64,000 bases of DNA. Source: Opitutia bacterium (lineage in GTDB: Bacteria > Verrucomicrobiota > Verrucomicrobiia > Opitutales > Opitutaceae). The notes below the pieces were generated by a model, which was not told the DNA's origin, made no database searches, and saw nothing but the letters and a program-made list of their open reading frames with translations. The DNA lies in contig JACPIS010000041.1 of the NCBI GenBank assembly GCA_016187925.1, forward strand, positions 1-64,000, written 5' to 3'. Of the stretch, positions 1 to 64,000 are shown piece by piece (position 1 is the first letter of the stretch; each line of letters starts with the position of its first letter). The translations under genes were made by a program, and so were the position numbers.

Positions 1-193
1 GGTGGTTCCGCCCAACCCTCAGCGGCTCAAGCCTTGGAAGCTGAACAAGGTGATCTATCGGGAGCGCAATCACGTCGAACGACTCTTCCGCCGACTCAAG
101 GGCTTCCGCCGCATCTTCACCCGCTACGACAAACTCGATGTGATTTTCCGCTCTTTCGTCACCTTCGCTCTCATCTGGTTGGCGCTAGCGTAG
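1..193 (+). pseudogene. IS5-type transposase, C-terminal end (cut by the window edge)
   Basis: Only the last ~63 codons are in the window and the reading frame is open at the left edge, so this is a partial gene whose intactness cannot be judged. The fragment has the Y-(2)-R-(3)-E-(6)-K signature of IS4/IS5-type DDE transposases (YRERNHVERLFRRLK), which contains the third catalytic acidic residue. The sequence that follows it (FRRIFTRYDK) is typical of the IS5 superfamily, IS427-like branch. The GTG at position 2 is an internal codon, not a start. The gene runs toward the 3' end of the neighbouring permease gene, and the element appears to end about 20 bp beyond that gene's stop. Confidence 0.8.
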
Positions 194-206
194 TGTTAAC
201 AGTCCC
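194..206 (+). mobile_element. Putative right terminal end of the IS5-type element
   Basis: TGTTAACAGTCCC follows the transposase stop directly and looks like the terminal inverted repeat of IS427-group elements. It is followed by CTAA, which would fit a short TA-type target duplication. The left end is outside the window, so the boundary is inferred. Confidence 0.4.
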
Positions 207-225
207 TAAGCCGCCCGCTTGCCGC

Positions 226-2976
226 CTACTCACTCCGCAACGCCACCACCGGATCGACCCGCGCCGCCCGCCGCGCGGGCAACCAGCAGGCCAAACCTGC
301 GACAGCCAAAAGCATAATCGTTGCTCCCAGAAACGTCGACAGATCAGTCGGGGCGATCCCATAAAGAAATTGCCCAATCAAACGAGTGGACGCCAGCGAC
401 CCGACAATGCCGATGAGGCAGCCCGGCAACGCCAACCCAAGCCCCCTTTTCATCATCAGCCGAGCAACACCGTCCGCTTGAGCTCCAATAGCCATCCGGA
501 TTCCGATTTCGCGCGTGCGGGAAGTGACTTCTTGCGCAAGCAGCCCGTAAAGACCGACACAGGTAAGAGCCAGCGCAACCGCCCCGAACAAGCCCGCCAG
601 CAGCGCAAAAAAGCGCTCCCGCGCAAAGAGACGATCAATCTGCCCCTCCTGCGTGCGCAAATCATCCACGGGAAGCGTGGGCTCGATTTCATGCACGATA
701 CCACGGATCATCTTCTCCAACCCGTCGGGACTGCCCGACATGCGCAGACTGAAGGACGCCCGGCCTAAAGTCAGGGGAGCCTGCGCATAAGGAACAAATA
801 TGGCCGGCCTGATCTTTCCCCGCAGATCGGCATAGTGCGCATCACCGACCACACCAACCACCTCGACCGTCCGATCCCTCGTCCGGTAGGCCGTGCTTTC
901 TTGGAGAGTCAAGTGGCGCCCAATCACGGATTCGCCGGTATCGCAGGCCTTCGCGAAAGCTTCGTTGACGAGCACGACCAACGGACCGTTTCCATTGTCA
1001 CGGTCGTCAAGATCACGCCCGAGCAGCAGGGGAATCCCCACGGTTTGCCTGAAATTCGGACTGACACTGTTCTCACTCGCGCTGCGTTTCTGTTCCGAGT
1101 GAAGGTCGGAGCCATCCATCGAGAATCCGCCAACCGGTTCCTGCCCGGTGAGCAGTCCGTAATTGGAAAAAGCCACGGATTGCACTCCCGGCAGGGCCGC
1201 GAGGCATTCACGAATCCGTTCGAACAGGGCGGAGGCCTCCGAATCTTTGCGCCCGGTGCTCTTGGCGTTGAGCTCAAAGAGCACCAGATTGCTCCGGTCG
1301 AACCCGGCATCGATTTCGCGCAGGTTCCGTAGTGTGGTGACGAATAATCCCGCACCGATCAGCAAAAACATCGCCAAGGAGATTTGGGCGACCGTCAGAC
1401 TGCCGCAAAGGATTGAGCGCGGGCATCCCGCCCCGCCTCCCTTCAGCTCGGAATTCAAATCCGCTCGGGTCATCTGCCATGCAGGCACCAGACCAAAGGT
1501 CAGGCCTGTGACAAGTGAGACCACCAGAGTGAAGGCCAGAATCCTCTGGTCGAAGACGAGGGAAGCGCTGTCGCCCACCGGCCACAGCCGCACCAGCCCG
1601 TTGCGACCCCACCACGCAACCAGCAGACCAACCGCGCCTCCCACCAGCGCCAGCAATCCACTCTCAGTCATCAACTGGCGGACAATCCGGCCACGTGTCG
1701 CGCCCAGAGAAAAACGCAGGACGATTTCGCGCCGACGGGCGGCCGACCGGGCAAGGAGGAGATTCGCCACGTTAAAGCAGGCGAGTGAAAGCACGAGCAT
1801 CGCCATCCCCATGAGCATGGCCAAAGGCCGACGGTAAGTTCGACGTGCATCCGTCAATCCCTGCCTGGCCTTTTCGAGCCTGAGTATATCTCGTGGTTGA
1901 ACAGTCTGACCGGACTGCTTGGTTGCGGTCTGTTTCCGCTCTTCCTCGAGGGCCCGCAGAAAAACTGGTTCGAGCTGCGCTCGGGCTTGCTCGACTTCTG
2001 CCCCCGCCCTAAGCCGACCCATGATATGCAGCCACCAGACGTGCGGCCGACTCGTAAAAGCCCATACTCCTTGCAGCAGTGGCTCGCAGCTCAGGGGCAA
2101 CGTCACGTCCGGGGCTTCTCCCGCTTCCAATGTGCCGATGAAATCGCGCGGTATGACGCCGACAATTGTAACGGGAAGTTGATTCACCCTGAGAGTTTTT
2201 CCGATCACACCCTCGTCACCTCCGAAATTTTGCTGCCAGAAACGATAACTGATCACAGCTGCCGGCGTGGCAGTGGCATGATCGTCTTGAGGAGCGAGCA
2301 TGCGTCCTCGCGCCGCCGAAACCCCGAGTGCTGAAAAGTAGTTTCCAGTGACAAGCTGGCCACGGCCACGCTCAGCCTGCTTATCCGTCATAACCGTAAG
2401 GTCCGGAGCCTCCGCGAAGGCAAAGAGTTCACTTATCGACAAAGCCTGAGCGCGCAACTGCTCGTAAATCGGCAGCGAGAATGCCGTATCTGTGATCAAA
2501 CTCGTGCCCAGGTCTGTCGCCGTGCTACCGGTAATCCCCTCAAAAGGAGGACTGTTCGAGAGCCAGCGAAAGAGCACCAGCTCATCAGGACTCCTGACAG
2601 GAAGTGAGCGCAACAAGACTTCGTCGATCAGGCTGAACAGCGCGGTATTGGCGCCAATACCCAGGGCAAGGGAAAGCACGGCGATCACCGTAAACCCAGG
2701 GCTTTTGCCCAGCGACCGAACGGCATATCGGCTATCCTGTCCGGCTTGCTCCAGCCACAGGCCGATACGCCCGGCGCGGTGCTCCCGCACATGTTCTTGC
2801 AGGCTGGCGACGTTGCCGAACTGCCGCAGCGCCGCGTAGCGTGCGTCGTCAACATTCATGCCCGCGGCGCGGTTGCGCTCGGCTTGCATTTCCAGGTGCA
2901 GCCGCATCTCTTCGGCCATCTCGGCATCGTGCTTTTTCCGACGAAACCAGGTGCGCAGTTTACGGAATAATTTCAT
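226..2976 (-). CDS. ADOP-type ABC permease (MacB/FtsX-like), second of a tandem pair
   Basis: This 916-residue membrane protein has the architecture of the large duplicated permeases found next to PadR regulators. A cytoplasmic N-terminal segment (MAEEMRLHLEMQAERNRAAG, about residues 20-39) comes first. A transmembrane helix near residues 95-125, a periplasmic MacB_PCD-like domain and an FtsX block with the GATRGR loop follow, then a second periplasmic domain and a second FtsX block with the EIGIRMAIGA loop. It ends in the usual ARRAARVDPVVALRSE tail. No ATPase is encoded nearby, so it is an orphan permease whose substrate cannot be inferred. It lies 12 bp downstream of its paralogue and is probably co-transcribed with it and padR. 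Its base composition looks less GC-rich than its partner's. Confidence 0.88.
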   Translation of the reverse strand: MKLFRKLRTWFRRKKHDAEMAEEMRLHLEMQAERNRAAGMNVDDARYAALRQFGNVASLQEHVREHRAGRIGLWLEQAGQDSRYAVRSLGKSPGFTVIAVLSLALGIGANTALFSLIDEVLLRSLPVRSPDELVLFRWLSNSPPFEGITGSTATDLGTSLITDTAFSLPIYEQLRAQALSISELFAFAEAPDLTVMTDKQAERGRGQLVTGNYFSALGVSAARGRMLAPQDDHATATPAAVISYRFWQQNFGGDEGVIGKTLRVNQLPVTIVGVIPRDFIGTLEAGEAPDVTLPLSCEPLLQGVWAFTSRPHVWWLHIMGRLRAGAEVEQARAQLEPVFLRALEEERKQTATKQSGQTVQPRDILRLEKARQGLTDARRTYRRPLAMLMGMAMLVLSLACFNVANLLLARSAARRREIVLRFSLGATRGRIVRQLMTESGLLALVGGAVGLLVAWWGRNGLVRLWPVGDSASLVFDQRILAFTLVVSLVTGLTFGLVPAWQMTRADLNSELKGGGAGCPRSILCGSLTVAQISLAMFLLIGAGLFVTTLRNLREIDAGFDRSNLVLFELNAKSTGRKDSEASALFERIRECLAALPGVQSVAFSNYGLLTGQEPVGGFSMDGSDLHSEQKRSASENSVSPNFRQTVGIPLLLGRDLDDRDNGNGPLVVLVNEAFAKACDTGESVIGRHLTLQESTAYRTRDRTVEVVGVVGDAHYADLRGKIRPAIFVPYAQAPLTLGRASFSLRMSGSPDGLEKMIRGIVHEIEPTLPVDDLRTQEGQIDRLFARERFFALLAGLFGAVALALTCVGLYGLLAQEVTSRTREIGIRMAIGAQADGVARLMMKRGLGLALPGCLIGIVGSLASTRLIGQFLYGIAPTDLSTFLGATIMLLAVAGLACWLPARRAARVDPVVALRSE

Positions 2977-2988
2977 GGCGGGATACGC

Positions 2989-5664
2989 TTACTCCGCCCG
3001 CAGCGCCACCACCGGATCGACCCGCGCCGCCCGTCGCGCGGGCAGCCAGCAGGCCAGGGCCGTGACCACGAGCATAAGCAGCACGGCTGCACCGAAAATC
3101 AGCGGCCCGACCGTGCTGAGTCCGTAGAGAACCTTGGACAACCCAAAGCCCAGCAGCGCGGCGAACACCACTCCGCCGGCCACCCCCAGCACGGCGAGCC
3201 GCATGCCCTCGCGGACGACAAAAGCCACCATACGGCCGTGATCGGCGCCGAGCGCCATCCGGATGCCGATCTCCCGTGAACGTTGCGCGACGCCGAACGC
3301 CACCACCGCATACAAGCCCATTACCGAAAGCAGCAGCGTGATCGCACCCTGCGCCACGGCCGCCGACATGCCCATGCGCAGCGGCAGCAGGGCGAATACG
3401 CTGGTCGCCATCAGCTCCTCCATTGTCCGCACGTCGTAGATCGGTAGATGCGGGTCGAGGGCGAGCAGCTCCGCGCGCACCCGACTCGCTTCCGCCGTGG
3501 GCTCCCCCGCGGTCCGCATCACCAGCGTCACGGGCGACACGGTTTCTTGCGCCAACGACGCGAAGTAAGCCGGCGTCGAGGGCTCCGACAGCATCATGTA
3601 TTTAGAATTCTCTGCGATGCCCACGACTTCGATCCACGGGCCGTCTTTCCAGGGCTGAAACCGCTTCCCGATCGCCTCTTGGTCCGGCCAGCACAGGTCG
3701 GCCATCGCCACGTTGATCACAGCCACGCGTGGCGTGCTCGCTTGATCTGTGTCGCTGAGGGTTCGGCCGCGCCGCAAGCGGATGCCGATCGCCTCGATGA
3801 AGCCAGGTGACACCAACGAAATTTTTGCCGGCGCGACTCCGTCCTTGAGTTGCGGCGGCGGGTTTTCGGGGCGGGTCTCGCGCGCGTTGATCTGGTTGTC
3901 GAACGGCATGTGCGTCGTCAGCCCCGCCGCCTCGATGCCCGGCACCGCACGTATCCGCGTCAGCAGATCGTGATTGAACAGCCGGATGCGGTCATCCGAG
4001 TAGCCCTGTAACGCCGCGTCGTACGACATCATCAGCAGCCGTTCCGGCCGAAAACCCAGATCCACGCCCTGCACGCGCCGCAAACTCTGCAGGAACAAGC
4101 CGGCGCAAATCAGCACGATCAAGGACATCATCACCTGGCCGATCACGAGCATATTGCGCAAACGATGGCGCCCGCCTGTCATTGCCTCGTCCGTGCCGCG
4201 CTTGAGTTGACTGGCCAGATCGATGCGCGATGAACGCAACGCCGGCAGCAACCCGCTCGCGAGCCCCGCCAGCAGCGACACCAGGGCGACAAACGTGTAG
4301 CTTTGCCAACTCGCCGTCGTGTCGACGGCGACCGGCATGTCGCCCTGCGGCGAGAACCGCTGCATCAGTCCGCCCATGACTCCCGCGACGAGCCAGCCGA
4401 CGACGCCCGCGATGGCCGCGAGCATGAGACTCTCCACCAGCAGTTGCCGGATCAACCGCCCGCGTGTGGCCCCGAGCGCGGCACGCACCGTCAGCTCGCG
4501 CTGCCGGGTCGCCGCGCGCGCGATCATCAGATTCGCCACATTCGCGCACGCCGTGAGCAGCACGAGCAGCACGAGGCCGACGAACAGCGCCATGAACACC
4601 GGCAGAAACTCCGCCACGCTCGGATCAGGCCGCGCGCGGCTCTCCAGCACGACGGTCGAGCGGTAGCTCCGGTGGTCGTTCGGGTATTCCTTCGTCAGTT
4701 GCTCCAGCACTACGGCGGCCTCGGCGCGCAATGCGTCAAGTGTTGCCCCGGGCTTCAGCCGACCGGTCACGCGCCAGCCTGGCGCCCCGCGCCAGTCCAG
4801 CATGCCCTTCGCTCCGGGACGGAGCGCGTCCAGCGCCCCCGCCGGCACCCAAGCGCTCATCGCCAGCATCGAATGAAAACCGTGGAACTTCTCCGGTGCC
4901 ACTCCCACCACCGTAAACGGGCTCCCGTTGAGCCGGATCGAGCGCCCGACGATGTTCGTGTCGCCGCCAAACTGCTTTTGCCAGCAATCGTGGGACAGCA
5001 CCGTTACCGCGGCGCCACCGTGAGCCTCACCATCCGACGGCAGCAGCGTCCGTCCGCGCGCAGCGACCACATCGAGGGCCGTAAATGCATTGGGTGAGAC
5101 CACCTCGACCCAAGTCCGTTGGGGAGCCGCGCCATCCGCACTTAAATTTGCGGGGTTCGGCATCGACGCGACGAGCGCATCGACGCTGCGAAGGCGCTCC
5201 CGGTAGTCACGATAGTCGGGAAAGGAGAGCCCGTGCGGCATCTTGAGCATCTCACTGCGCTGCAAGACGACCACCAGACGTTCCGCGCCCGGCAGCAAGG
5301 AGGGGCGGAGGAAAAGCATCTCGACCATGCCGAACAGCACCGCGTTCACCGCGACGCCGAACGCGAGGGTCAGCACCACGACGAGCGAGAAGCCAGGCAC
5401 TTTCGCGATCTGCCGCACCGCCGACCGGGCGTCCTGCCGCAATTCGTCGAGCCAGCGCCAGCCGCGTGCGTCGCGCCCCCGTTCCTGCAGGCTCGCGACG
5501 TTGCCGAACTGCCGCAACGCCGCGTAGCGCGCCTCGTCGGTGCTCATGCCGGCGGCGCGATTGCGCTCGGCCTGCATTTCGATATGCGCCCGCATCTCCT
5601 CGGCCATGTCGGTTTCCATGGCCTTCCGGTGGAACGACGATTTCAGCTTCGCCCAGAGTTTCAT
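2989..5664 (-). CDS. ADOP-type ABC permease (MacB/FtsX-like), first of a tandem pair
   Basis: This 891-residue paralogue of the next gene has the same order: N-terminal cytoplasmic domain (MAEEMRAHIEMQAERNRAAG), a membrane helix near residue 95-125, MacB-like periplasmic domain, FtsX block with GATRGRLIRQLLVES, second periplasmic domain, and a C-terminal FtsX block with REIGIRMALGAD. It ends ARRAARVDPVVALRAE. It starts 25 bp after the stop of padR, which fits a PadR-controlled operon. Such pairs are common in Acidobacteria and Opitutaceae. A transport or efflux role is likely from the family, but neither the partner ATPase nor the substrate is visible. Confidence 0.88.
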   Translation of the reverse strand: MKLWAKLKSSFHRKAMETDMAEEMRAHIEMQAERNRAAGMSTDEARYAALRQFGNVASLQERGRDARGWRWLDELRQDARSAVRQIAKVPGFSLVVVLTLAFGVAVNAVLFGMVEMLFLRPSLLPGAERLVVVLQRSEMLKMPHGLSFPDYRDYRERLRSVDALVASMPNPANLSADGAAPQRTWVEVVSPNAFTALDVVAARGRTLLPSDGEAHGGAAVTVLSHDCWQKQFGGDTNIVGRSIRLNGSPFTVVGVAPEKFHGFHSMLAMSAWVPAGALDALRPGAKGMLDWRGAPGWRVTGRLKPGATLDALRAEAAVVLEQLTKEYPNDHRSYRSTVVLESRARPDPSVAEFLPVFMALFVGLVLLVLLTACANVANLMIARAATRQRELTVRAALGATRGRLIRQLLVESLMLAAIAGVVGWLVAGVMGGLMQRFSPQGDMPVAVDTTASWQSYTFVALVSLLAGLASGLLPALRSSRIDLASQLKRGTDEAMTGGRHRLRNMLVIGQVMMSLIVLICAGLFLQSLRRVQGVDLGFRPERLLMMSYDAALQGYSDDRIRLFNHDLLTRIRAVPGIEAAGLTTHMPFDNQINARETRPENPPPQLKDGVAPAKISLVSPGFIEAIGIRLRRGRTLSDTDQASTPRVAVINVAMADLCWPDQEAIGKRFQPWKDGPWIEVVGIAENSKYMMLSEPSTPAYFASLAQETVSPVTLVMRTAGEPTAEASRVRAELLALDPHLPIYDVRTMEELMATSVFALLPLRMGMSAAVAQGAITLLLSVMGLYAVVAFGVAQRSREIGIRMALGADHGRMVAFVVREGMRLAVLGVAGGVVFAALLGFGLSKVLYGLSTVGPLIFGAAVLLMLVVTALACWLPARRAARVDPVVALRAE

Positions 5665-5689
5665 AGGTTTCCCGAGGGGAAATTTCTTC

Positions 5690-6025
5690 TCAGCTTGTCC
5701 GCAGCACGAGATTGATGGCGGCGGAGACGCGCTCCCAGTTCTCCGTCTCTTCGGCCAGCTGCTTCCGGCCGGCGGTGGTCAGCGAATAGAACTTCGCCTT
5801 CCGGTTGTTCTCGGAGACGCCCCACTCCGATTTGATCCAGCCCTGTTCCTCCAGGCGGTAGAGCGCCGGGTAGAGCGAGCCCTGCTCCACGAGCAGGACT
5901 TCCTTGGACATCTGCGCGATGCGGATCGAGATGCCGAAGCCGTGCATCGGCTCGAGCTGGATGGATTTCAGGATGAGCATGTCGAGCGTCCCCTGCAGCA
6001 GTTCCTGTTTTTCGTCTTTGGCCAT
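5690..6025 (-). CDS. PadR-family transcriptional regulator
   Basis: The 111-residue protein is a short PadR protein, a winged helix with a small C-terminal dimerisation helix. It has the family hallmarks: LLQGTLDMLILKSIQLEPMHG at the start (first helix), the wing segment VEQGSLYPALYRLEEQGWI (about residues 46-64), and NNRKAKFYSLTTAGRKQL. PadR proteins are usually repressors released by a ligand. It is the first gene of an apparent operon with the two ADOP permeases. Its own start is preceded by a perfect inverted repeat at 6033-6053, so autoregulation and control of the permeases is a reasonable inference. Confidence 0.92.
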   Translation of the reverse strand: MAKDEKQELLQGTLDMLILKSIQLEPMHGFGISIRIAQMSKEVLLVEQGSLYPALYRLEEQGWIKSEWGVSENNRKAKFYSLTTAGRKQLAEETENWERVSAAINLVLRTS

Positions 6026-6032
6026 GGAAGAG

Positions 6033-6053
6033 TCTCCTAGATGTTCTAGGAGA
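6033..6053. promoter_or_regulatory. Candidate PadR operator
   Basis: A perfect 8-bp inverted repeat, TCTCCTAG and CTAGGAGA, separated by 5 bp, lies 8 bp upstream of the padR start codon. A related half site, TCTCCCCTAG, follows at 6062-6071, and a minus-strand -35-like TTGACG lies at 6079-6074. Position and symmetry fit an autorepressor site. No matching -10 is obvious. Confidence 0.55.
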
Positions 6054-6201
6054 GAAACACATCTCCCCTAGACCGTCAAGGAGAAGATGGCCCTGCGGCG
6101 CCCGGACGCCCCGTCCGGGCGCGTCGCTCCACCGTGAAGGCCTGTTTCCAGAGCGAATGTTTGCTCTGGCCAGCGACGCGGGCTGCGCCTTTTCTCTCCG
6201 C

Positions 6202-7347
6202 ATGCCCGTGGACGATACTCCGCTGCTCTCTCCCACGCAACGCCGGCTGGCCGGCTTCGCGCTCAGTACCGCCGCCATCGTGGGTGTCGTTGCCGTGATC
6301 TATCTCGCTTTGCTGGTGACTGGACGCTTCGTGAGCCAGTTTTCCGGCGTCATCTGGCCGCTGGCGGTCGCCGGCATCCTCGCGCTCATCCTGCGGCCGC
6401 TGGTCGCGCTCTTCGAGCGCCGGCTCAAACTGCGCCGCCCCGTTGCGGTGCTCGCGCTCTACGGCCTGTTTCTTGTCCTCGCCGCCGGATTGCTGGCCAC
6501 CTTCGTGCCGGCGCTCGTGGCGCAGATCGTGGACTTCTTCGCCTACTTGCCCACGCTCTGGCAGAATACCCTGGCGTGGGGCGAGCAGCATTTCCCCGAA
6601 TGGCTCGCCGTGGTGCGCCGCTACCTCGACAATCCCGCGGTGAAAGCGGCGGCGAACAGCCTGATGCTGCAGGCGCAGGACCTGCTTGCCCAAATCACAC
6701 CCTCGCTCAAGCAGGCCGGCGCCGGACTGTTCGGCCTCTTCGGTTTCGTGGCGTCGGTGGCAGTCGTGCCGATCTATCTGTTTTTCTTCCTGCTCACCGA
6801 TGAAGAGCCCACCAAAGGCCTGCCGGCGCACCTGCCGTTCCTGAAGGAGGCCCAGCGCAACGACGTGGTGTTCCTCGTGCGGGAATTTCTCGGCATCCTC
6901 GTGGCCTTTTTCCGCGGCCAGCTGCTCATCGGCTTGATCATGGGCACGCTGCTGGCGATCGGCTTTTCCGTGGCCGGCCTGCGGTTCGGCCTGGCGCTGG
7001 GCCTGATCATCGGCCTGTTGAACATCGTGCCCTATCTCGGCACCATTCTCGGCCTGAGTGTGGCGCTGCCGCTGGCGCTGTTTCAGCCCGACGGCGGCCT
7101 GTGGCTGGTCGGGGTGTGTCTCGCGGTTTTCGTCGGCGTGCAAGCCATTGAAGGCTGGCTGCTGACCCCGCGCATCATGGGCCGGCAAACGGGGCTGCAT
7201 CCCGTCGCGATCATCTTCGCCGTGTTTTTCTGGGGGCAGGCGCTGGGCGGCATCCTCGGTCTGATGCTCGCCGTGCCGCTGACGGCCTTCTTCGTGACGG
7301 CGTGGCGCTACGTGCGCCGGAAATATTTCGCCACGGCCGGCGTTTGA
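6202..7347 (+). CDS. AI-2E family transporter (UPF0118-type membrane protein)
   Basis: The 381-residue protein is largely hydrophobic with seven to eight predicted membrane segments: an N-terminal pair (about residues 15-70), a central amphipathic loop and a C-terminal block. The C-terminal part carries the family signature around GLLNIVPYLGTILGL and LTPRIMGRQTGLHPVAI. Members include AI-2 exporters and Na+/H+ antiporters, so the substrate is not assigned. The ATG at 6202 is preferred because it gives the usual short cytoplasmic start. An in-frame ATG at 6157 would add 15 residues. The gene is divergent from padR and 33 bp upstream of the exonuclease gene. Confidence 0.9.
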   Translation: MPVDDTPLLSPTQRRLAGFALSTAAIVGVVAVIYLALLVTGRFVSQFSGVIWPLAVAGILALILRPLVALFERRLKLRRPVAVLALYGLFLVLAAGLLATFVPALVAQIVDFFAYLPTLWQNTLAWGEQHFPEWLAVVRRYLDNPAVKAAANSLMLQAQDLLAQITPSLKQAGAGLFGLFGFVASVAVVPIYLFFFLLTDEEPTKGLPAHLPFLKEAQRNDVVFLVREFLGILVAFFRGQLLIGLIMGTLLAIGFSVAGLRFGLALGLIIGLLNIVPYLGTILGLSVALPLALFQPDGGLWLVGVCLAVFVGVQAIEGWLLTPRIMGRQTGLHPVAIIFAVFFWGQALGGILGLMLAVPLTAFFVTAWRYVRRKYFATAGV

Positions 7348-7380
7348 CGCCCCGACCTCCCTGCCTACGGTCACCCGCTC

Positions 7381-8352
7381 ATGGCTTGGGAAGTGCGATA
7401 CAAGAAGGGCGTGTGGCTGCCCCAACTCGGCTGGTGGCTCGACGCCCAGCACGCCACGCCGCGGGCGTTCGTCTCCCACGCCCACTCCGACCACATCGCG
7501 CGCCACCGCGAGGTGCTGTGCACGCCGGCCACGGCGAAGTTGATGCAGGCCCGGCTCGGCGGCCGACGTCAGATGACCACCCTGCCCTATGGCCGGCGGC
7601 ACGCACTGGAGTTTGGCTGCGAGGTGGAACTGCATCCCGCCGGCCACATCCTCGGCTCGGCGCAATTTCTTGCCCACACCGAGCATGGCTCTCTGCTCTA
7701 CACGGGCGATTTCAAGCTCCGGCCCGGCCTCGCCGCCGAGCCCTGCGCGACGCCCCGCGCCGACGTGCTCATCATGGAGACGACGTTTGGCCTGCCGAAA
7801 TACGCGATGCCGCCGACGGAGCAGGTCGTGGCCGATCTCGTGAACTTCTGCCGGGAGACCCTGGCCGCCGGCGCCACGCCGGTGCTCTACGCCTACAGTC
7901 TCGGCAAGACACAGGAACTGATGCAAATCCTCGGGCGGGCCGGCCTGCCGCTGATGCTGCACCCGCAGGCCTACGCGATTTCCCGCGTCTACGAGAGTCT
8001 TGGCCACGCGCTGCCGGCCCACACCGAATTCGAGCCGATGCGCCATGCCGGCCATGTGGTCATCACGCCGCCGCAGGCGCCGCTCCTCGCCTGGATCAAC
8101 CCGAAGCGCACGGCCGCCGTCACCGGCTGGGCGCTGGATTCCGCCACCAAATACCGCTACGGCTGCGATGCGGTCTTCCCGCTGTCCGACCACGCCGATT
8201 TTCCCGACCTGCTGGCCTTCGTGGAGCGCGTGCAGCCGAAGGTCGTCTACACGTTGCACGGTTTCGCCAAGGAGTTCGCCGCCACGCTGCGCAATCGCGG
8301 CGTCGAGGCATGGGCCATCGGCCAGGGCAACCAGCTGGAACTTTCCTTGTAG
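7381..8352 (+). CDS. Ligase-associated-type MBL-fold DNA exonuclease
   Basis: The 323-residue metallo-beta-lactamase-fold nuclease has the metal-binding HAHSDH motif at residues 33-38, a second histidine in HPAGHILGSAQF, the aspartate in LLYTGDFKLRPG, and later ETTFG and DHADF motifs. The arrangement resembles beta-CASP-like processing nucleases and the exonucleases normally found beside ATP-dependent DNA ligases. No ligase or helicase partner lies in this window, so a role in repair is inferred from the family only. The gene is followed after 38 bp by a DUF3108 gene. Confidence 0.83.
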   Translation: MAWEVRYKKGVWLPQLGWWLDAQHATPRAFVSHAHSDHIARHREVLCTPATAKLMQARLGGRRQMTTLPYGRRHALEFGCEVELHPAGHILGSAQFLAHTEHGSLLYTGDFKLRPGLAAEPCATPRADVLIMETTFGLPKYAMPPTEQVVADLVNFCRETLAAGATPVLYAYSLGKTQELMQILGRAGLPLMLHPQAYAISRVYESLGHALPAHTEFEPMRHAGHVVITPPQAPLLAWINPKRTAAVTGWALDSATKYRYGCDAVFPLSDHADFPDLLAFVERVQPKVVYTLHGFAKEFAATLRNRGVEAWAIGQGNQLELSL

Positions 8353-8390
8353 CCGCCGCACAAACGCTCCTGCATGCTGTCCGCATCCCC

Positions 8391-9215
8391 GTGCCTCGCC
8401 TCACTCCTCTCCTTTTCCTCCTGATGGCGGCCGTCGTCCAGGCCGCGCCGTTCACTGCGTTCCGCGACGGCGAGAGCTTCACCTACCGGGTCAGCTTCGC
8501 CATCTTCTCCCACGCGGGCGACATCATCATCTCCGCCCACGACGACAAGACCGACGGACGCGACCTCGTCCGCATCACCACCGACACCCGCTCCAACGGC
8601 ATCGTGCGCGGCCTCTACGAATTCGACAACAAGGCCGAGGTCGTGCTCGACCGACCGACCAGCCGCCTGCAGTCGGTCAAGGAGAGCGGCGCCGATCCGA
8701 AGCGCGCCACCGACACGGAGTTCGTCGTCGACTACGCGACGCGCACGGCGCGCTTCACCGACCGCGTGCGGACGGAGCGGAGCGCCGAGCTGACGCTGCC
8801 GGAGGGCGGCGATCCCATCGACTTGATCAGTGCGCTCGTGCAGACCCGCGACTGGAACCTCGAACCCGGTCAGAAGCGCGATGTCGTCGTGCAGTTCGGC
8901 CGCGATTTCTATCCGCTCGCCATCCACGCCGAGGCTTACGAAACCGTCCGCACCCCGCTCGGCAAATACAAGACGCTCGTGCTCGTGCCGCGCATGGAGA
9001 AGGATCCGAAGGGCGTCTTCAAGCGCGGGGGCGAGATCAAGGTCTGGATCGCGCAGGACGGGTCGCGCCTGCCGGTGAAGATGCAGCTCAAGCTGAAGTT
9101 CGGCGCGGCGACGCTCCTGCTCAGCAAATACGAAGCCCCGCCCGAGCCGGAACAGATCAGCGTGGCAACCGCGCCGGATCAAAGCGGAACCGCCAAGGCT
9201 TCGCCGCCCAGATAG
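8391..9215 (+). CDS. DUF3108 domain-containing exported protein
   Basis: The protein has 274 residues. The GTG at 8391 is chosen as start because it yields a clear signal peptide (PRLTPLLFLLMAAVVQA, cleaved before APF). The next ATG, at 8424, would cut the hydrophobic core. The rest matches the DUF3108 pattern of a periplasmic beta-rich domain: GESFTYRVSFAIFSHAGDI near the mature N-terminus, then Y..TARF.DRV, and GGEIKVWIAQDGSRLPVKMQ near the C-terminus. The function is unknown. The last 59 bp overlap, tail to tail, the 3' end of the glycosylase gene on the other strand. Confidence 0.8.
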   Translation: MPRLTPLLFLLMAAVVQAAPFTAFRDGESFTYRVSFAIFSHAGDIIISAHDDKTDGRDLVRITTDTRSNGIVRGLYEFDNKAEVVLDRPTSRLQSVKESGADPKRATDTEFVVDYATRTARFTDRVRTERSAELTLPEGGDPIDLISALVQTRDWNLEPGQKRDVVVQFGRDFYPLAIHAEAYETVRTPLGKYKTLVLVPRMEKDPKGVFKRGGEIKVWIAQDGSRLPVKMQLKLKFGAATLLLSKYEAPPEPEQISVATAPDQSGTAKASPPR

Positions 9216-9732
9216 GCCCGGCATAGCCCACGCCCACGCGCGGACCGGCTTCGATAAACTTGCGCGGCACGACGATGCCGTGGTCCTCGAGATGCAGGCC
9301 GTGTTGCGGGTGCGCCGCGACGGCATTCAGCGTGCGATCGATTTCCAGCCGCTTGGTCAGCCGGCCCGGACCGATGATGCCTGCGACGCCGCGAATCAGG
9401 ATGGCCGCGGGGCGATCCGCCGGACCGGTGACGAGATTCAGCATCTCGTGCACGCCGTAGCAGAGGTAGACATACCAGACGCCGCCCGCCCGATACATCA
9501 CCTCGGTGCGCTTCGTGCGCCCCTTGCTCGCGTGGCAGGCCAGATCGCGCTCGCTGTCGTAGGCCTCGACTTCGCAAATCACCCGCGCCACCCGGCCGGC
9601 CGCCGTGGTGCGCACTAACACCTTGCCCAGCAGCGATCTCGCCAGCGCGACGGTGTTGCGTCCGTGGAATTCGTGCGGTGGGATTACGCGGCCCATGGCG
9701 GCTGGTTTGGCGATTGGCGGCGGGCGCGGCAA
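9157..9732 (-). CDS. DNA-3-methyladenine glycosylase (AAG/MPG type)
   Basis: The 191-residue protein belongs to the alkyladenine DNA glycosylase family, which removes 3-methyladenine and other alkylated purines in base excision repair. It has the family start ([15 protein letters not shown]), the catalytic-site segment [18 protein letters not shown] with the water-activating glutamate, [19 protein letters not shown], and [12 protein letters not shown]. The length is usual for bacterial members. The first 12 residues are proline-rich and a second ATG at 9696 ([10 protein letters not shown]) is an equally plausible start. Confidence 0.92.
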
Positions 9733-9840
9733 GCCGCTGATACCGGGCTTGAAAAGAATTTCCGCAATGAGTTCACTCAGAACGAAAATAAATCCTTGCT
9801 TCCCAATACCCCGCTCCCCTTATTTCGCCCCTTTGAATTT

Positions 9841-10155
9841 ATGAAAGCCACTATCAAAACGCAGGGGAAACAGTTCTCGGTCAGCGAGGGCGACATCCTC
9901 ATCGTGGACCGCTATCCCAAGACGGAGGCCGGTTCCACGGTCGAAATCAACGAAGTCCTGGCCGCTGGCGAGGGCGAATCCTTCAAGGTCGGCACCCCCT
10001 TCCTCGTGGGCGCGACGGTCAAGGCCAAGGTCCTTGAGAACAAGCGCGGCAAGAAGGTCATCGTTTTCAAGAAGAAGAAGCGCAAGGGCATGGAGCGCAA
10101 GCGCGGCCATCGCCAGGAGCTTTCCGTCATCAAGATCGAATCCATCAAAGCCTAA
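9841..10155 (+). CDS. rplU: 50S ribosomal protein L21
   Basis: The 104-residue protein is full length for L21. It begins [18 protein letters not shown] and has the [20 protein letters not shown] basic region that contacts 23S rRNA, ending [12 protein letters not shown]. It is followed 12 bp later by rpmA, the conserved rplU-rpmA order. The 108 bp upstream of its ATG carry only weak promoter-like hexamers. The two genes are closed by a strong terminator at 10431-10457. Confidence 0.97.
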
Positions 10156-10167
10156 GGAACCACTGCC

Positions 10168-10407
10168 ATGGCACACAAGAAAGGTCAGGGAACATCCAGC
10201 AACGGCCGCGACAGCCACTCCCAGCGTCTGGGCGTGAAGGTCTTCGGCGGCCAGAAGATCATCGCCGGCGGCATCATCGTTCGCCAGCGCGGCTCGAAGC
10301 ACCACGCCGGCCAAGGCGTCGGCATCGGCCGCGATTGGACGCTCTTCGCCCTCCGCGACGGCACCGTCCAGTTCGACAAGGCGCACCGCAAGGTCAGCGT
10401 CGTCTGA
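10168..10407 (+). CDS. rpmA: 50S ribosomal protein L27
   Basis: The 79-residue L27 begins [20 protein letters not shown], with the basic N-terminal tail that reaches the peptidyl transferase centre. It contains [21 protein letters not shown] and ends [11 protein letters not shown]. No N-terminal extension of the kind cleaved in Firmicutes is present. An AAGGA ribosome binding site precedes the ATG. It is the second gene of the rplU-rpmA pair; obgE, a frequent third member, is absent. Confidence 0.97.
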
Positions 10408-10430
10408 GCGACCTCCGGTCTTCACTTCCA

Positions 10431-10457
10431 AAGCGCAGTCACCCGACTGCGCTTTTT
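10431..10457 (+). terminator. Rho-independent terminator after rplU-rpmA
   Basis: A perfect 10-bp stem (AAGCGCAGTC / GACTGCGCTT) with an ACCC loop is followed by a T run. It lies 23 bp after the rpmA stop. Confidence 0.93.
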
Positions 10458-10493
10458 TGTTTTCGTCCCTTCATGCTCCGCTAGCGTCCGTCC

Positions 10494-10835
10494 ATGTCCG
10501 AGCGGCTCCAAGAACTCCAACGCCAGCGCGCCCTCCTGCAGGAACACCTGGCATGGCTGGACCGCGAGATCGCCACCGAGCAGGGTCGGCCGGCGCCAAC
10601 TGGCCCCGCCACCCCGCCCTCGCCGCTCTCGCCACTTCCGCTGCCACCGACTCCGCGCCCGGTCGCATCAGCGCCGGATCGCGACGTCGACGCCCTCCTG
10701 GCGCAATACAGTGAGAAGACCGGCAACGTGAAACAGGATGTCCGCCGCGGCTGCTTTCTCTATTTCGCCGCCGCCTTTGCGCTCGTCGGCCTGGCCGTGC
10801 TGGCGCTCTACCTCTACTCGCGCAACCGGCACTGA
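10494..10835 (+). CDS. Small coiled-coil protein with a C-terminal membrane anchor, function unknown
   Basis: I do not recognise this 113-residue protein. It has three parts: a charged helical start rich in Gln/Leu/Glu that could form a coiled coil (residues 1-30), a Pro/Ala-rich linker (about 32-62), and a C-terminal hydrophobic helix (about residues 86-107) ending in YSRNRH. This suggests a tail-anchored or single-pass inner-membrane protein. It starts 37 bp after the rpmA terminator, so it probably has its own promoter, and it ends 4 bp from the convergent oxidoreductase gene. Confidence 0.65.
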   Translation: MSERLQELQRQRALLQEHLAWLDREIATEQGRPAPTGPATPPSPLSPLPLPPTPRPVASAPDRDVDALLAQYSEKTGNVKQDVRRGCFLYFAAAFALVGLAVLALYLYSRNRH

Positions 10836-10839
10836 GCCG

Positions 10840-11874
10840 TCACAACGCCACGCGTTGGCCGCCGTGGGTCCACGACTCCCACACCGCATCGGTGAAGCGC
10901 ATGTACTTCACGCCGGTGGCGAAGTCCGTCAGGCGCACCGGGCGTCCGTCACGGATGCTGTCGATGAAGTCCGCCTCCACCCGCCAGTCACCGCGCTTGG
11001 CCGGCGCTATCTCCACCCGCTGCTCGGCGCCACCGCGCGGTTGCAGCCGAAGCTCACCCTTGCCCAGATCGAGCCGCAGTCCGGCCTTGGTGCCGTTCAG
11101 GCGCAGCTCGCTGCGCGGCGCGCTCGTCTCGACGCCACTGCAATGCAGCACGAGCCGGGCACCATCCGCGTAGCGGCCGAGCACGGTCACGCTTTCGGGA
11201 ATGCCGACCGCTCGCAGCTTGCCGGCCTCGTCCCGGCGTTGCGGGGTGAAGACGGCCGCGTCGGCCACGACCGACTCGGGTTCCCGCTGCAGCCAGCGAA
11301 GCACCATTTCGTAATAGATGCCGAGGTAGAGCGTGTTCTTGCCGCTGAGTTCGGTGTCCTGCCGCCAGCTGAACGGCACGGCGGCATCCGCCAGTCCGCC
11401 ATGCGTGCAGGTGGCGTGGACCTCCCGCACTTCGCCGAGCGTCCCGGCAGCCAGCAACTCTGCAACGGTCGCGTCGAACGGCAACGACATCGGCGCCGGC
11501 ACGATCTGCGCGACCAGTTGCGGATGTTTCTCCGCCTCGGCGAGCATGGCCTGCGCTTCGGCCAGATCGCGCGCCATCCGGGCCTCGGTAAGCACATGCT
11601 TGCCGGCCCGCAACGTCGCGATGCCGAGCTCCGCGTGCAGATAAGGCCAGGTGCCGATGCAAATCGCGTCCACGTCCGGTGCACCGACCACCTCGCGCCA
11701 GTCGGTCGCCACCCGCCTGATGCCGAACTCCCGGGCGGCCTTCTCGCCGGACTCGCGGGAGCGGTTGCACACCGCCGCGATCTCGACCCCGGGAATGGCC
11801 TGGAACCCGGGGATATGCTTGGCGCGTGTGTTGCCGCCTGCGCCGATGACGCCGATACGGATGGGCTTGGTCAT
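10840..11874 (-). CDS. Gfo/Idh/MocA-family NAD(P)-dependent oxidoreductase
   Basis: The 344-residue protein has an N-terminal Rossmann fold (IRIGVIGAGGNTRAKHIPG, residues 5-23) and a C-terminal Gfo/Idh/MocA alpha/beta domain. In the usual EKP position it reads AGKHVLTEARMARDLAEA, so the lysine of the classical EKP motif is replaced. The substrate, usually a sugar or inositol derivative, cannot be predicted. It overlaps the chorismate mutase gene by 4 bp (ATGA), indicating translational coupling in the scpB-chorismate mutase-oxidoreductase run. Confidence 0.88.
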   Translation of the reverse strand: MTKPIRIGVIGAGGNTRAKHIPGFQAIPGVEIAAVCNRSRESGEKAAREFGIRRVATDWREVVGAPDVDAICIGTWPYLHAELGIATLRAGKHVLTEARMARDLAEAQAMLAEAEKHPQLVAQIVPAPMSLPFDATVAELLAAGTLGEVREVHATCTHGGLADAAVPFSWRQDTELSGKNTLYLGIYYEMVLRWLQREPESVVADAAVFTPQRRDEAGKLRAVGIPESVTVLGRYADGARLVLHCSGVETSAPRSELRLNGTKAGLRLDLGKGELRLQPRGGAEQRVEIAPAKRGDWRVEADFIDSIRDGRPVRLTDFATGVKYMRFTDAVWESWTHGGQRVAL

Positions 11875-12152
11875 TTGCGCTTCAAGGGGCGCGTCTTCTT
11901 CTGCAAGTCAACCGAAGCGGCGATCACTTGCCGGTAAATCCGGCGCAATTGCGCGACGCTGTGCGGGCCGCGGTTGGCGGCGGCGATGTTGTGCATAATC
12001 TCCGCCGTGCGGCTCGGCGAGTAGGCGGCGATCTTGTTTTCGGCCTTCCAGCGGGCGATCTCGCTCACGGTGGCCAGCCGCTGATTCAGCAGCGCCACGA
12101 GGCGACGGTCGAGACCGTCGATCTTGTTGCGCCACTGCTGCAGCTTGCTCAT
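11871..12152 (-). CDS. Chorismate mutase, AroQ type (monofunctional)
   Basis: The 93-residue all-helical protein matches the AroQ chorismate mutase domain: WRNKIDGLDRRLVALLNQRL followed by VSEIARWKAENK, then the C-terminal helix with YRQVIAASVDLQK. The enzyme converts chorismate to prephenate for Phe/Tyr synthesis. It has no fused prephenate dehydratase or dehydrogenase. It overlaps both neighbours by 4 bp, scpB upstream and the oxidoreductase downstream. Confidence 0.88.
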   Translation of the reverse strand: MSKLQQWRNKIDGLDRRLVALLNQRLATVSEIARWKAENKIAAYSPSRTAEIMHNIAAANRGPHSVAQLRRIYRQVIAASVDLQKKTRPLKRK

Positions 12153-12982
12153 TCGGCAGGCGGGGCCCCGGCCGTCTCCGTCTTGGTGGCGGCCTGCTCG
12201 AGCGACATCTGCGTCTCCTCGGTCTCGTCGAGACCCATATCGGAGTCCTCGGCGGCGCGCGGCTGGTTGGCCGACTGAAGCCAGGCGTCGAGCTGGCGCG
12301 GCGACAGCACGTCGGAGGCCGGCAGTTCGTCGAGCGACTTGATGCCGACAAACTCGAGGAAGGCGTCCGTCGTGCCGAACTGCGTCGGGCGGCCGGGCAG
12401 GTCGGCGCGGCCGACGACGTAAATCAGGTCGCGCTCCAGCAGCTTCGCGATGCCGGCCTCGGCCGACACGCCACGGATCTGCTCGATGTCGGCGCGGGTG
12501 ACCGGCTGCCGGTAGGCGATGACAGCGAGCGTCTCGAGCGCGGATGCGCTCAACTTGACCGGCGGCGGCTCGTTGCGCAGCAGGCGCACCCAGCGGGCGA
12601 AGCGCGGATGCGTCACCAGGCGCCAGCCGGTGTGCCCTTCGATCAACAGCACCTCGCTGCCGGCGGCCTGGAGCTCGAGCGTGAGCGCATCCATCGCCTC
12701 ACGGATTTGCGCGGTGGTGATGAGCGACGGCACGTCGAGGTAAAGCTCGTCGTTCGCCACCGGCTCGGGCAACGCCGCTTCAGCGGGCTCGGCGGCGGGC
12801 GGCGCCTCGGCCCCTTCCCCGCCCTCGGCGGCCCCAGCCGGTGTTTCGGATTCGCCGGTCAGAGGCAGGCCTTCCGCCTGCTCATGGAACCGGGCCACCG
12901 CTGTCTGGATATCCTTCACGGACAGGGGGCCGCTCGAGGCGAACAGCATCACTTTCAAAACACTCTTGAGGTCAAAGGCCAT
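12149..12982 (-). CDS. scpB: Segregation and condensation protein B
   Basis: The 277-residue protein is the kleisin-associated winged-helix subunit of the SMC-ScpAB condensin. It has the two-winged-helix core: LKVMLFASSGPLSVKDIQ at the start, GWRLVTHPRFARWVRLL, then the hallmark LSASALETLAVIAYRQPVTR and EQIRGVSAEAGIAKLLERDL. An Ala/Glu/Pro-rich insert (about residues 43-75) and an acidic tail make it longer than E. coli-size ScpB. The start is set at 12982 because residues upstream in the open frame show no homology. No scpA or smc lies nearby. Confidence 0.92.
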   Translation of the reverse strand: MAFDLKSVLKVMLFASSGPLSVKDIQTAVARFHEQAEGLPLTGESETPAGAAEGGEGAEAPPAAEPAEAALPEPVANDELYLDVPSLITTAQIREAMDALTLELQAAGSEVLLIEGHTGWRLVTHPRFARWVRLLRNEPPPVKLSASALETLAVIAYRQPVTRADIEQIRGVSAEAGIAKLLERDLIYVVGRADLPGRPTQFGTTDAFLEFVGIKSLDELPASDVLSPRQLDAWLQSANQPRAAEDSDMGLDETEETQMSLEQAATKTETAGAPPAE

Positions 12983-13020
12983 GCGTCTCCAGTGATGCGT
13001 TCCACCTCCACCCGCGCAAT

Positions 13021-13047
13021 CCCGAAAAACACAGGGGATTTTTCGGG
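13021..13047. promoter_or_regulatory. Inverted repeat between divergent scpB and pgi
   Basis: CCCGAAAAA and TTTTTCGGG form a perfect 9-bp inverted repeat with a 9-nt spacer, 38 bp from the scpB start and 40 bp from the pgi start. It could be an operator or an RNA hairpin in a leader. There is no further evidence. Confidence 0.3.
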
Positions 13048-13087
13048 CTAGCGCCGCGCCCGGCACCGCGTTAGCAATGGCAGTCTT

Positions 13088-14680
13088 ATGACCTGGGAGC
13101 GCTTCAAGACCCACACCTACCATCACCCGAAGCTCGGCTTCACGCTCGATTACAGCCGGCTTCCCTTCCCCGAGGATTTCCTCGGCAGCATGGAGCCGCG
13201 CCTGGCACAGGCCTTCGCGGCCATGGCCGAACTCGAGAAGGGCGCCATCGCCAATCCCGACGAGAACCGCATGGTCGGCCACTACTGGCTGCGGACGCCG
13301 GAGCTGGCGCCGACGAAGGAGCTCTCCGACGCCATCACCTCGACGCTGGCCGCCATCAAGGAATTCACCGCCAAGGTGCACCGGGGCGGGATCACCGCGC
13401 CGGGTGGCGGCAAGTTCAAGGACGTGCTCGTCATCGGCATCGGTGGCTCGGCGCTCGGGCCGCAATTCGTCAGCCACGCCCTCGGCCGCCCCGGCGGCCG
13501 GCGCGACCGGATGGGCATCCACTTCTTCGACAACACCGACCCGGATGGCATGGACTACGTGCTGGCCGGCTTGGGCAGCAAATTGAAGCAGACGCTCGTC
13601 ATCGTCATTTCCAAATCGGGCGGCACCGTCGAGACCCGCAACGGCATGCTCGAGGCCGCCGCCGCGTTCAAGGCCGCCGGGCTCGATTACCCGAAGCATT
13701 TCGTCGCCGTGACCGGCGAAGGTTCGAAGCTCGACCAGGTCGCGCAAAAGGAAGGCTGGCTCGCGCGCTTCCCGATGTGGGATTGGGTCGGCGGCCGCAC
13801 CTCGGAGCTGTGCGCCGTGGGCCTGTTGCCCGCCGCGCTGCAGGGCATCAAGATCGACAAGATGCTCGCAGGCGCCGCCGCGATGGACGCCGTCACACGC
13901 AAGGCCTCGCTCCGCGACAACCCCGCCGCGCTGCTGGCGCTCGCATGGTATTGGGCGACCGACGGCCGCGGTTCGCGGGACATGGTCGTGCTGCCCTACA
14001 AGGACCGCCTGCTGCTCTTCTCGCGCTACCTGCAGCAGCTCGTGATGGAGTCGCTCGGCAAGGAGTTCGACCTCAAGGGCCACGTCGTCAACCAGGGCAT
14101 CGCCGTCTATGGCAACAAAGGTTCGACCGACCAGCACGCTTACGTCCAGCAGCTGCGCGAGGGCGTGAACAACTTCTTCGTCACGTTCCTAGAAGTGTTG
14201 GGCGACCGCAACGCCGACCAGAGCCTCGAAGTCGAGCCCGGCGTGACCAGCGGCGATTACCTGCAGGGCTTCCTGCTCGGCACGCGCGACGCGCTCACGG
14301 AAAAAAACCGCCATTCGGTGACCATCACCGTGTCCGAGGTTTCGCCGCACGTCGTCGGCCAGCTCATCGCCCTCTACGAGCGCGCCGTCGGCCTCTACGC
14401 CTCCCTCGTCGGCATCAACGCCTACCACCAACCCGGCGTCGAGGCGGGCAAAAAGGCGGCCACCGGCGTCATCGCCCTCAAGCTCAAGGTCGCCGCCGCC
14501 CTCAAGGCCGCGCCCGGTGCGGCGTTCACCGCCGAGCAGCTCGCCGCCAAAATCGGCGCGCCCGACCGGACCGAGCACGTGCTCAAGATCCTCGAGCACC
14601 TGGCGGCCAACGCGTCCAATGGCGTCGCCAAGACCGCGCGCAAACCGTGGTTCGAGTCGACTTATACCGCCCGCGCCTGA
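13088..14680 (+). CDS. pgi: Glucose-6-phosphate isomerase
   Basis: The 530-residue enzyme interconverts glucose-6-phosphate and fructose-6-phosphate in the cytoplasm. Key family segments are present: [20 protein letters not shown], the sugar-phosphate loop [32 protein letters not shown], the active-site region [16 protein letters not shown], and the Lys-containing C-terminal helix [15 protein letters not shown]. It is a full-length bacterial PGI of about the usual size. It is divergent from scpB. Confidence 0.95.
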
Positions 14681-14813
14681 GCGGACCTCAGCCCTGCCTT
14701 GGGGAACCATCGCCGCGGCCGGTGTTCTTATGACGAACCCGGCCGCCCAGCCCGCCCCCGGCATCGAAACGGCAGTTGCAGACCGGCGATTTCCTCGTAT
14801 TAGCCAGATAAAC

Positions 14814-14966
14814 ATGCCCTCCCTCCGCAAAACCCTTTTCGCCCTCGCGCTCGCCACGGTGGCCCTGCTTGGCCTCTCCTCCTGCAGCAATCCTCCGCAG
14901 GATTCCTCGATCCCGTGGAGCCGTCCCGCCGACTGGGAAGGCCGCATCCCCGGCATGGGCAAATAA
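14814..14966 (+). CDS. Small lipoprotein of 50 residues, function unknown
   Basis: A short frame beginning MPSLRKTLFALALATVALLG has a charged n-region, a hydrophobic core and the lipobox LSSC at about residues 21-24, so the mature lipoprotein would be only ~27 residues (CSNPPQDSS... ending RIPGMGK). The lipobox makes coding likely despite the length. The gene lies between pgi and rsmI, 31 bp before the latter. I do not recognise the family. Confidence 0.6.
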   Translation: MPSLRKTLFALALATVALLGLSSCSNPPQDSSIPWSRPADWEGRIPGMGK

Positions 14967-14997
14967 ACCGTTCCCCGGCGCGACACCCCCGCGATCT

Positions 14998-15720
14998 ATG
15001 TCGGCGCCCGCGGATAACCCCTCGCTCGTTCCCCAGCCCGGCCACCTCTATGTCGTGGCCACGCCCATCGGCAACCTCGCCGACCTGACCGACCGGGCCC
15101 GCGCCATCCTCGGCGCCGTGGATGTCATCGCCTGCGAAGACACCCGCACGACCGGCACCCTGCTTCACCGCCTCGGGCTGCACAAGGAGCTCGTCGCCTA
15201 CCACGAGCACAACGAGACCGAGGCTGCCGAGCAACTCGCCGAACTCGTCTCGCTCGGCAAATCGCTCGCCGTCGTCAGCGATGCGGGCACGCCGGCGTTG
15301 AGCGATCCCGGTTTTCGCCTGGTACGCGCCTGCCGCCGCCGCGGCCTGCCGGTTGTCCCCGTGCCGGGTCCCAGCGCCATCACCGCGGTGCTCTCCGCCG
15401 CCGGCCTGCCGACCAATGGTTTTCTGTTTGTCGGCTTTCTACCCGCCAAATCCAGCGCGCGCGTCGCCTTCCTGCAGAAATATCACGACTTCGACTATAC
15501 CGTCGCCCTCTACGAAAGCTGCCACCGCATCGACAAGTTCGCCGAGGAGATCGTCAACGTGCTCGGCCCCGACCGTGTCATCTGCATCGCCAAGGAAGTG
15601 ACGAAGCTCCACGAGACCTTCCTCGTCGGCCTCGCCGCCGACGTGCAGGCCCGCCTCGCCAAGAGCAGCCTCAAAGGCGAGTTCGTCGTCCTCATCGCCC
15701 CGAAGGACTTCACGCCGTGA
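14998..15720 (+). CDS. rsmI: 16S rRNA (cytidine(1402)-2'-O)-methyltransferase RsmI
   Basis: The 240-residue SAM-dependent methyltransferase of the tetrapyrrole-methylase fold acts on C1402 of 16S rRNA. It has GHLYVVATPIGNLADLTDRA at the start, VIACEDTRTTGTLLHRLGL, the SAM loop VVSDAGTPALSDPGFRLV and PGPSAITAVLSAAGLPTNGF. It lacks the C-terminal extension seen in E. coli RsmI (286 residues). The ATG at 14998 is chosen because homology begins there. The stop overlaps the GTG start of the Ppx/GppA gene by 4 bp. Confidence 0.93.
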   Translation: MSAPADNPSLVPQPGHLYVVATPIGNLADLTDRARAILGAVDVIACEDTRTTGTLLHRLGLHKELVAYHEHNETEAAEQLAELVSLGKSLAVVSDAGTPALSDPGFRLVRACRRRGLPVVPVPGPSAITAVLSAAGLPTNGFLFVGFLPAKSSARVAFLQKYHDFDYTVALYESCHRIDKFAEEIVNVLGPDRVICIAKEVTKLHETFLVGLAADVQARLAKSSLKGEFVVLIAPKDFTP

Positions 15721-16652
15721 GTTCGCCTGCCGTCGCCATCCTCGATATCGGCAGCAACTCGATCAAGGTGCTCGTGGCGACGCGTGACGCGGCCGGACAG
15801 CTCACCACTTTGCATCAACGGAGCCTCGACGCCCGGATCAGCGCGGGCATCAGTGCGGCAACGCCCCGCCTCAGCGACGAAGGCATCGCTCGCGGCCTCG
15901 CCGCCATCAAGGAATTGCTCGCGAGCGTCGCGGTCTTCTCGCCCGTCCGCACGCTGCTCGTCGCCACCAGCGCCGTGCGCGACGCGGCCAACGGCGCGGA
16001 GTTTCGCGCGCTGGTGCAGCGCGAGACAGGCCACGCCATCCGCATCCTGACCGGCGAAGAGGAGGCCAACGGCATCGGCCGTGGCCTCACCTGCGATCCC
16101 GCGCTCGGCGCGCTGCGCAATTTCTACGTCTTCGATCTGGGCGGCGGCAGCCTGGAGTGCCTCGCCTTTCGCGAGCGGCGCGTCGTGCAGGCGGCCAGCC
16201 TGCAGCTCGGTTGCGTGCGCTTGACCGAAAAATTCGTACCCGACGCCACCGCCCCGTTTCCGACCGCTGCGCGCGAGGCGATCGCCGAGCACACCCGCGC
16301 CGTGCTCGCCGCGAGCGGATTCGCCTTTGCCCTGCCGGCGGCCGTCGGGGTCGGGACCGGCGGCACCGTCACAACCATCCGCGCGATCTACGGCGCGCGC
16401 GTCGGCCGGAAGGCCGAGGGCATGCCTGCGCTCGTCACGGTGGCGCAGCTCCGCGAGCTGCTCGATTTCCTCGCTCCGATGCCGCTCGAGGTGCGCCGGA
16501 CGGTGCCCGGATTGCCGCCCGCGCGCGCCGATGTCTTCCCGGCCGCCCTGACCACCCTCCTCGCCGTCGCAGAAACTGCACGGCTGACGGCGCTGCATCA
16601 CTCTTTCTACAACCTGCGCTACGGTCTCGCCGCAGAGTTGCTGAACGAGTGA
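15717..16652 (+). CDS. Ppx/GppA-type exopolyphosphatase/guanosine pentaphosphatase-like protein
   Basis: The 311-residue protein has the actin-like ATPase fold of Ppx/GppA phosphatases. The first phosphate loop is AILDIGSNSIKVLVATRD (residues 6-23) and the second is YVFDLGGGSLECLAF, with TGEEEANGIGRGL before it. It covers only the two Ppx_GppA subdomains and has no HD or C-terminal helical domain, so polyphosphate or pppGpp hydrolysis is likely but the preference is unknown. Its GTG start overlaps the rsmI stop in a GTGA, indicating translational coupling. Confidence 0.9.
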   Translation: MSSPAVAILDIGSNSIKVLVATRDAAGQLTTLHQRSLDARISAGISAATPRLSDEGIARGLAAIKELLASVAVFSPVRTLLVATSAVRDAANGAEFRALVQRETGHAIRILTGEEEANGIGRGLTCDPALGALRNFYVFDLGGGSLECLAFRERRVVQAASLQLGCVRLTEKFVPDATAPFPTAAREAIAEHTRAVLAASGFAFALPAAVGVGTGGTVTTIRAIYGARVGRKAEGMPALVTVAQLRELLDFLAPMPLEVRRTVPGLPPARADVFPAALTTLLAVAETARLTALHHSFYNLRYGLAAELLNE

Positions 16653-16679
16653 TTTGGATTTGCTTCCGTTGCTTACCCC

Positions 16680-18980
16680 ATGAACCACGCCCAACGTCTC
16701 CTCGCGTTCGCCGGTGCGGCGGCGCTTTGCCTCGTCGCCCGCGCCGAGCCATCCACCGGCCCGCTGCTCGGTTTCACTCCCGACAACTCCGCCGCCCAGC
16801 TGAAGCTCGAAGCCACCTACGACGCCCAGCTGAATCCCGCCGACTTGCGCGGCTGGCTGGAGCAGATGGCCGCCGAACCCAACCACGTCGGCACGCCACA
16901 CGACAAGGCCAACGCCGAGTTCACCCTCGCCAAGTTCAAGGAATGGGGTTGGGACGCGCGCCTCGAGGTGTTCCAAGTGCTCTACCCCACGCCGAAAAGC
17001 GTGACGCTGGAGCTGGTCGCACCCACGAGGTTCACCGCGAAGCTGCACGAGCCGGCCATCGCCGGCGACCGCACCTCCGCCAACACCAAGGACGCCCTCC
17101 CACCCTACAACGCCTATGGCGCGGATGGCGACGTGACCGCCGAGCTGGTTTACGTCAACCAAGGCATGCCCGACGACTACAAGGAACTCGAGCGCCACGG
17201 CATCAGCGTGAAGGGTCGCATCGTCATCGCCCGCTACGGCGGCGGCTGGCGCGGCCTCAAACCCAAGCTCGCCTACGAGCACGGCGCCGTGGGCTGCCTG
17301 ATTTACTCCGACCCGAAGGACGATGGCTACGGCCTCGGCGACGTCTATCCCAAGGGCGGCCAGCGTCCCGCCGACGGTGTGCAGCGCGGCTCCGTGGCCG
17401 ACATGCCGCTCTATCCCGGCGACCCGCTCACCCCCGGCATCGGCGCCACGGCGGACGCCAAGCGCCTCAAGATCGAGGATGCCAAGACCATCCTGAAAAT
17501 CCCCGTTCTGCCCATTTCCTACGGCGACGCGCAACCTCTGCTGGCCGCGCTCGACGGCACAGTAGTGCCCCCGGGCTGGCGCGGCGCGTTGCCCCTCACC
17601 TATCACTTCGGGCCCGGTCCGGCCAAAGTTCGCCTCGCGATCAGCTCCGACTGGAGTCTCAAGCCCATCTACAACGTCATCGCGTTCCTGTCCGGCAGCG
17701 AGCACCCCGACGAGTGGGTGTTGCGCGGCAATCATCGCGACGGCTGGGTCTTCGGCGCCTGGGATCCGCTCTCCGGCCACATCGCCATGATGGCCGAGGC
17801 GAAGGCCATCGGCGCGCTCGCGAAGCAGGGCTGGAAACCCAAGCGCACGCTCGTCTACTGCAGCTGGGACGGCGAGGAGCCGGGCCTGCTCGGCTCGACC
17901 GAATGGGCCGAGGCCCATGCCGAAGAACTGCAGCGCAAGGCCGTGCTCTACATCAATTCCGACACCAACACCCGCGGCTTCCTCAATCCGTCCGGCAGCC
18001 ACGCCTTTCAGGAACTCGTCAACCAAGTCGCCGGCAGCGTGCGCGACCCGCAGACCGGCGTGAGCGTGCTCGCGCGGCTCCGCGCCCGCCTCCAGGTCGA
18101 CGCCGCCAAACCCGGCGCGAGCGAGGACGACAAGGAACTGGCGCAGCTCGCCGCCGCCGGTTCCGTGCCCATCGCGGCCCTCGGCTCCGGCTCGGACTTC
18201 ACGCCGTTTCTCCAACACCTGACGCTAGCGACCCTGAACCTCGATTTCAGCGGCGAAGAGCAGCAGGACGGCGTCTACCACTCGATCTACGATTCCTTCG
18301 ACCACTACGACCGCTTCGGCGATCCCGGCTATCATTACGGCGTGGCGCTCGCGCAGGTCATCGGTCGCGCCATGCTGCGCACGGCCGACGCCGACGTACT
18401 CCCGCTACAGTTCAAGGACACCGCCGCAACCATCGGCCGCTACACGACCGAAGTGCACAAGCTGCTCGATGCTCTCCGCAGCGCGACCGAGCAGAAGAAC
18501 AAGCTCCTCGAGCAAAACGCCTACGTGCTCGCGGCCGATCCGACGCAGACCTATGTCCCTCCTGCCCGCGACAGCGCCGTGCCGTTCCTGAACTTCGCAC
18601 CACTCGATAACGCCGTCACGCGGCTGACCCAAAGCGCCAGCTCCGTCGACGCCCTGCTCGCCAGCGCTCCGGTTGAGTTGGCGCACATGGAGTCTTCCCA
18701 ACGCCTCGAGCTCGACAGCCTGCTGCAAGGCATGGAGGCGGCCTTCGGCCACGCCCCCGGCCTGCCCGGCCGCGAATGGTTCAAGCACACCATCTACGCT
18801 CCCGGCCTGCTGACCGGCTACGGGGTGAAGACGCTCCCCGGCGTACGCGAAGCGCTCGAAGACCGCCGCTGGGCCGAAGCCGAGCAATACATCGGCGTCA
18901 CCGCCGGCGCCCTCAACACCTACAGCGACCGGCTCGACCGCATCGCCACGTTGCTCAGGCAAGCGCCGCCGAAGAAATGA
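16680..18980 (+). CDS. M28-family metallopeptidase (glutamate carboxypeptidase II/TfR-like), exported
   Basis: The 766-residue protein starts with a signal peptide (MNHAQRLLAFAGAAALCLVA, cut near ARA). It has the glutamate carboxypeptidase II layout: a protease-associated domain around residues 140-290, a zinc peptidase core, and a C-terminal TfR-dimer helical domain. Metal and catalytic segments are GNHRDGWVFGAWDPLSGH, SWDGEEPGLLGSTEWAE, YINSDTNTRG and YHSIYDSFDHYDRFGDPGYH, each aligned with known co-catalytic zinc ligands. It is probably a periplasmic or secreted exopeptidase. It stands alone and is closed by a terminator. Confidence 0.92.
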   Translation: MNHAQRLLAFAGAAALCLVARAEPSTGPLLGFTPDNSAAQLKLEATYDAQLNPADLRGWLEQMAAEPNHVGTPHDKANAEFTLAKFKEWGWDARLEVFQVLYPTPKSVTLELVAPTRFTAKLHEPAIAGDRTSANTKDALPPYNAYGADGDVTAELVYVNQGMPDDYKELERHGISVKGRIVIARYGGGWRGLKPKLAYEHGAVGCLIYSDPKDDGYGLGDVYPKGGQRPADGVQRGSVADMPLYPGDPLTPGIGATADAKRLKIEDAKTILKIPVLPISYGDAQPLLAALDGTVVPPGWRGALPLTYHFGPGPAKVRLAISSDWSLKPIYNVIAFLSGSEHPDEWVLRGNHRDGWVFGAWDPLSGHIAMMAEAKAIGALAKQGWKPKRTLVYCSWDGEEPGLLGSTEWAEAHAEELQRKAVLYINSDTNTRGFLNPSGSHAFQELVNQVAGSVRDPQTGVSVLARLRARLQVDAAKPGASEDDKELAQLAAAGSVPIAALGSGSDFTPFLQHLTLATLNLDFSGEEQQDGVYHSIYDSFDHYDRFGDPGYHYGVALAQVIGRAMLRTADADVLPLQFKDTAATIGRYTTEVHKLLDALRSATEQKNKLLEQNAYVLAADPTQTYVPPARDSAVPFLNFAPLDNAVTRLTQSASSVDALLASAPVELAHMESSQRLELDSLLQGMEAAFGHAPGLPGREWFKHTIYAPGLLTGYGVKTLPGVREALEDRRWAEAEQYIGVTAGALNTYSDRLDRIATLLRQAPPKK

Positions 18981-18987
18981 TCCCATG

Positions 18988-19018
18988 AGGGGCGCCGCTA
19001 AGGTGCCCCTTATTTTTT
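18988..19018 (+). terminator. Rho-independent terminator after the M28 peptidase gene
   Basis: AGGGGCGCC and GGTGCCCCT form a 9-bp stem with one G-T pair and a GCTAA loop, followed by TATTTTTT. It overlaps the 3' end of the convergent pseudouridine synthase gene. Confidence 0.88.
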
Positions 19019-19927
19019 GCGCAATTCTGCCATCAGCTGCCGGAAATCTTCCGGCAGCGGGGCACGCAGGTCCATCGTCTTGCCATTCACCGGATGACTG
19101 AAGACGAGATGCTCGGCATGCAGCATCACGCGCGGCGGCTTGGGCGAATCGGGGGCCTGTTTCCAACCGTAGGTGGCGTCGCCGAGCAGCGGATGGCCGA
19201 TGGATTTCAGGTGGACCCGGATCTGATGCGTGCGGCCGGTGTGAATCCGGCAGCGAACCAACGAGGCGCTCGTGCCAAATTTCTCCAACACCGCCCAGTC
19301 CGTGCGCGCCGGGCGGCCGCCCTCGCCCGTCGTCATGCGGTGCCGGTGCACGGGATGCCGGGCGATGCCGCGGTCGATCGTCCCGCTCTCGGCCTTCGGC
19401 ACGCCGGAGACGAGCGCGACGTATTCCTTCTGCAACGCGCGCTCCGCGAACTGGTCGGCCAGCGCGCGGTGCGCGGTGTCGTTCTTCGCCACGACGATCA
19501 GGCCCGTCGTCTCCTTGTCGATGCGGTGCACGATGCCCGGACGTTCGACGCCGCCGATGCCGCTCAGTTCGCCGGCGCAATGCGCCAGCAGCGCGTGCAC
19601 GAGCGTGTCTTCGCCCGTACCGACACCCGGGTGCACGACCATGCCGGACGGTTTGTTGAGCACGATGAGGTGCTTGTCCTCGAAAATCACATCGAGCGGG
19701 ATGTCCACCGGCTTGAGCTCGGCCGGCTTGGCCTCCGGCAGCGAAAACTCGATCGTCTGACCGGCACGCACGTCGTCGGCCTGCGCGATCACCTTGCCGT
19801 CCACCTGCACGAGCCCGGCCTCGAGCGCGCGCTGAAAGGCGGCCCGGCTGTGCTCGGGAAACGCCGCCGCGAGCACCTTGTCGGCTCGTTCGCGGCGACT
19901 GCCCGGCGGAACGACGTAGGAGGTCAT
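19010..19927 (-). CDS. RluA-family 23S rRNA pseudouridine synthase (RluD-like)
   Basis: The 305-residue protein has an N-terminal S4 RNA-binding domain (ERADKVLAAAFPEHSRAAFQ and VQVDGKVIAQADDVRAGQ) and a RluA-type catalytic domain. The catalytic aspartate is D137 in VHRIDKETTGLIV. The downstream motifs VRCRIHTGRTHQIRVHLKSI and GDATYG fit the family. Size and S4 domain resemble RluD, which modifies helix 69 of 23S rRNA, but the exact target is inferred. It overlaps the upstream deaminase gene by 4 bp. Confidence 0.92.
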   Translation of the reverse strand: MTSYVVPPGSRRERADKVLAAAFPEHSRAAFQRALEAGLVQVDGKVIAQADDVRAGQTIEFSLPEAKPAELKPVDIPLDVIFEDKHLIVLNKPSGMVVHPGVGTGEDTLVHALLAHCAGELSGIGGVERPGIVHRIDKETTGLIVVAKNDTAHRALADQFAERALQKEYVALVSGVPKAESGTIDRGIARHPVHRHRMTTGEGGRPARTDWAVLEKFGTSASLVRCRIHTGRTHQIRVHLKSIGHPLLGDATYGWKQAPDSPKPPRVMLHAEHLVFSHPVNGKTMDLRAPLPEDFRQLMAELRKK

Positions 19928-20916
19928 GAGTCGTTGCGAATGGCGTCGAGCTGGTCGAGCCAGGCCTGCTTCTGCTCCGGCACGAGATCGGCGACCTCGA
20001 AGCCATGACGGGCCAGTTGGATGAGCTCCCGCCGGGAGAACTCCCGCTGCTCGGCGAGCGCGACGTACTCGTCGTTCAGCGTGTTGCCAAAGGAAACGGG
20101 ATCGTCGGTGCTGATCGTCACCTTCACGCCCGCGTCGAAAAGGTCGCGGATGGGATGCGCGCTCAGCGTGATGCCGGGCATGAGCTTGTGGTTACTAATC
20201 GGGCAGACATCGAGAGCGATGCCGCGCCGGACCAGCTCGGTCACGACGGTCGGGTCCTCCACGGCGCGAACACCGTGTTCGATGCGGTGCGGTTGGAGTT
20301 CGTCCAGGATGCGCCGCACGAAGTCCGCGCCCATGAACTCGCCGGCGTGCGCCTTGGTGTATTTGCCGGCGCGGCGCGCGGCGGCCCAGTAGTCGGCCGA
20401 CCACGGCTCCAGCGGAAAACTCTCCGTGCCGTGCAGGTCGATGCCCGTGAGATCCGTCCACGTCAGCGCGTCCTCCAGCACGGGTTTCATCTTCGGGCCC
20501 GCGCCGTTGTGATGGATGCCGAGGAAAACACGGACCTCAAGGCCCGCGGGCACCGCCTCACGGATGGCCGCGAGCACTTCGCGACCGTCGAGGCCGAGAA
20601 ACTCGATCACGCCGGAGGCGAAGCTGGTCTCGACGTACTTGACGTTCTGCGCGAGATGGCGCGCGAAGATCACCTTGCCCGCCTCGTGGTAGCGCTCGGG
20701 CGAGGTGAACCAAGAGAACGCCATGTCGAGCAGTTCCTGCTCGAAATGCCCGAAGTCGCGGAACTTGAAATCCCGCGCCCACGACGCCGGCGGCTGGGTG
20801 AACTCCGGCCGGACCTGGCGCAGCAGCTCGAGCGGCAGCGCGCCCTCGAAATGCAGGTGCGTCTCCGTCTTCGGGAGAGCTTGGACAAAGCGGAGGAACG
20901 AAGGATCGGTATGCAT
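19924..20916 (-). CDS. Adenosine/adenine deaminase-family metal hydrolase
   Basis: The 330-residue amidohydrolase has the zinc site of the ADD family: H20 and H22 (KTETHLHFEGALP), H190 with catalytic E193 (KAHAGEF), H214 (RIEHG) and D271-D272 (ISTDDPVSFGNTL). The CPISNHKL stretch resembles the SN motif that separates adenosine from adenine deaminases but fits neither form exactly, so the substrate is left open. An aminodeoxyfutalosine deaminase role is unlikely because this window carries classical men genes. It is coupled to the pseudouridine synthase gene by a 4-bp overlap. Confidence 0.87.
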   Translation of the reverse strand: MHTDPSFLRFVQALPKTETHLHFEGALPLELLRQVRPEFTQPPASWARDFKFRDFGHFEQELLDMAFSWFTSPERYHEAGKVIFARHLAQNVKYVETSFASGVIEFLGLDGREVLAAIREAVPAGLEVRVFLGIHHNGAGPKMKPVLEDALTWTDLTGIDLHGTESFPLEPWSADYWAAARRAGKYTKAHAGEFMGADFVRRILDELQPHRIEHGVRAVEDPTVVTELVRRGIALDVCPISNHKLMPGITLSAHPIRDLFDAGVKVTISTDDPVSFGNTLNDEYVALAEQREFSRRELIQLARHGFEVADLVPEQKQAWLDQLDAIRNDS

Positions 20917-20924
20917 GTATTCTG

Positions 20925-20979
20925 CTAGGGCGAGTCGTCCCCGACGAGCCGCGGCTCATCCGGAGGATTCGCCCTACCC
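20925..20979. repeat. Interspersed palindromic repeat with three mini-hairpins
   Basis: Outer arms TAGGGCGA (20926-20933) and TCGCCCTA (20969-20976) enclose three hairpins: GTCG-TCCC-CGAC, GAGCCGCGGCTC and ATCC-GGA-GGAT. The right half (20952-20979, 28 bp) recurs exactly inside alaS at 60128-60155. A variant of the left half lies at 61359-61386 on the opposite strand. The CTA at 20974-20976 is the stop codon of the M29 aminopeptidase gene. Confidence 0.8.
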
Positions 20980-22098
20980 TTTCTTCAGCAATTCGGATGG
21001 ATTGAGCTTCTGCAGCGCCTTCGGGACGAACAGACCGTCCTTGCGGATGAGTTTGTCGTCGAACCAGATTTCGCCGCCGCCGTATTCGGGGCGCTGGATG
21101 CTGACCATGTCCCAGTGGACGGACGACTTGTTGCCGTTGCCGGCGCGCTCGTAGGCCTGGCCCGGCGTGAAGTGGAATGAGCCGGCGATCTTCTCGTCGA
21201 ACAGGATGTCGCGCATCGGCTCCTTGATGTGCGGGTTGAAGCCGAGGGCGAACTCGCCGACGTAGCGCGCGCCCGGGTCGGTATCGAGAATCTCGTTCAG
21301 GCGTTTCGTGTTGTTGCTCGTCGCCTCGACGATGCGGCCCTGGCGGAAAGTGAGCTTGATGTGATCGAACGCGGTGCCGAGGTAGACGGTCGGCGCGTTG
21401 TAGGTGATCGTGCCTTCGACGCTGTCCTTCACCGGGCAGGAGAACACCTCGCCGTCGGGGATGTTGTGGGCGCCGCCGCAGGCCTCGGCTCCGATGCCCT
21501 TGATCGAGAACCGCAGGTCGGTGCCCGGGCCCTTGAGGTGGACGCGGTCGGTCTTGTTCATGAGCGTCTCGAGCGCCTTCATGCCCGGGCCGTAGCGGTG
21601 GTAGTCGAAGGTGCAGACGCGGAAGAAAAAATCCTCGAACGCCTCGGTGCTCATGTTCGCCTGCTGGGCCATGGCGGGCGACGGCCAGCGAAGCACGACC
21701 CACTTGGTCTTGTTCACGCGGTGGTCGAGCACGGGCTTCATGATCTTGGCCACCAGCTGCACGCGGGCGGACGGCACGTCGGAGGTCTCGAAGATGTTGT
21801 CCGAGCCGCGCACGGCGATGTAGGCCTGCATCTTCTGCATGCGCTGCAGCTCCACCGCGGCGCTGGTCTCGTATTGGGCGGCCTCGGCGCCCTGCAGCAA
21901 CTCGCGCGTGCTGCGCGCCCGCTGGATGTTCACATACGGCAGCGCCCCCTGCCGCCGGGCGGCGCGCACCAGCTCGATGACGAACGCATCGGGAATGTCG
22001 AACGCATCGATCAGCACGCGCTCGCCCTTCTTCAGGTGGGTGGAAAAACCGGTCAGAACTTCGGCCAGCTGGGCAAAACGGGGGTCACTCATGCCCAA
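20974..22098 (-). CDS. M29-family aminopeptidase (thermophilic aminopeptidase type)
   Basis: The 374-residue cytosolic metallo-aminopeptidase has an N-terminal Rossmann-like domain (about 1-110) and the M29 metal site: [24 protein letters not shown], the tyrosine in [10 protein letters not shown], and SSVHWDMV with the His-x-Asp pair. The C-terminus is ...SELLKKG followed by TAG. This stop codon lies inside an interspersed palindromic repeat. A second ATG two codons downstream (MSDPRF) is an alternative start. It lies between lpxK upstream and the deaminase gene downstream on the same strand. Confidence 0.92.
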
Positions 22099-22158
22099 AC
22101 CTTCGCGACCCCTCCGGCGGCATTCAACCTCAAAGCGACCCGCCCCACCGTCGCGGAC

Positions 22159-23382
22159 TCAGCCGGCCGCGGCGGGCGCGACCTCCGGTTCCTCGTTGGC
22201 CGGGCGGCCGCGCGGAAAACAGATCTTGCCCACGGCATCGCGGAAGTCGTCGGCGCCGCGCAGAATCTCGATCTCCAGCCGCAGGTAATAGAGCGGCAGC
22301 GGGCAGGCCGCGGCATCCGTGATGCGCACGGCGTCCTTCTCCGTCGTGACGATGAACTCCGCTCCGTCCCGCTGCGCGCCGGCGTAGACCTCGGTGAGAT
22401 CCTCGGGGGTGAAGCGGTAGTGGTCGAGGAAGCGCTCGACGTGCACGAGCTGCGCCCCGCCCTCGCGCAGGAAACGCTCGAAACTCTCCGGCGTCGCGAT
22501 GCCGCTGAACGCGCCGACGCGCCGGCCCTTCAGGTCCGCGAGCGGGCGGCGCTCGCCGTTGCCGACGCGCTGGAGGAACTGCGGCCGGTGCGCGCACTCG
22601 ATGATCTCGGCGTGCGGGTTGTAGCGCTTGATGACCTCCTCCAGTTCCTCGTCGCGCCGGCCGTTGGACTTGGTGAGGAAGACGTAGGAGGCGCGCTTCA
22701 GGTGCTTCACCGGCTCGCGCAGGATGCCGCGCGGCAGCACGAAGCCGTTGCCGAACGGATTGGTCTTGTCGACGAGCAGCAGGTTGAGCCGGCCCTTGAG
22801 CGGCAGGTATTGGAAGCCGTCGTCGAGCACGAGCGTGTCGCAGCCGAAGCGCTTGATGGCGTATGCGCCGGCCTTCACGCGGTCCTTGTCGACCAGCACG
22901 ACGACGCCCGGAAGATTCTTCGCCAGCATGAACGGCTCGTCGCCGGCCACCTCGGAATCGAGCAGCACGCGCTCGCCGTCGCTCACGACGCGCGGCGGCT
23001 CGGGCTCGGTGTGGGTGAACGCGTACCACCATTTCTTCCAGAGCGGCGGCGCCTTGCTCTTGTAGCCGCGGGAGAGGATGGCGACCTTGCGGCCGCGCTC
23101 GTGCAGGGCGCGGGCGAACTTTTCCACGACGGGCGTCTTGCCCGTGCCGCCGACGGTGAGATTGCCCACGACGACGACAAGGCAGCCGAGCGGATGGTCA
23201 TGGAAGATGCGCTTGCGGTAGAGCCAGAGCCGGAGCTGCACAATGCCGTTGAAGAGGTAGGAACACAGCTGCAGGAAGCCGCCGAAGACCGTGGCGCCCA
23301 CGCCCTCGCGCTTGCCGAGGATGACGTCGATGGCGAACAGCTCGAATTCGTTGATCTTTTGGCGAATCCAGCGGTTGGGCAT
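22159..23382 (-). CDS. lpxK: Tetraacyldisaccharide 4'-kinase
   Basis: The 407-residue protein phosphorylates the 4' position of the lipid A disaccharide precursor at the inner membrane, so the organism makes lipid A. The N-terminal membrane-associated segment lies at about residues 30-55. The P-loop is at about residues 72-83 ([13 protein letters not shown]), followed by a [12 protein letters not shown] motif and [11 protein letters not shown] near the end. It is longer than E. coli LpxK (328 residues), with most of the extra length at both ends, including an Ala/Pro-rich tail. It is divergent from the aminotransferase gene. Confidence 0.94.
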
Positions 23383-23472
23383 GACAGTAATTGGCTTTGA
23401 CGGCGCGAGGCGACGATTGGTGAATCCTTGCTAGATGCCGCCGTTGCAACATGCAATACCGGCTTCGCCGCC

Positions 23473-24555
23473 ATGTCCTACAAGCTCTTCATTCCCGGTC
23501 CCGTCGCCGTCTCCGAAAAAACGCTCCGCGCCATGGCGCGCCCGATGATCGGGCACCGCAGCAGCGACTTCATCGCGCTGTACCGGGACATGCAGCCCGG
23601 CCTGCAGGCGCTGTTCGGCACGCGCGACCCGGTCTACCTCGCGACCAGCAGCGCCTGGGGCGTGATGGAAGGCTCGCTCCGCAATGTCGTGCGGAAAAAA
23701 GTCCTCTGCTGCATGAACGGCGCCTTCTCCGACAAGTGGCTCGATGTCGCCCGCCGCTGCGGACTCGAGGCCGCGCCGCTGCAGTTCGAGTGGGGCCAGC
23801 CGGTCGACCCCGCCGCGCTGCGCGCCGAGCTGGCCAAGGGCGGCTACGACGCCGTGACGATCATCCACAACGAGACCTCCTGCGGTTGCATGAGCGACCT
23901 GCCCGCGCTCGCCGCCGTGCTGCGCGAGTTTCCCGAGGTCATCGGCATCGTCGACACCGTCAGCTCGCTCAGCGCCGTGCCGATCGACAAGGACGCGCTC
24001 GGCCTCGACATCGTGCTGACCGGCTCGCAGAAGGCGCTCGCCCTGCCGCCCGGCCTGACGCTCGTGTCCGTCTCGCCCCGCGCGCTGGCCCGCGCCGCCA
24101 CGGCGCCGGCCCGCGGCTATTATTTCGACCTCGTCGAGTTCCAGAAAAACCACGAGGGCGGCATGACGCCCAGCACGCCGGTCATCCCGCTCATCTACGC
24201 GCTGCAGTCGAAGCTTGAGGACATCGCCGCCGAGGGCCTGGCCGCGCGCTTCGCCCGGCAGGCGCGGCTGAACCGCACCGTGCGCGACTGGGGCTACGCC
24301 CGGGGCTTCCGCCTCTTCCCGCGCGAGGGCTACGGCTCCGTCACGCTCAACTGCTTCGCCAACACCCTCGGCGTCGACCTCGTGGCGGTGAACAAGGCGC
24401 TGAAGGAGAAACACGGCTTCGTGATCGACGGCGGCTACGGGAAGCTCAAGGGCACGACCTTCCGCATCTCCAACATGGGCGACGAGACTGACGCGACCAT
24501 CGCCGACCTGCTCCGCGCGCTGGACGTCGTGCTGGCCGGTTTGGGAGCGAAATAA
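23473..24555 (+). CDS. Class V PLP-dependent aminotransferase (alanine-glyoxylate/serine-pyruvate type)
   Basis: The 360-residue protein begins YKLFIPGPVAVSEKTLRAM, the typical start of alanine-glyoxylate/serine-pyruvate aminotransferases. It has VTIIHNETSCGCMSDL, the PLP-contacting aspartate in IGIVDTVSSLSAVP (D161) and the Schiff-base lysine K187 in TGSQKALALPPG. The exact amino donor is not predictable and a serine aminotransferase role is possible. The ATG at 23473 is used; an ATG 45 bp upstream adds residues with no homology. Confidence 0.9.
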   Translation: MSYKLFIPGPVAVSEKTLRAMARPMIGHRSSDFIALYRDMQPGLQALFGTRDPVYLATSSAWGVMEGSLRNVVRKKVLCCMNGAFSDKWLDVARRCGLEAAPLQFEWGQPVDPAALRAELAKGGYDAVTIIHNETSCGCMSDLPALAAVLREFPEVIGIVDTVSSLSAVPIDKDALGLDIVLTGSQKALALPPGLTLVSVSPRALARAATAPARGYYFDLVEFQKNHEGGMTPSTPVIPLIYALQSKLEDIAAEGLAARFARQARLNRTVRDWGYARGFRLFPREGYGSVTLNCFANTLGVDLVAVNKALKEKHGFVIDGGYGKLKGTTFRISNMGDETDATIADLLRALDVVLAGLGAK

Positions 24556-24556
24556 C

Positions 24557-24580
24557 TACACGCGCGTGCGCGCACACGCG
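24557..24580. other. 24-bp perfect alternating pyrimidine-purine tract (Z-DNA prone)
   Basis: Every step from 24557 to 24580 alternates pyrimidine and purine, mostly CG with some CA/TG. It sits 60 bp upstream of the topoisomerase start. Such tracts can adopt the Z form under negative supercoiling. Confidence 0.5.
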
Positions 24581-24640
24581 ACTTCAGGGAAAAGTATTGC
24601 TTGAAATTACCGGCGGCGGGGCCTAACGGCTCGCCCGCAC

Positions 24641-27454
24641 ATGAAGTCCCTCATCATCGCCGAGAAGCCCTCCGTGGCGGCCGACATCGCCCGCGCCCTC
24701 GGCAAAGTTCCCAAGCACGGCGACCACTACGAGAACGACGAATACGTCATCTCGTCGGCGGTCGGCCACGTCGTGGAACTGCAGATGCCGGAGGATATCG
24801 ACAAAAAGAAATACGGCTTCTGGCGGCTGGAGACGCTGCCGATCATCCCGGAAAAATTCGAACTGAAGCCCATCGCGGATTCCAAGGAGCGTTTCAACCA
24901 GCTCAAGAAGCTCATCGCCCGGAAGGACCTCAAGGAAGTTATCAACGCCTGCGACGCCGGCCGCGAGGGCGAGCTCATCTTCAAGAACCTCGCGCTGCTC
25001 GCCAAGAACAAGCATCCGGTGAAGCGCCTCTGGCTCTCGTCCATGACCAACGAGGGCATCCGCGAGGCGTTCAAGCACCTGCGCGACGACGCCGAGATGC
25101 AGGGCCTGGCCGACGCCGCCCGCTGCCGCAGCGAGAGCGACTGGCTGATCGGCATCAACGGCACCCGCGCGATCACCAAGCGCATGTTCGGCTCGCGCGC
25201 CGGCAACGTGGCCTCCGTCGGCCGCGTGCAGACCCCCACCCTCGCCATCGTCTACGCCCGCGAGCTGGAGATCCGGAATTTCAAGCCGCGCGGCTACTGG
25301 CGGGTCACCGCCAAGTTCGAAATCGCGAAAGGCACCTACGAGGGCACCTACCAGCGGGCCAACTTCAAGAAGGGCGATGACGAGCACGACCGCATCGACC
25401 GCATCTGGGACAAGGCGCTCGCCGAGGCCGTCGTGGCCGCCTGCGCCAGCCAGCCCGTCGCCTCCGTCTCGGAGGAGAAGAAGGCCAGCACGCAGATCTC
25501 GCCGCGCCTCTACGACCTGACGACCCTCCAGCGCGAGGCGAACGGCCGCTACGGCTTCTCCGCCAAGCGCACCCTGCAGCTCGCGCAGGCGCTCTACGAG
25601 AAGCACAAGATGATCACCTACCCGCGCACCGACTCGCGGGCGCTGCCCGAGGATTATCTGCCGCTCGTCCGCCAGACCTTGGGCAACCTCCACGGTTCGC
25701 TCGCGCCGCACGCCCAGAAGGCGCTCGACCAGGGCTGGGTGCAGTTCAACAAGCGCATCTTCAACAACGCGCAGGTCAGCGATCACTTCGCCATCATCCC
25801 GACCCAGCACGAGGCGAAGAACCTCGACGAGGCCGAGGCCAAGCTCTTCGACATGATCGCGCGCCGCTTCGTCGCCGCGTTCTTCCCCGCCGCGGAATTC
25901 GATGTGACGACGCGCCTCAGCGTGGTCGCCGGCCACAATTTCAAGACCGAGGGCAAGGTGCTCACCGCGCCCGGCTGGCTGGAGGTCTACGGCAAGAACA
26001 CCGTCGACGAGGATTCGCCCGACTCCAAGGCGTTGCCCGCCCTCACCCCCGGCGACGGTGGCAAGGCCAAGACCGTCGCGCCCGAGCTGCACGAGGAGAC
26101 CACCAAGCCGCCGCCCCGCTACACCGAGGCGACACTGCTCTCCGCCATGGAAACCGCCGGCAAGCTCGTCGACGACGAGGAGTTGGCCGAGGCCATGAAG
26201 GAGCGCGGGCTCGGCACGCCCGCCACCCGCGCCGACACGATCGACGGCCTCATTTACCAGAAATACATCGACCGCAACCAGCGCGAGCTGGTGCCGAGCG
26301 CCAAGGCCGAGCAGGTGATGCAATTCCTCACCGCCGTGAAGGCCGAGGATATCACCAGTCCCGCCATGACCGGCGGCTGGGAATACAAGCTCCGCCAGAT
26401 GGAGCACGGCAAGTTCCCGCGCGACGAATTCATGGCCGAGATCGTCAAGGAGACGAAAGGCATCGTCGAGCGCGTGAAGGGCTTCGAGGAAGACGACTCC
26501 GTCGCCCGCGTGACCGACATTCCCTCGCCCACCGACGGCAAGCCGCTGCGCGAGACGTTGCGCGGCTACAAGTCGCAGGACGGCGAGTTCATGGTCTACA
26601 AGATCATCGGCGGCCGCCGCATGGAGGAGCCCGAGATCAAGGAGCTCGTCACCACCGGCAAGGTCGGCCCGCTCGACGGCTTCATCTCCGCGAAGACACG
26701 CAACCGTTTCTCCGCCCTGCTCAAGCTCGTGCTCGTCGAGGAGGAGAAGAAGGACGGCCCGGTCAAGAAGTGGAAGACCGAGTTCGATTTCGGGGACAAG
26801 GCCGACCTCGCCACGCTCACCCCGTTCTGGACCAGCCCCGAGACCGGCGCGCAACTCTGCGAGAATGGCAGCAGCTTCATCGTCCGCGAGCCCGACCCGG
26901 CCGCGCCCGGCAGCTGGAAGCAGACCTTCCGCATGGGCCGCATCATGTGCCAGAAACCCATCACGCATGAGATGGTCACCGACCTCGTGGCGAAGGGAAA
27001 GACCGAGCTCATCAAGGGTTTCATCTCCAAGAAAGGCCGGCCGTTCGACGCGTTTCTCAAGAAGGAGGGCGAGCGGTTCTCCTGGGAGTTTCCGCCGCGC
27101 GCGCCGAAGCTCGACAAGGACGGCAAGCCGATCGAGCGCAAAGCCCGCGCCAAGGTCGATCTTTCCAAGGCCAAGGCCATCGTCCCGAGCAAGGCCCACG
27201 ACGGCGGCGAACTCGTCGAGGTCGGCGACGCCTACTATGTGCGCAAGCCGGCGCAGGACAACCGCCAGGTTTTCAAACTCTCGAAGAAGCTCTGCGAACG
27301 CGAAATCACCGTCGACGAGGTCAAGCAGCTGCTCGACGAGGGCAAGTCGGCGCTCATTCAGGGTTTCGTCTCAAAGCGCGGCAACAAGTTCGACGCCTAC
27401 CTCGTGCTCTCGCAGAAGAAGGACAAGGCGGAGTTCGAATTCCCGCCGCGCTGA
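24641..27454 (+). CDS. topB: DNA topoisomerase III-type enzyme (type IA)
   Basis: The 937-residue type IA topoisomerase has an N-terminal Toprim domain (SLIIAEKPSVAADIARALGK, NACDAGREGELIF), the DNA-binding core with NVASVGRVQTPTLAIVYARE, and the catalytic tyrosine Y327 in MITYPRTDSRALP. The C-terminus holds several tandem small repeats resembling Toprim-associated C-terminal domains, each with a GxFxSxKGxxFDA-like pattern (for example ELIKGFISKKGRPFDAF and ALIQGFVSKRGNKFDAYL). These replace the Cys4 zinc fingers of TopA. It decatenates or relaxes DNA. A weak TTGAAA-like -35 lies at 24601-24606. Confidence 0.93.
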   Translation: MKSLIIAEKPSVAADIARALGKVPKHGDHYENDEYVISSAVGHVVELQMPEDIDKKKYGFWRLETLPIIPEKFELKPIADSKERFNQLKKLIARKDLKEVINACDAGREGELIFKNLALLAKNKHPVKRLWLSSMTNEGIREAFKHLRDDAEMQGLADAARCRSESDWLIGINGTRAITKRMFGSRAGNVASVGRVQTPTLAIVYARELEIRNFKPRGYWRVTAKFEIAKGTYEGTYQRANFKKGDDEHDRIDRIWDKALAEAVVAACASQPVASVSEEKKASTQISPRLYDLTTLQREANGRYGFSAKRTLQLAQALYEKHKMITYPRTDSRALPEDYLPLVRQTLGNLHGSLAPHAQKALDQGWVQFNKRIFNNAQVSDHFAIIPTQHEAKNLDEAEAKLFDMIARRFVAAFFPAAEFDVTTRLSVVAGHNFKTEGKVLTAPGWLEVYGKNTVDEDSPDSKALPALTPGDGGKAKTVAPELHEETTKPPPRYTEATLLSAMETAGKLVDDEELAEAMKERGLGTPATRADTIDGLIYQKYIDRNQRELVPSAKAEQVMQFLTAVKAEDITSPAMTGGWEYKLRQMEHGKFPRDEFMAEIVKETKGIVERVKGFEEDDSVARVTDIPSPTDGKPLRETLRGYKSQDGEFMVYKIIGGRRMEEPEIKELVTTGKVGPLDGFISAKTRNRFSALLKLVLVEEEKKDGPVKKWKTEFDFGDKADLATLTPFWTSPETGAQLCENGSSFIVREPDPAAPGSWKQTFRMGRIMCQKPITHEMVTDLVAKGKTELIKGFISKKGRPFDAFLKKEGERFSWEFPPRAPKLDKDGKPIERKARAKVDLSKAKAIVPSKAHDGGELVEVGDAYYVRKPAQDNRQVFKLSKKLCEREITVDEVKQLLDEGKSALIQGFVSKRGNKFDAYLVLSQKKDKAEFEFPPR

Positions 27455-27460
27455 GACCCG

Positions 27461-27523
27461 TCTGGCGGAAACTTCGCGCGCTGGCGTGCCGGCGTCTCGG
27501 CATGGTTTGGCGGAAACTGCGCG
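27461..27523. promoter_or_regulatory. Direct repeat and -35-like element upstream of fba
   Basis: Two 18-bp direct repeats, 27461-27478 and 27506-27523, share TGGCGGAAACT and differ at two positions. They are spaced 45 bp start to start. A consensus TTGACA follows at 27540-27545 with only a poor -10 (TAGGCT at 27561-27566). They could be activator or repressor sites for fba. Confidence 0.35.
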
Positions 27524-27622
27524 TCCGGTGCGGCGGCTTTTGACACGGAACGCCCGGGAATAGGCTTGTGACTGCTTTTCGAGGGGCGCTAAATCTCGGT
27601 TTCTCACTTTCCCCCACCGACA

Positions 27623-28576
27623 ATGATCGTCACCACCGCCCAACTGTTCAAACACGCCTATGGCAAATACGCCGTCGGCGCCTACAACATCAACAACGCC
27701 GAGCAGGCCATGGGCCTGTTCAAGGGCTGCATCAGCTCGAAAGCGCCTTTCATCATCCAGATTTCCAAGGGCGCCCGGAAATACACCGACAAGAAGATGC
27801 TCGAGGCCATCATCCGCTCGGCCGACGAGATCTTCCCCGAGGCCATCTTCGCCGTCCACCTCGACCACGGCGACGAGGAGACCTGCTACGACTGCATCAA
27901 CTCCGGCTTCTACAGCTCCGTGATGATCGACGCGTCCCATGAGTCGTTCGCCGAGAACGTCGCCATCTCCAAGCGCGTCGTCGACGCCGCCCACAAGAAA
28001 GGCATCTCCGTCGAGGCCGAGCTCGGCAAGCTGGGCGGCGTCGAGGAGGACATCAAGGTCGAGGAAGGCCACGCGTGCCTCACCGACCCGGCCGAGGCCG
28101 CGGCCTTCGTCCAGCAGACCGGCTGCGACTCCCTCGCCTGCGCCATCGGCACCTCGCACGGCGCCTTCAAGTTCAAGGGCAAGCAGTCCCTCCACTTCGA
28201 CGTCCTCCAGAAGATCAAGAATCTCCTGCCGAACTACCCGCTCGTCATGCACGGCAGCTCCTCCGTCCCCCAGGACGAGGTCGCCCGCATCAACGCCGCC
28301 GGCGGCACGATCGCCGGCTCGATGGGCGTCGACGTGAACGAATACCTGCCCGCCGCCAAGCTCGGCGTCACCAAGATCAATATCGACACCGATGGCCGCC
28401 TCGTCTGGACCCGCGTGCACCGCGAGTTCTTCCGCGACAAGCCCGCCGAGTTCGACTTCCGCCCGCCGGGTAAGATCTTCATCGAGGAATACGCGAAGTT
28501 CATCGCCTCGCGCAACGTGCTGCTCGGCTCGGCCAACCAGCTCGACGATCTGCGCAAGAGCCTCGGCAATAAGTAA
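27623..28576 (+). CDS. fba: Class II fructose-bisphosphate aldolase
   Basis: The 317-residue class II (zinc) aldolase cleaves fructose-1,6-bisphosphate in glycolysis and the reverse in gluconeogenesis. It has FAVHLDHGDEE, with catalytic D81 and zinc ligand H82, followed by SVMIDASHESF, VEAELGKLGG, the second zinc histidine in GTSHGAFKF and the third in LVMHGSSSVP, then KINIDTDGR. It is a monocistronic unit: 168 bp upstream with direct repeats and a -35 element, and a very strong terminator downstream. Confidence 0.95.
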   Translation: MIVTTAQLFKHAYGKYAVGAYNINNAEQAMGLFKGCISSKAPFIIQISKGARKYTDKKMLEAIIRSADEIFPEAIFAVHLDHGDEETCYDCINSGFYSSVMIDASHESFAENVAISKRVVDAAHKKGISVEAELGKLGGVEEDIKVEEGHACLTDPAEAAAFVQQTGCDSLACAIGTSHGAFKFKGKQSLHFDVLQKIKNLLPNYPLVMHGSSSVPQDEVARINAAGGTIAGSMGVDVNEYLPAAKLGVTKINIDTDGRLVWTRVHREFFRDKPAEFDFRPPGKIFIEEYAKFIASRNVLLGSANQLDDLRKSLGNK

Positions 28577-28601
28577 GGCTCGCTGCCCGCGCCTCATTTC
28601 C

Positions 28602-28634
28602 AGCCAGCGGACGTTCGCGTCCGCTGGCTTTTTT
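28602..28634 (+). terminator. Rho-independent terminator after fba
   Basis: A perfect 12-bp GC-rich stem (AGCCAGCGGACG and its complement) capped by a TTCG tetraloop is followed by a run of T. It lies 25 bp after the fba stop. Confidence 0.96.
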
Positions 28635-28715
28635 CTGCCCGGGCAGAATTACCAACCGCTGATTTTTGGCGGATTGCCTTGGGTGCATTCCCGCGCCTAG
28701 TTTCCGCTGCGTTCC

Positions 28716-29849
28716 ATGCGCCTGCCCCGCCCACTTGCCCGGTTGCTGCTCGGAGCCGTCCTCCTCGGCGGTCTTCCGCCGCTCCGTGCCTTCGACGACA
28801 TCAAGCCGGGCACCCGGCTCGATCTGCTCACGGTTGGCTCGACCACTTATCGGCAGGTGCTGGTGCGCTCGGTGAACGCCCGCACCGTCGTTATCACCCA
28901 CGCGGAGGGCATGACCTCCATTCGCCTGCGGGATCTGTCGCCGGAATGGCAGGCACGCTTCCACTACAACGCCGCGATCGAAGCAGCTCCCAAAGTCGCC
29001 GCCCAACCCGCCAGCTCCGCTCCGGCGGGCAAGCCACGCCCGCCAGCCGCGCCGAAGAAGGAAAGCAAATTCGACGTTCTGCTCCGCTCGTTCGGCCAGC
29101 CCGCCGCCGTGCAGACCGAGATCGATCTGCGGCCCAAATTCTTCGCGCTCGAGCTCAGCGTGAAAAACCAGGGACGCCGTCCCAGTTGCGCGATTTTCTC
29201 CATCGTCAGTGCACTGGAGTTCCAGAACGCCGAGCTGGCCGGCCACGCGGAGAAATTTTCGGAAGAATACCTCACCTGGGCGGTGCGCAAGACCGTGCAG
29301 CGCCTGCCGGCCCCGGGTGTCACGCCCGACGACTCCGTCGGCAAGGACGACGTCGACGAGGGCTTCGCGCTCTCCGAGGTCGTCGCCGCGTTGCGCGCCT
29401 ACGGCATTCCGCTGCAGTCGAGCATGCCCAACACCTTTGGTCGGAAGATCGACGCCATCGAGGAGCCGCCCGCGCTCGTCGTCGAGGAAGCCCGCAATCA
29501 CCAGCGGGTGTTTGTGCACCAACTGCCCGGACGCGACAACGCCACGCGGATCAACAATGTCGTCCAGGCGCTCAACTCGGGCGTGCCCGTGGCCGTCGGG
29601 ATGGCATGGCCCAACTACCGCTCGCTGCGCACCGGCTATCTTAACGCCCAGAAACCCATGACCGGCTCCGGCCACGCCGTCACGCTCGTCGGATACCGCT
29701 CCGTCACCGGCCGGCTCGAGGACGCCGTGTTTATCTTTAAGAATTCCTGGGGCGTGGACTGGGGCCAGGGCGGCTACGGCACGGTGACCTACAGCTATCT
29801 CAACAACTACCTGAACGACGCCGTGCTGCTCGAGGTGCAGAGCGGCTGA
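28716..29849 (+). CDS. Exported papain-like (C1-family) cysteine protease
   Basis: The 377-residue protein has a signal peptide (about residues 1-25, ending LRA). A small beta-rich N-terminal domain (about 28-85) and an Ala/Pro-rich linker (88-117) follow, then a papain fold. The catalytic apparatus is present: oxyanion glutamine Q152 and nucleophile C158 in KNQGRRPSCAIFSIVSALEF, H319 in GSGHAVTLVGY, and N342 in FKNSWGVDWGQGGYG. The Cys-Gly-Ser-Cys-Trp of classic papains is degenerate (RRPSCAIF). There is no obvious inhibitory propeptide. It is 13 bp upstream of an M29 peptidase gene, so the two are probably co-transcribed. Confidence 0.85.
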   Translation: MRLPRPLARLLLGAVLLGGLPPLRAFDDIKPGTRLDLLTVGSTTYRQVLVRSVNARTVVITHAEGMTSIRLRDLSPEWQARFHYNAAIEAAPKVAAQPASSAPAGKPRPPAAPKKESKFDVLLRSFGQPAAVQTEIDLRPKFFALELSVKNQGRRPSCAIFSIVSALEFQNAELAGHAEKFSEEYLTWAVRKTVQRLPAPGVTPDDSVGKDDVDEGFALSEVVAALRAYGIPLQSSMPNTFGRKIDAIEEPPALVVEEARNHQRVFVHQLPGRDNATRINNVVQALNSGVPVAVGMAWPNYRSLRTGYLNAQKPMTGSGHAVTLVGYRSVTGRLEDAVFIFKNSWGVDWGQGGYGTVTYSYLNNYLNDAVLLEVQSG

Positions 29850-29862
29850 CACGATCACCCTG

Positions 29863-31053
29863 ATGCTGCCCGCTTTCCCCGCCCAACTGCGCGCCTTTGC
29901 CGGGGTGATCGTCCGGGTCGGGTTGAATCTCCAGCGCGGCCAGCGCCTGCTGATCGCTGAGCCATACGAATTGCAGGGCGTCGCGCGTAGCGCCGAGGTG
30001 ATCGTCGACGCCGTGCGGGCCGCCGCGACCGAAGCCGGCTGCCCGGCCGTCGAGGTCATCTGGGGCGACGGCGGCCGGCTGCGGCAATACGCAGAGAAGA
30101 ATGACTGGCGCGGCTTCACCTCCCTTGTCGCCGGCAATGCGCGGCAAATGCAGCAACACCTCGCCCGTGGCGGCGCATTTCTTTTCCTGGTCGGCAGCCA
30201 GCCCCGCCTGCTCGATGGCATCGAGGCGGCGCGCGTGAACGAACTCCAGCACCTCGTTTGGCAGCATTTCGGCCCCGTCGTGCAACGCCTGATGCGCGGC
30301 GAGAGCCAGTGGACCATCGCGCCCGCTCCCTCGCCCGACTGGGCACAGGCGGTGTTCGCCGAGCAACCTTCGGAACGGCGGCTTGATGCACTTTGGCAGA
30401 CGCTCTTCAGCGCCTGCCGTTGCGACCAGCCTGACCCGGTGGAGGCCTGGCACCGTCATCTGGGCGCACTCGCGAGTGACGCCGACCGACGCAACGCCCA
30501 GCGTGCCGCCACACTCCGCTACACTGGTCCGGGTACCGATCTGACCGTCCGATTGCCGAAGCGCCATGTCTGGTGCACCGCCGCGCACCGCACCAAGGCG
30601 GGTGTGCCGTTCGTGCAGAACCTGCCCACCGAGGAGATTTTCACTGCGCCCGACAAGGACTCGGCGGAAGGCTTGGTGCGCGTGGCGCAACCCGTCAGCT
30701 GCGGCGGCGCGCTTATCGACGACATTGAACTCGAGTTTCGCCGCGGCCGCGTCGTCCAGGCAGCCGCGAAATCCGGCGCAGATTTGCTGCAGCGTCTGCT
30801 GGAAACGGACGACGGCGCAGCCCGACTGGGTGAAGTGGCGCTGCTGCCCCGCTCTGGCGCAACCCGCGCGGCTTGGCAGCGATCGGGCCGCAGCTTCCGG
30901 CATCCCCTGCTCGACGAGAACTCCGCACCGCACATCGCGTTGGGCGAGTCCTACGGTTTCTGCCTCGATTCTTTCTTCACCGGCGCGCGCAACCGCAGTC
31001 TGATTCACGTCGATCTGCCGCTCGACGCGCTGGTCAGCACGGAACCTGCGTGA
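29863..31053 (+). CDS. M29-family aminopeptidase with a shortened C-terminus
   Basis: The 396-residue protein has the M29 metal-site segments LPTEEIFTAPDKDS, LGEVALLP, LLDENSAPHIALGESY and NRSLIHVDLPLD, so both metal-binding His/Asp regions are kept. Family members usually continue 15-25 residues beyond the His-x-Asp motif with a beta hairpin around a GxW-like end; here the frame stops 14 residues after HVD. It is clearly diverged from the other M29 gene at 20974-22098. It sits 21 bp upstream of the sigma factor gene. Confidence 0.84.
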   Translation: MLPAFPAQLRAFAGVIVRVGLNLQRGQRLLIAEPYELQGVARSAEVIVDAVRAAATEAGCPAVEVIWGDGGRLRQYAEKNDWRGFTSLVAGNARQMQQHLARGGAFLFLVGSQPRLLDGIEAARVNELQHLVWQHFGPVVQRLMRGESQWTIAPAPSPDWAQAVFAEQPSERRLDALWQTLFSACRCDQPDPVEAWHRHLGALASDADRRNAQRAATLRYTGPGTDLTVRLPKRHVWCTAAHRTKAGVPFVQNLPTEEIFTAPDKDSAEGLVRVAQPVSCGGALIDDIELEFRRGRVVQAAAKSGADLLQRLLETDDGAARLGEVALLPRSGATRAAWQRSGRSFRHPLLDENSAPHIALGESYGFCLDSFFTGARNRSLIHVDLPLDALVSTEPA

Positions 31054-31074
31054 GCCAGACCCTGTCCCCTCGCC

Positions 31075-31665
31075 GTGCCCGACGCACCCCAAACCGTTCC
31101 TGAGCTCGACCCCGCCTTGTGGCGGCGGGCACAGGCGGGTGACGAGGCGGCTTTTGGTCTCCTGATGCGCACGCATTACGAGCGGATTTTCCGGCTGGTG
31201 TACGCCATCGTCCGCCACGAGCACGACGCGCGCGACATCTGCCAGGAAGTCTGGCTGACCGTCTGGCGCGAGCTGCCGCGCTATCGCGGTGAGGCGAAGT
31301 TCACGACCTGGCTGCATCCCATCGCCACGCGCAAGGCGCTCGATCATCTGCGCAAGCGCCGGCGCTGGTTCGACCGCTTTCTGCCCTTTGCCACCGGACC
31401 AGACGACCACGACGGTGTGCCCGAGCCGGCGGCAGAGACCGATGCGCGCGACGATGCCGGAAAGGCGGAGCGCGCCGAACTGCTCAAGCGCGCACTGGAC
31501 GCGCTGCCGCCGAAGCAGCGCGCCGTGCTTGCGTTGCGGGAGGTGGAGGGACTTTCTTACGAGGAGATCGCCCAAGCCACCTCGTTGCCGACCGGAACAG
31601 TCATGTCCCGCCTTTATCACGCCCGCCGCCTGCTGGCCCAAAAACTCAAGGAGACCAAACCATGA
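31075..31665 (+). CDS. ECF-type RNA polymerase sigma factor
   Basis: The 196-residue sigma-70 family protein begins with a GTG at 31075. Region 2 has FRLVYAIVRHEHDARDICQE and VWRELPRYRGEAKFTTWL, the -10-binding region. A charged linker follows (about residues 100-140), then region 4 with LDALPPKQRAVLALREVEGL and the helix-turn-helix SYEEIAQATSLPTGTVMSRL. It is coupled by 4 bp to a small exported protein gene. A zinc-finger anti-sigma candidate lies two genes further on, so it probably responds to an envelope signal. Confidence 0.93.
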   Translation: MPDAPQTVPELDPALWRRAQAGDEAAFGLLMRTHYERIFRLVYAIVRHEHDARDICQEVWLTVWRELPRYRGEAKFTTWLHPIATRKALDHLRKRRRWFDRFLPFATGPDDHDGVPEPAAETDARDDAGKAERAELLKRALDALPPKQRAVLALREVEGLSYEEIAQATSLPTGTVMSRLYHARRLLAQKLKETKP

Positions 31666-32105
31666 AGACCATCCGTCTGATCCTGTTCCTGACTTCGCTC
31701 TGCGGATTCCTTTCCGTCGCCCGCGCCGCCGACCGCGCGAACATCCAGGGCATCCTGATCTCCGCCTCCAACGAGCGCGGCGCGACCGACGGCCGGCTCG
31801 CGGCCTACGAGCCCACGCTGCGCCGCATCCTGCGTTTCGAGAGCTTCCAGTTTCTCGGCGAGGACTCGGTCTCGCTCGCGGCAGCCGAGCGCGGGCAACT
31901 GGCGCTCGGAAACGGCCACCAGCTCGAACTCGAGACCGAGCGCGCCGACGGCAAGGGCATTCACGTGCGGGTGCGCTGGGTGGCTGGCGGCCGCACGCTG
32001 ATGAACACCGGTCTCGTGCTCCGTCCCGGCGTGCCCGCGGTGCTGGGCGGCCCCTCCACGGGCCATAAGGGCGAGGTTTATGCGGTCATCCTCGTCGGCC
32101 GGTGA
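31662..32105 (+). CDS. Small exported protein in a sigma/anti-sigma operon
   Basis: The 147-residue protein has a signal peptide (IRLILFLTSLCGFLSVARA) and a mature domain of ~125 residues that looks beta-rich. I do not recognise the family. The ribosome binding site AAGGAG precedes the ATG, which overlaps the sigma factor stop. Position suggests a role in sensing or an output of the sigma factor. Confidence 0.75.
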   Translation: MKTIRLILFLTSLCGFLSVARAADRANIQGILISASNERGATDGRLAAYEPTLRRILRFESFQFLGEDSVSLAAAERGQLALGNGHQLELETERADGKGIHVRVRWVAGGRTLMNTGLVLRPGVPAVLGGPSTGHKGEVYAVILVGR

Positions 32106-32222
32106 CGCCCTCCACCGCGCTCCAAGGCAACGATTTGGGCGGGCATCGTTTCGCCGCAGATTTTTTTGAATAAACGAACGGCGAGGTTCGTCCCAAGGCA
32201 TGAAACCAACCTTTGAGAACCC

Positions 32223-32666
32223 ATGAATACCAAACTCACCGCTTTAGTGCTCACGGCCGCCACCGCCCTTTCGCTCACCCCGAAGTCTGCCTTCGCCAGC
32301 GACAAGGAGTGGGCTGCTGTCGGCGGCTTCCTCGGCGGACTCATTGTCGGCACGGCCATCAACGACAGCCACCACGACTCCTACCCGCGCCGCACCACCA
32401 CGGTCATCGTCAATGGCCGCGGCGACCGGTGCGATGACCGGCCCGAGGGTTACTGGAAGAACGTGACCGTGCGCGTCTGGGTGTCCGGCTGCTGGATTGA
32501 AGAGCGCGGCCGCCATGGGAACTGCTACCGCCGCTACGTCGAAGGCCACTACGAATTCCGCACCGACCGCGTCTGGGTATCCTTCAACCGGCACAACCAT
32601 CTCGATTACGACCAGTACGGCGACTATGATCGCGAAGTCGGCTACGGTTACGGCCATCGCCGCTGA
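32223..32666 (+). CDS. Exported glycine-zipper-like small protein, function unknown
   Basis: The 147-residue protein has a signal peptide (KLTALVLTAATALSL, cut near AFA), then a Gly-rich hydrophobic stretch (AAVGGFLGGLIVGTAI) that could be a glycine zipper. A basic and aromatic C-terminal half with Trp, Tyr, Arg and two Cys (GCW, GNCY) follows, ending in a His/Tyr/Arg/Gly-rich tail. The family is not recognised. It is 117 bp from the preceding gene, so it may have its own promoter. Confidence 0.72.
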   Translation: MNTKLTALVLTAATALSLTPKSAFASDKEWAAVGGFLGGLIVGTAINDSHHDSYPRRTTTVIVNGRGDRCDDRPEGYWKNVTVRVWVSGCWIEERGRHGNCYRRYVEGHYEFRTDRVWVSFNRHNHLDYDQYGDYDREVGYGYGHRR

Positions 32667-32688
32667 CAAAAAGTGAGAACGATCCGCC

Positions 32689-32714
32689 AAGGTGGGAGCG
32701 GCTTTACGCCGCGA
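32689..32714. repeat. REP-like palindromic repeat
   Basis: AAGGTGGGAGCGG followed by CTTTACGCCGCGAC contains a GCGGC-TTTAC-GCCGC hairpin. It resembles the GTAGGAGCG-type units at 61290-61339. It lies between the exported protein gene and the anti-sigma gene. Confidence 0.55.
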
Positions 32715-32780
32715 CAAGAGACACTCGCCCGCCAATCAGTCGGGGCCTAAAACCCCTCCTCCTTTCGAACCGTCCCATCC

Positions 32781-33263
32781 ATGAACTGCCGCGAAACCGA
32801 AGCTCTGCTCCTTGCCGAACGCGACGGCGTGCTGACCACCACGCAGCACGCCGAGCTCGCGCGGCATGTCGCGGCTTGTCCGGCTTGCCGGCAACTGCGC
32901 GCGGATTTGGCGGAAGCGGCTGCGGCCCTGCGCGCGGATGTCTCCGGCGTACGCGTACCCGACGCCGGACAGGAATGGCGGGTGCTGCAGGGCAAGCTGC
33001 CCGCAACGGCCGGATCGTCCGCCAAGCGGCGCCGGCTCGCGCCGGTCATCTGGTTCGGCGCGCCTCTCGCCGCCGCGGCAGCCCTCGCCTTCGCCTACTT
33101 CGGTCTGCGCACGGAGCCGAGGCACGCTGAATTCGTTGCGCCGCTCGCCGACACTGCCCGGGCCGACTTCGTGGAAGTCGCCGACGCCAAAGCCTCCACG
33201 ATGGTCTACGTCGACAAGGATAGCGGCTGGCTCGTGGTCTGGGCGGTGGACGGGCCTTCGTAA
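32781..33263 (+). CDS. Membrane-anchored zinc-finger anti-sigma factor
   Basis: The 160-residue protein has an N-terminal ZAS-type anti-sigma domain with the H-x3-C-x2-C motif (H29, C33, C36; HVAACPACRQL) plus C3, then a single transmembrane helix (about residues 88-109). A ~50-residue domain lies outside the cytoplasmic membrane. It probably holds the ECF sigma factor inactive until its periplasmic domain receives a signal. The two intervening small genes are unusual. It ends 3 bp from the convergent FRG-domain gene. Confidence 0.85.
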   Translation: MNCRETEALLLAERDGVLTTTQHAELARHVAACPACRQLRADLAEAAAALRADVSGVRVPDAGQEWRVLQGKLPATAGSSAKRRRLAPVIWFGAPLAAAAALAFAYFGLRTEPRHAEFVAPLADTARADFVEVADAKASTMVYVDKDSGWLVVWAVDGPS

Positions 33264-33266
33264 CGG

Positions 33267-34226
33267 CTAACTCTGTAATACGCCAGTCAACCATTCCTCA
33301 AATCGCTTATCCAAATCGAGGTAGACAGATGACTCGCTGTATCGTTTTTCCTCAAGCCGCTTCTTGAGGTGGCTGACAATGTCCGAGCCGAAAACGAATT
33401 CAACCAACTCCACGTTGTCTCGAGCATCCAGCTCTTCGTGAAGTGTTCGCCTGACATCGAGGTTGTAGACGAAAAAGCCCCTTTGCTGTGCAAGCCGGGC
33501 AGTCTTCATGGCTGGTCGATCCCAGCCGAAGTGTTGAGCCGGAGCACTGCGACTCTTCCAGTTTTGATCAGTATCCAAGTTGATTTTTTCGTGCGCGAAT
33601 CCCCCATATCCGATGATTCGACCCAACAATTGGTTCATATCCACGCCATTCGCGTTCCGATGGGGGTCGCCGTTACAGTCCCTTGGTAATTTATTTCCAC
33701 CCGAATCTTTCTCATTTTCGTTTGTGCATTTCAGGCGATAGACCGCCGGTGACGCACCTGTCTCGGCATCATGAACCGCAAAAAATATGGCCGTCCAAAA
33801 ATCCGCGGTGAAGTCTACGAGCCTTGTTGGGCAACCGTGATGTTGCATCAACGATAGATACCAGAACGTATCAGTCTTCGGGTTTGGCGGATTAAACCAG
33901 CGATATTGCTTTTCGAAATCCGCCAGCGCTTTCTCTTCCGCAAGGAGACGATCAAGCAGTGCTCTTTCTACATCAGCAATCTGACTTTCCCATTGGTCGC
34001 CCCGGGCAAGCCCAGCGTGTTCACGCGCACGGATAGTGAACTTCGTATCCCTGACATAGCGGACGAGCGACGGCACCAGTTGATAGCACGATTTTTTAAC
34101 CCCTCGGAACAGATAGAAATCCCACCCTTTCTCGGGCTCGGCCGTCTTGAGCTCCAATAGGGAGCTCTGTCGTTCGAATTCGCAAAACTCCTTCCGCGTC
34201 GTGATCTGGCTGACCTTGATAGCCAT
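33267..34226 (-). CDS. FRG-domain protein
   Basis: The 319-residue protein has the FRG domain, named for its Phe-Arg-Gly motif (WDFYLFRGVKKSCYQLVPSL, about residues 35-54). The following family motifs are LSLMQHHGCPTRLVDFTAD and RLAQQRGFFVYNLD. FRG proteins are widespread, often in mobile or defence settings, and their biochemistry is largely unknown. The DNA is visibly less GC-rich than its neighbours, consistent with recent acquisition. It lies 15 bp downstream of menB on the same strand and could be transcribed from the menB promoter. No toxin, antitoxin or nuclease partner is seen. Confidence 0.85.
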   Translation of the reverse strand: MAIKVSQITTRKEFCEFERQSSLLELKTAEPEKGWDFYLFRGVKKSCYQLVPSLVRYVRDTKFTIRAREHAGLARGDQWESQIADVERALLDRLLAEEKALADFEKQYRWFNPPNPKTDTFWYLSLMQHHGCPTRLVDFTADFWTAIFFAVHDAETGASPAVYRLKCTNENEKDSGGNKLPRDCNGDPHRNANGVDMNQLLGRIIGYGGFAHEKINLDTDQNWKSRSAPAQHFGWDRPAMKTARLAQQRGFFVYNLDVRRTLHEELDARDNVELVEFVFGSDIVSHLKKRLEEKRYSESSVYLDLDKRFEEWLTGVLQS

Positions 34227-34241
34227 TGGGGAAAGCGATCC

Positions 34242-35075
34242 TTACGGCAGCCAGGGATATTTCCGGACGTTAGGCTTCCGCTTCTCGCGCTGCGCCGTCA
34301 TGAACTCCTTCGCCTCCTCGGTCATGTAGTAGAGCATGGTGGCGTTGCCGGCGAGTTCCTGGATGCCGGCCTGGCCGTCGAGCTCGGCGTTGAAAGCGGC
34401 CTTGAGGCAGCGGATGGCGAGCGGGCTGCGCTGGAGAATGTCCTTCGCCCACGCGACGCCCTCGGCCTCGAGCCGGGCGACGGAGACGACCTGATTGACG
34501 AGGCCCATCGCGAGCGCTTCCTGGGCGTTGTATTGGCGGCAGAGGAACCAGATTTCGCGCGCCTTTTTCTGCCCGACCAGGCGGGCGAGGTAGCTGGAGC
34601 CGAAGCCACCGTCGAAGCTACCCATCTTGGGGCCGACCTGGCCGAAGATGCCGTTGTCGGCCGCGATGGTGAGATCACACATCACGTGGAGCACATGTCC
34701 GCCGCCGATGGCGTAGCCGGCGACGAGCGCGATGACGACCTTGGGCATCGAGCGGATGAGTTTCTGCACCTCGAGAATGTTGAGGCGCGGCACGCCCTGG
34801 GCGTCGATGTAGCCGCCGTGGCCGCGCACGCTCTGGTCGCCGCCGGCGCAAAAGGCATACTTGCCGTCCTTGGCCGGACCGGCGCCGGTCAGCAGTACCA
34901 CGCCGATGGACTGGTCTTCCCGCGCGTCCAACAGTGCCTCATGCAGCTCGACCACCGTCTGCGGACGGAAGGCGTTGCGCTTCTCCGGCCGGTTCAACGT
35001 GATCTTCGCGATGCCGTCGGCCTTCTGGTAGAGGATGTCCTCGTAGGTTTTAGCGGTTTTCCAAGCGGGAAGCAT
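34242..35075 (-). CDS. menB: 1,4-dihydroxy-2-naphthoyl-CoA synthase
   Basis: The 277-residue crotonase-fold enzyme closes the naphthoate ring from O-succinylbenzoyl-CoA in menaquinone biosynthesis. It has [17 protein letters not shown], the oxyanion loop [11 protein letters not shown] (typical of MenB), [39 protein letters not shown] and the C-terminal [13 protein letters not shown] ending. Together with menD and menF nearby it shows the classical pathway. kup lies between it and menD on the other strand. Confidence 0.95.
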
Positions 35076-35218
35076 GCGGGACAGTCGCGTGAAAAGACCT
35101 GAGCCGCAACCGTTTTTGCGACCCGCCGCGAAGTTTCACGCAAGGGTCAAGCGGTTTCTATCCGACTGCGCAAAACTGCTTGGATGCCCGGACAGCTTCC
35201 CCAACATAGCACCTTTTC

Positions 35219-37102
35219 ATGCAAGCCAACGCGATAGGTGGGAAAACAGCCGCAGCCAGCGCCGGTCTCACCCTGGGCGCGCTGGGCGTCGTGTTTGGCG
35301 ACATCGGCACCAGCCCGCTCTACGCCCTGCGCGAGTGCCTCAATTACCTGCCCCCCGTGGAACGGGCCACCGGTGTGCTGGGTGCGCTCTCGTTGGTGTT
35401 TTGGGCCATGGTGCTCGTGGTGATCGGCAAATACCTGATCTTCGTCACGCGGGCGGATAACCGCGGCGAGGGCGGCATTTTCGCCCTGTTGGCCCTGAGC
35501 CACGGAGATCGCACCCGGGGAAAAATCGGAACCCTGACGCTGCTCATCCTTTTCGGCGCGGCCCTGCTCTATGGCGACGGCATCATCACTCCCGCCATCT
35601 CTGTGCTCGGCGCCGTGGAGGGTTTGAACACCTTCAAACCCGACTTTGCCCGCCACGTCCCGCTGCTCTCCGCCCTCATTCTGGCGGGTCTGTTCGCCTT
35701 CCAATCCAAGGGCACCAAGGCCATCGGCGGCATCTTTGGCCCGGCAATGTTGCTGTGGTTCGTGACCATCGGCGGACTCGGCATCTGGCACATCGTGGAC
35801 ACACCCGCGATATTCGCGGCCTTGAATCCCCTGCTCGGACTCGGGCTGTTGATCGACCATCCCGCCCAGGCGGCGGGTCTGCTCGGCTCGGTGGTGCTGG
35901 CTATCACCGGCGCGGAGGCGCTTTACGCCGACATGGGGCATTTTGGGCGCCGGCACATCGCGCGGGCATGGTATTTCTGCGCATTTCCGGCGCTCGTCCT
36001 GAATTACTTCGGCCAGGGCGCGCGCGCACTCGCCCATCCCACCGACACGACGCACACCTTTTTCGCCCTCGTGCCCGAGGGCGCCCCGCGTCTCGCGCTC
36101 ACGCTGTTGTCCATCGTCGCGGCCGTCATCGCCAGCCAAGCCATGATCACCGGCACCTACTCGCTGACACGCCAAGCCATCCAGCTCGGCTACTTTCCCC
36201 GGCTGAAGATCAACTATACCAATCCCGATCTCTCCGGCCAGATATACCTTCCCCTCGTCAACGGCCTGCTGGCCTTCGGCTCGATTTACGTGGTGCTGAC
36301 CTTCGGCTCCAGCGAGCGGTTGGCCGCGGCCTACGGCATCGCGGTGACCGGCACGATGGTGGTCACCACCTTCGCCTTTTTTGCCGTGCTGCGCCAGCGC
36401 TGGCAATGGGGGCTCGGCTCGGCCCTGTTGCTCTGCGGACTGTTCCTGCTGGTGGATGTGCCCTTGTTCGCCTCGAATCTCCACAAATTCGCCGACGGTG
36501 GCTGGTTTCCCATCTTCATCGCGATCGGCATCCTCGCCATCATGCATACCTGGAAGGTCGGCAAAACCGAGATTTTCCGCCGCGTCTACGCGAACGAGAT
36601 CACCGAGGCCGAACTGAGCGACATCGCCTGCAGCGGACGCATCATCCGCGTGCGCGGCACCGGTGTGTTCATGGCGGGCAACCCGAGCGGCACCCCGCTT
36701 GTCCTGCTCCACCACGTCAAGGCCAACAAGGTCCTGCACGAAACCGTGATCCTGCTCAGCATCGTGACCGAGGAGGTGCCTTATGTCACCGCCGACGAGC
36801 GGCTCGAAGTCCGCGAAATCGGTCACGGCGTCTGGCGCACCATTGCACGCTACGGGTACATGGAGTCCCCCGACGTTTCCGTGCTGATCGAGCAGATCCG
36901 CGCCGCCGGCGTGCCGCTCAAGCCGAACGAGGCCACCTACTACTTCAACCGCGAGATGATCATCACCGGCGGCGATTCCAAGATGATGAACTGGGAAAAG
37001 CGTTTCTACGCGCTGCTCAGTCGCAACGCCCGGCCGGTCCGCGACTACTATCGCCTGCCGCCGATGCAGATCATCGAGGTCGGCCTGCCCATCCAGCTCT
37101 GA
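35219..37102 (+). CDS. kup: Low-affinity potassium transporter Kup
   Basis: The 627-residue protein of the KUP/HAK/KT family imports K+ with protons. It has about 12 hydrophobic helices in residues 15-440, beginning with GALGVVFGDIGTSPLYALRE, then KYLIFVTRADNRGEGGIFAL and GALLYGDGIITPAISVLGA. A cytoplasmic C-terminal domain (about 460-627) follows. It is transcribed against the surrounding menaquinone genes and its stop lies 7 bp from the menD stop, so it looks inserted into the men cluster. Confidence 0.95.
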   Translation: MQANAIGGKTAAASAGLTLGALGVVFGDIGTSPLYALRECLNYLPPVERATGVLGALSLVFWAMVLVVIGKYLIFVTRADNRGEGGIFALLALSHGDRTRGKIGTLTLLILFGAALLYGDGIITPAISVLGAVEGLNTFKPDFARHVPLLSALILAGLFAFQSKGTKAIGGIFGPAMLLWFVTIGGLGIWHIVDTPAIFAALNPLLGLGLLIDHPAQAAGLLGSVVLAITGAEALYADMGHFGRRHIARAWYFCAFPALVLNYFGQGARALAHPTDTTHTFFALVPEGAPRLALTLLSIVAAVIASQAMITGTYSLTRQAIQLGYFPRLKINYTNPDLSGQIYLPLVNGLLAFGSIYVVLTFGSSERLAAAYGIAVTGTMVVTTFAFFAVLRQRWQWGLGSALLLCGLFLLVDVPLFASNLHKFADGGWFPIFIAIGILAIMHTWKVGKTEIFRRVYANEITEAELSDIACSGRIIRVRGTGVFMAGNPSGTPLVLLHHVKANKVLHETVILLSIVTEEVPYVTADERLEVREIGHGVWRTIARYGYMESPDVSVLIEQIRAAGVPLKPNEATYYFNREMIITGGDSKMMNWEKRFYALLSRNARPVRDYYRLPPMQIIEVGLPIQL

Positions 37103-37109
37103 ACCGGCC

Positions 37110-38870
37110 CTAGCCGCCGACCCGCTGCGCCACGCGCGCGAACAGCACCGGGCGGAACGCCGCGTCCCGCGTCCGGTCCGTGCGCACCTCGAGCACACGC
37201 ACGCCGCGCGCCGGCAGCCTCTTCAGCAACCGGCCCAACTGCGTCCAACTCTTCACCCGCGTGTGCGCCACGCCGTAGGCCGAACACAACCGGCCAAAGT
37301 CCACGTCCTGCGGCGTGGCAAAGAACCGCTCAAACGTCTCCGGAAACCGCGCCACGGGCAGGTGCCCGAAAATCCCGCCACCGTGGTTGTTGATCAGCAC
37401 AATCGTCAGGCTGCCGCGCAGCGCTCCCGTTGGCAGAAACCCATTCGTGTCATGCAGCAACGCCAGGTCGCCCGTCAACAGGACCGCCGGACATCCGCCG
37501 TGCGCCATGCCGAGCGCAGTCGAGAGCGTGCCGTCGATGCCGTTGGCCCCGCGGTTGAAATACATCTCGTGCCGCCGGTCGTTCGCCGGCCAGAAATATT
37601 CGAGATCGCGCACCGGCATGCTGCTCGCCGCGAACACCGGCGTACCGGCGGGCAGCAGCGACGGCAACAGCCGCGCCGCCTGTCCCTCGAAGAGACCACG
37701 CTGCCGGCGTAGCTCACGATCGAGCCCGGCGTTCGTGCGCGCGTCGAGTGTTGTCCAAGTGCTGACCCAGGCACTGGTGCGGACGGGCGCCTGGCCAAGA
37801 TCGCGGGCAAACTCCTCCACAGACGTGCGCAGGTGCTGCGTGCGACCGTGCAGCGCATCGTGATTCCGCGCGTCCGGGGCGATCAGGAAGGTCGGCGCGT
37901 CGCACCGGATCAGCCACTCGCGCAGCACCTTGCTGGTCGGCCAGCCGCCCAGACACAGCACCACGTCCGGTGCGAGGCTGTCGGCCAGCGGCTTCGCGCG
38001 CAGGAACGTGTCGTAGGTGGTGATGAACTCCGGCCGCCCGGCCGCGTGATTGCGCAGCGGCGTCAACGCATCGGCGAGCACCGGCCAGCGCAGCGCCCGC
38101 GCGATGCCGGCCACGCACCCGGCGTAGGCCGCGGAATCGGCGGGCTGCGCCGGCCCGGAGACGATGAGGCCGCGCACGCCTTGCAGATCGAGTCCGGCCG
38201 CGAACGTCTGCCGGGAGCCGGCAAATTTGCGCTCGGCGATGCCCGGCAGCAGCGCGAAGAATTCCTGCTCGTCGAATTTCCCGCGCAATTTCTCCGTCAC
38301 GCCGTCCGGGATGGGCGGCAGCGGATCGCGGAACGGCGCGTTGAGGTGCACCGGGCCGGCCGCCGGCCACAGGGCGCGCTCCCACGCCTGAGCGACGGTC
38401 TGCCGCAGGTAACGCAGCATCGGCACTGTCGCCGCGGGCACCGCGAACTCATGGTAATGGTTCACGTGGCTGCCAAAAAGTTTCTGCTGGTCGATGGTCT
38501 GGCCGGAGGCGCACTCGCGCATCTCCGGCGGCCGGTCGGCCGTGATGACGAGCAGCGGCACTCCGCTCTCCTGCGCCTCGATGACGGTCGGGAAGTAATT
38601 CGCGCCCGCGGTGCCGCTCGTGCACAGCAACACGACCGGCCGGTGCGTGCGCTTGGCCAGGCCGAGGGCGAAGAACGCCGCCGAGCGCTCGTCAAGCACA
38701 GGAATCGACTCGATCTCCGCATGGCGCGCGAACGCCATCGTCAGTGGCGTCGACCGCGAGCCGGGTGAAATGACCGCGTGACGCAGGCCAAGCCGCGCCA
38801 AGGTTTCCACCAGCACGCCGCCCCACAGGCTGTTCACGTTGCGGTAGTCGAGTATGGGTGAGGTCGGCAT
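37110..38870 (-). CDS. menD: 2-succinyl-5-enolpyruvyl-6-hydroxy-3-cyclohexene-1-carboxylate synthase
   Basis: The 586-residue ThDP enzyme joins isochorismate and 2-oxoglutarate in menaquinone synthesis. The N-terminal domain has VISPGSRSTPLTMAFARH and VVLLCTSGTAGANYFPTVIEA; the Asp-Arg segment ITADRPPEMRE follows. The ThDP-binding motif near the C-terminus is GDLALLHDTNG followed by INNHGGGIF. The ATG at 38870 is chosen because the open frame upstream encodes only a palindromic repeat. It is downstream of menF. Confidence 0.95.
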   Translation of the reverse strand: MPTSPILDYRNVNSLWGGVLVETLARLGLRHAVISPGSRSTPLTMAFARHAEIESIPVLDERSAAFFALGLAKRTHRPVVLLCTSGTAGANYFPTVIEAQESGVPLLVITADRPPEMRECASGQTIDQQKLFGSHVNHYHEFAVPAATVPMLRYLRQTVAQAWERALWPAAGPVHLNAPFRDPLPPIPDGVTEKLRGKFDEQEFFALLPGIAERKFAGSRQTFAAGLDLQGVRGLIVSGPAQPADSAAYAGCVAGIARALRWPVLADALTPLRNHAAGRPEFITTYDTFLRAKPLADSLAPDVVLCLGGWPTSKVLREWLIRCDAPTFLIAPDARNHDALHGRTQHLRTSVEEFARDLGQAPVRTSAWVSTWTTLDARTNAGLDRELRRQRGLFEGQAARLLPSLLPAGTPVFAASSMPVRDLEYFWPANDRRHEMYFNRGANGIDGTLSTALGMAHGGCPAVLLTGDLALLHDTNGFLPTGALRGSLTIVLINNHGGGIFGHLPVARFPETFERFFATPQDVDFGRLCSAYGVAHTRVKSWTQLGRLLKRLPARGVRVLEVRTDRTRDAAFRPVLFARVAQRVGG

Positions 38871-38884
38871 GAAGTGCTTGAGCG

Positions 38885-38967
38885 TGTCATTCTGAGCGCA
38901 GCGAAGAATCCAACAGCACAACCGCGGCACGCGCCACTCTGGATTCTTCGCTGCGCTCAGAATGACA
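38885..38967. repeat. Interspersed palindromic repeat (HSERSEE-type)
   Basis: Two identical 28-bp arms (38885-38912 and 38940-38967) in inverted orientation surround a 27-bp centre, beginning TGTCATTCTGAGCGCAGCGA. This is a widespread bacterial repeat family that gives spurious peptides such as HSERSEE and ILRCAQND when translated. It lies between menF and menD and could form a large hairpin in the transcript. Confidence 0.88.
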
Positions 38968-38993
38968 GGCACTGGCAAGGAAGCGATTGGGGC

Positions 38994-40418
38994 TCATGTT
39001 TCGGTGAGGGCTTCGACGAGAGCTTTGAACTTCAGCTCTGTCTCGGCAAATTCGTTCTCCGGGTCGGATCCGGCCACGATGCCCGCGCCAGCATAGGCTG
39101 TCGCGGTGCGTCCGTCGATCAACGCCGAGCGCAGGCCGACGCAGAACTCGCCCCCACCGCGGTGATCCACCCAACCGATCGGACCGGCGTAGAGTCCGCG
39201 CGAGAAACCCTCCAATCTCCGGATCGCCGCCACTGCCGGCTCGCGCGGCGTGCCGCCGACCGCGGGCGTGGGGTGCAGGCGCTCGAGCACGTCGAGGATG
39301 TGCACGCCCTCCGGCAGCGTCGCGCTCACGGGCGTATGGAGATGCTGGACATTGGCCAGGGCGAGCAGGCGCGGCTGGCTCGCGTACTCGAGTTTGAGGC
39401 CGAGATCGGCCACGCGGCGCGCCAGCGAATCGAGCACCAAACGATGCTCGCGCTGGTCCTTGTCGCTCTGTTGCAGAGCGCGGGCAAAGGCCGCATCCTC
39501 GCTCGCGGTGCGACCCCGTGGCGCGGAACCGGCCAGCGCCTCGGTGTGCATGCGGCCGCCGGCCACACGCACGAGCCGCTCCGGGCTGGCGCCGATGAAG
39601 CTCTGGCCGCGGCCGTTGGCGACGGAGAACGCGTAGCAACTCGGATAACGCTGGCGCAGATGGTTGAGCACGCCGAGCGGATGGAACTCCTCGGCGGTCG
39701 TCAGGCGTTGCGCACGGGCGAGCACGATTTTCTCGTAGTCGCCGCGGGCGATTTCAGTCAGGGCCTGCGTTACCGCGCGCTGGTAGCCGCCCGAACCGCC
39801 GAGTTCCTCGATGCGTTTGGGCGCGGACGGGCGGTCGCGTCGCTGCGCGGCAGTGTAGTCGAAGGAACGGAACTTGGCGTGCGCCTTCCAGACCTTGGCC
39901 GTGATGAGATCGACCGGCGCATCCGCCGTGATGGGGAGGTTCGCCACGGCGACGGAACCGTCGCCCATGCGCGAGACCTGCCAGCGCGGCACGAACAGCC
40001 GCAGTGCCGGGAAAGCCGCGTCCGGCGCGGCGTCGTCGGCGAATCCGGCGGCGAGGAAGAAGTGCGGCCCGGCGAAATTCTCCGTCACGGGCCCGACCGC
40101 GATCGTGTGGGCGAGGGTCTGGGCGATGAACGCCTTGGCCTCGGCGAAGCGGCGCGGGCCGGCGGACTGGAACTGCAACACCGCTTCGGCTCCGGCGACG
40201 GCGAAGCCTTGTGTCGGCCGCTCGATGTAGAAGTGCAGCTCACCCGGCTCGAAAATCGACTCCAGCACGGCGAGCGGATCGAGGCTGTCGACCGCCACGC
40301 TGATGCTGACCAACTGCGGCCGGCCCGCGGCCCGGGCGGCGTCCGCGCATTGCGCGAGGAAGGCGCGCAGCGCTTCGGGCGTCGGGGTGTCGGTCGGGCT
40401 GATCGGGAGGTGAAGCAT
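38994..40418 (-). CDS. menF: Isochorismate synthase
   Basis: The 474-residue chorismate-binding enzyme makes isochorismate, the first committed step of menaquinone synthesis. The C-terminal chorismate-binding domain (about 210-470) has ARGDYEKIVLARAQRLTT with the catalytic lysine, FSVANGRGQSFIGASPERLV, EALAGSAPRG, HPTPAVGGTP, YAGPIGWVD and ENEFAETELKFKAL. The N-terminal half is less conserved, as in other MenF proteins. An isochorismate synthase for siderophores is possible by sequence, but the adjacent menD makes menF the better call. Confidence 0.92.
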   Translation of the reverse strand: MLHLPISPTDTPTPEALRAFLAQCADAARAAGRPQLVSISVAVDSLDPLAVLESIFEPGELHFYIERPTQGFAVAGAEAVLQFQSAGPRRFAEAKAFIAQTLAHTIAVGPVTENFAGPHFFLAAGFADDAAPDAAFPALRLFVPRWQVSRMGDGSVAVANLPITADAPVDLITAKVWKAHAKFRSFDYTAAQRRDRPSAPKRIEELGGSGGYQRAVTQALTEIARGDYEKIVLARAQRLTTAEEFHPLGVLNHLRQRYPSCYAFSVANGRGQSFIGASPERLVRVAGGRMHTEALAGSAPRGRTASEDAAFARALQQSDKDQREHRLVLDSLARRVADLGLKLEYASQPRLLALANVQHLHTPVSATLPEGVHILDVLERLHPTPAVGGTPREPAVAAIRRLEGFSRGLYAGPIGWVDHRGGGEFCVGLRSALIDGRTATAYAGAGIVAGSDPENEFAETELKFKALVEALTET

Positions 40419-40438
40419 CGAGATTCAGATAACGCCCG

Positions 40439-40556
40439 TGGATCCTTCGCTGTGCTCAGGATGACACGCTTTCACCGAAAGTTCTTTAGCGGGCATTCTG
40501 AGCGAAGTGAAAAATCCATGGTTGCTCGCGGCGGACCGGGCCGGTCCGCCCTACCC
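40439..40556. repeat. Composite of interspersed repeats between menF and metG
   Basis: It contains two diverged arms of the HSERSEE-type palindrome (40439-40466 and 40493-40521). A second type follows: 40530-40550, a perfect palindrome with GGCGGACCGG arms and a one-base centre, then CTACCC. The CTA at 40551-40553 is the metG stop codon on the minus strand. Confidence 0.75.
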
Positions 40557-42080
40557 TTTTTTTTCCGTGGCCGGCTTGGGGAAGAGGATCTCGACCGGCT
40601 GGAGCTTGGCGCCGGCGAGGCGGATGCCCCACTCCAGTTCGCCGTCCCAACGCGCGAGTGGCGCTTGGGCGAGCCCGCCGCGCACCTTGTCGGCGACCGT
40701 CGGCATGACCGGCCAGAGCAGCGTGACCGCGAGGCGCAGCGCCTCGGCCATCGTGGCGAGCGACGTGTGGAGCAACGCCTGTCCTGCTGGACTGGTGTCC
40801 TTGGCGAGTTTCCACGGCGCACGTTTCTCGATGTAGGCGTTGGTCGCCGTGACGAAGGCCATGGTGCGTTCGAGCCCGAGGTGAAATTGCAGACCGGCGT
40901 TGAGGCGGAAGACCTCGTCGCGCGTCTGCGTCCAAAGCTGTTGCAGCTCGCGCTCGGCGTCCTCGGCGGGACCGGCCGCGGGCACAACGCCGCCGGCGAA
41001 GCGCGTCGTCATGTTGATGGTGCGGTTGACAAGGTTGCCGAGGTTGTTGGCGAGCTCGCTGTTGTAGCGCACGAGGAACTGCTCCATCGAGAAGTCGCTG
41101 TCGGCGCCGACCGTCATCTCACGGATGAGAAAGTAGCGCAACGAGTCGACTTTCCAATCCTGGCAGAAGGCGACCGGGTCGATGAAGTTGCCGGTGCTCT
41201 TGGACATCTTGTCGCCGTTGATCGACCACCAGCCGTGGACGAGCAGCGTCTTCGGCGGCGGCAGGCCGCAGGCGTGGAGCATGATCGGCCAGTAGATGCC
41301 GTGCGCGGGGATGAGGATGTCCTTGCCGATGATGTTGTAGTCGGCGGGCCAACGGCCCTTCTCGATGACGGCCGAGTAGTAGTTGAGCAGCGCGTCGAAC
41401 CAGACGTAGGTCACGTAGTTCTCGTCGAACGGCAGCGGTATGCCCCACTCAAGGCGCTCCTTCGGGCGCGAGATGCAGAGGTCGTTGAGCGGCTCGCTGA
41501 GGAACTCGAGCAGCGACTTGCGGCGGTGCGCCGGGAAAACGAAGTCCTCGTGTGCCGTCACGTAGTCGATCAGCCACTGCTGGTAGCTGCGCAGCTTGAA
41601 GAAATAGTTGGCCTCGGTGATTTCGGTGACTTCGCCGAAAATCTCCGGCCAGCGGCCGTCGGGCAGACGGTCCTTCTCCTGGAGGAACTGCTCCTGGCGG
41701 GTCGAGTAGAAGCCTTGGTATTCGGCGCGGTAGATTTCGCCCTTGCCGAAGAGCTGCTGGAGGATGTCGCGCACGACCTGTTTGTGGCGCGGCTCGGTGG
41801 TGCGGATGAAGTCGTTGTTGGAGAGGTTGAGGAGCTTCGTCAGCGCCACGAACTCGGCCGCGACGTCGTCGACGAACTGCTGGGTCGGCACGCCCTTGGC
41901 GCGGGCGCTCTGCTGGATCTTCTGGCCGTGCTCATCGGTGCCCGTGAGAAAATAGACATCATCCCCCATCATCCGGCGGCTGCGTGCAATAACGTCCGCC
42001 AGCACCTTCTCGTAAGCATGTCCGAGGTGCGGCGAGCCGTTGACGTAGTCGATGGCCGTCGTGAGATAGAATGACTTCAT
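40551..42080 (-). CDS. metG: Methionyl-tRNA synthetase (MetG1 type, without zinc cysteines)
   Basis: The 509-residue class I synthetase has the HIGH-type motif GSPHLGHAYEK (residues ~15-25), TDEHGQKIQQSA, WFDALLNYYSA and the KMSKS loop GDKMSKSTGN. The C-terminal anticodon-binding domain has NLVNRTINM and ends ...LFPKPATEKKG. No Cys4 zinc knuckle interrupts the connective region, and there is no C-terminal tRNA-binding (Trbp111-like) domain, so it is a short form. The start at 42080 is set by homology. The stop TAG lies inside a repeat. Confidence 0.94.
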   Translation of the reverse strand: MKSFYLTTAIDYVNGSPHLGHAYEKVLADVIARSRRMMGDDVYFLTGTDEHGQKIQQSARAKGVPTQQFVDDVAAEFVALTKLLNLSNNDFIRTTEPRHKQVVRDILQQLFGKGEIYRAEYQGFYSTRQEQFLQEKDRLPDGRWPEIFGEVTEITEANYFFKLRSYQQWLIDYVTAHEDFVFPAHRRKSLLEFLSEPLNDLCISRPKERLEWGIPLPFDENYVTYVWFDALLNYYSAVIEKGRWPADYNIIGKDILIPAHGIYWPIMLHACGLPPPKTLLVHGWWSINGDKMSKSTGNFIDPVAFCQDWKVDSLRYFLIREMTVGADSDFSMEQFLVRYNSELANNLGNLVNRTINMTTRFAGGVVPAAGPAEDAERELQQLWTQTRDEVFRLNAGLQFHLGLERTMAFVTATNAYIEKRAPWKLAKDTSPAGQALLHTSLATMAEALRLAVTLLWPVMPTVADKVRGGLAQAPLARWDGELEWGIRLAGAKLQPVEILFPKPATEKKG

Positions 42081-42171
42081 AAAAGAGCGAAAAACGTAGT
42101 GTTCCCCCGGCGTTTGTCGAAGATTTTGACGCGGACCCCGAAAGCCGCTTAGCTCGCCAAGTCCAATCTCC

Positions 42172-43404
42172 ATGAGTCCCCTCTCCCGCGCTCTCAGTCT
42201 CGCCCTGCTTTTGCTGGCGGTTTTCCTCTGTGTGGCGCTGGGCCTGCAATGGTGGCTGCAGCGTGAGACTGACCGCCTGCAAAGCGACTCCCTGACCGCC
42301 AAGCGCGCTCAGCTGGCGGAGGCGGTCGCCATGATGGCCCGGCCCCCCGAAAAGTGGGATGAGGATTTCAAACGGCAGCTCGGAATACTGCTCGGCGGCC
42401 GGATCACTCTCACCGGCGTACCTACGGTGACCATCCCCGGTCAACTGGCCGTCGAAGCCACGCTGCCGGGCCATGCCGGGGTTTTGGTTCGGCTGGAGTT
42501 CACTCCCCCGGCGGCAGGCCGCATCCTGGCGCTGCATCGCCGCGTCGTGGCCGCCACGGTGCTGCTGGCCCTGTTGCTCGTCATGGTACCGCTGCTGCTG
42601 GTCCTGCCGCGCCGCGGAACCAGCGAGGGCGGCACCAACGTCCCCTGGCAAAAGGCGCGCAGCGAGATGTCCGAGCTGACCCATTTTGCGCGTGTCTCGA
42701 CCGAGCGCGGCGAGGAGTTGCAGCGCGAGTCCGGCGCGCGGCAACGGGCCGAGCAGGACCTGCAGGTCAGCCGCACGATGCTGAACCAATCGCAGGAAGA
42801 GCGCGCGCAGCTCGGCCGCGAATTGCACGACAACATCTGCCAGACGCTCTACGCCGTGAGCCTCACGCTCGACAGCGTCCGCAAACGGATGAACGCCGAA
42901 CCGGAATTGGCCCAGCGGCTCGAACTTTGCCAGACGGAGATGCGGCGTCTGAACCAGCAAGTCCGCTCGTACCTGAGCCAGCTCGAGCCCGACGAGATCG
43001 CCCGCGAGACCTTCGCCGACGCGCTGGAGCAGATGCTCGATGTGATGACCGCCAACCGTGACATCGAGGTCGTAAGGCAGTTGGAAAACGAGACCCTCGC
43101 GCACATCCCGCCGGAGCAAGCCATCGGAGTCGTCAGCATCCTGCGGGAGGCCATCAGCAACGCCGTCCGCCACGGCGGCGCCAAGCGCCTGACGGTCCGC
43201 GCCGAGCGCGGCGACACCACCGTGATTCTCGCGGTGCAGGATGACGGAAGCGGTTTTACTCCGTCGGGCGCGACGTCGCGCGAAGGACATGGCCTCGCCA
43301 ACATGGAAGCCCGGGCCGCCGCACTCGGCGGCTCGTTGCGTGTCGAGTCCGTCCCGGGAAAAGGAACTCGCGTTTTGTTGCTGCTGCCAGTTGCCTCCGC
43401 CTGA
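42172..43404 (+). CDS. Sensor histidine kinase of the NarX/DesK type
   Basis: The 410-residue membrane kinase has two predicted helices (about residues 8-28 and 125-146) bracketing a small periplasmic sensor domain of ~95 residues. A coiled-coil-like linker (165-210) leads to a HisKA_3 dimerisation domain with the phosphorylated histidine H219 in ELHDNICQTLYAV. The ATPase domain has EAISNAVRHGGA, DDGSGF and GHGLANMEARAAALGG. Its stop overlaps the ATG of the response regulator by one base. It is divergent from metG. Confidence 0.93.
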   Translation: MSPLSRALSLALLLLAVFLCVALGLQWWLQRETDRLQSDSLTAKRAQLAEAVAMMARPPEKWDEDFKRQLGILLGGRITLTGVPTVTIPGQLAVEATLPGHAGVLVRLEFTPPAAGRILALHRRVVAATVLLALLLVMVPLLLVLPRRGTSEGGTNVPWQKARSEMSELTHFARVSTERGEELQRESGARQRAEQDLQVSRTMLNQSQEERAQLGRELHDNICQTLYAVSLTLDSVRKRMNAEPELAQRLELCQTEMRRLNQQVRSYLSQLEPDEIARETFADALEQMLDVMTANRDIEVVRQLENETLAHIPPEQAIGVVSILREAISNAVRHGGAKRLTVRAERGDTTVILAVQDDGSGFTPSGATSREGHGLANMEARAAALGGSLRVESVPGKGTRVLLLLPVASA

Positions 43405-44087
43405 TGCATGCTCCGCCCAAACCGCGCATCATCCGCGTGCTGCTGATCGACGACAGCCCGCTCATCCGGCTGGGCCTGCGCGCCGCCCTCGAGGATCGCC
43501 CCGAGTTGAGTATCATCGGCGAAGCGGGCAGTGCCACCGAAGGGATGAAGGTGGTGGATGAGACCAGGCCCGACGTGATCCTGCTCGACTTGCGGCTCCC
43601 CGATAAATCCGGCCTGAAAGCCTGCCGGGAAATCCTGCAGCGGCACCCCGCCACCAGAATCATCATCCTCACCTCGTCCACCGACGAGGGTAACGTGAAC
43701 GAGGCGATCGCCGCCGGAGCGCAGGGCTACTTGCTCAAGGAAAACGACGGCGCCTCGCTGGCCAACGCCATCGCGCGCGTCGCCGCCGGCCAATCGGTGC
43801 TCGATCCCACGCTCACCAATCAGGTGCTCAATCTCGTGAAGAAGAAGCTGGAGCCGCGACCGCAGGACCGGCTCGCCGTCTTGTCCGGCCAGGAGCGGCG
43901 CGTACTTGCCTTGCTCTCCGAAGGTCTCACCAACAAGGAAATCGGCGAACGGCTCAATCTGACCGAGAAGACCGTCAAAAATTATCTCGCCACCGTGTTT
44001 GACAAGATCGGCGTCGCCCGGCGGGCACAAGCAGCGGCGCTCTATGTGCAAGCCGGCGGAGAGCGCTTCCACGTCGCCGAGCAATAG
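43404..44087 (+). CDS. NarL/FixJ-type response regulator (LuxR HTH)
   Basis: The 227-residue regulator has a receiver domain with the acidic pair D16-D17 (VLLIDDSPLIRLG), phosphoacceptor D62 (VILLDLRLPDKSG) and the switch segment IILTSSTDEG. The DNA-binding domain is at about residues 158-215 (LSGQERRVLALLSEGLTNKE and TEKTVKNYLATVFDKIG). It is translationally coupled to the kinase. The next genes are three prepilin-like genes, and the intergenic region carries two inverted repeats, so it may control them. Confidence 0.94.
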   Translation: MHAPPKPRIIRVLLIDDSPLIRLGLRAALEDRPELSIIGEAGSATEGMKVVDETRPDVILLDLRLPDKSGLKACREILQRHPATRIIILTSSTDEGNVNEAIAAGAQGYLLKENDGASLANAIARVAAGQSVLDPTLTNQVLNLVKKKLEPRPQDRLAVLSGQERRVLALLSEGLTNKEIGERLNLTEKTVKNYLATVFDKIGVARRAQAAALYVQAGGERFHVAEQ

Positions 44088-44103
44088 AGGCTAGAGCCTC
44101 TAT
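44082..44103. promoter_or_regulatory. Perfect inverted repeat at the end of the response regulator gene
   Basis: AATAGAGGC and GCCTCTATT flank TAGA. The repeat overlaps the regulator's stop codon and is not followed by a T run, so it may be either an attenuator-like hairpin or a regulator binding site for the prepilin cassette. Confidence 0.45.
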
Positions 44104-44152
44104 TCCTGATAGAGTCTAATGCTGAGTCGTTAGGCTATAACGGTGGATCTGC

Positions 44153-44175
44153 GTTTAGGGTATAAATACCCTAAA
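44153..44175. promoter_or_regulatory. Candidate operator upstream of the prepilin cassette
   Basis: TTTAGGGT and ACCCTAAA form a perfect 8-bp inverted repeat around an AT-rich spacer (TATAAAT), ending 1 bp before the ATG at 44177. A -10-like TATAAC lies at 44135-44140. The place suggests tight control, possibly by the adjacent LuxR-type regulator. Confidence 0.5.
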
Positions 44176-44176
44176 C

Positions 44177-44857
44177 ATGATACCCACCCCCATAGCACCG
44201 CCGTGCGGTTGCCCTCGAGACAAGGCTGACCGTTCGTTGCTCGCACCTCAGCGAAGGACCAAGGCCCTGACGCTGGTCGAAGTCATGGTTGCCCTCACCC
44301 TCATGGCGACGGTCATGCTGGGATTCATCGGCACGTTTCTGCAGTCCCGACGGGTGACGGAAAGCAGCGTGCTGCACGCCGCGGCTTCGAGCCTCATGTA
44401 CGGCATCATCGAGCAGATCAAGGGACTCTCGTACACCGACCTGTTGCCCAGCACCGCCGTCGACGACAACGCCCCCACGGACGTCAAGGACCTGCCGCCC
44501 TACATGCGCATCCGCATCAACCAGGATGTGACCAAGTGGCTGCGTGTCGTCTATACGCCGGCACCCGGCACTCCCAAGGCGCCGACCACGACTCCGGCCA
44601 CCACTGTCACCGCCGCCGACATCGGGGCCATCGACAATCTCCTCGGCAGTCTGCCGCTCTCCACCGTCACCGGCACCACCTCCCAGGACCTTTCGCTGAA
44701 CCTCTGGATCTGGATCGATGAGATTCCCGACAACACCAAGGACGTCGCCGAGGTCAAGCAGGTCACCGTCGTCTACACCTACAGTTATCTGGATGGGGGC
44801 AAAGAACGCGTCATTCGCAACCGTGAAGTCTTCCTGAGGAGCCGCTTCGACAAATGA
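44177..44857 (+). CDS. Prepilin-like protein (type IV/pseudopilin N-terminal motif)
   Basis: The 226-residue protein has an unusually long ~30-residue leader, then the type III signal TKA|LTLVEVMVALTLMATVM, cleaved after A30 with glutamate at mature +5 (E35). Alanine at -1 instead of glycine is unusual. The mature part is an N-terminal hydrophobic helix followed by a globular domain with many Thr/Pro residues. It is the first of three coupled genes resembling minor pilin or Verru_Chthon-type cassettes. No assembly ATPase or prepilin peptidase is in the window. Confidence 0.82.
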   Translation: MIPTPIAPPCGCPRDKADRSLLAPQRRTKALTLVEVMVALTLMATVMLGFIGTFLQSRRVTESSVLHAAASSLMYGIIEQIKGLSYTDLLPSTAVDDNAPTDVKDLPPYMRIRINQDVTKWLRVVYTPAPGTPKAPTTTPATTVTAADIGAIDNLLGSLPLSTVTGTTSQDLSLNLWIWIDEIPDNTKDVAEVKQVTVVYTYSYLDGGKERVIRNREVFLRSRFDK

Positions 44858-45591
44858 AATCTACACGCAACCACCACTCCTGCCGGGCCGGCTTCACCTT
44901 GGTCGAGGTGCTGATCAGCCTCGCCATCGTCACGTTGGTCATGGGCATGACCATGAGCACGTTTCTTTTCGGCCTGCGCATGATGTACAAGGACAACCAG
45001 CGCCTGATTACCAATACCACGCTCCGTTACTTCATGGCCCAGGTGGCCAAGAGCACCCTGGACGCCTCGGAATTCTACATCTATCCTTCCTACGCGACGC
45101 TGGACGGGAACGTGGACAGCATCGCCGACCAGACCACTGCCGTCACCGATTCGTACGGCATCGACCTGTATCACGGCGACTGTCTGGTGCTGGTGACCCG
45201 CACCAGCCTGGATGAAGGCTCAAACATCCGGCAGGTGAGCATCTACTATCGGACCACCACCGATCCCAACAAGGAAGGCGCCATCCGTTGCTACGAGGAC
45301 AAGGATTATGGCGCGAGCGGCACGACCCAGACCCTCGATGAAATCCTCGACGCCATCAATTTGAGCACGAGCCCCAACTTCGCCGGCTCCAAGGAACTCG
45401 CCGCCCGCTCCCTAGGGCGTCCCAAAAACGACGGCTCCGGCGACCGCTACCCGGTTTTCAGCAGCAAGGCACCCTCGATGTCGGCCGAAAACGAAAGCGT
45501 ATCCATCAACGCCGAGATCATCAACGGCAACACCGTGAACAACCTGCTTTCGAGCAGCAGCTTCAATTACACCATTTCTCCCCGGAGATAA
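44854..45591 (+). CDS. Prepilin-like protein with N-terminal methylation motif
   Basis: The 245-residue protein begins with a 13-residue basic leader and the canonical GFTLVEVLISLAIVTLVM motif, cleaved after G13, with glutamate at +5. The mature protein is a membrane helix and a globular C-terminal domain. It overlaps the preceding prepilin gene by 4 bp and has an AGGAG ribosome binding site. Six base pairs separate it from the large third gene, so the three are likely one transcript. Confidence 0.85.
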   Translation: MKSTRNHHSCRAGFTLVEVLISLAIVTLVMGMTMSTFLFGLRMMYKDNQRLITNTTLRYFMAQVAKSTLDASEFYIYPSYATLDGNVDSIADQTTAVTDSYGIDLYHGDCLVLVTRTSLDEGSNIRQVSIYYRTTTDPNKEGAIRCYEDKDYGASGTTQTLDEILDAINLSTSPNFAGSKELAARSLGRPKNDGSGDRYPVFSSKAPSMSAENESVSINAEIINGNTVNNLLSSSSFNYTISPRR

Positions 45592-45596
45592 CCGCC

Positions 45597-48476
45597 ATGA
45601 AATCGCTCAACGTCCGCCGGAAGCAATACCGCACCCAGCAAGGCTCGGCCCTGATCACCGTGGTCATGTTCGTCGCCATTATGTTGCTGCTCACCGGCAG
45701 CCTGCTGACCTACACCGTGACCGAGAGACGCTCCAATGAGCGCAACCGGCTGCTCCTGCGCTCGCGCAACATGGCGGAAAACGTCGCGATCTACACCTCG
45801 GAGCAGCTGACCACCAAGCTACGCCGGCTGCGTAGCCCGTCCAAGATCGCCTTCGACACCGGCACCAACCAAATCTACCTGCCGCCCGGCGATGTACTGA
45901 AAACCGAAAACTCTGAAGCGAGCGACGTCGAGGTGAAGGCGGGACTCACCTCCAGCACCGGCCTGAAATTCATCGACCCCGCCACCAATCCGAACGACCC
46001 CAACAAGGGCCTGCAGGTCAACACCGCTACGGTGCAGATCATCGCCAAGTCGACCATGCGCAACAAGGCGGTCGGCGAAGTCACGAGCTATGTGGAGCAG
46101 GATCTGGCGGTCGACCTGACCCCACTGTTTCAGTTCGGCGTATTCTATAACATGGACATGGAATACGGCCCTGGCCCGGACATGACCATCACCGGCCCGG
46201 TGCACACCAACGGGAACCTAATTGCCCGCATGCAGACCGGGGCGACCACCACGCTCAAGTTCTCGGACCGCGTGACGGCGGCCGGCGGCTTCTACGCCAA
46301 TACGGCCTACAAGGGCAGCACGTGGATGAACAACGACGCCGAGGACAAGGGCCCCGGCGGCACCGGCAAGCTCCTCTTCACCAATCCGAGCGGCACTTCC
46401 ACCAACATCTACAGCGGCAGCGTCTGGCGCGATCATTTCTACACCGCCTCCAGCGGCACGAGTGCCTCCACCCCCACGGCCACGGCGTTGAGCAAATTCG
46501 AATCCTTCGCCACCACCACTTACGGCGGCAATCTCCTCACCAGCGTGCACGGTGTCTCCAAGCTCGAGCTGCCGGCTGTCGGAAGTTACAACGAGACCAC
46601 GAATCCCAAGGGCGGCCGCGAGTTGATCGACGAACCTTTCGCGGGTGACAACGCCGACTTGATGCTCACGAAAATTTCCCGGAACGCCGGTCTGTACATC
46701 GTCGTGAACCCCGACGACCAGGTCCGCACCGGCAAGCTGCCCAGCGGCTCGGGCATCACGATGCTGGCGCGCTCCTATCGCTGCTTTCTGAGTTACATCG
46801 ACAGCACGGGCACGCGCCGGATCACGGAAGTCGTGCTGCCGGGTCAGCCGAGTTACGGCTACGACAACAACGGCACCCCCCTCGATACCAGCGACGACAA
46901 GATGTACTCGAACGACCTCCCCAACCGCTATACCGACAAGACCGCTGTCGGCTCCAACCAGGTCCTGCGCATTCCGGCGAGCGGCAAAACCTACGACGCC
47001 GTCATCGCTGCACCGGTCGCCTTCGCCGCCGTCGGCGCGACGACCGGCTACCCTGGCGCGCAACCCGCTGTCGCCACCTATAATCCCATCCCCGATGCCT
47101 TTTTCTACGATACGCGCCGCGCCACCAACAACACCGGGCATCCCTGGAGCCGGCCCTCCAACCAGTACATCATTCGACCCGTCGCCAAAATCGACTTCGA
47201 TCTGATCCGCTTCCGCCTGGCGGTGGAGCGCACCATCCAAGGACTGACGACGAGCAGTGCGATTTATTACCCCGGAGACCCCAGCGTCGATTGGACCCAT
47301 TCGATCCTGAACGCGGCCGCCACGACCGCCCAATACAAGCTCGGCATCAACTACGGCGGAAGCACCGACTTCTCCAAGTTTCCGGTCTATGATCCTTTGG
47401 TGGCCGGCAGCTACAACTCCGACCCGTTCCGCATCTACGAGGCCCCCGCCAACAGCGCGGACGGAAACATCCTGACCAATCCTTTTGGCGCGTTTGCCCT
47501 CAGCGTCACCGATCTCGTCGACACCAGCAATCCCTGCCCGTGGAGCGATGGCATCAGCATCTACATCCACTCCGTCGATGCGGAAGACCACACCAACATC
47601 GTTACGGGCGCGCCCACCCGGGCCGACTCCGGCGTCCGGCTCTGGAACGGCCGCGGGCCGGTCATTTCCCTGGACGGCAGCATCTATCCGCAACGCACCG
47701 GCTTCACGCTCGCGACCAATGATACCGTCTACGTCGTCGGCCATTTCAATGCCGACGGCACCGTCAACACCCTCGAGACGGATACCGCAACCTACGGTGG
47801 CTACAGCGCACGCTATCCCGATTCCAGCAGAGAGATGCTCGCTGCAGTGATGGGCGATGCCATCACCATTCTCTCCCAGCCCGTCTACACCAAAAGCGGC
47901 GCCAGTTACTTCCAGTCATCGGGCTGGTGCGATTCGCTCAGCGCCAATCGGTATTATGCTCCTTCCGGCTACAGCACCGCCTGGGCCACGATCAACCCCA
48001 GCAACTCCAACCCGGTGGATGGCATCAACACGAGCGTCAAGCCGGCGACCCTGCCCAACCTCAGCGACGCGACGGCCCATGTCGGTAGCGGCACCGCGGT
48101 GACGACCAAGTTCAACCCGACCGCCACGGAAATTTCCTCCTGCCTGCTGACCGGCATCGTGCGCACCACCGCCACACAGACGAGCGGCGGCGTGCACAAC
48201 TTCCCGCGCCTCCTGGAATACTGGCCCGGCACCACGCTGGCCATCCGCGGCTCCATGGTCGCGCTCTACGAAAGCCAGGTGGGCATCGAACCGTGGAGCA
48301 TCCGCGCCTACCAAGGCGCCGTCCGCAAATGGGGCCTTCACCAGGCACTCCGCGATGCCAACCACGACGTACCGCTCGAACCCGTCGTCATCGGCGCCCA
48401 CCGTATGCGCTATCTGGAACTCAGTCCGGCCAGCTACGCCACGACCAAGTCGGCCATCGAGGCGCTCCCGCACTAA
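45597..48476 (+). CDS. Large PilX/DUF4900-like exported protein of the prepilin cassette
   Basis: The 959-residue protein has a prepilin-like start (QQGSALITVVMFVAIMLLLT) like PilX, without the glutamate at +5, so processing may differ. Next to it lies a region resembling DUF4900 (GPGPDMTITGPVHTNGNLI). The rest is a large Thr/Ser/Gly/Asn-rich, beta-type extracellular domain with few charged clusters, consistent with a surface-exposed tip or adhesin-like protein. It is the third gene in the cassette and ends before a terminator. Similarity to Verru_Chthon cassette protein A is suspected from layout only. Confidence 0.75.
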   Translation: MKSLNVRRKQYRTQQGSALITVVMFVAIMLLLTGSLLTYTVTERRSNERNRLLLRSRNMAENVAIYTSEQLTTKLRRLRSPSKIAFDTGTNQIYLPPGDVLKTENSEASDVEVKAGLTSSTGLKFIDPATNPNDPNKGLQVNTATVQIIAKSTMRNKAVGEVTSYVEQDLAVDLTPLFQFGVFYNMDMEYGPGPDMTITGPVHTNGNLIARMQTGATTTLKFSDRVTAAGGFYANTAYKGSTWMNNDAEDKGPGGTGKLLFTNPSGTSTNIYSGSVWRDHFYTASSGTSASTPTATALSKFESFATTTYGGNLLTSVHGVSKLELPAVGSYNETTNPKGGRELIDEPFAGDNADLMLTKISRNAGLYIVVNPDDQVRTGKLPSGSGITMLARSYRCFLSYIDSTGTRRITEVVLPGQPSYGYDNNGTPLDTSDDKMYSNDLPNRYTDKTAVGSNQVLRIPASGKTYDAVIAAPVAFAAVGATTGYPGAQPAVATYNPIPDAFFYDTRRATNNTGHPWSRPSNQYIIRPVAKIDFDLIRFRLAVERTIQGLTTSSAIYYPGDPSVDWTHSILNAAATTAQYKLGINYGGSTDFSKFPVYDPLVAGSYNSDPFRIYEAPANSADGNILTNPFGAFALSVTDLVDTSNPCPWSDGISIYIHSVDAEDHTNIVTGAPTRADSGVRLWNGRGPVISLDGSIYPQRTGFTLATNDTVYVVGHFNADGTVNTLETDTATYGGYSARYPDSSREMLAAVMGDAITILSQPVYTKSGASYFQSSGWCDSLSANRYYAPSGYSTAWATINPSNSNPVDGINTSVKPATLPNLSDATAHVGSGTAVTTKFNPTATEISSCLLTGIVRTTATQTSGGVHNFPRLLEYWPGTTLAIRGSMVALYESQVGIEPWSIRAYQGAVRKWGLHQALRDANHDVPLEPVVIGAHRMRYLELSPASYATTKSAIEALPH

Positions 48477-48497
48477 GCGCCTTGGGAAAATTCCCTC

Positions 48498-48531
48498 CGG
48501 CCGGTCCGATTCAGGGCCGGCCGCTTTTTTT
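48498..48531 (+). terminator. Rho-independent terminator after the prepilin cassette
   Basis: CGGCCGGTCC and GGGCCGGCCG pair with one G-T wobble around a GATTCA loop, then C and seven T. The rdgB stop codon of the opposite strand lies in the loop. Confidence 0.92.
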
Positions 48532-49116
48532 GAGCCACTCCGCGAGTTTCATCCACGCCCGGCCGCGATGGCTGATGGCGTTTTTCTCCTTCTCGCTGAG
48601 CTGGGCGTAGGTCCGGTCGTATCCGTCGGGCACGAAGATCGGATCATAGCCGAAGCCGTTGCCGCCGGCGGGCTCATGGGCGAGCACGCCTTCACAGCGT
48701 CCCTCGAAGGCGAGTTCGAGGCGGTCCGGCCCGCGCAGCACAAGCACGCATTTGAAATGGGCGGCCCGGCGCGCGGCGGGCACGCCGCGCATCACCTCCA
48801 CCAGCTTGGCCAGATTGGCCGCGCCGTCGTGCTGCGGACCGGCGAAGTAAGCCGACTCCACGCCGGGCGCGCCCCCGAGCTCGTCGACGCATACGCCGCT
48901 GTCGTCCGCCAGCACCCACGCGCCCGCCGGCAGCATGGCTTGCAGCGCCGCGACCTTCTTGCGCGCGTTGCCGACGAAAGTCCCCGTGTCCTCGACCACC
49001 TCGGGCATGGGGGCCGCCGCCACGATCCGCAGCGCGAGCGCGGACGCGTCGGCGAGCCGCTGCATTTCCTGCACCTTGTGCAGGTTTCCCGTAGCCAGGT
49101 GGATCTGCCGTTTCAT
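48511..49116 (-). CDS. rdgB: XTP/dITP diphosphatase (RdgB/HAM1)
   Basis: The 201-residue nucleotide-pool sanitising enzyme hydrolyses non-canonical purine triphosphates such as dITP and XTP. It has IHLATGNLHKVQEMQRLA at the start, the family motif VLADDSGVCVDELGGAPGV followed by ESAYFAGPQ, GNGFGYDPIFVPDGY and the C-terminal SHRGRAWMKL. The start at 49116 is preferred because the upstream frame belongs to the ribD shadow. It overlaps ribD by 4 bp. Confidence 0.93.
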   Translation of the reverse strand: MKRQIHLATGNLHKVQEMQRLADASALALRIVAAAPMPEVVEDTGTFVGNARKKVAALQAMLPAGAWVLADDSGVCVDELGGAPGVESAYFAGPQHDGAANLAKLVEVMRGVPAARRAAHFKCVLVLRGPDRLELAFEGRCEGVLAHEPAGGNGFGYDPIFVPDGYDRTYAQLSEKEKNAISHRGRAWMKLAEWLKKSGRP

Positions 49117-50282
49117 TCCAAGAGCGTGCGCCGGCTGAACGTCGCCTCGTCCACCGCCATTTTCTCGGGATACTTCACGAAGCCCCGCATCAACGAGTCG
49201 TCGCCATGCACCTCGTGCCGCACCTGCATCAGGCGGATGGCCTGGCCGAGTGTCTCCGTGCGCAGGCCGCGGAAGATGCTTTTGCCCTTGTCGTCGCCGA
49301 AGAGCACGGGGGCGTGGTAAGTGAAGAGATAATCGAGTTCGCGCGCCTGCAGCAGCTCGCTGAGCAACTGCGCCCCGCCTTCGAAGAACACGCCCGTGAT
49401 GCCCTCCTGCACGCAGCGCTGGCGGAAGTCCTGGAAATTCACCTTGGGCGACTGCGAGTTCAGCACCCATGTCCGCACGCCGAGCGAGTTCAGTTTCCGC
49501 ACATAGCCCAGCCCGCCGTGCGGCGTCGTCACCACGATCGTGCGGTCGCGGAACTCGTCAGTGTAGACGCCCGGCATCGACTTATCGAGGACGGTGCGCA
49601 ACAGACCGTCGAAGACGAACCGCACCGGGCACCACTCCGTCTCGCCCACCCGCGCCGTGAGCCGGGGATTGTCGGCCCGGACCGTGCCGGCCCCGACCGC
49701 GATCGCCGGAAAATACCGCCGCCACAGGTGCCCGTTGGCCCGCGCCTTCTCGCCGGTGATCCACTTGGAGTCGCCCGTGCGGGTCGCGACCTTGCCATCG
49801 AGCGTCACGCCGGACTTGGCGGCGAAGAGCGAGTGCCCCGTCGTGATCCAGTGGTTGAAAATCAGGTTCAGGTCGGCGCACTCGTCCGCCAGCACGCCGC
49901 TGACGACCTCCACGCCACCCGCGCGCAACACCTCGAAACCCTTGCCGGCGTGCGCGGGGTTCGGATCGGTGGCGCCGATGACGACCTGCTCGATGCCCTC
50001 GTCGACGATGGCGTCGGTGCAGGGCGGTGTGCGCCCGTGCGTGCAGCACGGCTCGAGCGTCACGTAAAGCGTCGCGCCTTTCCGTGGCTTCCGTCCGAGC
50101 GCGCGCAGGGCGTTGATCTCGGCGTGCGGCTCGCCGGCCTTCGCGTGGTGTCCTTCGGCCACGATCTCGCCGTCCTCGACCAGGACCGCGCCGACCAGCG
50201 GATTTGGATGCGTGTCGCCCCAGCCGCGCTTCGCGACCTCGAGCGCCCGCCGCATGAACCAACTGTGATCCCGCTCCGTCAT
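49113..50282 (-). CDS. ribD: Riboflavin biosynthesis bifunctional deaminase/reductase
   Basis: The 389-residue bifunctional enzyme performs the second and third steps of riboflavin synthesis. The N-terminal deaminase domain binds zinc through H53, C79 and C88 with catalytic E55 (GEPHAEINALRALG and LEPCCTHGRTPPCTDAI). The reductase domain follows from about residue 160 (AAKSGVTLDGKVATRTGDSK, FEGGAQLLSELLQ, LFTYHAPVLFGDD). It is coupled on both sides by 4-bp overlaps, to rdgB downstream and the MBL hydrolase upstream. Other rib genes are not in the window. Confidence 0.94.
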   Translation of the reverse strand: MTERDHSWFMRRALEVAKRGWGDTHPNPLVGAVLVEDGEIVAEGHHAKAGEPHAEINALRALGRKPRKGATLYVTLEPCCTHGRTPPCTDAIVDEGIEQVVIGATDPNPAHAGKGFEVLRAGGVEVVSGVLADECADLNLIFNHWITTGHSLFAAKSGVTLDGKVATRTGDSKWITGEKARANGHLWRRYFPAIAVGAGTVRADNPRLTARVGETEWCPVRFVFDGLLRTVLDKSMPGVYTDEFRDRTIVVTTPHGGLGYVRKLNSLGVRTWVLNSQSPKVNFQDFRQRCVQEGITGVFFEGGAQLLSELLQARELDYLFTYHAPVLFGDDKGKSIFRGLRTETLGQAIRLMQVRHEVHGDDSLMRGFVKYPEKMAVDEATFSRRTLLE

Positions 50283-50923
50283 CGTGCGCCCGCCGCCACG
50301 TAGGGATTCTCGGCCTTCTCGTCGCCCACGGTGGTCCGCGGGCCGTGGCCGGGCAGCACCACCGTGTCGTCCGGCAGCGTGTAGATTTGCTCGCGGATGG
50401 AGCGGGCCAGCAGCTCGTAGCTGCCGTCGGGCAGATCCCAGCGGCCCACACCGCGGTGGAAGAGCGCATCGCCCACCAGCGCGACCTTGGCCGCGGCTTG
50501 GTAGAAGAGGACATTGCCGGGACAATGCCCTGGCACGTGGCGCACCTCGAACTCCCGGCCGAGCGCGGGCAGTTTTTCGCCGGGCGCGAGCCAGGCGTCG
50601 ACTTTCACCCCCGCGATGCCGAGCCGCGCACCCATGAATTTCTCCTGGGCCTCGGGATGCTCGATGAGTTCGCGGTCGGCCGCATGCGCCCGCACGAGGG
50701 CGCCGGTGACGCGCTTCACCTCGGCGGCGTCCTGCATGTGGTCCCAATGCCCGTGGGTCAGCCACAACTCCGTGAGCCGGCAATTCTCCTTCGCCAGCAC
50801 CGGCTGGATTTTGGCCAGGATGCCGCCGGGCGCGTCCACCAGCACCGCCTCGCCCAGCGAGGCGTCGGTCAGCAGGTAGCCGACAGTCTGGATCGGGCCG
50901 GAAGGCAGGACATGGATTTTCAC
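50279..50923 (-). CDS. MBL-fold hydrolase (glyoxalase II-like)
   Basis: The 214-residue protein is a small metallo-beta-lactamase-fold hydrolase with the metal motif H57-x-H59-x-D61-H62 (LTHGHWDHMQD), a further histidine in VRHVPGHCPGNVLFY, the aspartate in ALVGDALFHRG and a histidine in VVLPGHGPRTT. GTG at 50923 is used as start because it gives the usual N-terminus (KIHVLPSGPIQTVGYLL). It resembles hydroxyacylglutathione hydrolase-like thioesterases; the substrate is unknown. It is coupled to ribD by 4 bp. Confidence 0.87.
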   Translation of the reverse strand: MKIHVLPSGPIQTVGYLLTDASLGEAVLVDAPGGILAKIQPVLAKENCRLTELWLTHGHWDHMQDAAEVKRVTGALVRAHAADRELIEHPEAQEKFMGARLGIAGVKVDAWLAPGEKLPALGREFEVRHVPGHCPGNVLFYQAAAKVALVGDALFHRGVGRWDLPDGSYELLARSIREQIYTLPDDTVVLPGHGPRTTVGDEKAENPYVAAGAR

Positions 50924-50930
50924 GCGCCCT

Positions 50931-53621
50931 CTAGATGCGCGGGCCGGGTGTTTCCCGCAAATGCAAATTGTCCTTCCGGGCGAGCACCTGATGGATGGTC
51001 TCGAGCAGTTTTCCGAAATCAAAGGGCTTCGTCATGATCACGTCCACCCCTTGGGCGGACAGTTCTTCCAGCTTTTCGACCTTCACGAGCCCGCTGGCCG
51101 CGATGATGCGGACCTTCGGATCCCTCTCGCGCAGCGCGGTGATGAGCTCCACGCCACCCATCACCGGCATCATGATATCGGTGAACACGAGACGAACCTC
51201 CCCCGGATGCGCGTCGTACGCCCGCAGCGCGTCGGCGCCGTTGCCGGCGGTGAGCACGCGATAGTTGCTCAGCTCGAGGGCGTGGCGCAGCGTCTCGCAG
51301 ATGGATTTCTCGTCGTCCACGACGAGGATGAGTTCACCGTGTCCGGACGGTCCCGTGATGGCCGGAGCGGTCGACGGCGCCGGGGGCGCGGTCGGCTGCG
51401 CGGGCAGGTAAACCATGAAAGCCGTGCCCTTCCCCACCTCGCTCTCGACGGTCACGAAGCCGTCGTGGCCCTTCACGATGCCGGCCACGGTGGCCAGGCC
51501 CAGCCCAGTGCCCTTGCCGATCGGCTTCGTGGTGAAGAATGGATCGAAAATCTTGTGGCGGATCTCCGGCGGGATGCCGCTGCCCGTGTCGGCGACGGTC
51601 AGGACGACGTAACGGCCCGGCTTGGCCGCCGGGTCGAGCCCGGCGTCGGCCGCGGTCAGCTCGGTGTTGCGCGCCGTCAGTGTCAGTTTGCCGCCCTCGG
51701 GCAGGGCGTCGCGCGCGTTGACGCAGAGGTTCATGATGACCTGCTGCAACTGCGTGGGATCGGCCAGGACGACCCAGGTGTCGCGCGGCTCGCTGTGCTC
51801 GATCTCGATGTTGCGCGGGAACGTCTCTTCCATGACGCGCACCATCTCCTTGAGCAGATGCGTGGGTTGGACGCCGATGCGCGCACCACCTGCGCCCCGA
51901 CTGAACGTCAGCAGCTGGCGGATGATGTCGGCGCCGCGCTGGGCGTTTTGCGCCACCATGTCGAGGATGCTGCGGTCGTGGGGCGTGGGCAGCTTGTCGC
52001 GCAGGATCCCCGCGGCCATGAGCATCGGGGAAAGGATGTTGTTCAAATCGTGCGCCATGCCGCTGGCCAGCGCGCCGATGGCCTCCATGCGCTGCGCCCG
52101 GAGGAACTGTTGCTCGAGGGTCTTCTGTTCCGTGATATCCTGCGCAACACCGACGATGCGGGCCGCCTGACCTCCGTCCGTGCGCACCGGCCACGTCTGG
52201 CAGCGGACCCAGCGCTCGGCGCCGTCGGGCCGGCTGATGCGATACGCCAGGTTGTAGCCGCTAAGCGCCTGGGTTTCACGGGCGGCGCGCACCTTCGCCA
52301 GATCGTCGGGGTGGATGGCTTTGTCCCACAGCGTGTCGTCGAGGTAGAACTCGGCGCTGGAACGGCCCCAGACCTTGTCGCAGCCGGGGCTGATATAGAG
52401 CAGCTTGCCGCTGGCGGCATCGGTCAGCCAAAAAACCTCGTTGATCGTCTCCACCACCTGCCGGAAACGCTCCTCGCTCTCGCGCAACGCCACCTCGGCC
52501 GCCTTGCGTGCGGTGATGTCCTGCTTGATGGCGATGAAATGGCTGATCTCGCGTCCGTCACTCTTCAGCGGCGTGATCATCATCTCCTCGGTGTAGAGCT
52601 CCCCGTCCTTGCGGCGGTTGACGATCTCGCCGTGCCAGACGCGGTCGGCCAGCAGCACCGCCCACATCTCCTTGAAAAACTGCGGACTGTGCCGGCCCGA
52701 GCCGATGATCTGTCCCGGGGTCTTGCCCATCGTCTCGGCCAGTGTGTAACCCGTCAGGGCCGTGAACGCCGGGTTCACCCAGATGATCACGCCCGCGCGC
52801 GTCGTGATGACGATCGCGTTGGCGGCCACCTCGAGCGCGGCGCCCTGCAGGCGCACGGCATCCTCGGAGCGCTTGCGCTCGGTGCTCTCCCGCTGCAACT
52901 GGCTCTCGCGCTCGCTCAACACGTCCAGCATCTCGTTGAAATCCCGTCCGAACTGCCCCGCCTCGTCGCGGCCGAGGTCGGGCACGCGTTCGCCGCGGCG
53001 GCCGTGGCGGACCGCCTCCGACACGCGGCGGACGGCATAGAGCTTGGCCGTGAGGCGCGTGCCGAGCAGGCCGGCGATCAGCGCGCCAATGCCGCTGGCC
53101 GCCAGGGCGTAGACCAGCCCGTCGCGCGCAATCTTCCCCAGCTGGCTGCGGGCGACCCGTTGCCCGAGACCCACGCGCACCCAACCGACCGGTTGGCCGC
53201 CGAGCAGGGACGGCTCCGCCGCATCCACCAGTTCCGGCGTGCGGCTGAGCACGGTGTAGCGCGCATCCTCCGGCAGATCGCGCACGTACTGCCCGAGGCG
53301 GCTCCGGTCGGTGTGCGCCAGGATGCCGCCCTGCCGGTCGAGCATCATCACGAAAACCAATTCCGGATAACGCCGCTGCGCTTCCACGATCTCCTGCAGC
53401 CCCGCGACATCACGCGCCGCCAGCCAGCCGGCCGACGAGGTCGCGAGCGCCTGCGCCATCGCCCGCGCCTGGTCCGCCTGCAGGGTGAGCAGCAGCGCCC
53501 GCTCCCGCTCGGTGTGATTCCACACGAAAACCGACATCAGCAGCGCGTGCACGCCGGCCATGGCGATGATCAGCTGGCGGCGCAGGCTGCCCTGCCAGAA
53601 TTGGGCCAGCCAGCCGATCAT
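50931..53621 (-). CDS. Hybrid sensor histidine kinase with a C-terminal receiver (first paralogue)
   Basis: The 896-residue kinase has a membrane helix near residues 14-34, a sensor domain of ~130 residues outside the membrane, a second helix at 168-188 and a HAMP-like linker (190-245). Two PAS/PAC domains follow (about 260-370 and 385-500), then HisKA with H524 (GMAHDLNNILSP) and an ATPase domain with LCVNARDALPEGG, DTGSGIPPEI and GKGTGLGLATVAGIV. The receiver domain (about 764-890) has phosphoacceptor D815. It lacks one PAS domain of its paralogue upstream. A 283-bp spacer with no gene separates the two, so it may have its own promoter. Confidence 0.92.
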   Translation of the reverse strand: MIGWLAQFWQGSLRRQLIIAMAGVHALLMSVFVWNHTERERALLLTLQADQARAMAQALATSSAGWLAARDVAGLQEIVEAQRRYPELVFVMMLDRQGGILAHTDRSRLGQYVRDLPEDARYTVLSRTPELVDAAEPSLLGGQPVGWVRVGLGQRVARSQLGKIARDGLVYALAASGIGALIAGLLGTRLTAKLYAVRRVSEAVRHGRRGERVPDLGRDEAGQFGRDFNEMLDVLSERESQLQRESTERKRSEDAVRLQGAALEVAANAIVITTRAGVIIWVNPAFTALTGYTLAETMGKTPGQIIGSGRHSPQFFKEMWAVLLADRVWHGEIVNRRKDGELYTEEMMITPLKSDGREISHFIAIKQDITARKAAEVALRESEERFRQVVETINEVFWLTDAASGKLLYISPGCDKVWGRSSAEFYLDDTLWDKAIHPDDLAKVRAARETQALSGYNLAYRISRPDGAERWVRCQTWPVRTDGGQAARIVGVAQDITEQKTLEQQFLRAQRMEAIGALASGMAHDLNNILSPMLMAAGILRDKLPTPHDRSILDMVAQNAQRGADIIRQLLTFSRGAGGARIGVQPTHLLKEMVRVMEETFPRNIEIEHSEPRDTWVVLADPTQLQQVIMNLCVNARDALPEGGKLTLTARNTELTAADAGLDPAAKPGRYVVLTVADTGSGIPPEIRHKIFDPFFTTKPIGKGTGLGLATVAGIVKGHDGFVTVESEVGKGTAFMVYLPAQPTAPPAPSTAPAITGPSGHGELILVVDDEKSICETLRHALELSNYRVLTAGNGADALRAYDAHPGEVRLVFTDIMMPVMGGVELITALRERDPKVRIIAASGLVKVEKLEELSAQGVDVIMTKPFDFGKLLETIHQVLARKDNLHLRETPGPRI

Positions 53622-53904
53622 GGCCGCGCCTCCCCGTCCCGGTTTCCCGCGGCGCCCCGGGGCTCGCTGCGGGAGACGAGCGACCCGGCGATCCGGGCCG
53701 GCGGCGATGGCCGGGTATGGGGGTTCGTATGCATGGTGTCGGCAGCCTGACAACCGGCGCGGATTCCGGAATCCGCCCTGCCCTGTGCGCGACGCGAAAG
53801 ATTGCGCGGGACACCCGGAATGGCAAGCCCGCCCCGGCCCGCGAAGGCTAAACGCCGATTTCGGCTGCAAGAAGAAGCTGGCGCGCCACGGCGGCGGGCA
53901 TCGT

Positions 53905-56900
53905 TCAGCTCCGCGCGCTTCGCAGGCCCTGCCGGACGGCGCGCAGCAGCTCGGTCGACTCGCACGGTTTCGGGAGAAATTCCTGCACGCGGAGCGAGAG
54001 CAGCCGGGGACGCCAGCTCTCGTGATCGAGTCCGCTCATCGGGATGATGGGGACTTCCGGATCGTAGGTGCGGATCGCCGCGATGATCGCCGCCCCGTCC
54101 GTGCCGGGCATCATCATGTCGGTCAGCACGAGCTTGATGGACTCGCGGTTCTGGGCGAACTGCCGGACCGCCTCCTCGCCATCTTGCGCCGTCAGCACGC
54201 GGTAACCTCCGGCCTCGAGCGTGAGCCGGATGGTATTGAGGACGGGTTTCTCGTCGTCGACGACGAGCACCTGCTCGCCTTTGCCCCGGGGCGTCTCCTC
54301 CACCGGCTGGGTCACCGCCGGCACGATATCGGCCCCCGAGGGCAGGAACACCGTGAAGCGGCTCCCGTGTCCGCGCTCGCTCTCGACCGCGATGAAGCCC
54401 TGGTGGCTTTTCACGATGCCGAGCGCGGTGGAGAGGCCGAGCCCCGTCCCCTTGCCTACGCCCTTCGTCGTGAAGAACGGATCGAAAATGCGCAGCATCA
54501 CATCGGGCGTCATGCCCTCGCCGGAGTCGACCACCCGCAGAGCGATGTAGTTGCCCGGGCGGGCGGGCGGCTGCAGGCGCGGATCGCCGGCGGGCAGTGC
54601 TTCGTTGCGGCCCTCGAGGCGAAGGGTGCCGCCCTCGGGCATCGCATCGCGCGCGTTGACGCAGAGATTGAGCAGCACCTGGTGAAGCTGCGTGGCGTCG
54701 GCCAGCACCGGCCAGAGATCCGCGGCGGCATCCACTTCGATGCGGATGTTGCGGGGGAACGTCTCCTGCATCATCTGGCCGAGTTCCTTCAGCAGATGCC
54801 GGGCCTGCACGCTGACGCGCGCGCCTCCGAGCCCACGACTGAACGTCAGCAGTTGCCGCACGATGCCGGCGCCGCGCGTGGCGTTGGCCTCCAGCATGCC
54901 CACGATGTCGCGCTCCTGCGGCGAATGCACCGCGCCCTTCAGCAAGCCGGTGCCGAGCAGCAGCGGGGTCATGATGTTGTTGAGATCGTGCGCGACGCCG
55001 CTGGCGAGCGTCCCGATGGCCTCCATGCGCTGCGCCCGCAGAAACTGCTCCTCCAACTGCTTTTCGCCGGTGACATCCTCCGCGACGCCGACAATGCGCC
55101 GGACCTCGCCGCTGGCCTCCCGCACCGGGAAGGCCCGCCAGCGTACCCACCGCTCGCCTCCGTCCCGCCGGCGGATGCGGCAGGTGACGTCGAAATCCCC
55201 GCGGCGCTGCCGCTCGGCCATGTTGGTCAGTCGCGAGCGATCCTCGGGGTGCACCGAGTCCATCAGTTCTTCCAGCAGGTGGTCCAGCCGGTCGACGGGC
55301 CGGCCCCAGATCCGCTCGAAACCCGGGCTGACGTAGAGCAGCTTCGTCCATTCCGCATCCGACATCCAGAAAACCTCATTGATGTTTTCCACGACCTGCC
55401 GGAAGCGCTCCTCGCTCTCCCGCAACGCCACGTCGGCCTGCCGGCGCGCGGTGACGTCCTGCTTGATGGCGATGAAGTGCGTCACCGCGCCGGTCCCGTC
55501 CTTGAGCGGCGTGATCGTCATCTCCTCCTGATAGCGGCTGCCGTCCTTGCGGCGGTTCACCAGTTCGCCATGCCAGGCCTTCCCGGCCAGGATCGTATCC
55601 CAAAGATCGCGGTAGAACTCCTGATCGTGCACGCCGGACTTGAGCAGTTCGCCCGGGAGCCGGCCCAGCGCCTCGGCCGCGGTGTAGCCGGTGGCCGCGG
55701 AAAACGCCGAGTTGACCCACAGGATGCGTCCATCGCGATCCGTGATGAGCACGGTGTTGGCCGCGGCCTCCAGCGCCGCGCTGTGCAGGCGCAGCGCCTC
55801 CTCCGCCCGGAGGCGTTCGGCGGCCTCGCGCTGCAGTTCCTCGTTGGCCATCTCCGCCTGCCGGCGCGCGGTCAGTGCGGTCTCCATCTCCCGCAGCGCG
55901 TCGCGCCGCGCGGCCTCCAGTTTTTCGTTCGCGGTCTGGAGCGCGGCCGTGCGCTCGGCCACGCGCCGCTCCAGCGAGGCGTTGAGCGCCTTGATCTCCT
56001 CCTCCGCCAGTTGCCGCTCCGTGACATCGATGGCGGTGCCGCCGACGAAGCGGCGGCCGACGGAGTCGATAAGCGGGAATTTTATGCTCAGCCAGTGCGT
56101 GCGGTGGCCGTGCACGTCGAGGATGGACTCCAGCACCTCGACGGGCTGCCCGGTGGTGCGCACGGTGTCGTCGTTTTTCCGGAACTCCGCGGCCACCTCG
56201 GGCACCCATAGCTCGGCGTCGGTCTTCCCGGCGATGTCCTGCAGCCGCAGGTTGAAGCGCTCCTCGAGGGCTTGGTTGAGGTAGACGTAGCAGCCCTTTT
56301 CGTCCTTCAACCAGGAGATGGCCGGGCTGTTGTCCATGAACAGCCGGAAACGCTCCTCGCTCTCGCCGAGGGCGACGTTGGCGCGCACCAACTCATCGGT
56401 GCGCTCCCGGACGCGGTGCTCCAGATCGGCGTTGAGTGTGCGGACCTCCGCCTCGCGCGCGCCGAGGGCATCGAGCATGACGTTGAAATCGTTGCCCAGC
56501 CGGCCGGCCTCGTCGAAGCCGAGGTCCGGCACGCGCGCATCCCGCCGGCCGGTGCGCACCGCCTCCGAGACGCGGCGGATGGCATAGAGCTTCGCCGTGA
56601 GACGCGTGCCCAGTACGCTTGCCATGACGACACCGATACCGATCGCCGCGAGCGCGTAGACCAGTCCGTCGCGGGTGTTCTGTTCCAGTTGGGCGCTGGC
56701 CGCGCGCTGGCCGATGCCCACGCGCACCCAACCGACATGCCGGCCGGCCAGGACCACCGGCGACACCACGTCCGCCATTTGCGAAGTGTGGCTGATCACC
56801 GTGTAGGCGGGTTCTTGCGGCAGGTCGCGGACGTACTGGCCGACGCGTGCGCGATCGCTGTGGGCCAGCACCAGCCCATGCCGATCGAGCAGCATGGCGA

Positions 56901-57177
56901 AAATCAGCTCCGGATAACGCCGCTGCGCCTCGACGATTTCCTGCAGGCCGGCGAGATCGCGCGCCGCCAGCCAACCGGCCGACGATGTGGCCATCGCGTG
57001 CACCATCGCCTGCGCCTGCTCGATCTGCATTTTCAACAGGTGATCCTTCTGCCGGCCGGTGACGTCCCAGACGAAGAGCGACATCAGCAGCGCATGCACG
57101 CCGGCCACTCCGAGGATCAGCTGCCGCCGCAGGCTGCGCCGCCACAATCGGGAGATGAGGCCGGGTTGACGGGTCAT
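53905..57177 (-). CDS. Hybrid sensor histidine kinase with three PAS domains (second paralogue)
   Basis: The 1090-residue kinase is a close paralogue of the downstream one: helix at about 18-38, extracytoplasmic sensor (about 40-168), helix at 171-191 and HAMP. A coiled-coil segment comes before the first PAS domain (about 275-390), another (about 390-460) before two more PAS domains (about 465-580 and 585-705). HisKA has H730 (GVAHDLNNIMTP), then an ATPase domain and a receiver domain with D1020 (LVLTDMMMPGTDG). Its start codon overlaps the stop of the PhnD-like lipoprotein gene, so the two proteins probably work together. Confidence 0.92.
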   Translation of the reverse strand: MTRQPGLISRLWRRSLRRQLILGVAGVHALLMSLFVWDVTGRQKDHLLKMQIEQAQAMVHAMATSSAGWLAARDLAGLQEIVEAQRRYPELIFAMLLDRHGLVLAHSDRARVGQYVRDLPQEPAYTVISHTSQMADVVSPVVLAGRHVGWVRVGIGQRAASAQLEQNTRDGLVYALAAIGIGVVMASVLGTRLTAKLYAIRRVSEAVRTGRRDARVPDLGFDEAGRLGNDFNVMLDALGAREAEVRTLNADLEHRVRERTDELVRANVALGESEERFRLFMDNSPAISWLKDEKGCYVYLNQALEERFNLRLQDIAGKTDAELWVPEVAAEFRKNDDTVRTTGQPVEVLESILDVHGHRTHWLSIKFPLIDSVGRRFVGGTAIDVTERQLAEEEIKALNASLERRVAERTAALQTANEKLEAARRDALREMETALTARRQAEMANEELQREAAERLRAEEALRLHSAALEAAANTVLITDRDGRILWVNSAFSAATGYTAAEALGRLPGELLKSGVHDQEFYRDLWDTILAGKAWHGELVNRRKDGSRYQEEMTITPLKDGTGAVTHFIAIKQDVTARRQADVALRESEERFRQVVENINEVFWMSDAEWTKLLYVSPGFERIWGRPVDRLDHLLEELMDSVHPEDRSRLTNMAERQRRGDFDVTCRIRRRDGGERWVRWRAFPVREASGEVRRIVGVAEDVTGEKQLEEQFLRAQRMEAIGTLASGVAHDLNNIMTPLLLGTGLLKGAVHSPQERDIVGMLEANATRGAGIVRQLLTFSRGLGGARVSVQARHLLKELGQMMQETFPRNIRIEVDAAADLWPVLADATQLHQVLLNLCVNARDAMPEGGTLRLEGRNEALPAGDPRLQPPARPGNYIALRVVDSGEGMTPDVMLRIFDPFFTTKGVGKGTGLGLSTALGIVKSHQGFIAVESERGHGSRFTVFLPSGADIVPAVTQPVEETPRGKGEQVLVVDDEKPVLNTIRLTLEAGGYRVLTAQDGEEAVRQFAQNRESIKLVLTDMMMPGTDGAAIIAAIRTYDPEVPIIPMSGLDHESWRPRLLSLRVQEFLPKPCESTELLRAVRQGLRSARS

Positions 57178-58133
57178 GGCGGAGTTTTCACGGGACGCAC
57201 CTCGGTCTCGAAGCGGGCGACGAATTGCCGCACGGCGTCGTAGTCGGCGTCGGTGGCGGGTAAGAAGCGCGCCGTCTCAATACCGGCGAGGATGTCGCGG
57301 CCGGCGGGCTTCTGGTGCAGCTCGAGCAGGAGCTGGCGCACGCGCGCGCCGAGTCCCGCCGGCAGATCCTTGCGGGCCATGACGGAGTTGTTGAGCAGCG
57401 ACTCGGTCTCCCACATCACGCGCAGTTGCGCCGCTTCGGCCGGATGCTCCGACTGGAAGGCGCGCCACGGCGGCGGCCAGGTGACGCCGGCGGCCGTCAC
57501 GCGCAGGTAGGTGTTCATGATGGCAGACTCCTGCGAGCCGACGTAGCGGTTGGTGATGTCGCGATTCACGTTGAGACCGCGGGTGTGCAGGAACCACTGC
57601 GGCATGATGCAGGCGGCGAGCGCGGTGTGCGACGGATACGCCAGCGACTTGCCGCGCAGGTCGGCGACCTCGCGGATGCCGCTGTCGCGCCGCACGATGA
57701 TCAGGCCTTTGAAATCCTCGGGCTCGCCCGCCATCGCGATGACTTCGTAGCCGGCCTTCATCGCCTCGAGGCTCTGCCACGGGTTGGGCAGCAGGAATTC
57801 CGGATCGTGCCGGTCGATTTTCCGTTCGTATTCCTGGTAGTCGCGCGAGGCCTCCACCTCGAAGCGTGTGCCGGGAATGTTGGCGCTGAGATAATCGATG
57901 AGCGGCTGGTAGTCGTGCATCAGCTTGCTCGGGTTGTGCAGCGGGTGGATGGCAAAGCGCACCACGGTGTGCTTCGCCTCGGCCGACGGCGTCGGCGCGT
58001 AGACCGGACCGCGCGCCGCGTCTTCGGCCGGTGCGGCCGCCTTGCGACAGCCTCCCAAAACTCCTCCGCATAGCGCCAGCAGGGCCAGCAAAGCCCTCGT
58101 CCCGCGCGTCTGTAGTGTCTTTGGGGAAAGCAT
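57174..58133 (-). CDS. PhnD-like substrate-binding lipoprotein
   Basis: The 319-residue protein has a lipoprotein signal with lipobox LGGC (C29) and a periplasmic-binding fold of the phosphonate/phosphite (PhnD) type: RFAIHPLHNPSKLMHDYQPL, then YQEYERKIDRHDPEFLLPNP, GLIIVRRDSGIREVADLRGK, YPSHTALAACIMPQWFL and NRYVGSQESAIMNTYLRVTAAGVT. The start at 58133 is set by the lipobox. No ABC permease or ATPase is adjacent. It overlaps a hybrid kinase gene by 4 bp, suggesting a ligand-binding adaptor for signalling rather than import. Confidence 0.85.
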   Translation of the reverse strand: MLSPKTLQTRGTRALLALLALCGGVLGGCRKAAAPAEDAARGPVYAPTPSAEAKHTVVRFAIHPLHNPSKLMHDYQPLIDYLSANIPGTRFEVEASRDYQEYERKIDRHDPEFLLPNPWQSLEAMKAGYEVIAMAGEPEDFKGLIIVRRDSGIREVADLRGKSLAYPSHTALAACIMPQWFLHTRGLNVNRDITNRYVGSQESAIMNTYLRVTAAGVTWPPPWRAFQSEHPAEAAQLRVMWETESLLNNSVMARKDLPAGLGARVRQLLLELHQKPAGRDILAGIETARFLPATDADYDAVRQFVARFETEVRPVKTPP

Positions 58134-58391
58134 ACGAGCACCACCCCATCCATGCGGCGCCGCGGACCGATCAGGTGAAGGAGCAATCCGTTCGCGCGCG
58201 CTCTGTTCTGCTGGCGAGGAAGTTACCGCCTGCCTCCGTTCGGGGCAAGTTTTTGCTGCCATCCGCGCGCGACATAAGGCCTGACTCTGACGGGGATTCA
58301 AACCGCTCGCCGCACACCCGGCCGGCCGCTCAAATCACCTCTTGCCTCCCCGCTTGCCGTCCTCTGTCCTCGGTTGCCTGTTTTCCGTCCC

Positions 58392-61133
58392 ATGACCTCC
58401 GCCCAGATCCGCCAGTCGTTCCTCGATTTCTTCGCCTCGAAGCAGCACACCATCGTGCCGTCGTCGTCCCTCATGCCGACGGCCCCCAACCTGCTCTTCA
58501 CGAACGCCGGCATGAACCAGTTCGTGCCCTACTTCCTCGGCGACCAGCCCGCCCCGTGGAAACGCGTCGCCGACACCCAGAAATGCATCCGCGCCGGCGG
58601 CAAGCACAACGACCTCGAGGACGTCGGCTTCGATACCTACCACCACACGATGTTCGAGATGCTGGGCAACTGGTCCTTCGGCGACTACTTCAAGCGTGAC
58701 TCGATCACCTGGGGCTGGGAACTGCTCACCCAGGTCTGGGGCATCCCGCCGCAGCGCCTCTTCGCCACCGTCTACTCGCCCGACAAGTCCAAGGGTGACC
58801 CCGCCGCCTTCGATCAAGAGGCCTACGACATCTGGGCAAAAATCTTCCGCGACGCCGGCCTCGACCCCGCCGTCCACATCGTCAACGGCAACAAGAAGGA
58901 TAATTTCTGGATGATGGGCGACACCGGCCCCTGCGGCCCGTGCTCCGAGATTCATTTCAATCTGCTCCCGTCCGACGACGAGGCCGCCGGCCGCGCGCTG
59001 GTCAACAGCTCCTCCCCGCGCTGCATCGAAATCTGGAACCACGTCTTCATCCAGTTCAACGCGAACGCCGACGGCACCTTCGCCCCGCTCGCCGCCAAGC
59101 ATGTCGACACCGGCATGGGCTTCGAGCGCGTCGCCGGCATCCATGCCACGACGAAAGGTTTCAAGGACTTCTCCGCCGAGCCGTCGAACTACAACGCCGA
59201 TGTTTTCCGGCCAACCTTCGACAAGGTCGCCGCCCTCTCCGGCAAGACCTACACCGGCACCGTGCCCACCGAGCGCGCCGGCCTCAGCGAGCAGCAGACG
59301 ATCGACGTCACCTTCCGCGTCCTCGCCGACCACGCCCGCTGCGTCTCGTGCGCCATCGCCGACGGCATCCTGCCCGGCAACGACGGCCGCAACTACGTCA
59401 TCCGCCGCATCCTCCGCCGCGGCATCATGTATGGACGCAAGAACCTCGGCCTGAAGACCGGCTTCTTCGAGCAACTCGTCGCCCCCGTCGTCGAGTCCCT
59501 CGGCAACGTCTTCCCCGAACTCAAGACCCAGCGCGTCATGATCGAGCGCGCCATCCGCGCGGAGGAAGAGTCGTTTGGGCGGACGCTGGATAAAGGCCTG
59601 CAAATATTCGAAGACCGCACTTCGGTCACAACTGCCGAAGGTTACAATGACAAGGGGGAGAAAATCTTTCTTAAGAAGCCGAAGCCACAAGGTGAAGCCG
59701 TGTCCGGGGAAGTCGCCTTCGAACTCTACGACACCTACGGCTTCCCGCTCGACATGACGCAGCTGCTCGCTGCGGAGCGCGGGCTGACGGTCGATGTCGC
59801 TGGCTTCGAGGCTGAGATGGAAAAGCAGCGCGAGCGCGGCCGCGCGGCGCGCAAGACCGAGATCGTGGTGGCCGCCACCGAGGGCGAGACCGCTGCCGAG
59901 GCGACGAAGTTCGTTGGCTACGGCATCGACTCGACCCACGCCACGCACGCGAAACTCGTAGACGTCGTGAAGACCGAGAAGGACACCTTCCTCGTGTTCG
60001 ACCAGACGCCGTTCTACGCCGAGATGGGCGGCCAGGTCGGGGACGCCGGCCACGCCCTCATCGCCGGCCAGAAGATCGACCTCGTCGATTGCGTGAAGGA
60101 CAAGTCCGGCCGTCATTTGCACAAAGTCGGCTCATCCGGAGGATTCGCCCTACCCGCTCCCGGCTCCACGGCCACGCTCCAAGTCGATCTCGCCCGCCGA
60201 CGCGCCATTTCCCGCCACCACTCGTCCGCACACCTCATCCACTGGGCGCTGCGCAAGATGCTCGGCACGCATGTCCGCCAGTTCGGCACGCACAAGACGC
60301 CCGAGCGGATGCGTTTCGACTTCACCCACTTCGAGGCGCTCACGCCCGCGCAGATCAAGGAGTGCGAGCAGCTCATCAACGAAAAGGTCTTGGAAAACGC
60401 CCAGGTCGAGTGCGTCGAGATCGACTACGACAAGAAGCCCGACGACGTGCTCGCGTTCTTCGGTGACAAATACGGCAAGCGCGTCCGCCTCGTCGACATC
60501 GGCGGCTTCTCCAAGGAACTCTGCGGCGGCACGCACGTCGGCACCACCGGCGAGATCGGCGTCATCAAGATCGTCGCCGAGATGGCCATCGCCGCCGGCA
60601 CGCGCCGCATCGAGGCCGTCGCCGGCCAGGCCGCCTTCGACTTCATTGCGAGCAATGAAGTCGCGCTCAAGGCTGTAAGCTTGAAGCTCAACGCCGGGCC
60701 GGCCGATGTGGTGCAGAAGCTGGAAACGGTTCTCACCCACCAAAAGGAATTGGAGCGCAAACTAAAGGCCCATGAGGCCAAGGCCTCCGCCGGTCTCGCC
60801 GACGAGCTCGTTGCTCGGGCCGTGACCAAGGACGGCCAGAAATGGATCTCGGCGGTCGTCACAGTCGACTCGCCGGACGCGCTCCGCTCGCTCGGCAGCC
60901 AGGTGTTGAACAAGCTCGGCGAAGGCGTCGTCACGCTCGGCGCTGCGTTCGGGACCGACAAGGCCAGCGTCGTCGCGTTCTGCTCGCCCGCGGCCATCAA
61001 GGCCGGCGTGCAGGCCGGCAAGCTCGTCGCGGACCTCACCACCAAGCTCGGCGGCAAGGGCGGCGGCACGCCGGACTTCGCCATGGGCGGCGGCAAGGAA
61101 CCCGCCAAGCTCGCCGAGGTGCTGAAGCTCTGA
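58392..61133 (+). CDS. alaS: Alanyl-tRNA synthetase, with a repeat-derived segment
   Basis: The 913-residue class II synthetase starts AQIRQSFLDFFASKQHTIVP and has LFTNAGMNQFVPYFLGD, the C-terminal editing domain and a GGKGGGTPDFAMGGGK tail. The editing zinc site is H610, H614 (HHSSAHLIH), C711 and H715 (CGGTHVG). Two odd stretches are visible. About residues 407-437 form a Lys/Thr-rich insert of different base use. Residues 580-588 (GSSGGFALP) are encoded by a 28-bp interspersed repeat piece identical to one at 20952-20979. The ATG at 58392 is used; the upstream in-frame ATG at 58374 is less likely. Confidence 0.95.
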   Translation: MTSAQIRQSFLDFFASKQHTIVPSSSLMPTAPNLLFTNAGMNQFVPYFLGDQPAPWKRVADTQKCIRAGGKHNDLEDVGFDTYHHTMFEMLGNWSFGDYFKRDSITWGWELLTQVWGIPPQRLFATVYSPDKSKGDPAAFDQEAYDIWAKIFRDAGLDPAVHIVNGNKKDNFWMMGDTGPCGPCSEIHFNLLPSDDEAAGRALVNSSSPRCIEIWNHVFIQFNANADGTFAPLAAKHVDTGMGFERVAGIHATTKGFKDFSAEPSNYNADVFRPTFDKVAALSGKTYTGTVPTERAGLSEQQTIDVTFRVLADHARCVSCAIADGILPGNDGRNYVIRRILRRGIMYGRKNLGLKTGFFEQLVAPVVESLGNVFPELKTQRVMIERAIRAEEESFGRTLDKGLQIFEDRTSVTTAEGYNDKGEKIFLKKPKPQGEAVSGEVAFELYDTYGFPLDMTQLLAAERGLTVDVAGFEAEMEKQRERGRAARKTEIVVAATEGETAAEATKFVGYGIDSTHATHAKLVDVVKTEKDTFLVFDQTPFYAEMGGQVGDAGHALIAGQKIDLVDCVKDKSGRHLHKVGSSGGFALPAPGSTATLQVDLARRRAISRHHSSAHLIHWALRKMLGTHVRQFGTHKTPERMRFDFTHFEALTPAQIKECEQLINEKVLENAQVECVEIDYDKKPDDVLAFFGDKYGKRVRLVDIGGFSKELCGGTHVGTTGEIGVIKIVAEMAIAAGTRRIEAVAGQAAFDFIASNEVALKAVSLKLNAGPADVVQKLETVLTHQKELERKLKAHEAKASAGLADELVARAVTKDGQKWISAVVTVDSPDALRSLGSQVLNKLGEGVVTLGAAFGTDKASVVAFCSPAAIKAGVQAGKLVADLTTKLGGKGGGTPDFAMGGGKEPAKLAEVLKL
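60128..60155. repeat. 28-bp repeat fragment inside alaS
   Basis: It is identical to 20952-20979, the right half of a palindromic interspersed repeat. It is read in frame in alaS as SSGGFALP and lies just before the editing-site helix. Confidence 0.8.
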
Positions 61134-61149
61134 GCCGCGGTGCCACCAA

Positions 61150-61223
61150 GGTGGGGCGGACCGGCCCGGTCCGCCGAGATTGTGATGCCACTTGCGCGGC
61201 GGAGCGGGCCGCTCCGCCCTACC
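61150..61223. repeat. Inverted pair of GGCGGA-type palindromes
   Basis: Unit one (61155-61175) has arms GGCGGACCGG and CCGGTCCGCC; unit two (61198-61218) has GGCGGAGCGG and CCGCTCCGCC. The units are in opposite orientation (GGTGGGGCGG versus CCGCCCTACC flanks). Both stems are intact although one base pair has been swapped. A third copy is at 40530-40558. Confidence 0.82.
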
Positions 61224-61289
61224 TTTCAGCGCGCGGGTGTCAGGGTAATCGACGAGACGTGGAGCTCATTTTTCAAAACTCATCTTTGT

Positions 61290-61339
61290 GTAGGAGCGTG
61301 GCTCGACCACGCCCGGGCGCGGTCAAGCCGCGCCCCTAC
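61290..61339. repeat. GTAGGAGCG-type double-hairpin repeat
   Basis: Outer GTAGG and CCTAC ends enclose two hairpins, GCGTGG-CTCGA-CCACGC and GCGCGG-TCAAG-CCGCGC. It is related to the unit at 32689-32714. Confidence 0.7.
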
Positions 61340-61358
61340 TTCGCTTCCGCGGCCCGCA

Positions 61359-61386
61359 CGGCTCGGCGGGGACGCCTCGCCCTACC
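61359..61386. repeat. Half unit of the TAGGGCGA-type repeat
   Basis: It matches the reverse complement of the left half of 20925-20979. The small hairpin is GGCG-GGGA-CGCC here versus GTCG-GGGA-CGAC there, so one pair has changed on both sides. Confidence 0.7.
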
Positions 61387-61456
61387 TTCTTCGCCCTGCA
61401 GCGGCGGTCCATGACCATAGCCGTCCCACAAAAACTCGTTTCGGTCCTCTTTTGCA

Positions 61457-61544
61457 TGTCATCCTGAGCGCAGCGAAGGATCCACGTGCTCGGGCGCGAT
61501 GCAGGATTCGCACGCGTGGATTCTTCGCTGCGCTCAGAATGACA
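61457..61544. repeat. Interspersed palindromic repeat (HSERSEE-type), second copy
   Basis: Two 30-bp inverted arms (61457-61486 and 61515-61544) differ at only two positions. They are nearly identical to the arms at 38885-38967, while the 28-bp centre is different. Confidence 0.86.
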
Positions 61545-61707
61545 GGATACGAAGTTGGGCCGGAAGTCGGGTGCGCTGTGGGATGTCTGTGGTCCATGAC
61601 CGCCGATTTGGGGCGCGGCGTCATTGGGTGACGGTCATCGCCCGCCGCTACAATGCTCCCTTGCGCTTGCCGGCGGATAGACGGCGAGACAAGTTTCCCG
61701 GCACTCC

Positions 61708-62235
61708 ATGGACTACATCATCCTCAAGGCCCTGCACATCGTCGGCGTCGTTTCGTGGTTTGCCGGGTTGTTCTACATCGTCCGACTGTTCATCTACCAC
61801 GTCGAGGCACACGACGAGGCCGAGCCCAAGCGCGGCATCCTGCTGGAGCAATACGCGCTGATGGAGCGCCGGCTGTGGCGCGCGATCACCGTACCGGCGA
61901 TGGTGTTCACCGCGGTCACGGGCGTGTGGCTCATTCACTTCTTTCCGCTCAAGGACAGTCCGTGGCTGCACTTGAAACTCGGTCTGCTCGTGGTGCTCTT
62001 CGCCTATCATTTCCATTGCGGCTGGATTCGCACCCAACTCGCCGCCGGCGCACGTCCGTTCACCTCGAAACAACTCCGCGTCTACAACGAGGTCGCGACC
62101 GTGTTGCTCGTCGGCATCGTCTTTGCCGTCGTCAGCAAGACCGTGAGCGTCGGCTTGTGGGCGCTGGGTGGCTGCGTGGCGTTCCTCGGAATCATGGTCG
62201 CGTTTTTCCTGAAAAAGCTGCAAGGTCGGGACTGA
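61708..62235 (+). CDS. hemJ: Protoporphyrinogen IX oxidase, HemJ type
   Basis: The 175-residue membrane protein has four to five helices and the HemJ signature: conserved His in YIILKALHIVGVVSWFAGLF followed by YIVRLFIYHVEA, then WLHLKLGLLVVLFAYH with conserved Lys and His. The family converts protoporphyrinogen IX to protoporphyrin IX, feeding electrons to the respiratory chain. It is the first of three closely spaced small genes. Confidence 0.88.
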   Translation: MDYIILKALHIVGVVSWFAGLFYIVRLFIYHVEAHDEAEPKRGILLEQYALMERRLWRAITVPAMVFTAVTGVWLIHFFPLKDSPWLHLKLGLLVVLFAYHFHCGWIRTQLAAGARPFTSKQLRVYNEVATVLLVGIVFAVVSKTVSVGLWALGGCVAFLGIMVAFFLKKLQGRD

Positions 62236-62241
62236 TTCCTC

Positions 62242-62493
62242 ATGGAGCTACGGGCCATCGTCTCCGCCATCTGCGACCAAGCGGATGATTTCCTCGCCGG
62301 CGTCACCAAACGCGACGAGGCCAGGGCCGGCATCGCCGAATGGCTGACGATGAATCATCCCAAGCTCGCCCCGGCGGACAAGAAAGCGGTCATCGACCAG
62401 ACGATGCGCATCCTCGACCACGAAGGATTCTTCGAGGCCGAGGCCGGCGGCCCGGGCGAAGACGCGGGCGACTTCACCGCAGCCGAGGAGTGA
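62242..62493 (+). CDS. Small helical acidic protein, function unknown
   Basis: The 83-residue protein is mostly helical with an acidic C-terminal tail (EAEAGGPGEDAGDFTAAEE). I do not recognise the family. It starts 6 bp after hemJ, so it is likely co-transcribed and translationally coupled. Confidence 0.62.
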   Translation: MELRAIVSAICDQADDFLAGVTKRDEARAGIAEWLTMNHPKLAPADKKAVIDQTMRILDHEGFFEAEAGGPGEDAGDFTAAEE

Positions 62494-62596
62494 GCAATAG
62501 CGGCGGCCTGTGACTGCCGGCGTTGGCCGGCGGCGGCCCAATCCGCCGGCCGCAAGACCCAGTTGCGCCGTGCCGCGAAACCATTTTACTGCGCGC

Positions 62597-63043
62597 ATGG
62601 CTTCGCTCAATACCCCCGACTTGACCCAATATCCGCCCCGCAGCCCGCGCGTCCGCCTCGGCGGCTACGTCGTGCTTCCCCGCATCATCGACAAGGCCCG
62701 CGCGCATCACGCCGGCAAGCTCGGCGAATACAAGTGGAACAACCCGCTCGACCAGCGGCTGTTCACTTTCCTCGGTGTGACGCCCGAAGCGTTCCTCGCC
62801 GCGGTGCTGGCCGCCAAGAGCGACTCCGAAGTGCTCGCCTGGGTGAACGCCACCGCCAAGAAGCAGGCGTGGGAAATCGCGGCGTGGACGCAGTGGATGG
62901 AAAACCTCGGCCCGGGCGACGTCCGGCGCCACCGGATGTGGGCCGACGACATCACCAAGCATTGCCCACAGCGCGTCGACATCCAGACCCTCTTCGACCG
63001 GCTGGATATGGACGACTACGTGACGTTCGGCGGCGCGGCGTGA
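62597..63043 (+). CDS. DUF5069 domain-containing protein
   Basis: The 148-residue protein begins LNTPDLTQYPPRSPRVRLGG and has the DUF5069 pattern LPRIIDKARAHHAGKLGEY followed by KWNNPLDQRLFTFLGV. This family is common in Verrucomicrobiota and Planctomycetota; the function is unknown. The ATG at 62597 is preferred because homology starts there; the open frame continues 29 codons upstream. Confidence 0.82.
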   Translation: MASLNTPDLTQYPPRSPRVRLGGYVVLPRIIDKARAHHAGKLGEYKWNNPLDQRLFTFLGVTPEAFLAAVLAAKSDSEVLAWVNATAKKQAWEIAAWTQWMENLGPGDVRRHRMWADDITKHCPQRVDIQTLFDRLDMDDYVTFGGAA

Positions 63044-63082
63044 GTCCGCGCCGCGGCACTGGTCATACCAGCGTCCCATGGT

Positions 63083-63177
63083 TTTGGGACTGTCATTGCG
63101 TGGAGCGAAGCGACGAAGCAATCCAGCTGGATCGCCACGGCTCGCTACGCACGCTTCGCGACGACAATGGTCCCAAA
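63083..63177. repeat. Interspersed palindromic repeat (CHCEERSDEAI-type)
   Basis: TTTGGGACTGTCATTGCGTG on the left is matched by an imperfect reverse copy on the right ending GACAATGGTCCCAAA. The core AGCGAAGCGACGAAGCAATC is a widely seen repeat that translates to ERSDEAI-like peptides. Confidence 0.78.
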
Positions 63178-63230
63178 GCTACGGGCGTTTGATATAGCCT
63201 GTTGGATTACTCTCCCGCCCGACCCGACGA

Positions 63231-63869
63231 CTACGGCATCAGCCGCTCGATCTGCCATGAGCCATCGGTCTGCCGGGTGTAGCGGAAACGGTCGTGCATA
63301 CGGCTCGGACGGCCCTGCCAGAACTCGAACGTCTCCGGCGTGATCCGATAGCCGCCCCAGTGCGACGGCAACGGCACCTCGCCGGCCGCGAACTTCGCCT
63401 TCATCTCGGCGAACTTCGTCTCCAGCAGCGAGCGGGTGGTGATGACTTCGCTCTGCCGCGAGGCCCACGCGCCGATCTGGCTGTCGCGCGGACGCGACAG
63501 GAAATACTTGAGCGACTCGGCGGCGGAGATTTTCGCCGCCCGGCCGGTGACGATCGCCTGCCGCTCGAGCGGCAGCCACGGGAAGACCACGGCGACCCGC
63601 GGGTTGCCCTCGATCTGCCGGGACTTGGTGCTCTCGTAGTTCGTGTAGAAAACCAGTCCGCGCTCGTCGAATCCCTTGAGCAGCACGGTGCGGATGGTCG
63701 GCTGACCGTCGGCACCGACGGTGGCGAGCGACATGGCGTTGGGTTCGAGCAGTTCGGTCTCGATGGCCTCGCGCATCCAGAGATCGAATTGCCGGAACGG
63801 GCTCGGATTCAGGTCGCCCTGGTCCAACTGCCGTTGCGCATAGTGGCGCCGCATTTCCTCGAGATTCAT
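63231..63869 (-). CDS. pdxH: Pyridoxamine/pyridoxine 5'-phosphate oxidase
   Basis: The 212-residue FMN enzyme makes pyridoxal 5'-phosphate. It has ETELLEPNAMSLATVGADGQ and RTVLLKGFDERGLVFYTNY, then STKSRQIEGNPRVAVVFPWL, an SRPRDSQIGAWASRQS segment and the C-terminal PLPSHWGGYRITPETFEFWQ with GRPSRMHDRFRY. The size is usual for PdxH. The AGGAG before the ATG lies in the upstream gene, which overlaps it by 3 bp. Confidence 0.95.
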   Translation of the reverse strand: MNLEEMRRHYAQRQLDQGDLNPSPFRQFDLWMREAIETELLEPNAMSLATVGADGQPTIRTVLLKGFDERGLVFYTNYESTKSRQIEGNPRVAVVFPWLPLERQAIVTGRAAKISAAESLKYFLSRPRDSQIGAWASRQSEVITTRSLLETKFAEMKAKFAAGEVPLPSHWGGYRITPETFEFWQGRPSRMHDRFRYTRQTDGSWQIERLMP

Positions 63870-64000
63870 TGGTTTATCTCCTGCAGGGTAAAAGTGGTGA
63901 CGCGGGCGATGACGGTCTGATCCGCCATCATGCCGCCGACGAGATAAAAGACTCCCTTGTGCTCCAGCAATCCGCGATGGTCCATCGTCGCGATTGTCCT
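63866..64000 (-). CDS. C-terminal end of a kelch-repeat-like gene (partial, cut by the window edge)
   Basis: The frame open at the right edge ends at a TGA within the pdxH start (ATGA). The ~44 visible residues read MDHRGLLEHKGVFYLVGGMM followed by ADQTVIARVTTFTLQEINQ. This fits one kelch-type blade (R-x2-H near the start, YLVGG turn). The function is unknown. Overlap with pdxH suggests one transcript. Confidence 0.6.
   Translation of the reverse strand, partial: RTIATMDHRGLLEHKGVFYLVGGMMADQTVIARVTTFTLQEINQ

Follow-up and report, generated by a model that had tools for sequence, protein, structure and literature searches.

Repeat DNA of several kinds in one variable loop of alanyl-tRNA synthetase in an Opitutaceae bacterium and its relatives

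A REP element is read as protein within alaS in the window, by which we mean the whole analyzed stretch of 64,000 nucleotides from an Opitutaceae bacterium. It lies in a variable loop of the editing domain of alanyl-tRNA synthetase (AlaS), and repeat DNA of several unrelated kinds is found in the same loop of relatives. We consider it likely that this loop is tolerant and captures the abundant repeats of its genome, and that the captures survive if the reading frame is open and the length is near that of the old loop. Intragenic REPs are of a known kind because they have already been published, mostly for Opitutus terrae. The recurrence of different repeats in one AlaS loop appears to be new.

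The REP element in alaS and its genomic family

A comparison within the window showed that 28 bases of alaS (60128-60155) are identical to positions 20952-20979. The match, noticed before in a sequence-only reading, is exact; the 20-base core with up to 3 mismatches is found at these two places only, with 0.00 matches expected (100 shuffles). The following features are considered in this section.

58392..61133, plus strand: alaS, alanine--tRNA ligase, 913 amino acids, with an ATG start (the listed open frame starts at a TTG 18 bases upstream)
60128..60155, minus strand: REP-A element within alaS, residues 580-588 (GSSGGFALP)
60126..60170, plus strand: variable loop in the editing domain of AlaS (residues 579-593), defined by alignments and an AlphaFold2 model; repeat DNA recurs here in family members
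20926..20979, no strand assigned: inverted pair of REP-A units between two open frames; the half 20952-20979 equals the alaS copy
61359..61384, minus strand: further REP-A relative downstream of alaS, with 2 mismatches to the first unit of the 20926-20979 pair

The distant copy had been described as half of a palindromic repeat between two genes, and this was borne out. The inverted pair sits between the minus-strand open frames 19924-20916 and 20974-22098, and the REP-A copy supplies the stop codon (TAG, 20974-20976) of the second one. Providing stop codons is a reported habit of GTAG REPs (PMC3733652). A search of the whole genome (4.0 Mb, 48 contigs) with the 28 bases found 43 places at up to 3 mismatches, 8 of them exact and including both window copies, while the reversed control found 0. 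The repeat therefore has many genome copies and not just two. A degenerate REP-A pattern allowing 1 mismatch was found at 59 places.

The opposite strand of REP-A reads GGGTAGGGCGAATCCTCCGGATGAGCCG, with a GTAG end followed by a hairpin that has a GA/GA internal mismatch. GTAG was present in 29 of 32 distinct 31-base copies (loci L001-L030), a share biased upwards because the search pattern itself contained TAG (2 mismatches allowed). Some copies stand alone and others form inverted pairs, among them 20926-20979. Four inner pairs of the stem covary, and the outer pairs and GA steps are fixed or nearly so. In 19 copies chosen by hand out of the 34 distinct ones printed (32 from L001-L030 and 2 from L067), 96% of the cells were paired and 16 cells were changed on both sides, a result that none of 500 shuffles reached. 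The genome has eight Y1_Tnp loci, and one of them (L067, G000:C5:84498-85030) is flanked by inverted REP-A copies. Its protein matched the REP-associated tyrosine transposase model NF047646 with 91 bits (cut-off 80) and Pfam Y1_Tnp with 22.1, slightly below the cut-off of 23. This transposase between inverted REP-A copies is likely a REPtron, and the REP-A family was probably spread by a RAYT transposase. On account of the GTAG end, the covarying hairpin, the copy number and the tests on the REP-flanked transposase, the 28-base repeat is a GTAG-type REP, which we named REP-A. Four of 30 REP-A loci are within domain-supported genes (alaS, uvrA, ade and rlmN). Reading frames were inspected at 11 loci other than alaS, of which 8 were scanned, and for the rest the judgment used only open frame and GC3. 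The adenine deaminase (L016:103-2079) and RlmN (L021:852-2159) of this genome contain in-frame REP-A, as a two-unit pair by eye.

The alaS product matched TIGR00344 with 801 bits as well as Pfam tRNA-synt_2c, tRNA_SAD and DHHA1. Counted from the ATG at 58392, REP-A spans the last base of codon 579 and codons 580-588, in the frame and at the residues originally proposed, and its TAG is read as CTA (Leu) because the GTAG end is on the minus strand. An interspersed repeat is thus protein-coding in the editing region, as the sequence-only reading held. In an alignment of 134 loci, the loop holding REP-A, flanked by HLHK on one side and by the strand preceding the HH helix on the other, varied in both length and sequence. 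An AlphaFold2 model of AlaS residues 450-759, built with 48 hand-chosen AlaS rows, had a mean pLDDT of 90, and its fold matches AlaRS and AlaX structures in the PDB. The modelled loop (model residues 131-140, mean pLDDT 84) joins strands 126-130 and 144-149. The second of these strands (AlaS 593-598) separates the loop from the long helix at AlaS 600-624, which carries the HxxxH pair. The REP-A residues, which had been placed directly before the zinc helix, end about 12 residues ahead of it.

Repeats in the same loop of related genomes

The AlaS rows comprised 134 loci from 240 family genomes with a match and 16 genomes from outside the family. Dropping L088, which has no loop, left 133 rows, 117 from the family and 16 from outside; three further outside genomes with matches (G041, G042 and G050) were left out of this set. 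A loop was classed as repeat-bearing by fixed patterns, which were written from these same loops, or by a lag-7 identity of at least 15/21. By this rule, repeat DNA of several unrelated kinds was present in 41 of the 117 family loops and in 0 of the 16 outside ones, and no loop repeat was recognized in 76 of the 117 family rows. The REP-A residues are not conserved in the 16 outside rows, an outcome in keeping with the earlier proposal. The same proposal had called the event rare, which does not agree with the 41 family loops or with the intragenic REPs already published for O. terrae.

Besides the window's genome (G000), REP-A was found in the loops of G005, which has the same form, and of G003 and G174, where paired changes preserve the hairpin. 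A second palindromic REP-like element, REP-B (GGGAGCGAGCTTGCTCGCGA), occupies the loops of G004, G007, G254, G247 and G232, and that of G235 with an edge change. A third REP-like pattern, GGAGGGCCGNNCTCC, is present in G006 and G176. Other family loops hold arrays of 7-base units (TCAGCNN, TCAAATN, CTCCAAN, GTCATTN or AACTTNA), 8 rows (class h) were classed by periodicity alone, and an Ereboglobus record has TTCACTC-like units in its AlaS loop. Named public loci were inspected for 18 of 80, partly from the same genomes as the analyzed set.

Repeat-bearing loops were found in G176 and G160. They are not assembly errors there because both genomes are single-contig, and an assembly artefact was rejected for these two, a rejection not extended to each metagenome bin. 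Two public contigs, L195 and L202, terminate at the alaS loop or inside it, and the one from Cephaloticoccus primus does so after a run of C; the ends look as if the loop broke the assembly. The repeat captures also suggest that the region can break assemblies and mislead alignments.

Since the patterns were written from these loops, tests less dependent on the patterns sought were carried out. Each of the 133 alaS genes was compared with itself at an offset of 7 bases, and the 21-position window of greatest identity was located. This maximum fell in the loop in 32 genes when 2.8 were expected, and the controls with lags of 4, 5, 8, 10 and 11 gave 7, 3, 3, 5 and 4 maxima in the loop, respectively. 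The loop contained 14 places with windows of at least 17/21 identities, a density of 2.2 per kb. The alaS open frames outside the loop had 4 such places (0.012 per kb), each of them upstream of the AlaS match, and the flanks had 2 (0.010 per kb). In L093, a 7-base-like array is located elsewhere in alaS, at position 2209 of 2673, downstream of the editing loop. Two other genes were analyzed in 30 genomes that had been picked for a repeat-bearing alaS loop, so that alaS counts there are set by the selection. No 7-base windows with at least 17/21 identities were detected in leuS (27 loci from 27 of the 30 genomes, loci with a weak listed match to another synthetase being left out). The 30 uvrA loci had 12 array places, in 4 loci, and the AlaS loop is consequently not the sole target.

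These results bear on the notion that the apparent repeats arise by chance or from codon bias in a loop that is variable and rich in G+C. The loop is indeed short and variable, and some of the 8 class h rows may be such cases. For the window the notion is refuted by the 28 exact bases and their 43 genomic places at up to 3 mismatches. Moreover, a period of 7 does not follow codons, and there is little or no excess at lags of 5, 8, 10 and 11 (lag 4 gave 7 maxima against 2.8). As a general explanation, chance mimicry is therefore extremely improbable. A general palindrome scan of the 133 genes placed 9 maxima (any) in the loop when about 3 were expected, and a 26-base folding scan placed 4 when 2.3 were expected; neither revealed a clear concentration in the loop, and the REP claim consequently depends on the sequence family and the copy number.

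Turnover, reading frames and the source of the repeats

A FastTree tree was built from the 133 AlaS rows with the loop columns removed, and 42 of its 130 inner forks are weak. Four rows (L108, L120, L121 and L155) were relabelled by eye, giving 44 repeat-labelled rows compared with 41 by rule. The fewest changes on this tree were 40 for all loop classes and 24 for repeat versus none, counts in which gain and loss are not told apart. REP-B is carried by L140 and L147, but an ordinary loop is present in L142, whose alaS gene is 95% identical to that of L140. In the comparison of L140 with L142, the flanks aligned unbroken, and REP-B stood in place of the old loop at a net difference of 3 bases. 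Judging from these alignments, the REP-B of L140 and L147 appears to be a recent event. The sequence-only reading had considered an 8-residue insertion in the window's AlaS. This does not fit the L140/L142 pair or the loop lengths, which are 15 residues in the window's AlaS, 11-31 in ordinary family rows (12-15 in many of them) and 13-20 in rows whose loop bears a repeat. REP-A most likely replaced the loop and is neither a clean insertion nor something added to a conserved loop.

The frame is the same in all four REP-A loops, whose readings include GSFGELALP besides the GSSGGFALP of the window's copy. Likewise, each of the six rule-classed REP-B loops has the reading SELARD. Five frames are open in REP-A and six in REP-B, and chance insertion would not favor a single frame per class. 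The single frames point to some selection on the peptide or to a partly shared origin. In the 29 loops with 7-base arrays, stops block on average 1.8 of the 3 antisense frames and 0.6 of the sense frames (0.7 and 0.3 in the 81 ordinary loops). The orientation of the arrays is largely explained by stops because the antisense is more often blocked.

A partly shared origin could go as far as one ancestral REP-A insertion, and one of REP-B, that was inherited or moved by horizontal transfer of alaS segments and was later replaced or homogenized, with few independent insertions. The same frame and register in all four REP-A and all six rule-classed REP-B loops agree with this explanation. Between these genes, 60-76% of third positions agree in shared codons in any case, which makes the short REP-B identity weak evidence of independence. 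The chance of six alike REP-B sequences was 0.05-0.19, and the third-position test of REP-B independence proved too weak to decide. On the other hand, the REP-A bearers are apart on the AlaS tree, with L032 beside L098 (GTCATT) and L049 beside L069 (TCAGC), for example. The loop form of G003, GTTC..GAAC, follows its own genome, where ATCC..GGAT is found in 0 of 34 exact places, and the several kinds of 7-base arrays require separate origins regardless. We regard a single insertion per REP class as unlikely.

The copies of each repeat elsewhere in the genome, with the loop copy removed, were counted in 80 hand-chosen genomes covering 40 of the 41 rule-classed rows (the genomes of L162 and L155 are missing). 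Counts were made for 5 of the 8 patterns, leaving out the third REP-like pattern, GTCATT and AACTT. The REP-A bearers had 58, 20, 41 and 83 copies, compared with a median of 0 in the 76 others (p = 1e-4). The corresponding figures were 21, 53, 47, 14, 0 and 57 against 0 in 74 others for REP-B (p = 0.001), 30, 125, 31 and 49 against 0 in 76 others for TCAAAT (p = 2e-4), and a bearers' median of 53 against 4 in 72 others for TCAGC (p = 2e-4). In these p-values bearers are set by rule, relatedness is ignored and the patterns derive from the same loops; setting the bearers G113 and G192 by eye gave p = 3e-5 for TCAAAT and 6e-5 for TCAGC. The link is weak for CTCCAA, a class that was retained: the bearers had 2, 2, 86 and 3 copies against 1 in 76, so that three of the four had only 2 or 3, and many reversed-control counts were similar in size. 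Thus, in four of the five classes counted, loop bearers are rich in the same repeat elsewhere. Some non-bearers are also rich, such as G014 (64 REP-A copies) and G189 (80 REP-B copies), TCAGC reaches at least 10 copies in 28 of 72 non-bearers, and a search allowing 1 mismatch found REP-B nowhere else in G235. In G000, G003 and G005, the REP-A form of the loop is the commonest in its own genome (16/45, 23/34 and 8/17 exact places, respectively, loop included); in G174 it is only the second commonest (15/67).

These data led us to favor capture by a tolerant loop, which would operate as follows. The AlaS loop accepts many different short peptides, and the source would be repeat DNA abundant in the genome, either REP and REP-like elements or tandem 7-base units. 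Such repeats would copy themselves or act as repair templates, and their copy number would influence which one is caught. An open reading frame and a length close to that of the old loop would then act as the survival filter. In the window's genome, REP-A would have been copied into the loop between two strands of the editing domain, and it now forms that loop. Presumably the repeat was in each case copied in from another place of its own genome, by REP transposition or short templated repair, and the surviving repeat loops are probably close to neutral.

A different role for the site is conceivable, in which the loop is a preferred landing site: the alaS DNA, its transcription or a break-prone site would draw abundant repeats, and the loop would be continually rebuilt with selection for particular frames. 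This proposal is rather unlikely in our estimate. The repeats could also be kept by selection, with a hairpin or array acting in DNA or mRNA, or with a peptide that improves editing or stability. Their concentration in one loop and the single frame per REP class are in line with selection. However, the loop repeats are unrelated and have no evident common structure or peptide, 76 of the 117 family rows have no recognized loop repeat, and no Rfam family was found at the gathering score in 56000-62500. Retention by selection is, in our judgment, quite improbable. The captures in the AlaS loop form a natural series for measuring the entry of repeat DNA into coding sequence, for seeing which reading frames persist and for telling directed from merely tolerated entry.

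Related systems and further variable sites

Intragenic GTAG REPs have been published, and O. terrae has the most GTAG cases, with REPs read as protein in uvrA, DNA ligase and RNA helicases; tRNA synthetases were named as REP targets in three other species (PMC3733652). In the window's genome, uvrA, adenine deaminase and rlmN likewise contain a GTAG REP, here REP-A. The single same-site case described in the main text of that paper consists of different REPs at about the same recB site of two Xanthomonas species, which differs from the replacement of one loop by multiple families. That main text contains neither "alanyl" nor "heptanucleotide"; its gene list, which may include an alaS entry, is in a supplementary file. 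Rickettsia palindromic elements, as described in the same paper, are likewise palindromic and in frame inside protein genes. They are sequence families of Rickettsia in many genes, whereas here many families are found in one loop of one gene; the two are set apart by description only. Tandem 7-base repeat arrays are known in other bacteria, mostly between genes (PMC4692102, PMC4679880). Their units and hosts are others, and the available parts of these papers describe no repeated capture in one enzyme loop. A search of the open-access literature, supplementary files aside, found no description of the AlaS loop capturing repeats time and again. Repeats read as protein have mostly been reported gene by gene, whereas here one loop in more than 100 related genes records different captures.

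A second hypervariable site was observed in alaS.

59607..59708, plus strand: second hypervariable alaS site (residues 406-439); no repeat was recognized in the window copy

Its length is 12-79 residues across the 117 family rows and at least 25 in 39 of them. These 39 long inserts have a GC3 of 0.53, compared with 0.83 for the rest of the gene, and few are mutually similar (7 pairs at E below 0.01). A Pfam search of 8 inserts gave no match. L075 and L223 share another palindrome-like repeat at this second site.

A double-length UvrA (up to about 2000 residues) holds REP-A, REP-B or 7-base arrays. The loci are L014 (G000:C38), L309, L311, G005:C265:23981-24004 and G007:C4:272706-272725. The UvrA REP-A copies of G000 and G005 are at about the same place in the gene.
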